DNA from: a virus
Length of the DNA stretch: 21,263 nucleotides
Strand: one strand, 5' to 3'
Virus record (IMG/VR): IMGVR_UViG_3300021091_000489
Location: 1 to 21,263 of that record
How positions within the stretch are numbered: position 1 is the first letter of the stretch; every line of letters starts with the position of its first letter. Positions 1 through 21,263 of the stretch are shown piece by piece. A program made the translations under genes and the position numbers. The notes beneath the pieces were generated by a model, which was not told where the DNA came from, searched no databases, and saw nothing but the letters and a program-made list of their open reading frames with translations.

Positions 1-1233
1 AAATCTCTTGTGATAGGTGGGGTCGTTGTATCTGTTCTTGAGTTGTTTAACCATGATTCTGCCCGACGCCTCAAGCTCCTCCGTCGATATAAGAGCAAAC
101 ATAAAGTCAGCAGTGGCAGGTAAACCAAAGGACTCCGAAGTATCAGTAAGATCCACGTCGCTATTGCCAAAACCACTACGGGTTGTTTGCGTCGCTGAGA
201 CAATAGGGACATTGTGTTCAACAGCAAGACCACGTAGTTCTTCAGCAATAGCTTTAACATAAGTATAAGAATTTACAATGTGACCTTTGTATCTAGCAGA
301 AGCACAGATGTTAAGGTAGTCGATAAAGATGATGTCGGGTTTAAAATCTTTTTTTAAACGCAAATCATTAAGCAGTGCTTTAAAATGATTTGCATGTGCA
401 GATGCGGTTGGATATTCTTTGATGATTAATTTACCTTGAGTTCTTCTACCAATGTCTTCAATTCTAGAAGTAAACAATGTTTGTGGTAGATCAGCAACAT
501 CTTTAATATTTACATTTAAAAGATTTGCGTCTATTCTTTCTGCAATTTTTTCCTCAGACATTTCCAACGTAATGTATAAAACGTTCTTTCCTAATGAAAG
601 GCACGAGGCGGCGCAGTGGCACATGAATAGAGATTTTCCTACCCCAGTACCAGCAAGGGCAACGTTTAATGTTTTATTTGGTAGTCCTCCCTTAGTTATT
701 AAATTAAACTTGTCAATGTTAAATGGTATCTTAACTTCATCTTTATGATAATATTCATAACGTATATCAGCATTATCTACATAATCATGTCCGATATATT
801 CGTCAAACGATACCGCTAGAGCTTGCTGAAGTATAGATGGAATGGCATCTCTTGATATTTTTGGATCTTCTCCATCAGCAATTTTAATTGATTGTAACAA
901 AGCATTGTATATTGCTTTATCTTTACACCACTTTTCTGTTGCCGTGAGTAACCAATCTATATCAACCCACTCTTCACTGTACTGTTTAACTTTTTCAACG
1001 CTTTGTTTATATGTTTCTTCAGTAAGATCATTCCTATTTTGCAAACTAATTATTAAAATTTCTTTTGTAGGAACCTTATCAAACTTGGTAGAAAAATCAT
1101 AGATCTCTTCGAATATAGTTCTTTCATCATACTCTTGAAAGTAATTTGATTTAATATAGGGCAACACCTTCCTGTAATAATTTTCATTACATATTAAATT
1201 TCTGATAATCGTAGATTCAATCTTCTCCGTCAT
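1..1233 (-). CDS. gp41: Replicative DNA helicase, T4 gp41 / DnaB-like (3' end outside window)
   Basis: Hexameric 5'-3' helicase of the T4-type replisome, expected to unwind the fork ahead of gp43 and to work with the primase. The frame is open from the ATG at 1233 to base 1 (411 codons) with no stop, so the C-terminus is missing; T4 gp41 has 475 residues. Walker A is GTGVGKS at residues 195-201 (K200), followed by ITLEMSEE. Walker B is IIFIDYLN with D305, followed by SATQTTRSG, the layout of DnaB-type helicases. The first 150 residues are a helical N-domain. The ATG overlaps the end of uvsX by 17 bases, so translation is probably coupled; it is the last gene seen of the gp43-uvsX-gp41 operon. 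Confidence 0.93.
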   Translation of the reverse strand, partial: MTEKIESTIIRNLICNENYYRKVLPYIKSNYFQEYDERTIFEEIYDFSTKFDKVPTKEILIISLQNRNDLTEETYKQSVEKVKQYSEEWVDIDWLLTATEKWCKDKAIYNALLQSIKIADGEDPKISRDAIPSILQQALAVSFDEYIGHDYVDNADIRYEYYHKDEVKIPFNIDKFNLITKGGLPNKTLNVALAGTGVGKSLFMCHCAASCLSLGKNVLYITLEMSEEKIAERIDANLLNVNIKDVADLPQTLFTSRIEDIGRRTQGKLIIKEYPTASAHANHFKALLNDLRLKKDFKPDIIFIDYLNICASARYKGHIVNSYTYVKAIAEELRGLAVEHNVPIVSATQTTRSGFGNSDVDLTDTSESFGLPATADFMFALISTEELEASGRIMVKQLKNRYNDPTYHKRF

Positions 1234-2248
1234 CACTCACCCCATACGAAAATTCTGTCATAGCACGTTCCTCTAATTTTGCCATAACATCTTCTGTAAA
1301 ATATTTTTCTGGATTTTTTAAAATTTCTTTGCCATAAACTTTTTTTCCGTCAATCTCATAGCGTCCCGCAACATTTTTCCAAATGCCTGCTTCTTCACCA
1401 AGTTCTAAAAGACCATAATATTTTTCTAATGCACGCCCATCAAAAAACAAACGTGTTTCTACTTTAGATCCTTCTCTGGTTAAACGGGACTTCTTCGCCT
1501 CACACTTAATAATGTTTCCGACCAAATCGGTTCCTTCTTTTTCTTTTTTCTTGGAAAGAAAAATGATCGTGCTAGCAGAGTACTTAAGACCAGCACCACC
1601 ACCCATTTTTTGTTCTGTAATGTAAGAGCCAATAGCATCGTAAGTATGGTTTGTAACTAACATTGGAATATTTGCTTTGCCAAGTTTCAACGTAAGAATT
1701 CTGAATACAGATTTTACAAGTTGTGCTTTAGTCATGTCACGAACTTGTTTATCGTCCGATGCATCTTGAACTTCTTTAAGTGTAGAGAGCATACCCAAAG
1801 AATCTAATACAAACATAAGAGGTTTGCGTTCTTCTTTAGGTTGTTCCATATATTTATCAATGATACGAACAGCATGAGTACGAAACTCTTCAACTGTATC
1901 TACAGGATAAATTATAAGTCGCTTAGAATCAATATTGCGACTCTCAATCATCTTTTTACTAATAGCAGATTCTGTTTCAAAATAAATGACTCCAGCGGTG
2001 GGATCACTATCAAGAAAATTACGGACAATACTGAGACAAAAGAAAGTTTTGCCTGTGCCTTCGCCTCCCGCAAGAGCAGTGATTTTGTTAGATGGGATTC
2101 CACCAAATAAAGATCCAGATACCAACGCATTAAATACATAACTACCAGTATCAATATAATATTCAATGTCGCCAGCAGCGACACCATCAACAGCCATGGA
2201 AACAAATTCATTGTTGCTATCTTTAATTACTTTAGATAAAAAGTCCAT
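1217..2248 (-). CDS. uvsX: UvsX, RecA-like recombinase
   Basis: Strand-exchange protein that forms filaments on single-stranded DNA and drives recombination-dependent replication and repair. It has 343 residues; T4 UvsX is of similar size (about 390). Walker A is GGEGTGKT at residues 61-68 and Walker B is LMFVLDS with D149. LVTNHTYD and GGAGLKYSAS around residues 200-225 match the RecA/UvsX loop regions. The C-terminus is acidic, as in RecA-type proteins, where it moderates DNA binding. It starts 4 bases after the gp43 stop and overlaps gp41. Its mediator UvsY and the branch-migration helicase UvsW are encoded elsewhere in the window, so the whole pathway is present. Confidence 0.95.
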   Translation of the reverse strand: MDFLSKVIKDSNNEFVSMAVDGVAAGDIEYYIDTGSYVFNALVSGSLFGGIPSNKITALAGGEGTGKTFFCLSIVRNFLDSDPTAGVIYFETESAISKKMIESRNIDSKRLIIYPVDTVEEFRTHAVRIIDKYMEQPKEERKPLMFVLDSLGMLSTLKEVQDASDDKQVRDMTKAQLVKSVFRILTLKLGKANIPMLVTNHTYDAIGSYITEQKMGGGAGLKYSASTIIFLSKKKEKEGTDLVGNIIKCEAKKSRLTREGSKVETRLFFDGRALEKYYGLLELGEEAGIWKNVAGRYEIDGKKVYGKEILKNPEKYFTEDVMAKLEERAMTEFSYGVSDDGED

Positions 2249-2252
2249 AATG

Positions 2253-4769
2253 TTATTTAAAAAAATCTAATAGTGAAATTTTTCTTTCAACTTGCCACCC
2301 AATACATTCTAGCACATTTTTTAATGGTTCGTAAAAAGATTTATTAAACTGTAACTTATGATCAACATACTTTTCCAAATTAAATTCTACTGGGAGATTT
2401 TGATAAAAGGAAATTACATTTTCTTGAAGTGGGTTTGGTGTTTTTAAATATATAAATTTTATTTTTTCTCCTTCTTGAATAAGAGGATATTTGTGAGTAA
2501 GATTATACTTTCGTACATAGTGATTATACAGTAATGCACCTCTGACATGAATAGGTGTACCCTTTGAATAAATGTTTGATACACTTGTATATTTTTCAAG
2601 TCCATTAACACCCCTAGGAAAAGCAATATTTAAATAATCTTGATGCTTAATATCTTCCCGTATCTTTTCGACAAAATCAATTATATCATCATTTGTTTGA
2701 TTAATGACAATAGTATATGCTTGAAGTAATTTATCTCTAAAGTATGTGGGGGTAGAAGAGCGAGCGGTTTCCATTCCACAAATTTTTATCTTGGGTTCTG
2801 AATACCTAACTCCTTCACTATCCCACACGTTGAGGACATATCGTTTCTTCGCAGTCCAGAATCCTCTATTAGCGATATTTTCCCGCTTCATCTTCATCTT
2901 CTGGTCATAAGCATTTACATATTGTGCCAGTTCTTGGTAAGAACTTTCAATATAAGGTTCAAGTTCCATCTGACAGATCTTATCAAGGAACCCCACAACT
3001 TTCTCATTAGTTTTCTCTCTGCCCTTGTATACAGTTTCAACCAGAGGACCCAAGTTAAGATACATAGAGTCAGTATCACAAGCAATAACATAGTCAACAT
3101 CCTGTGTTTTTAGAATTTTATTAAGATAGGCATTCATCTTATTTTCAATCCAGCGAATAGATAGCTGACCAGAAAGAGTGATTGCCTCAGCGATTTCGAG
3201 TTTGTAATAACGAAAGTGCTCGTTACCGATAGCACCATAGGCAGAGTTGAGTTGAATCTTTCGTGCCATCTGAATGTTATTACAGCGAGCAATCTCTTTC
3301 TTCAATTCAACACTAGGATTATTTTCATACTGCTGCTTAGCAGCAAGCATCTTCTTTTTGTAGATGGTGCGTTCTTGATAAATTTTATCCATCAACTTAG
3401 GAAGGAATCCCTGATAGGTTGTATCGTAAAATGTACCATTAGCACATAGAGTTTGACCATTGAGATCACGAAGATCTAGTTCTTTATATAACAAACGCTC
3501 TACATTAACATTGGGGTGACGATGTGCTTGAAGAGTTTCTGGAGACAAGTTGTACTGCATGATGAGGTGTGGATACAGTGAGTTAAGGTCAAAGGACACC
3601 ACCCAATCATACATTCCTGCAATAGGTTCTTTCACATATGCGCCTGCATACTTGCTATCTTTTACGCTTTCTTTTTTGGGAGGAATAACTATTTTTTGTT
3701 TAGCAAGATAAACATAGATAATATTATCCCACATACGCACTTGAGAGTAAACATCTTCAAAGTTTACTTTGGCATCGTATGCCATAGTAATAGCAAGTTC
3801 TAACAACTTCATCTTGTCGTCAAGTTGATCAACAAGGCGCACGTCATGAATATTATATTCAACAAACTTATTCCAATCTTTTGTGTAGAATTCTTTAAAA
3901 GTATCAAACTCACTGTGATCTAGTTTATTAGAACCAAGTTCTACAGAGCAGATATGATCAAGTCGATATGATTCTTGATTGGTATAAGTAAATTTTCTAT
4001 ACAACTCCAAGTAATCTAACGTGGCAATGCCACTAATATCATAAGCAATATTTTTTCTACCCTTAATATAAATTTCTCTGCACAACGTGTTGTTCCAAGG
4101 GGAAATCATTCTAGCTTCTTTTTCCCCGATAATTCTTTCAATTCTTCGCAGAATATATGGCATGTCAAATAACTGAACATTCCACCCAGTAATCACGTCT
4201 GGATAATTACACGACCACCAATGCAAGAATGCTTTAAGCATCCCTACTTCACTTTCAAAGTGCATGTAATCTACATCTTTTTGATCTTCTACATTATTAG
4301 TTTTCCAGTTATCGTATGGTCTAGAACCAAACACCAGAATTCTTCCCATCTCACTATCTTTTATACTGATAAGAAGAATCTCTTGATCTGCAGATTCAAT
4401 GTTTGGGAATCCATTTTCTGCGCCAGTTTCAATATCCAATGTAAAAATACGAATTTTATTAATATCGTATTTCATTTCTTCATCTGGATATTGCTCCAAA
4501 ATATATTGGTTTAAAAATCTGGTTTGACCATAGATTTGAAAATCATCTATATCTTTATGATCTTCAATAAATTGTTTTGCATCTTTAATTGTACCATGCT
4601 GAACTGGTCTAACGTACTTCCCATCTAGAGTTTTCCAGTCAGAATTTTTAACAGAAGGGAGAAACAGCGTTGGATTAAATTTAATTTTATCTTGAAATTT
4701 GTTTCCGTTTTCGTAACCACGAACTAAAATAGTATTACCCGATTGTTCAACGCTGGTGTAAAATTTCAT
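2253..4769 (-). CDS. gp43: Family B DNA polymerase, T4 gp43-like
   Basis: Replicative polymerase with 3'-5' proofreading; 838 residues against 898 in T4. Exonuclease motifs: LDIETG (D112, E114), GWNVQLFD (D202) and YNIHDVRLVD (D309). Polymerase motif A is SFDLNSLYP (D394), motif B is KIQLNSAYG (504-512) and motif C is ACDTDSMY (D565, D567). All catalytic acids are present, so both activities should be intact. The C-terminus ends ISLLDFFK, resembling the clamp-binding tail of T4 gp43, which here would dock on the gp45 encoded at 9663-10343. The ATG overlaps the stop of the preceding Sm-like gene (ATGA), and transcription probably starts at the promoter at 5406-5434. Confidence 0.97.
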   Translation of the reverse strand: MKFYTSVEQSGNTILVRGYENGNKFQDKIKFNPTLFLPSVKNSDWKTLDGKYVRPVQHGTIKDAKQFIEDHKDIDDFQIYGQTRFLNQYILEQYPDEEMKYDINKIRIFTLDIETGAENGFPNIESADQEILLISIKDSEMGRILVFGSRPYDNWKTNNVEDQKDVDYMHFESEVGMLKAFLHWWSCNYPDVITGWNVQLFDMPYILRRIERIIGEKEARMISPWNNTLCREIYIKGRKNIAYDISGIATLDYLELYRKFTYTNQESYRLDHICSVELGSNKLDHSEFDTFKEFYTKDWNKFVEYNIHDVRLVDQLDDKMKLLELAITMAYDAKVNFEDVYSQVRMWDNIIYVYLAKQKIVIPPKKESVKDSKYAGAYVKEPIAGMYDWVVSFDLNSLYPHLIMQYNLSPETLQAHRHPNVNVERLLYKELDLRDLNGQTLCANGTFYDTTYQGFLPKLMDKIYQERTIYKKKMLAAKQQYENNPSVELKKEIARCNNIQMARKIQLNSAYGAIGNEHFRYYKLEIAEAITLSGQLSIRWIENKMNAYLNKILKTQDVDYVIACDTDSMYLNLGPLVETVYKGREKTNEKVVGFLDKICQMELEPYIESSYQELAQYVNAYDQKMKMKRENIANRGFWTAKKRYVLNVWDSEGVRYSEPKIKICGMETARSSTPTYFRDKLLQAYTIVINQTNDDIIDFVEKIREDIKHQDYLNIAFPRGVNGLEKYTSVSNIYSKGTPIHVRGALLYNHYVRKYNLTHKYPLIQEGEKIKFIYLKTPNPLQENVISFYQNLPVEFNLEKYVDHKLQFNKSFYEPLKNVLECIGWQVERKISLLDFFK

Positions 4770-5062
4770 TCTGTATCAGTTTCCTCAATAATTTCATCAT
4801 TAATAATATTACTTCGTTCACTATGAACGAATGATGCGTACCGCGCCAAAAGAAATTTCTTTGGTTCTGAAAGAATAGTTATGTCAGATGACCTAACAAC
4901 AAGTTCTCTTTCATCAGTATGCATGGGCCATGGAAGCAATTCTCTATCCTCAACGGAATAAGGATATTTTAAAATACAATCAGGATCTCCAAATTCTGTT
5001 TCTGGTATTTCTTCAAGTTCAGAAATAATCCAAATGCCATCAAACCGCAGCAACTTGATCAT
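4766..5062 (-). CDS. Small Sm-like-fold protein B (hypothetical, phage paralog)
   Basis: 98-residue acidic protein of unproven function. The frame is open back to an ATG at 5113, but I chose the ATG at 5062: it has a Shine-Dalgarno GAGGA five bases upstream, overlaps the previous gene by only 23 bases, and places the first beta strand (IKLLRFDGIWIISELEE) right at the start. The pattern of hydrophobic strand, turn at G, second strand, then ILKYPYS and a third block ending SSDITIL parallels the genes at 5040-5381 and 17840-18247. The shared pattern resembles Sm/LSm-type small beta barrels, which usually bind RNA; that is inference from a by-eye alignment. It overlaps gp43 by ATGA and so is co-expressed with the polymerase. 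Confidence 0.75.
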   Translation of the reverse strand: MIKLLRFDGIWIISELEEIPETEFGDPDCILKYPYSVEDRELLPWPMHTDERELVVRSSDITILSEPKKFLLARYASFVHSERSNIINDEIIEETDTE

Positions 5063-5381
5063 CAATTTCCTCGGTTGAATTGGTGCTCTCTTCGACTTGA
5101 CGAATCTTTTCAAGGTAAGCTTCTTCTAGTCCATCATCACATTGCCCAAAAGCAATCACTGAATCGTAAGGAACTTTAAATTGATTGTCCTTAGAATAAG
5201 GACACCATTTACTAAATTTAACTTGAACGTCTTCGTCTGAAGGAATAAGTTGCAAAGAGTATGGGTGTATAAACAAAAGTCCAAGACCTCTTTTTTCTTC
5301 TTCGTTGTCGCTATCAAAGAATTCTTTTAAATCACAAATCAGTTGTTCACCACTTTTTAAAATTACAATTGATGGATTCAT
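5040..5381 (-). CDS. Small Sm-like-fold protein A (hypothetical, phage paralog)
   Basis: 113-residue protein, first gene of the gp43 operon. The start codon has a good Shine-Dalgarno (TTGGAG, about 8 bases before the ATG) and lies about 20 bases downstream of the expected transcript start of the promoter at 5406-5434. The N-terminus SIVILKSGEQLICDL is a typical Sm1-like strand-turn-strand, followed by an acidic loop, LLFIHPYSLQL, then KWCPY and VPYDSVIAFG, and a C-terminal acidic tail. It is similar in layout to the neighbour at 4766-5062 and to the gene at 17840-18247. I recall that a structure of an Sm-like protein of putative cyanophage origin exists, which fits, but I could not check it. 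Function unknown; RNA binding is plausible. Confidence 0.8.
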   Translation of the reverse strand: MNPSIVILKSGEQLICDLKEFFDSDNEEEKRGLGLLFIHPYSLQLIPSDEDVQVKFSKWCPYSKDNQFKVPYDSVIAFGQCDDGLEEAYLEKIRQVEESTNSTEEIDDQVAAV

Positions 5382-5405
5382 ACGTTCTCCAATTATTTAC
5401 AATCT

Positions 5406-5434
5406 ATTATAGCATAAAAAATAGGGGGTGTCAA
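5406..5434 (-). promoter_or_regulatory. Sigma70-type promoter of the gp43 operon
   Basis: On the minus strand, TTGACA (5434-5429), a spacer of exactly 17 bases and TATAAT (5411-5406), with TGC just before the -10 (extended -10). Both hexamers are perfect consensus. It should be read by host RNA polymerase with its housekeeping sigma factor and drive Sm-like A, Sm-like B, gp43, uvsX and gp41. The -35 lies in the 3' arm of the hsp20 terminator. Confidence 0.9.
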
Positions 5435-5456
5435 CTGGATTTTGCCAGTCACCCCC
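5412..5456 (-). terminator. Rho-independent terminator after hsp20
   Basis: Minus-strand hairpin: GGGGGTG (5456-5450) pairs with CACCCCC (5430-5424), and ACTGG (5449-5445) with CCAGT (5438-5434). The loop is 6 bases and there is a 3-base bulge (TGA) in the 3' arm. It is followed by TATTTTTTAT, a U-rich tail. It lies 36 bases beyond the hsp20 stop and should end that transcript. Confidence 0.85.
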
Positions 5457-5492
5457 TTAGCGCCGACGATATTTGGGTTGCCCCACATCTAT

Positions 5493-5936
5493 TTATCCTT
5501 CAGTTAGAAGCTCTTGTCTGCCAGCACCGATATTGTATGTAGTTCGTTTTTGGTGCTCGGGGATAACCTTCTCCAATGAGATTGTTAATAAACCGTCTTC
5601 AAAATTAACAGCGGTTACTTTGACATCATCTGCAAGTTGCCAACTGTGGGAGAATGAACGCTTGGAGAGACCTTGGTGAACATACACTCGTTCAGAATCT
5701 CGTTTCTCAACCTTAGAGGTAACTCGGAGAATGTTCTGTTCTGTAGATACCTCAATCTTTTCTGCTTTAAATCCAGCCAAAGCGACTTCAATTTCGTAAT
5801 TGCTTCCATCTTTTTTTATTAGATTGTAGGGTGGGTAACTGGTATTATGTCCAGACATTGCCTCTAAACGATGAAATACATCGTCCAGACCTACTGAAAA
5901 TGGGGAGTAAATATCCCAAGTATATTTATTAGTCAT
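5493..5936 (-). CDS. hsp20: Small heat-shock protein Hsp20 (alpha-crystallin family)
   Basis: 147-residue ATP-independent holdase chaperone. The N-terminus (YSPFSVGLDDVFHRLEAM) is typical of bacterial Hsp20. The alpha-crystallin domain begins at about residue 40 (NYEIEVALAGFKAEKIEV), continues with the GLSKRSFSHSWQL strand and ends with FEDGLLTISLEK, the conserved DGvL-type strand. No clear C-terminal I-x-I tail is seen (the end is ELLTEG), so oligomer assembly may differ. Hsp20 genes are common in T4-like cyanophages and are thought to help folding or stabilise host complexes during infection. It stands as a single-gene unit with its own leader and terminator. The ATG has a strong Shine-Dalgarno (AAGGAGA) that lies inside a predicted hairpin. 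Confidence 0.95.
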   Translation of the reverse strand: MTNKYTWDIYSPFSVGLDDVFHRLEAMSGHNTSYPPYNLIKKDGSNYEIEVALAGFKAEKIEVSTEQNILRVTSKVEKRDSERVYVHQGLSKRSFSHSWQLADDVKVTAVNFEDGLLTISLEKVIPEHQKRTTYNIGAGRQELLTEG

Positions 5937-5941
5937 TGTTT

Positions 5942-5960
5942 TCTCCTTAAATAAGCGAGA
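5942..5960 (-). promoter_or_regulatory. Shine-Dalgarno-sequestering hairpin in hsp20 leader (candidate RNA thermometer)
   Basis: Minus strand 5960-5942: TCTC, one bulged G, CTT, loop ATTT, then AAGGAGA. TCTC+CTT pairs completely with AAGGAGA, giving 7 base pairs, AU-rich at the loop, with one bulge. The ATG follows five bases later. The whole Shine-Dalgarno is therefore hidden in a marginally stable stem, as in known heat-shock RNA thermometers such as that of cyanobacterial hsp17. Pairing is seen; temperature control is inferred. Confidence 0.6.
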
Positions 5961-5966
5961 GTTTAC

Positions 5967-5995
5967 AAGACCCCGAAGGCGTCTTTGTTATTATA
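5967..5995 (-). promoter_or_regulatory. hsp20 -10 box and UUCG-capped leader hairpin
   Basis: A TATAAT hexamer lies at 5995-5990 on the minus strand, with no good TTGACA 16-18 bases upstream, so the promoter is only moderately supported. About seven bases downstream begins a hairpin AAGAC(G)CC-TTCG-GG-GTCTT (5985-5967): 7 pairs with one bulged G and a TTCG tetraloop. No T-run follows, so it is not a standard terminator. A transcript starting near 5983 would begin with this stable hairpin. Confidence 0.5.
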
Positions 5996-6033
5996 TATCA
6001 TTTTTTACAGAAAATACTAGTGCGGAATACCCA

Positions 6034-6168
6034 CTAAATATCTACGGTCATCAGTATAGTGTATCCTCTATCTCTATACCAATCTAGATGAGATTTTCCC
6101 CAGGGTATTATGACCCAAATAATTTTTTTTTCTGGAGTCAAAAGTTGAACTTTGACTTTTTTTTCCAT
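6034..6168 (-). CDS. Small hypothetical protein (44 aa) after regA
   Basis: ATG at 6168, overlapping the regA stop as TAATG, and a TAG at 6034-6036. The product is MEKKVKVQLLTPEKK, then a hydrophobic IIWVIIPWG, then HLDWYRDRGYTILM. It has a basic N-terminus and an aromatic centre, and is too short for me to recognise a family. The tight overlap with regA is the best evidence that it is translated. The hydrophobic run is too short for a confident membrane segment. It is the last gene before the hsp20 leader. Confidence 0.55.
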   Translation of the reverse strand: MEKKVKVQLLTPEKKIIWVIIPWGKSHLDWYRDRGYTILMTVDI

Positions 6169-6590
6169 TAAACTTCTTGCTTTTTTCTTCCAATATTATA
6201 CTTGCTTTCTAAAGTCCATTCATCTTTTTCTTTAAAAGCAAGAACCTTGATTTGATTCAACGGTGCAATATCTTCTATCTTTGAAACATCCACAATAGAA
6301 ATTAGACCCCAATCGCAAAGAAGTTGTGCAATTCTATTTCTACGCTGAACATCGTTGAGTGAAAGATTTGTTTTTTTGCCATCTAGAGCAAACAGTTCTT
6401 TGAAGTGTACGATGTAGTATTTACCTTGCTTGTGGAGAATATGGCAAGATTGATAGATCTTTTTTTCTTTTCTTGACGCAACGCCAATACGAGTTAAAGT
6501 TTCACGAACTTTTAAAAAATCATCTGGTTCGGACAAACTAACTTCTACCATATCAGAAGGTTGCCATTCAATTTCAATTTCAGTAGTCAT
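6168..6590 (-). CDS. regA: RegA translational repressor
   Basis: Phage RNA-binding protein that blocks translation initiation of many early mRNAs by binding AU-rich start regions, and in T4 also its own. Residues from about 14 on follow T4 RegA closely: EPDDFLKVRETLTRIG, YQSCHILHKQGKYYIVHFKE, QLLCDWGLISIV and a C-terminal KYNIGR. It has 140 residues against 122 in T4, with an N-terminal extension of about 13 residues. An internal ATG at 6551 would give a T4-sized protein, but the ATGA overlap with gp62 at 6587-6590 favours the upstream start. The T4 order 45-44-62-regA is kept, apart from the genes inserted between 44 and 62. Confidence 0.95.
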   Translation of the reverse strand: MTTEIEIEWQPSDMVEVSLSEPDDFLKVRETLTRIGVASRKEKKIYQSCHILHKQGKYYIVHFKELFALDGKKTNLSLNDVQRRNRIAQLLCDWGLISIVDVSKIEDIAPLNQIKVLAFKEKDEWTLESKYNIGRKKQEV

Positions 6591-6973
6591 TTATTTCCGC
6601 CTATATTTAATAGTTTTTTAATCTCATTAAGTTGAGAATTCGTGAGTACCCTTAATGCGGCGATTGCTTTGTTATGGTTATAACCATAATATTTTTTCAC
6701 CAATTCAAGATGCTCAAGAGTTTGTTTTTTAACCCAAGGAGTATAGCGTTTCCTAGGCTTCAAACTATTTATATAAAAATCATATTGCATCTTTAAATTT
6801 AAATGATGATTTAAATTCATTTCATTGGCAAACAAAACACTATCTGTAAATGACGACAAACATTTATTAATGATGTAGGCGGGGTAACCTCTTACTGCTT
6901 CTTCATCGCCATCTAAAATATTTTTTTTGGTTTGATTAATACTATTAAGATAATCTTTTAGTTCATACTTCAT
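6587..6973 (-). CDS. gp62: Clamp-loader small subunit, T4 gp62-like
   Basis: Partner of gp44 in the 4:1 complex that opens and loads the gp45 clamp at primer ends. The product has 128 residues, much shorter than T4 gp62 (187). Recognition rests on position just upstream of regA and on similarity to T4 gp62: PAYIINKCLSSF, NEMNLNHHLNLKMQYDF, and KPRKRYTPWVKK against the T4 motif with KRYGKW. No ATPase motif is present, as expected. It overlaps both the 47-aa gene upstream and regA downstream by ATGA. Unlike T4, it is separated from gp44 by about 1.75 kb. Confidence 0.85.
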   Translation of the reverse strand: MKYELKDYLNSINQTKKNILDGDEEAVRGYPAYIINKCLSSFTDSVLFANEMNLNHHLNLKMQYDFYINSLKPRKRYTPWVKKQTLEHLELVKKYYGYNHNKAIAALRVLTNSQLNEIKKLLNIGGNK

Positions 6974-7113
6974 TCAATTACACTCGTAACGCTGATTACT
7001 TTTGCATTGGGATTGCGGGCAATGGCAACTTGTTTTGCCTCTTGATAGTCCCTAGCATAAACTTCTTCATTAAAAACTTTTCCAGCAACATAAAGTTGTA
7101 CACGGCATTTCAT
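6970..7113 (-). CDS. Small hypothetical protein (47 aa) between dam and gp62
   Basis: ATG at 7113 overlaps the methylase stop (ATGA) and the TGA at 6970-6972 overlaps the gp62 start (ATGA). The product starts MKCRVQLYVAGKVFNEEVYA, continues with a helix rich in A/K/Q (YQEAKQVAIARNPNA) and ends KVISVTSVIE: a compact beta-beta-alpha-beta layout. I believe similar small proteins occur near the clamp-loader genes of other cyanophages, but I cannot check that here. Function unknown. The double ATGA overlap makes translation very likely. Confidence 0.75.
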   Translation of the reverse strand: MKCRVQLYVAGKVFNEEVYARDYQEAKQVAIARNPNAKVISVTSVIE

Positions 7114-8042
7114 GGGGTGTCCTCCAAACCATCACTATTATAGTTGATCAGAACCAACTCGTGGCGGGATTCTTGACCAGATGTATATTTCTTATCAGAC
7201 CGCATTGTATATGTATGAGCAAAATCAACAGATCGCCATCCGTCAAATCTATTTTTAACTAGGTTAGAACTATTATATGAAACCAGTTGTGGACAAATAT
7301 GCCTATCACAATCAATAGCAAACTTATCATGATCAAATCCTTTATGCATTGATCCCTTGCGACCATAGAGGTTATCCTTAATATCATAAGGAGGATCAAG
7401 ATACACAAACACACTTCTATCATCTGTCAGTAATTTTTCATACGAAAGATTAGTAATCTTCCAATCCTTGACAATTTCGCCATAACCAGGAATCTTATCA
7501 ATGTTATTCATAGAGAAATTACTGATGCTTGCTTGTGGTGAGAAAGAAGAATTCTCAGTCAGACCAGAGAAACTACACTTGTTTAGAATATAAAAAGCAG
7601 TAGCACGATAAAGATCATCTGCCTCTGGATGATTAATTCCAATTTTCATTTGATTAAAGAGTTCTCTACCCTTATCATAATATTCTTCAAATTCTTTATT
7701 TTCTACCTCTTCCTCTTCTTCAATTTCTTCTGGTTCTTGTTCGTTTGCTTTTTTATCTGGCACTGGTCCAAGGTCTTCTTTATATCCTTTTAGGGCATCA
7801 TAAAGATCTTGTGGTTGATCACGAAGAACACACCAGAATGTATAAAGAGGATTGTAAAGATCATTTACCCACACAGGAATATCTGGATATTGCTTAGAGA
7901 TGGCAATTGACATGGATCCGCCACCAAGAAAAGGTTCCCTAAACTCGGTGATGTTTGACATGTCTGGCAGATATTGAAACAGTTTTACAACTGCTCTTGA
8001 TTTGCCGCCAGGATAGCGAAGGGGGGTTTTCAAAGATTTCAT
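7110..8042 (-). CDS. dam: DNA adenine N6-methyltransferase, Dam / D12 class
   Basis: Transfers methyl from S-adenosylmethionine to adenine in a short DNA site. Start chosen at the ATG at 8042, because MKSLKTPLRYPGGKSRAV is the normal Dam N-terminus; the open frame further upstream overlaps the nuclease gene and lacks family sequence. Length 310 residues. Motifs: LRYPGGK (8-14), FREPFLGGGS (34-43, SAM binding), and catalytic DPPY at 216-219; VSYNSSN and ELVLINY follow near the end. A highly acidic insertion (about 97-120, mostly Glu) is unusual. The start is one base after the stop of the nuclease-like gene, so the two are coupled. The target sequence is not known; Dam relatives often modify GATC. 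Confidence 0.93.
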   Translation of the reverse strand: MKSLKTPLRYPGGKSRAVVKLFQYLPDMSNITEFREPFLGGGSMSIAISKQYPDIPVWVNDLYNPLYTFWCVLRDQPQDLYDALKGYKEDLGPVPDKKANEQEPEEIEEEEEVENKEFEEYYDKGRELFNQMKIGINHPEADDLYRATAFYILNKCSFSGLTENSSFSPQASISNFSMNNIDKIPGYGEIVKDWKITNLSYEKLLTDDRSVFVYLDPPYDIKDNLYGRKGSMHKGFDHDKFAIDCDRHICPQLVSYNSSNLVKNRFDGWRSVDFAHTYTMRSDKKYTSGQESRHELVLINYNSDGLEDTP

Positions 8043-8043
8043 A

Positions 8044-8568
8044 TCAAAGAATGTTTTCAATGTTGTTAAGAATTTGATTGGCAGTAATCCTCTTTTGTTT
8101 TGGATTGATGTTAGTTGCCAGCATTGTAACATCACCTGGATAAAATTTTACTTTAGCAGCAGGTGAATTTGGTGTAAAATAGATACGTTTTTCTACAGTA
8201 TTCCAATCAGCATATCCAATACACATGTTTTCGGTGTCAACAAGAAACATATAATCAAAGGTTTTTTCTACCTTTTTAGAATCACCGCGAAAGTTTTTAA
8301 GAGTAATTGTTTTGGTGGATCCATTTTTGTTAAAAAGACGAAGCGATCCTTTCATTTCATAATTTGTCTCATCTACACCGATGAAATCAACTCCATCCTT
8401 GTGATCGCCAACATATCTTACTTGTCCGTCGCTCCATTTAGCAAATGACTTTTCTTGGAGATATGTTCGGAAGGTTTTGAATGTGTTCGACTTCATCTCT
8501 TTAGTATTGGTTGCATCAACACAACCAAAAAATTCATGGAGATTGATGCGGGAAAAATCAAGGTTCAT
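8044..8568 (-). CDS. Putative PD-(D/E)XK nuclease, possible restriction partner of the Dam methylase
   Basis: 174-residue protein of no family I can name. Start set at the ATG at 8568; a TTG two codons upstream is also possible. The core GVDFIGVDETNYEMKG has D61, then E71-x-K73 nine residues further on, on what look like two beta strands, which fits the D...ExK signature of PD-(D/E)XK nucleases. The N-terminal KTFRTYLQEKSF helix could carry a further acidic residue. The gene sits one base upstream of dam and overlaps the 55-aa gene by 11 bases, so it is part of the same translational chain. A type II-like restriction-modification pair or an unmethylated-host-DNA nuclease is inferred; a nuclease-unrelated role cannot be excluded. 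Confidence 0.6.
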   Translation of the reverse strand: MNLDFSRINLHEFFGCVDATNTKEMKSNTFKTFRTYLQEKSFAKWSDGQVRYVGDHKDGVDFIGVDETNYEMKGSLRLFNKNGSTKTITLKNFRGDSKKVEKTFDYMFLVDTENMCIGYADWNTVEKRIYFTPNSPAAKVKFYPGDVTMLATNINPKQKRITANQILNNIENIL

Positions 8569-8725
8569 AATCAATAGGGTGATACTTTAAAAATTCTTGG
8601 AAGGTCATTTTCATTTCCTTCTGGGTCATGCCGCAGTGAGCGGCGGCAAGGGGCAAACTCATTTTAGCACGAAACAACCCCAAGTTTGCTTCTGCTACAT
8701 TTTTTGGTGTGGTTTTTACTTTCAT
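8558..8725 (-). CDS. Small hypothetical protein (55 aa) after gp44
   Basis: ATG at 8725 overlaps the gp44 stop as ATGA; the TGA is at 8558-8560. The product starts MKVKTTPKNVAEANLGLFRA, continues MSLPLAAAHCGMTQKEMKMT and ends FQEFLKYHPIDYEP. The middle, LAAAHCGMTQKEMKMTFQEFL, looks like a short helix-turn-helix-type segment (A-x-x-x-G-M-x-x-x-x-M). A small DNA-binding protein is possible but unproven. It was too short for an automatic ORF cutoff. Its ATGA overlap and clean reading frame support it as real. Confidence 0.65.
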   Translation of the reverse strand: MKVKTTPKNVAEANLGLFRAKMSLPLAAAHCGMTQKEMKMTFQEFLKYHPIDYEP

Positions 8726-9663
8726 TTGAATTCACAGTGCATCATAATTTCAGTAAGGCAAGCAAGAAAGTTAATTTCTTGATCCGCAACAAAAGCAATT
8801 TGATATTGATACTTTGCCAAAATTAAAACTGCTTCTGGAATTGATGGTGGTTTCAAAGATTGATACAGCATGTTATAGATTTTTTTGATAATGAGGTTTG
8901 GATCATTATCAATGTTGTCACAAACCCATTTCTTGACTACTGTAAATTCTTTATTCTTTAATGATTTAATAAGATCGTCAAGTTGAATGTCGTCAATGTC
9001 AATCAAAATAGAACTATCAATTTGTCCAGATGCAGCGTGCCTCTGTGTTTCATTGATCAATCTACGCCAATCAGGATAGTAACGTTTAATTAATTTGATA
9101 ATAATTTTATCATCGTGTTCTACTTTATTTTCTTCAAGAATACTTTTGAGACGTTTGAAAAATTTTGCCTGTAGTTTATCTTCATCCTCCTTCTTGATTT
9201 TAAAATCAACCACCGTGCATCGAGAGTGCAGGGGATCAATAATTTTATTTGGAAAGTTGCAGGTAAAGATGAATCGACAGTTGTTGTGAAACTCTTCTAC
9301 AGCGGTTCTGAGGGACAGTTGAACATCGTTGGTGGTGTTGTCTGCCTCATCGATGATGACAACCTTGTGGGGTGCCCCAGAGGTCAGTGAGACGGTTGTG
9401 GCAAATTGCCTTACACGATTTCTGACCGTATCCAGGAACCGCCCTTCATCCGAACCATTAATGACAATATAGGAAGCGTTAATTTCATCGCACAATGCTT
9501 TAGCAACTGTGGTTTTTCCAATGCCAGCACTGCCAGTGAGTAGAAGGTTAGGGATCTCTCTCTGTTCAATAAATCCTTTAAACGAATTTTTAATATTCAC
9601 TGGAAGAATACAATCATCAATTGTATGAGGACGATATTCTTCCACCCACAAAAAGTTTTTCAT
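8722..9663 (-). CDS. gp44: Clamp-loader large subunit, T4 gp44-like AAA+ ATPase
   Basis: ATPase subunit of the sliding-clamp loader; uses ATP to open gp45 and place it on primed DNA. 313 residues (T4: 319). The start is the ATG at 9663, sharing a base with the gp45 stop (TGATG); a TTG one codon upstream is less likely. N-terminal WVEEYRPHTIDDCILP is typical of RFC/clamp-loader subunits. Walker A is GSAGIGKT (44-51), Walker B box IIDEAD (103-108), and SRC with the arginine finger is at 147-149. The C-terminal domain is helical. It follows gp45 directly, as in T4. Confidence 0.96.
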   Translation of the reverse strand: MKNFLWVEEYRPHTIDDCILPVNIKNSFKGFIEQREIPNLLLTGSAGIGKTTVAKALCDEINASYIVINGSDEGRFLDTVRNRVRQFATTVSLTSGAPHKVVIIDEADNTTNDVQLSLRTAVEEFHNNCRFIFTCNFPNKIIDPLHSRCTVVDFKIKKEDEDKLQAKFFKRLKSILEENKVEHDDKIIIKLIKRYYPDWRRLINETQRHAASGQIDSSILIDIDDIQLDDLIKSLKNKEFTVVKKWVCDNIDNDPNLIIKKIYNMLYQSLKPPSIPEAVLILAKYQYQIAFVADQEINFLACLTEIMMHCEFK

Positions 9664-10343
9664 CAAGGTTCGAGAGCAATATAGTAAGTGAGATTAAGCG
9701 CAGAATGCTTCCACTCAGTAATCAGTTTATTAGAAATTTTAACATTGTAATTCCCAGGAAGCATCACGAAAGAATCCATTTTCAAAAAGAGTTCATATTC
9801 TCCCGTTGTTTCTCCTTTAAATTCTTGGGAGTATACATTGCTAGTTTCATTATCTTTATCAAGCAAAGATAACGTAATCAATTTATTATTCTTTTTGCTT
9901 GATGCAATTCTTAAATCGGGAATCGCATAAATGATAGATGCTTTACGAAGTTCGGACAAAGATTCGCTGTCAATAAAAAATTCCATGTCCGCCCCAGGAA
10001 AATCAAGTTGTTTTTCTGGTGCTGCTTTTAAAGTAATTTCGGGATTTGAGAAGTAATATCTAGCACTCTTCCCACGACCTTTAATAGTAACGTACTCTTC
10101 GTTTTCAAATACAAGAACTGGTTTTTGATTTTGGAACAAAGTCATTCCAACCATAAATTGATTCAAATCATAAATTCCAAAGGTCTGAGGAAAATTTTCT
10201 TCACAAACATATTCAGCAACACAATTTTCACCAACACTAATTGTTTTAAGAACGTTACCTTTCCTGAATAAAATCGATGCATTAATAGTAGCAAAGTTTT
10301 TTAGAACACTTACAGTATCCTGCGATAAGATTACGTTATTCAT
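9663..10343 (-). CDS. gp45: Sliding clamp, T4 gp45-like
   Basis: Processivity clamp for gp43; in T4 it also couples late transcription to replication by contacting gp55-containing RNA polymerase. 226 residues, nearly identical in length to T4 gp45 (228). The opening ILSQDTVSVLKNFATINASILFRKGN and the block YDLNQFMVGMTLFQNQKPVL are characteristic of phage clamps. No enzymatic motif is expected. The start overlaps the DUF3310 gene stop by ATGA and the gp44 start by TGATG. Partners gp43, gp44, gp62 and gp55 are all encoded in the window. Confidence 0.95.
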   Translation of the reverse strand: MNNVILSQDTVSVLKNFATINASILFRKGNVLKTISVGENCVAEYVCEENFPQTFGIYDLNQFMVGMTLFQNQKPVLVFENEEYVTIKGRGKSARYYFSNPEITLKAAPEKQLDFPGADMEFFIDSESLSELRKASIIYAIPDLRIASSKKNNKLITLSLLDKDNETSNVYSQEFKGETTGEYELFLKMDSFVMLPGNYNVKISNKLITEWKHSALNLTYYIALEP

Positions 10344-10648
10344 TTAAACTCTCCAAGACCGTTATCCATGCGACTGTAGTGTTTATCGAAGTGAAGCAGC
10401 AGCATAGCATAGTGAATCACTTTTAGCAAGTCGCGTTTGTTATGACCATCTTTGTCACCATAACGACTACCGTATTTGAGAATGTTTGCCTGACAGAAAT
10501 CTGGTGCCAGGTCTTTTGCTGCCATCAAATCAATTGTTTGAATGTCATTATAGGCATCATTATGACCACAGTAGTGACTACCGTAAGTGCTCACAACATA
10601 GTCCTCAACTTCTTTGAGGATTTTGTCTTCATTGTATTTCCATTGCAT
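10340..10648 (-). CDS. DUF3310-like protein, first gene of the clamp operon
   Basis: 102-residue soluble protein. The segment HYCGHNDAYNDIQTIDLM, then FCQANILKYGSRYGDKDGHN, then DLLKVIHYAMLLLHF matches the pattern of DUF3310 (HY...iD, F..gN.iKY..R....K..DL.K...Y). DUF3310 is found in many phages, including as part of T7 gp1.7, a nucleotide kinase, so a nucleotide-metabolism link is possible, but no P-loop is present here. It has a Shine-Dalgarno AAGGAA about eight bases before the ATG and follows the promoter at 10684-10712 directly. It overlaps gp45 by ATGA. Confidence 0.75.
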   Translation of the reverse strand: MQWKYNEDKILKEVEDYVVSTYGSHYCGHNDAYNDIQTIDLMAAKDLAPDFCQANILKYGSRYGDKDGHNKRDLLKVIHYAMLLLHFDKHYSRMDNGLGEFK

Positions 10649-10683
10649 AGTTAGATTTCCTTGATAATAGAATCTATTTGGTT

Positions 10684-10712
10684 AGTATAGCACCTTAAGG
10701 GGTGTGCGTCAA
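10684..10712 (-). promoter_or_regulatory. Sigma70-type promoter of the clamp operon
   Basis: Minus strand: TTGACG (10712-10707), a 17-base spacer, TATACT (10689-10684), with TGC before the -10. It overlaps the last codons of cobS and stands 36 bases before the DUF3310 ATG. It should drive DUF3310, gp45, gp44, the inserted genes, gp62 and regA. The spacer contains CCTTAAGG within an imperfect inverted repeat, a possible protein-binding site. Confidence 0.8.
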
Positions 10713-11815
10713 GGCGCTTCTTGTTGGTCATCCAATTGACCTTCAGCATTGACATCAATTTTGTCATACAGTTCTAAAAATACCGTTTTGGTTTCATCAT
10801 CAAACCTGTTAACGCAAACCTCAATCGCTTTCATACGCTTACCAAAGATGGTGTAAGCACGAATGATATGAGACAGACGACGAGTAGAAATAACTTCGTC
10901 AATACCACCATCCTTAAAGGTTTTGCGGATAATGTCTGCCCAGGAAGAAAGTTTCTCACAGAATTCAAGGTCAGTGCCACCTAGAGAGGTAAGCAGTTTC
11001 TCAAGAATTTTTTGTTCGATTTTAGTAGAGGGATAATCTTGCTCAAAAGTGAGAGCAAATCGTTCCAGGAATGCCTCATTCAACACGTTAGTGCCAATGA
11101 AACGACCATCATCAGAACCTTTACCTTTAGTGTTTGCAGTGGCAATAATATTAAAACCAGCAGCAGGTTTTACATACTGACCAGTTTTTTTGAGGAAAAC
11201 ACCTTTGCCTTCTAGCACGGATTGTAGACAAAGGATTTTGTTGGAGGCGAGGTCAACCTCGTCAAGTAGCAAGATCGACCCTCGTTCGAGGGCTTCAATA
11301 ACTGGACCATTGTGCCAAACAGTGGCACCATCAACAAGGCGGAAACCGCCAATAAGGTCATCTTCATCAGTTTCAATAGTAATGTTTACACGAATAAGTT
11401 CACGCTTGAGTTGAGCACACGCTTGCTCCACAGAGAACGTTTTACCGTTACCAGACATCCCAGTGATGAACACAGGATAGAAAATGCCAGAAGAAATAAT
11501 CTTTTTAACATCAACAAAGTTCCCGAACGGGACAAAGGTATCATCTTTTTCTGGAATAAGGTTCTGTTGTTCCCGCTCGGTAACAGCAGGGGCAGCAGAA
11601 GGAGCTTTGTAGGTCTGTTCCAATTTTTCCTGTACAGTCAAATTCCATTTGCCATGACCAACTTTATAGTGATCAATACGCTTGGTGATTGTTGGATAAG
11701 AAGTGCTAAAGTTAGCAGCAGCAGCGATGATAGCATTGCTGCCAAACTCATTGCCATAGTTTTCACGCAGATAATTAACAAGGGCGGTTTGATCAATCAC
11801 AGTTTTACGGGGCAT
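10709..11815 (-). CDS. cobS: CobS-like AAA+ ATPase (MoxR/chelatase type)
   Basis: 368-residue ATPase of the CobS/MoxR group. In aerobic cobalamin synthesis CobS works with CobT and CobN to insert cobalt; in phages, which lack CobN, the role is debated. Walker A is GMSGNGKT (119-126), Walker B is LLLDEVD (182-188), sensor 1 IATANTKG with N228, and an arginine-containing ISTRRLSHI helix follows. Residues 1-70 precede the ATPase core; residues 25-48 look like a helix-turn-helix. The ATG has a strong Shine-Dalgarno AAGGAG. The cobT-like gene is immediately upstream, and such ATPases often act on a vWA-domain partner. Confidence 0.9.
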   Translation of the reverse strand: MPRKTVIDQTALVNYLRENYGNEFGSNAIIAAAANFSTSYPTITKRIDHYKVGHGKWNLTVQEKLEQTYKAPSAAPAVTEREQQNLIPEKDDTFVPFGNFVDVKKIISSGIFYPVFITGMSGNGKTFSVEQACAQLKRELIRVNITIETDEDDLIGGFRLVDGATVWHNGPVIEALERGSILLLDEVDLASNKILCLQSVLEGKGVFLKKTGQYVKPAAGFNIIATANTKGKGSDDGRFIGTNVLNEAFLERFALTFEQDYPSTKIEQKILEKLLTSLGGTDLEFCEKLSSWADIIRKTFKDGGIDEVISTRRLSHIIRAYTIFGKRMKAIEVCVNRFDDETKTVFLELYDKIDVNAEGQLDDQQEAP

Positions 11816-11842
11816 AATAAAATCTCCTTGAGAACAAAATAA

Positions 11843-11877
11843 TTATAGCAGGTGTGGGCAAGGTAGTTTGCCCACAG
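11843..11877 (-). promoter_or_regulatory. cobS promoter -10 with perfect 9-bp hairpin over the -35 region
   Basis: Minus strand: an extended -10 TGCTATAAT (TATAAT at 11848-11843) without a good -35 hexamer. Immediately upstream is a perfect inverted repeat, TGTGGGCAA (11877-11869), loop of six, TTGCCCACA (11862-11854). It lies just beyond the cobT-like stop. It may end that transcript, although only TATAATTATTTTG follows and no clean T-run, or it may bind a regulator in place of a -35. Confidence 0.6.
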
Positions 11878-11896
11878 TGGACAGTATGAAAATTGG

Positions 11897-14110
11897 TCAA
11901 GAGACAAGCGACGTGAACGACGACAGAATTTTTTTATTGGTGGTTTTTGCTTTTAGCATTCCACGAAATGCCTTGCCAATTTGCGAAGTTGATGCGTTTT
12001 CATCAACTTTAAAAGTGGTATCAACTGACAAGTTTCTAAAAGAGATTGCATAAAGAGCATCATACCCCACACCAAAATTAATCTCGGCACACTTTTCTTT
12101 TTTCCATTCACTCTGGATTTTTTGAGCAGCAGCAGGAAGTTCATCAGATCGATGTAGTCCAAAAGAACATCGAAGCAGATTGCTAAATTCTGATCCAGAA
12201 AGAATTCGGAATCCGATCAAATTAATTTCAGGAAAATTATGCTTCAAATTTTCTAGAAAAATAGTCGTAAGGCCACTGTCAAAAGAAGTACCAAAGTTGC
12301 GATACACGCGCCCAGTTTTGCGATCACGCAAAGCATTCCTTGCGCCCACATGATGATTGCCAAGTTTTGTGACTGGATAATCATAAGTTTTTTTGAGGTC
12401 AACATCGTAGCAAATATTATTACTTTCGCCATCAGTAAGAATCACGACATTAACTTTTTGAAGTTTATTTTGATTCTTAAATTGAGGGATAATTTTATGC
12501 AGAGAAATGATGCTTTCACAAAGGGGAGTGCCGCTCAGCTCAAGTCCTAAGGGATCACTGTAAAGGACAGATTCTCTCACAGTAGAAGAACGAGCATTGC
12601 CATTAGCATAAGCAAGTCGCCAAAGATTGAGGCAAGCAGTTTCAAAATTTTTAGAGTTACATTTAGAAGAAATTAAATTCATCATATAAAAACGATTGTG
12701 CAGAGATAGAGTTCCATGTTTACGATCATGTTTTGGAGGATTACTTAGAGAACCATCAAGAAACGTGTTGGACCACTCGTAAGTAAACGCATAAACTTCA
12801 AAAGGGATTTGAACTTTTTTACAAAACCAAACAAGATTCAAAAGTTGTTTAATAGTATCGAGAATATAATCTGACATGGAACCAGACCAATCAAGAATAA
12901 AGATTAGTCCGTGATTTTTGCCATCAGGAACAACAGAAATTTTCTTGAACAAATCTTCATTATAATTATACATATGAAGTTTGCTGGTATCCAACACGCC
13001 AGTTTTAGCTGTTGCCGAACGTTGGTAAGCATCAGCAGATTTTTTCATCTCAAATTCTTTTACAAGATAATTAACTTCTTTTTGAGAGTTCTTTTTGTAG
13101 TTGGCATAAGAAGCATCAGAACTTTCAAAAACATTACCCCAATGCTTTTTCTTATCTAGATAAACGTTTTTATAGTGGTTGGAAATGTATGCCAGCAATT
13201 TATCAAAAGGAACAATTACATTATTAATATCAAACTCGGGCAGTTCAACATACACTGTCTCGGTATCATAGATATTTTGGTTGGTCAATTTTTCTGTTTC
13301 TTCATTAAAAGACCTTTGGGTTTTTGATACCTCTTCGTTAGGACCACCGCCAGAACCTAAACTAGATGATTCTTGCATAGAATTAGATTTTTTAGATCCA
13401 TCAATATTTTCATCGATAGAATCGAAGTTGCTGTCACCAGATTCACCAGAATCTGAAGGTTTAAATTGGGTGTTTCCATTTACAGAAGAATTGGATTGAG
13501 ATCCAGATTGAGAATCTTGATTAACTTGAGAAGAATCGCTAGAAGTTTCAACTGAATCTTGTTTTTCTTCTTGGATATACTGAAACAATTTTTTGCAAAT
13601 TTCAATTACATCGTCAAAAGATTCTGCATTTTCAGTCATTTCAATAAATTGTATTTCCTTTTCTTTAAAGGGAATACAAGCGTAAGGTCCAATTTTAAAA
13701 TGAAGGTTGATGCGATCAATCAAAGAAAGAGAATTTATATTTTCATCTTCAATGCAAAAAAAGTTATCATCATTCAACTCTTTGTATCCATTGTAAAAAC
13801 TTTTACCAAGCCCAGGATACTTACGCTTCATTAGTTTTTCAATGCGAGCATCTTCAATAACATTGATATAATCTTTAGGTCCTTCAAACTCTTCACGCCA
13901 ATCAAAGGGAGGGGTGTACAGAGCATGACCAACCTCATGACCAACAAGGAGATCGTAAACAGTTGCTGAAGCTTTGTCCCAAATAGGAAGAGTAAGAACT
14001 CGATTTACGATATCAAAACAAGCAGTAGCAACTTTCTTGTGCTCGACCACAAGGTTTTCTGTGGCAAGCAGTTTGGCAAGAGAACCTTTAATTTCTTGAT
14101 TGACCGACAT
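11897..14110 (-). CDS. cobT: CobT-like protein: HExxH metallopeptidase motif plus C-terminal vWA domain
   Basis: 737 residues. The N-terminal part carries HEVGH (58-62) followed by EDARIEK at 86-92, the layout of a zinc metallopeptidase active site with a downstream acidic ligand. A Ser/Asn/Gly-rich linker (about 187-255) follows. The C-terminal vWA domain has the MIDAS motif DWSGS (D407, S409, S411), SGTPL and VVILTDGES, so metal-dependent ligand binding is likely intact. CobT of cobaltochelatase has a similar acidic linker plus vWA, and cobS is directly downstream, so the two proteins probably form an AAA+/vWA machine. Its substrate, cobalt/magnesium chelatase or a phage or host protein, is unknown. 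The start is the first ATG and lacks a Shine-Dalgarno. Confidence 0.85.
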   Translation of the reverse strand: MSVNQEIKGSLAKLLATENLVVEHKKVATACFDIVNRVLTLPIWDKASATVYDLLVGHEVGHALYTPPFDWREEFEGPKDYINVIEDARIEKLMKRKYPGLGKSFYNGYKELNDDNFFCIEDENINSLSLIDRINLHFKIGPYACIPFKEKEIQFIEMTENAESFDDVIEICKKLFQYIQEEKQDSVETSSDSSQVNQDSQSGSQSNSSVNGNTQFKPSDSGESGDSNFDSIDENIDGSKKSNSMQESSSLGSGGGPNEEVSKTQRSFNEETEKLTNQNIYDTETVYVELPEFDINNVIVPFDKLLAYISNHYKNVYLDKKKHWGNVFESSDASYANYKKNSQKEVNYLVKEFEMKKSADAYQRSATAKTGVLDTSKLHMYNYNEDLFKKISVVPDGKNHGLIFILDWSGSMSDYILDTIKQLLNLVWFCKKVQIPFEVYAFTYEWSNTFLDGSLSNPPKHDRKHGTLSLHNRFYMMNLISSKCNSKNFETACLNLWRLAYANGNARSSTVRESVLYSDPLGLELSGTPLCESIISLHKIIPQFKNQNKLQKVNVVILTDGESNNICYDVDLKKTYDYPVTKLGNHHVGARNALRDRKTGRVYRNFGTSFDSGLTTIFLENLKHNFPEINLIGFRILSGSEFSNLLRCSFGLHRSDELPAAAQKIQSEWKKEKCAEINFGVGYDALYAISFRNLSVDTTFKVDENASTSQIGKAFRGMLKAKTTNKKILSSFTSLVS

Positions 14111-14111
14111 G

Positions 14112-14168
14112 GGAGGTGTGTTTGAACTAAAGTAAATATACTACAGATCCCAGGAGGTGTGCCACCTC
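14112..14168. repeat. Short repeats in the gp46-cobT gap
   Basis: The 58-base gap holds two copies of GGAGGTGTG on the plus strand (14112-14120 and 14153-14161), 41 bases apart. The second is part of a GAGGTG-TGC-CACCTC hairpin (14154-14168) directly after the gp46 stop. On the transcript both read CACACCTCC, which resembles the anti-Shine-Dalgarno rather than a ribosome-binding site. No convincing promoter was found. Confidence 0.45.
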
Positions 14169-15899
14169 TTAGTCCACTTCGTCATCTGTCCACCTAGGGA
14201 CGCTAAAGTTTTTAACTTTTTCAAATTTAATTGTTTTATCAAATTTTTCTGTCAACCCTTCTTTGTGAGAGATAACAAAAATATTTGTATTGTCATCAAA
14301 TTTACGTAGAATCCATCCTAGTTCACCTGTACCATTTTGATCTAGAGAACCATCAAAGATTTCATCTAAAATCAAAAGATTGGTGTCTACGCTATTTTTA
14401 AGTTTAGCGACAGCTCTCCAAGTAAGCAACAAAGCAATATCAATTCTAGCCTTTTCACCTTCACTAAAAGATTCATAACTAAATTCATCTCGATATCGTG
14501 ACTTAATTACTTCTTCAAAGTTTTCATCAAGCATAAAACTTGCTGGGAATTCCATCTTCTCTAAGTAATCATTAATAACCCTATTCATTACTGGTAAATA
14601 TTTTTTGATGATTCTGGTTTTAATTCCATTATCTTTTAATAGTTGCCCAGCAGCAAGTAAGCAATCTCTTTCCTCTTTAATGCCATCAAGTTGTTTATTC
14701 AACTCAATCAAATTTTTTTCCATCTCTAGGAGTTTAGAATCTTCTTCTTTACGATTTAAATTATTATTTTGTAGATTAGAAATTTCTTGTTGAAGATCTT
14801 GAATTTGAGATTGATAAGAATTAATTTGGAATTGCTGCATTTGAATATCATTAAATATGCTGGTAAAATTTTTACTCAATTCAGTAAATTTTAATTCTCT
14901 TTCTTCCTCAAGTTTAACAGCTAGTTCCATCTCCTCCATGCCTTCTTTAAGTTGCTTAATTGAATTCATAATTTCAGAAACTTTACTATCACGAAGTTCT
15001 TCGCTAATCTCTTGGGTGCATGTAGGGCAAATAGAATTTTCAGTAAAGAACTGATGATCTTTTTTGTGAGCAGAAAACTTGTGTTGGATTTTCCCACGAA
15101 GATTCACCAAAGTTTTTAATTTAGAAGTGGCACTAGAAAATTGTTTCATCTCATTGCTGACATCTTCTTGATCTTTATTAAGTTCAGCAATTTTATTTAA
15201 AACGTCTTGCTGTAGTGTGGTGTAGTAGGAGATTTTATTATTCTTTTCTTGAATATCATTTTGATTTTGTAAGTTTAAATTTGTAATAAAAGTTTTCTGC
15301 ATTACAACTTTTTCTTTCAAAAGATCCATTTGATAATCACGTTCTTTAATATCATCATTTGAATATTTAAGTTTTTCTTTTAAGTTTAAATTCATGACAG
15401 AAAAAATTTGAATGTCAAGAATATCCTCAATGATTTCTCTGCGCGATGCTAGGGGCAACCTCATGAAAGGAACAAACGTAGAAGATCCCAGAACTACAAT
15501 CTGTGTAAAAGATTTGTAATTCATCTTTAAAATATTTTGCTCAAGTTGTTTTTGATTATCTGCAATGGAAGCACTTTGATCCAGCATTTGATTATTTTGA
15601 TATATTTCAAACACCGCTGGTTTAATACCTCTTCTAATTTTAAAATAATTTTTACCAATAGTAAATTCTATTTCTGTTAAGCAATCCTTATCATTAATAC
15701 TGTTGACAAGCATTGGTTTATTAATTTTACGAAACGGTTTGCCAAACAAAGAAAAAGTAAGAGCATCTAATATGGTGCTCTTACCCGCTCCGTTTTGACC
15801 AACAATTAAATTGGTTTTGTTTTCTGTAAGATCAATTTCTGTAAAGGTGTTCCCAGTTGACAAAAAATTTTTCCAGCGAATTTTTTTAAATATAATCAT
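14169..15899 (-). CDS. gp46: Recombination nuclease ATPase subunit, T4 gp46 / Rad50-SbcC-like
   Basis: SMC-type ATPase that pairs with gp47 to resect DNA ends for recombination-dependent replication and to degrade host DNA. 576 residues (T4 gp46: 560). Walker A is GQNGAGKS (34-41). Two long coiled-coil arms (about 175-280 and 300-420) flank a zinc hook CPTC at 291-294. The ABC signature FSEGEK is at 478-483 and Walker B LLILDEIFDG has D512 and E513. All catalytic elements are present. The start overlaps the DUF3110 gene by ATGA, and gp47 lies just upstream of that gene. Confidence 0.97.
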   Translation of the reverse strand: MIIFKKIRWKNFLSTGNTFTEIDLTENKTNLIVGQNGAGKSTILDALTFSLFGKPFRKINKPMLVNSINDKDCLTEIEFTIGKNYFKIRRGIKPAVFEIYQNNQMLDQSASIADNQKQLEQNILKMNYKSFTQIVVLGSSTFVPFMRLPLASRREIIEDILDIQIFSVMNLNLKEKLKYSNDDIKERDYQMDLLKEKVVMQKTFITNLNLQNQNDIQEKNNKISYYTTLQQDVLNKIAELNKDQEDVSNEMKQFSSATSKLKTLVNLRGKIQHKFSAHKKDHQFFTENSICPTCTQEISEELRDSKVSEIMNSIKQLKEGMEEMELAVKLEEERELKFTELSKNFTSIFNDIQMQQFQINSYQSQIQDLQQEISNLQNNNLNRKEEDSKLLEMEKNLIELNKQLDGIKEERDCLLAAGQLLKDNGIKTRIIKKYLPVMNRVINDYLEKMEFPASFMLDENFEEVIKSRYRDEFSYESFSEGEKARIDIALLLTWRAVAKLKNSVDTNLLILDEIFDGSLDQNGTGELGWILRKFDDNTNIFVISHKEGLTEKFDKTIKFEKVKNFSVPRWTDDEVD

Positions 15900-16159
15900 T
15901 CTATATCGGATGGTGGAATAATAAAATCATCTTCGGTAATTATAGCATATTTTTGGTCTCGCTCTTCACAAGCATTAACAATATCGCTAAGATCTATCTC
16001 AACTACTTCTAAAGGATGTTTCGTATATATTTCTTCTAATTGTCTGTGATAACGATTCGCATCATCCTGTTCTTCAAAAATTGGAATAACTTGTTCTCCA
16101 TGATCATTTAATAGAGAATACACGCCGTCTGCTCTATTTTTGAGTGTGAGGATATACAT
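15896..16159 (-). CDS. DUF3110-like protein between gp47 and gp46
   Basis: 87-residue acidic protein. The succession RADGVYSLLND, then IPIFEEQDDANRYHRQLEE, then VVEIDLSDIVNACEERDQKY and the ending IIPPSD matches DUF3110, a small domain of cyanobacteria and plastid-bearing organisms with pattern G-[IV]-Y, FE-x-x-DDA-x-RY, C-terminal PP. This suggests acquisition from the cyanobacterial host, which is inference. Function unknown. It overlaps gp47 (TAATG) and gp46 (ATGA), so it is made along with both nuclease subunits and could modulate them. No membrane segment or signal peptide. Confidence 0.85.
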   Translation of the reverse strand: MYILTLKNRADGVYSLLNDHGEQVIPIFEEQDDANRYHRQLEEIYTKHPLEVVEIDLSDIVNACEERDQKYAIITEDDFIIPPSDIE

Positions 16160-17208
16160 TACATTACTTCACAACTTTCAATATATAGGGTTTTAAGAAG
16201 TTGTTTTAAAGAAGATTTATTTACGGTCATTTCTACTTCATCTACATATTCATTTAACAATGATAATGTATCTTTAATTTCTATATTATCATCATTATAA
16301 TCAATTGTTTTATCAATAACATTTTCAATAATTTTTAAATCATGTGCTCCAGCATTATTTAAATCTTCTATGATCTTTTCAAATTTATAGTGATCTGTTT
16401 TTTGTTCTACGATAACCTTGACAAAAGTATTTGAATACTCACTGGGATCGATGCTGAAACTAGAATCAATAGAATCATTGTAATATATTTTTTTGAAAAT
16501 CTCATAAGGGTTCTTGACCCGCTTGAGTTTATTTGTCTTTGGTTCATAAAGATGGAATCCTCGCTCGTCTTTGTAATCGTTCCAGAACATCTGATAGGGG
16601 TTACCAAGATATTGAATGTTTCCTTTCTTTGACTTGTGATGAAAATGTCCAGAGAATACTTGTTTAAATTTAGAAAAAATAGATGGTTCCATTCCATGTT
16701 CCATCATAACCCCAACGGTAACTTCAAACCCATTCAACTCTAAGTGACCCATAGCAATCTTAGCACTGGTGCTATTAATTAATTCAATTGTCTCATCATA
16801 ATTTTCTTGATTGATCCAAGGTAGCATAAGAATTTCGGTGCCATCAATAGTCGCTGTTTGTGGTTTTGCGTATATAGTGATGTTGTCATATTCACTGAGA
16901 AGTAATTCTGGAGAATTAATTTCACTAGTATTTTTATAATACGTACAGTGATTACCTAAGATCATATGAACAGTAATGCCAGCATCGCGGAGACGATTAA
17001 AATAATACTTACGAACACGATTCCAAACATTAAAATCAATACTCTTTCGATTATCGAATGTGTCTCCAAGATCAATAATAGTTTTGACATTATATTTTTC
17101 AAGGGTAGGAAAAAATATTTCATCATAGAATTTGTGAAAATATTCCCAAAAAATAACGCTGCCTTTTCTTCCATCTAAATGCTGATCAGTAATTAAAGCA
17201 ACAGTCAT
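16159..17208 (-). CDS. gp47: Recombination nuclease subunit, T4 gp47 / Mre11-SbcD-like
   Basis: Metal-dependent phosphoesterase that works with gp46. 349 residues (T4: 339). Phosphoesterase motifs: ITDQHLDG (D8, H10), DLGDTFD (D49), LGNHCTY (N86, H87; the more common GNHD is GNHC here), AMGHLELNG and FSGHFHHK. The conserved metal ligands are present. The C-terminal part carries the gp46-contact and capping region. The start overlaps the gp55 stop by ATGA, so it is read from the promoter before gp55. Confidence 0.96.
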   Translation of the reverse strand: MTVALITDQHLDGRKGSVIFWEYFHKFYDEIFFPTLEKYNVKTIIDLGDTFDNRKSIDFNVWNRVRKYYFNRLRDAGITVHMILGNHCTYYKNTSEINSPELLLSEYDNITIYAKPQTATIDGTEILMLPWINQENYDETIELINSTSAKIAMGHLELNGFEVTVGVMMEHGMEPSIFSKFKQVFSGHFHHKSKKGNIQYLGNPYQMFWNDYKDERGFHLYEPKTNKLKRVKNPYEIFKKIYYNDSIDSSFSIDPSEYSNTFVKVIVEQKTDHYKFEKIIEDLNNAGAHDLKIIENVIDKTIDYNDDNIEIKDTLSLLNEYVDEVEMTVNKSSLKQLLKTLYIESCEVM

Positions 17209-17696
17209 TTATTCATCCTCGTCTCGATGCTTTCCTTAATGCCACACATATCAGAAAAATTAGCGTTCATTCCAGACATATCTCCTTCATAACTATCAGT
17301 GTGCATAACATAATCATATCCCGATCTATCTAGCATCTTACCTTTAATTTCTAATTGTTTCTTTTCTTTTTGAATCCTACGAAGAAAGGCGTAGTAAATA
17401 ATTTGAGTGAAATACGCAAAAGGATTGGAAGATTTTTCTGGATCAAAATTATCGATATACAGCAGGCAATTCTCAATGCCGTCACAAATCATATCTTCCC
17501 TAAACATATAGTTGACAAAATTTGGTTTGTATGATAGATGAGTAGCAATCTTCAAAAGACAATCACCAATATAATTAGGAACTCTTGGTTTTGTTTTTCC
17601 GCTCTTCTTAGATTTTAAGACAGCACTTCGATAAACAGTTATTGCTTCTAGAAATTCTTTGTTATTAACGTAGTATTCCGTATTTTTCTTTGCCAT
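17205..17696 (-). CDS. gp55: Late-transcription sigma factor, T4 gp55-like
   Basis: Small sigma factor that redirects host RNA polymerase to late promoters with a TATAAATA-type -10. 163 residues (T4: 185). EDMICDGIENCLLYIDNFDPEKSSNPFAYFTQIIYYAFLRRI corresponds to sigma region 2 (helices with NFDP..S.NPFAYF....Y.AF.RRI) and is the signature of gp55-type factors; I give it here by its key residues at about 69-112. There is no region 4, as expected. Transcription should start from the consensus promoter at 17728-17756. In T4 it also contacts the gp45 clamp. Confidence 0.93.
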   Translation of the reverse strand: MAKKNTEYYVNNKEFLEAITVYRSAVLKSKKSGKTKPRVPNYIGDCLLKIATHLSYKPNFVNYMFREDMICDGIENCLLYIDNFDPEKSSNPFAYFTQIIYYAFLRRIQKEKKQLEIKGKMLDRSGYDYVMHTDSYEGDMSGMNANFSDMCGIKESIETRMNK

Positions 17697-17727
17697 AACT
17701 CATCTGTCTTTTGCGTGTATTGATACC

Positions 17728-17756
17728 AGTATAGACGATTTGAATCCATTTGTCAA
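17728..17756 (-). promoter_or_regulatory. Sigma70-type promoter for gp55-gp47-DUF3110-gp46
   Basis: Minus strand: TTGACA (17756-17751), 17-base spacer, TATACT (17733-17728). The expected transcript start is about 25 bases before the gp55 ATG. It is recognisable by host polymerase, so the late sigma factor would be made early, as its role requires. Confidence 0.88.
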
Positions 17757-17784
17757 GCAGTTGTAACAATTGCCCAAGGGGGGC

Positions 17785-17813
17785 TTGACAAGTCATTTCA
17801 AACGAGTTATAAT
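17785..17813 (+). promoter_or_regulatory. Plus-strand consensus sigma70 promoter, antisense to the uvsW operon
   Basis: Plus strand: TTGACA (17785-17790), a 17-base spacer, TATAAT (17808-17813), a perfect consensus. It stands back to back with the gp55 promoter, 28 bases between the two -35 boxes. There is no plus-strand gene downstream; the transcript would run antisense to the Sm-like gene at 17840-18247 and then uvsW. Only an 11-codon ORF (ATG at 17831) follows. Confidence 0.75.
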
Positions 17814-17839
17814 CACTCTGTTAGGGGTGCATGATTAAT

Positions 17840-18247
17840 TTAGCTTTTATTAAATATGTTTTCTAGATAATCTTTTGCTTCTTTTACTGATCCTAAGTAA
17901 CCCATACGTTTACTAAAATTTTTGGGTTTAATATCTATTTCATTACTTTTATCTTCAACTTCACCATTGAGATGTTTTAAATAAAACGTCTCTATTTTTT
18001 TGTCTAGTTCAGTCATAGTAACTACTTGTTCCATTTTAATAATAAACATAGTATCATAGGTAGCAAGAATCCATTCTTTTAAAACAAATCCTTCTACATT
18101 AACACCTGCTTTTTTATTTACAATTTTCTCAACTAACATTGGAGTATCTAAAATAATACTATTTTCATCTGGAAGATAACATACTTTAGATATCAATTCT
18201 TCCCCAGATGTTAATTTAATTGTTGCATAAAATTCTTCTTCCATCAT
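17840..18247 (-). CDS. Sm-like-fold protein C (hypothetical, phage paralog)
   Basis: 135-residue protein. The start YATIKLTSGEELISKVCYL is a clear Sm1-type strand-turn-strand (hydrophobic, S-G-E-E-L-I), then SIILDTPMLVEKI, KEWILATYD and MFIIKMEQVVTM, then a helical segment ETFYLKHL. These blocks occur in the same order in the genes at 5040-5381 and 4766-5062. RNA binding is likely from the fold but unproven. A C-terminal basic tail (IKPKNFSKRMGYLGSVKEAK) is specific to this copy. It overlaps uvsW by ATGA (a second ATG one codon later is possible) and is the last gene before the intergenic region with two promoters. Confidence 0.8.
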   Translation of the reverse strand: MMEEEFYATIKLTSGEELISKVCYLPDENSIILDTPMLVEKIVNKKAGVNVEGFVLKEWILATYDTMFIIKMEQVVTMTELDKKIETFYLKHLNGEVEDKSNEIDIKPKNFSKRMGYLGSVKEAKDYLENIFNKS

Positions 18248-19707
18248 TTTAAATTAATTTTTATTAGTTCGTATTTAAAATTTTCTTCTTGATAAATTTT
18301 AACTCTTTCATCAAGATGTTTTAAAGTATAATTTTTCCATTTATTACCTGAAATATCATCAGCAATATCATAAAGAGTTGCTAATTCTTTTCCTTCTCCT
18401 TTACGGAGAACTCTTCCAATAGATTGTAAATTTCTAATTCTTGATTTAGATGGAGAAGCAAATACAATATTATGTAACTTTTTAATATTAACACCTGTAC
18501 TAAAAGTTCCATATGAAGCAATAATTACAGCATCAGTTTCTTGTTCAGTAATTACTCTAACTTGCTCTCTATCTTCAACATCAACAGAACCATGTACGAA
18601 GAAAATTTTTCTTTTTTCTCCGATATCATTATTTATTAAATCATAAAGTGGTTCACCATGTTTCTCGACGTAATTAAACAAAACTAATGTGTTGCCCTCT
18701 AAATCACGTACAAGATTTTTAATTAGATTATTTCTTTTACGATTGTGTACTAGGTATTCAATCTCCGAGTGATAGTCCTCAAAGTATTGATGTTCGTGTT
18801 TACACAACAATATTCTAATTCTTAGATTAGATAGATAACCTTTTTTAATAAGGTCATCTGTTTTTGTAACTTTTTCACATGCACCAAATAATCCTTCTAA
18901 TACCCACTTGTGTGTTTTAGATCCATCTAATGTTCCAGTAAATCCAAAACGATGCTTGGCATTATGAAGTTTGGTCATAATTCCTGTGAGAGATTTTGAT
19001 TTAAATAAATGTGCTTCATCACCAATCACACAATCAATGTCATCAAAATACCTTTTGGGGAATTTGTAAATTGATTGCCAGGTAGAAATGATAATGGGTT
19101 TATCTGTGTTTTTATCTTTACCCGAATAAATTGTATGACAGAATTCGTCAGCGTTCCATCCATAATCTTTAAAATCTTTTAACAGTTGTTCTACTAATGA
19201 AGTTGTTGGCACAATAATTAAAATTTTATTTTTAGTCGCAGTGTAATACCTTACGATAGAATAAATCATTAATGATTTACCAGATCCAGTTGGTGATAAA
19301 AACAATCCTCTATTATTTTTAAGTGCTTGATACACTGTTGCATATTGATAATCTCTTGGTTTATACTTAGAGATTTTATCCATAAAAACTTTTACGCCTT
19401 CTGGAGAAACAAAATTATTATATTCCTCGACTTCTCCGTACCAATCGTTCTTAACATACTCTAAACTATACCGTCGTTCTTTTGCCCATTGTTTTAAATG
19501 GTTTATGAGACCACAATATAGTTCTCCAGTACCAGGAGAGTACAAGTGAATAGTTCCATCCCAATATTTAAATTTGGGTTGTCTTTTTAAATATTTTGCT
19601 TCAGGTAATTCAAAAGAAAAATAATCAGATAATTCTTGATGAACATGAGGTTCAGATAAAATTTGGTAGAATACTTCGTTTTTCTTTTTAATGACAATAT
19701 GAGACAT
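18244..19707 (-). CDS. uvsW: UvsW, superfamily 2 DNA/RNA helicase
   Basis: Branch-migration and R-loop-unwinding helicase that moves the phage from origin-dependent to recombination-dependent replication. 487 residues (T4: about 500). The N-terminal domain (1-100) precedes the helicase core. Motif Q-like KPRDYQ (116-121), Walker A SPTGSGKS (138-145), DEAH (230-233), motif III FTGTL (256-260), and motif VI QSIGRVLRKG near residue 440 are all present. It starts three bases after the UvsY stop. It is read together with UvsY and an upstream tail protein gene, which places a recombination function next to late genes. Confidence 0.96.
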   Translation of the reverse strand: MSHIVIKKKNEVFYQILSEPHVHQELSDYFSFELPEAKYLKRQPKFKYWDGTIHLYSPGTGELYCGLINHLKQWAKERRYSLEYVKNDWYGEVEEYNNFVSPEGVKVFMDKISKYKPRDYQYATVYQALKNNRGLFLSPTGSGKSLMIYSIVRYYTATKNKILIIVPTTSLVEQLLKDFKDYGWNADEFCHTIYSGKDKNTDKPIIISTWQSIYKFPKRYFDDIDCVIGDEAHLFKSKSLTGIMTKLHNAKHRFGFTGTLDGSKTHKWVLEGLFGACEKVTKTDDLIKKGYLSNLRIRILLCKHEHQYFEDYHSEIEYLVHNRKRNNLIKNLVRDLEGNTLVLFNYVEKHGEPLYDLINNDIGEKRKIFFVHGSVDVEDREQVRVITEQETDAVIIASYGTFSTGVNIKKLHNIVFASPSKSRIRNLQSIGRVLRKGEGKELATLYDIADDISGNKWKNYTLKHLDERVKIYQEENFKYELIKINLK

Positions 19708-19710
19708 TAG

Positions 19711-20184
19711 TTACTTACCATTAATAAATTTTTCCCATTCAATTGCGTTTTTTATTTGAAAATTTCTATTTGAAATCATCTTCATAATTTGATCTAGAAA
19801 ATAAAGTATCTGATCTACATACTTTATTTTTGCTTCTAAATTAATAATTTCCTCATCTGATTCTAAATAAGTTTTCATTTTTTCTGATGTTTTTATACTT
19901 GTTCCAAAAGGTTTTTCTGCGTAAACTTTTGGATCTGCTTCACCAGAATAGTATTCTCTTTTACTTCGTATTAATTTTTTGATTTCAAATTCCAATGATG
20001 TTTTTATTTGATTAATATCAATATAGTAATTTAAATATTTGTTATGTTGATATGGTATATCAAGAGCAAGTTTTGCTAAATCTTCTGTGTATTCTTTGTT
20101 TTTAAATTGGAAATCAACTATGCTATCTTGACTCCACTGTTGTTTGATATCAGAAAATAAATGATGTAGTTGTTCAAATTTCAT
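19711..20184 (-). CDS. uvsY: UvsY, recombination mediator
   Basis: Loads UvsX on single-stranded DNA covered by gp32. 157 residues (T4: 137). Similarity to T4 UvsY is seen in the central KREYYSG (T4 has LDYYSG) followed by an SEMKT-like segment (SEKMKTYLESDEEI), and in the C-terminal helix block ILYFLDQIMKMISNRNFQIK ending FINGK (T4 ends FEAGK). Charged, helical, no enzymatic motif. The ATG overlaps the upstream tail protein stop by ATGA and uvsW follows directly, the usual cyanophage order. Confidence 0.92.
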   Translation of the reverse strand: MKFEQLHHLFSDIKQQWSQDSIVDFQFKNKEYTEDLAKLALDIPYQHNKYLNYYIDINQIKTSLEFEIKKLIRSKREYYSGEADPKVYAEKPFGTSIKTSEKMKTYLESDEEIINLEAKIKYVDQILYFLDQIMKMISNRNFQIKNAIEWEKFINGK

Positions 20185-20693
20185 AATTTTTTAAAGTTTT
20201 TATTTCGAACGTTAAAGATGCTGTATTTAAAAACAACATTTGCTGTAAAATATTCAATGTCTGTTGCAGTTGAATCAAACTTAATTTCTGTTAAACTAAC
20301 AGGAAATAATCTTTCAAATTCTATTATGTGAGATGTATTAAAGTTTGATGTTGCTATTGCCAATTGTCCATTAGAATAAGCAACCTCGCCTAGGTTTGTT
20401 TCATTAGAATCTGCGTTTTTTTCTATCCAAGTTTTTATAGATAAGTAATTAACAAGGTCTTCGTCTATAATAAAAGTTACATTCAAATCCCCATACTCTA
20501 CTCCTCCACAAGCAGCAATTGGAAATGTTCTGAACCTAGTTGGGACTTCAGTAAATGGCATTGTAATGTTCGGAAGATTTGCTTCTTGGCAAAAGAAATC
20601 AACTCCCGCAAACAATTCTAAACTAAGTTTAAATCCTACTGGAGAAAGATAATTTCTATTTTTTGGTTGTTCTTTATACCAAGCAGCAGACAT
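20181..20693 (-). CDS. Tail-tube-fold structural protein (possible T4 gp3 equivalent)
   Basis: 170 residues from the ATG at 20693. A longer frame starts at 20726, but that ATG directly abuts the T-run of the gp23 terminator and would place the late-promoter-like AATAAATA inside the coding region, so I prefer the inner start. The arrangement FKLSLELFAGVDFFCQEANLP, then RTFPIAACGGVEYGDLNVTF, IIDEDL and a C-terminal beta strand resembles gp19-type tail-tube proteins. By position after gp23 and before uvsY it fits what is often annotated as gp3, the tail completion/sheath stabiliser. The assignment to gp3 rests mainly on gene order. Confidence 0.65.
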   Translation of the reverse strand: MSAAWYKEQPKNRNYLSPVGFKLSLELFAGVDFFCQEANLPNITMPFTEVPTRFRTFPIAACGGVEYGDLNVTFIIDEDLVNYLSIKTWIEKNADSNETNLGEVAYSNGQLAIATSNFNTSHIIEFERLFPVSLTEIKFDSTATDIEYFTANVVFKYSIFNVRNKNFKKL

Positions 20694-20713
20694 ATTAACT
20701 CTCAATCTAATAC

Positions 20714-20721
20714 TATTTATT
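20714..20721 (-). promoter_or_regulatory. Late-promoter-like AATAAATA
   Basis: AATAAATA on the minus strand matches the NATAAATA form of T4-type late -10 elements read by gp55-polymerase; no -35 is needed. It lies just beyond the gp23 terminator and 21 bases before the chosen ATG of the tail gene, so it would restart transcription for the tail gene, uvsY and uvsW. The motif is short and AT-rich; position is the main support. Confidence 0.6.
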
Positions 20722-20726
20722 TGCAT

Positions 20727-20754
20727 AAAAAAAGACCCCCCAAAGGGAGGTCTT
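20727..20754 (-). terminator. Rho-independent terminator of gp23
   Basis: Minus strand: AAGACCTCCC (20754-20745), loop TTT, GGGGGGTCTT (20741-20732): ten pairs including one G-U, then a run of T to 20727. It begins 18 bases after the gp23 stop. A textbook terminator that isolates the very highly expressed capsid gene from the following genes. Confidence 0.95.
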
Positions 20755-20771
20755 GATAACCCAGTGATAAA

Positions 20772-21263
20772 TCACATGAGGTTGATAACTTGTACTCTTC
20801 TGTAGTACATGTTGGCATTAGCGGTGAGGGACTCACCATCTGGAGTGCCGTTGTAAGCACCGTTAGTGGTAACGAATGGGTTCGATACCATACCATAACG
20901 GGTCTTGAATCCAATCTTGGGTTGGAAGGTGCTAGGATCGATCGAACGTAGCATCTGGAGGGGTACGTATGGGCAATAGAAAAGACCAGCATCATAAGGT
21001 GATGTGCCCTTATAACCCATGACATAGTAGTGCTTATCAGAAACGTTTGCTGAATAAGGATCAACGAAGACCTTAATGCGACCGTTAACTGTACCAACAG
21101 CAAGATTGCCAGTGTCATCAACTTGACCGATGGAAGGACCACCAGCACCAGTTAGACCTGAGGAGTAGTCAAGAACTCCTGCCATTGCAAGTGCCGAAGC
21201 AACGTCAGCAGAGCAGATGAGGAAGTTCCCCTTGCCTCTACGAGTGTCTTGAGCAATAGCGTT
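20772..21263 (-). CDS. gp23: Major capsid protein, T4 gp23-like (C-terminal part)
   Basis: Main shell protein of the T4-type head. The frame is open to the window edge: 163 residues plus stop, N-terminal part missing. The first residues IAQDTRRGKGNFLICSADVA and ALAMAG are the highly conserved gp23 region; then VNGRIKVFVDPYS, VMGYKGTSPYDAGLFYCPYVPL, FQPKIGFKTRYGMVSNPF and the ending YYRRVQVINLM. These blocks are diagnostic for T4-like capsids of cyanophages. Followed by a strong terminator. Translation start and promoter lie outside the window. Confidence 0.97.
   Translation of the reverse strand, partial: NAIAQDTRRGKGNFLICSADVASALAMAGVLDYSSGLTGAGGPSIGQVDDTGNLAVGTVNGRIKVFVDPYSANVSDKHYYVMGYKGTSPYDAGLFYCPYVPLQMLRSIDPSTFQPKIGFKTRYGMVSNPFVTTNGAYNGTPDGESLTANANMYYRRVQVINLM

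Follow-up and report, generated by a model that had tools for sequence, protein, structure and literature searches.

How is translation of a phage small heat-shock gene controlled, and could its leader act as an RNA thermometer? The question is raised by the window analysed here, a 21,263-nucleotide piece of the genome of a T4-like, cyanomyovirus-related phage. Pfam recognized regA (as Translat_reg) and gp62 in the window; from ORF translations and general knowledge, we take further genes to be uvsX, gp43, gp44, gp45, gp46, gp47, gp55 and uvsW. The gene of interest encodes a protein that matches Pfam HSP20 (PF00011; 63 bits, E = 3e-17) and is about 65% identical to Hsp20 proteins annotated in Synechococcus phages. 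Marine T4-like cyanophages carry hsp20 as a core gene, and capsid scaffolding has been proposed as the function of its product (PMC3037559). We found that the hsp20 leader carries two hairpins that are conserved, covary and closely resemble those of proteobacterial ROSE elements. The full explanation that we favour, with a probability of about 0.84, is that this leader functions as a short RNA thermometer of the ROSE type with two hairpins.

Two hairpins in the hsp20 leader

The leader occupies positions 5985–5937 of the minus strand, and both hairpins can be read directly from the sequence. The features of the locus are as follows (SD, Shine–Dalgarno sequence; the alignments A1 and A2 are described in the next section).

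5989–6000, minus strand: -10-like box TGATATATAATA (TATAAT at 5995–5990), likely promoter of the leader, recognized from sequence, with a putative promoter function
5967–5985, minus strand: hairpin I, AAGAC(G)CC-UUCG-GGGUCUU, stable and GC-rich, at the likely 5′ end (fold and covariation)
5961–5966, minus strand: single-stranded linker between the hairpins (alignments A1 and A2)
5942–5960, minus strand: hairpin II, candidate thermosensor, UCUC(G)CUU-AUUU-AAGGAGA over the SD (fold, pair counts and covariance model)
5953–5960, minus strand: anti-SD strand with the ROSE motif UCGCU at 5958–5954 (A2 column pattern)
5956, minus strand: bulged G opposite the SD, a ROSE hallmark (G in 41/41 distinct phage leaders)
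5943–5948, minus strand: SD AAGGAG, sequestered in the predicted fold (modelled unpaired probability)
5934–5936, minus strand: start codon AUG, outside the hairpin (sequence and folds)
5493–5936, minus strand: hsp20, small heat-shock protein gene of 147 amino acids, the regulated gene (ORF and Pfam)

An earlier note on this DNA, made from the letters alone, had described a hairpin hiding the whole SD, AAGGAGA, and a second, TTCG-capped hairpin, and had proposed an RNA thermometer. Both hairpins were borne out by sequence and fold. Hairpin II has seven pairs, a four-base loop and a bulged G, and five bases (5941–5937) separate it from the ATG at 5936–5934; the second hairpin lies at 5985–5967. 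The anti-SD reads UCUCGCUU. Hairpin I has a bulged G of its own (G5980), which was absent from the earlier note and is conserved in 40 of 41 distinct leaders. RNAfold recovered the SD hairpin at −4.6 kcal/mol (30-mer) and hairpin I at −7.9 kcal/mol. Dinucleotide shuffles folded as well as the SD hairpin in 5/200 cases for the 30-mer and 3/200 for a 27-mer, and 5/200 shuffles equalled hairpin I. Because the fold of this single sequence is only modestly unusual, the case rests on comparative evidence.

To judge from the TATAAT-like box at 5995–5990, transcription probably starts around 5983, where the base of hairpin I lies. Among distinct box-bearing phage leaders, 23 of 38 have a box of the TATAAT, ATAAATA or TTAAATA type that begins 37–42 nt before the anti-SD, and a second cluster of -10-like boxes lies 73–81 nt before it. 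The leaders of L198 (S-PM2), L012, L020, L025, L207 and L209 have their box about 73–81 nt before the anti-SD, and in this group the region upstream of hairpin I contains additional sequence that includes a separate inverted repeat.

Conservation and covariation of the leader

We compared 76 viral contigs encoding relatives and 23 records from annotated phage genomes; IMG/VR contigs are possibly redundant, and sequence counts do not equal event counts. A SD hairpin of this kind was seen by eye in all leaders examined except that of Vibrio phage PWH3a-P1, and hairpin I likewise in nearly all of them. The linker differs in sequence and length among phages in both A1, a plain MAFFT alignment of 45 distinct phage leaders, and A2, a trimmed alignment. 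When the window structure was imposed on A1, 89.7% of cells were paired, compared with 79.0% in shuffles. Double-sided changes were present at 10 of 14 pairs (5.2 in shuffles), a count that 0/500 shuffles reached, and the covariation score was 0.332, compared with 0.142 for shuffled alignments and at most 0.09 with slid partners. The trimmed alignment agreed with A1.

This signal is divided unevenly between the hairpins, with covariation at 7/7 pairs of hairpin I and 3/7 pairs of hairpin II. The low value for hairpin II arises because its SD side is fixed, so that fewer changes are possible. On a tree of the Hsp20 proteins, pair-type changes were needed 1 to 13 times per pair in hairpin I and 0 to 5 times in hairpin II. 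The clearest hairpin II swap within the Kyanoviridae (C–G to G–C) is a single event on this tree, and the hairpin II swaps, as far as the sequences indicate, rest on few events.

Such swaps are the compensatory changes that the earlier note had proposed to look for in other cyanophage leaders. The outer pair of hairpin II is G–C in S-RSM4, S-MbCM7 and ACG-2014e (GUCGCUU/AAGGAC), and the inner pair is A–U in S-CAM1 (CUCGCUA/UAGGAG). S-TIM5, a cyanophage outside the Kyanoviridae, keeps the pairing with CCACGCUU/AAGGUGG, and a bacterial hsp20 leader contains the paired swap AAGUCGCU/AGGACUU. The stem is thus conserved and covarying in close and distant relatives, which supports the thermometer candidate.

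The element is specific to heat-shock leaders

We built a covariance model, R1, from 41 phage leaders, the window's included, and ran it over complete genomes. The window leader, as a training sequence, scored 59 bits (E = 5e-14). All 19 of 19 Kyanoviridae genomes (window fragment excluded) gave one confident match each, and this was always the hsp20 leader. Three Kyanoviridae that had been kept out of R1 were still found (P-RSM1, 7e-7; P-TIM68, 3e-6; ACG-2014f, 3e-6), and Syn33 had one extra weak match (E = 0.23). Seven further records outside R1 were searched, mostly from phages of other hosts, and the hsp20 leader ranked first in six of them. Three of these matches were clear: Phosso (Sinorhizobium; 7e-7), Melnitz (Methylophilales; 2e-5) and the Kyanoviridae cyanophage S-SSM7 (2e-5). 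The other three, HTVC115P (Pelagibacter; 0.02), S-TIM5 (0.06) and C48C1 (0.56), were weak by E-value, so that their position before hsp20 is what counts. In the seventh record, that of PA5oct, R1 found no hsp20 leader. The leader of this Pseudomonas jumbo phage (L219:350–396, TGAGTGCCTTATTGGGCTCA...ATCTTGCGTAAAGGAGAT) looks ROSE-like by eye only, and its TCTTGCGTAAAGGAGA hairpin was likewise recognized only by eye.

Pattern searches led to the same gene. The exact 17-mer of the SD hairpin, CTCGCTTATTNAAGGAG, occurs at at least 120 viral loci; among the 120 matches listed, 115 precede HSP20, 4 end at a contig edge and 1 (L098) precedes DnaK. A looser two-hairpin pattern was found in 114 places, 106 of them before HSP20 and 8 no more than 150 bases from the end of a stretch. 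We also rejected a generic translation-initiation motif, since R1 finds a single confident site in each cyanophage genome and the pattern matches only once in the window.

To look for a host source, we searched bacterial genomes for relatives of phage Hsp20, which returned only two phage-like contigs of metagenome-assembled genomes (MAGs) and two distant homologues. L243 and L244 are cyanophage-like hsp20 contigs binned into MAGs labelled Lewinella and Euryarchaeota TMED129, and are probably phage contamination of the bins.

Relationship to ROSE elements and other thermometers

Four Rfam families matched the window below threshold, and RF02523 (ROSE_3), which covers the leader end to end at 21.2 bits, was the only thermometer family among them. 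RF02523 also matched the leaders of L012, L071, L048 and P-RSM1 below threshold, and its best phage score was that of Melnitz (34.1 bits, E = 0.0019). No phage copy reached the RF02523 gathering threshold of 43 bits (range 21–34 bits where found), and for this reason the leader is not filed as a curated member of the family. The family search, with E up to 10, matched all 14 controls and so does not discriminate. The reciprocal test revealed the same consensus structure and conserved core as in ROSE_3.

R1 recognized bacterial leaders at 13–30 bits, seven of which (16.6–29.8) lie directly before hsp20/ibpA. It matched 6 of 10 bacterial ROSE_3 loci of curated level (L249–L254) at 16.6–24.5 bits and missed the other four; it also gave 29.8 bits on one bacterial hsp20 leader outside these ten. 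A blind R1 run over 398 Pseudomonadota genomes produced ten matches at E ≤ 0.1. Of the four best, three are directly before bacterial hsp20/ibpA (L268, L269 and L271), and L269 coincides with a ROSE_3 element of 65 bits. In 198 control genomes of Bacteroidota, R1 gave, besides a match on a binned phage contig, six weak matches, none of them near hsp20. These background matches reached E-values of 0.001 to 0.02, so what counts as bacterial evidence is a match's location before hsp20 rather than its E-value.

Structurally, the phage leader has the properties of the ROSE-like class. It precedes a heat-shock gene as its 5′ leader and has the SD in the 3′-proximal hairpin, its anti-SD contains U(U/C)GCU with an unpaired G opposite the SD, and hairpin I provides a further stable 5′ hairpin. 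U(U/C)GCU is the motif of ROSE-like elements, and the Pseudomonas ibpA leader has it in the anti-SD of a 61–62-nt, two-hairpin RNA (PMC3669281). There, hairpin II melts between 25 and 42 °C and hairpin I stays closed; the elements repress at 25 °C and allow 4 to 6 fold induction at 42 °C (PMC3669281). Removing the bulged G cuts or abolishes induction, alone in P. aeruginosa and together with U38C in P. putida (PMC3669281).

The phage leader shares with Pseudomonas ibpA ROSE_3 its two hairpins, a length of about 50–62 nt and a position directly before a small heat-shock gene. It also shares the hairpin I core GAU(G)CC..GG-GUC, U(U/C)GCU with a bulged G over AGGAG, an unpaired AUG, a stable hairpin I and a weak hairpin II. 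By contrast, the phage loops are shorter (often UUCG in hairpin I and 4 nt in hairpin II), the upper stem of hairpin II is AU-richer, and the element resides in a phage genome, also before dnaK; its function, unlike theirs, is a prediction. The common hairpin I core (GAU-G-CC .. GG-GUC) and hairpin II core (U(U/C)-G-CU .. AGGAG) suggest common descent with ROSE; alternatively, the two may have converged on a short motif. Classical ROSE elements (RF00435), found in rhizobia and other Alphaproteobacteria, have the same thermosensing-hairpin logic, U(U/C)GCU motif and ibpA-type genes, but differ in their longer leaders, greater number of hairpins and other upstream architecture. One such element (RF00435, 66 bits) lies at L245:1314–1405, before hsp20 of Arenibaculum pallidiluteum.

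The earlier note had likened the leader to cyanobacterial hsp17. This comparison did not hold, as the anatomy differs and the proteobacterial ROSE element is closest. The Synechocystis hsp17 thermometer consists of one hairpin, which has a 1x3 internal loop, uses UCCU as its anti-SD and also traps part of the AUG (PMC4477652). It is likewise the leader of a small heat-shock gene with the SD in a weak stem, but it has neither the ROSE motif nor hairpin I. We rejected an hsp17-type reading, since the phage leader has two hairpins, UCGCU with one bulged G and a free AUG. We also rejected a fourU reading, since the anti-SD is UCUCGCUU and not a run of UUUU opposite the AGGA in the SD. Thermometers carried by phages are known from lambda cIII (cited in PMC8917201) and, of the fourU type, from SP-beta blyA (cited in PMC11342760). 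As these citing papers present them, both are phage-borne and sit at a ribosome-binding site, like the window leader, but have other motifs and genes, being neither ROSE elements nor linked to chaperones.

We found no ROSE element in a phage in the literature searched (open-licence papers), and a text search of reports on ROSE-like and ROSE-G elements gave no link of phages or viruses with ROSE. In the results section of one of these reports, the SP-beta prophage and a Caudoviricetes phage are mentioned in connection with fourU elements. The genome paper of S-CREM1 gives Rfam matches to abiF, wcaG, manA and glnA only; the hsp20 leader of this phage, a training sequence, scores 61 bits with R1.

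Separate elements before dnaK and hsp20

A motif search found the same element before dnaK in 48 viral contigs with 32 distinct leaders. Many of these contigs have a second, often stronger, R1 element about 1.96 kb on, with an HSP20 gene behind it. Phages with tandem dnaK and hsp20, traced from L098, thus have a separate element before each gene. The module at L302:1345–5300 (minus strand) comprises, by Pfam, dnaK, hsp20, clpS, heme oxygenase and a ferredoxin-dependent bilin reductase, and the L302 stretch also contains a fragment of the ribonucleotide reductase small chain. The module, with ROSE-like leaders before dnaK and hsp20, was noted in L302, L291, L098 and other dnaK loci. In L098, dnaK is near ribonucleotide reductase genes, and in PA5oct, too, clpS is next after hsp20.

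The 18 hsp20 leaders of the dnaK-hsp20 phages carry UUGCU, which the ROSE motif also permits, in place of UCGCU. As an independent set, these leaders had double changes at 7 pairs (4/500 shuffles), with a covariation score of 0.394, compared with 0.220 when shuffled, all of it within hairpin I. In most dnaK leaders (loci L278–L324), hairpin I is separated from the SD hairpin by an added GC-rich hairpin of the GGGC..GCCC type, GGGCAAGGTGCCC and variants.

Modelled temperature behaviour

The modelled unpaired probability of the SD in the window leader was 0.05–0.08 at 10–30 °C and 0.19 at 50 °C; the opening is gradual, rising only from 0.07 to 0.10 between 25 and 35 °C. From 15 °C upwards, the hsp20 SD had the lowest modelled accessibility of the 20 window genes examined. 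At 25 °C, the SD of the 45 hsp20 leaders had a median modelled unpaired probability of 0.14; in 20 SD-bearing genes elsewhere on these contigs it was 0.42 (p = 2e-5). A nearest-neighbour model placed the midpoint of the isolated SD hairpin at 76 °C for the window and at a median of 61 °C for the phages. Bacterial ROSE_3 leaders came out at 67–76 °C in the same model, so the absolute midpoints are not to be trusted. By this modelled comparison, most phage SD hairpins are no stronger than those of bacterial ROSE_3. Hairpin II would open with heat and translation would rise as a result, although the models show only a gradual increase in SD exposure. The idea that seawater temperature sets chaperone output, which the earlier note had put forward, is unproven on such modelling.

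A mechanism and its alternatives

In the mechanism that we propose, transcription would probably begin at the base of hairpin I. This stable hairpin would not itself sense temperature but would give the 5′ end protection or aid folding. Hairpin II would pair the SD AAGGAG with the anti-SD UCUCGCUU, with the bulged G weakening the pairing. At low temperature, hairpin II would be closed and binding of the 30S subunit hindered; on warming, it would open and Hsp20 would be translated. Melting would fall within the physiological range, with control exerted on translation in vivo. In many phages, hsp20 would either have recruited the element or been inherited along with it, and a group of dnaK-hsp20 phages has it before dnaK as well. 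Points against a thermometer are the sub-threshold Rfam scores, the gradual modelled opening and high modelled midpoints, the limited covariation of hairpin II, and the possibility that these phages require Hsp20 at every temperature, perhaps for the proposed capsid scaffolding.

Of the alternatives, we regard as unlikely, but as the most serious, that the hairpins form a conserved attenuator of translation that responds mainly to something other than temperature. They could be a RegA site, or a fixed brake from which host or phage factors free Hsp20 output. RegA acts at ribosome-binding sites, and T4 RegA has many targets. The adjoining position of regA upstream of hsp20 in the window, S-PM2, S-CAM1, S-RSM4 and others speaks for an attenuator, as does the gradual modelled melting. 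However, the element is kept in S-CREM1, S-H38, P-RSM1, Phosso and HTVC115P, where regA is not annotated upstream, and it also precedes dnaK. Cyanophage genomes have no second confident R1 site, unlike what a many-target regulator such as T4 RegA would lead one to expect, and elements with proven thermosensing have the same ROSE motif and bulged G.

We consider it very improbable that the SD hairpin is a by-product of a conserved initiation context (a strong SD and an upstream CUCGCUU) or an mRNA-stability element. The anti-SD sequence is conserved, which can reflect sequence constraint, and a 5′ hairpin could stabilize the mRNA; yet the compensatory swaps in S-RSM4, S-MbCM7, ACG-2014e, S-CAM1, S-TIM5 and the bacterial hsp20 leader preserve pairing, the bulged G is invariant though unpaired, and other SD genes on the same contigs are, as modelled, less occluded. 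That the two hairpins are unrelated products of chance in an AT-rich leader can be dismissed almost entirely: equally good folds did arise in 5/200 shuffles of the window SD segment, but conservation and covariation over 45 distinct leaders and the gene specificity in whole genomes refute this explanation.

Implications of a probable ROSE-type thermometer in phages

Since ROSE-like leaders stand before heat-shock genes of many phages, phages probably have temperature-gated chaperones of their own. It is likely, if somewhat less so than the thermometer itself, that phages have a widespread heat-shock regulon, comprising hsp20 and dnaK, under post-transcriptional, ROSE-like control. For hsp20, this regulon would extend to essentially all T4-like cyanophages and to phages of Alpha- and Betaproteobacteria, and probably to Pseudomonas phages; for dnaK plus hsp20, it would take in aquatic dnaK-bearing phages, with a separate element for each gene. 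If this is true, lytic phages gate chaperone production by temperature, independently of host heat-shock transcription, phage chaperone output would be tied to heat stress, and phage dnaK would share the control of hsp20. For hsp20 in cyanophages, the conserved ROSE-like leader points to translation that is probably temperature-gated. The ROSE class, bacterial only in the literature searched, would extend to a large group of lytic phages, and phages from waters of different temperature would offer a natural series of thermometers in which to follow set-point tuning.

Other signals in the window

Two further signals were observed on the minus strand. A perfect sigma-70 promoter (TTGACA, 17-base spacer, TATAAT, with TG before the second hexamer; 12/12) is located at 5434–5406, downstream of hsp20 and just upstream of the gene at 5381–5040, and overlaps a stretch (5402–5473) that matches many cyanophage genomes. 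At 20760–20726, a strong terminator-like hairpin, AAGACCUCCCUUUGGGGGGUCUUUUUUU, lies within a weak Phe_leader match.
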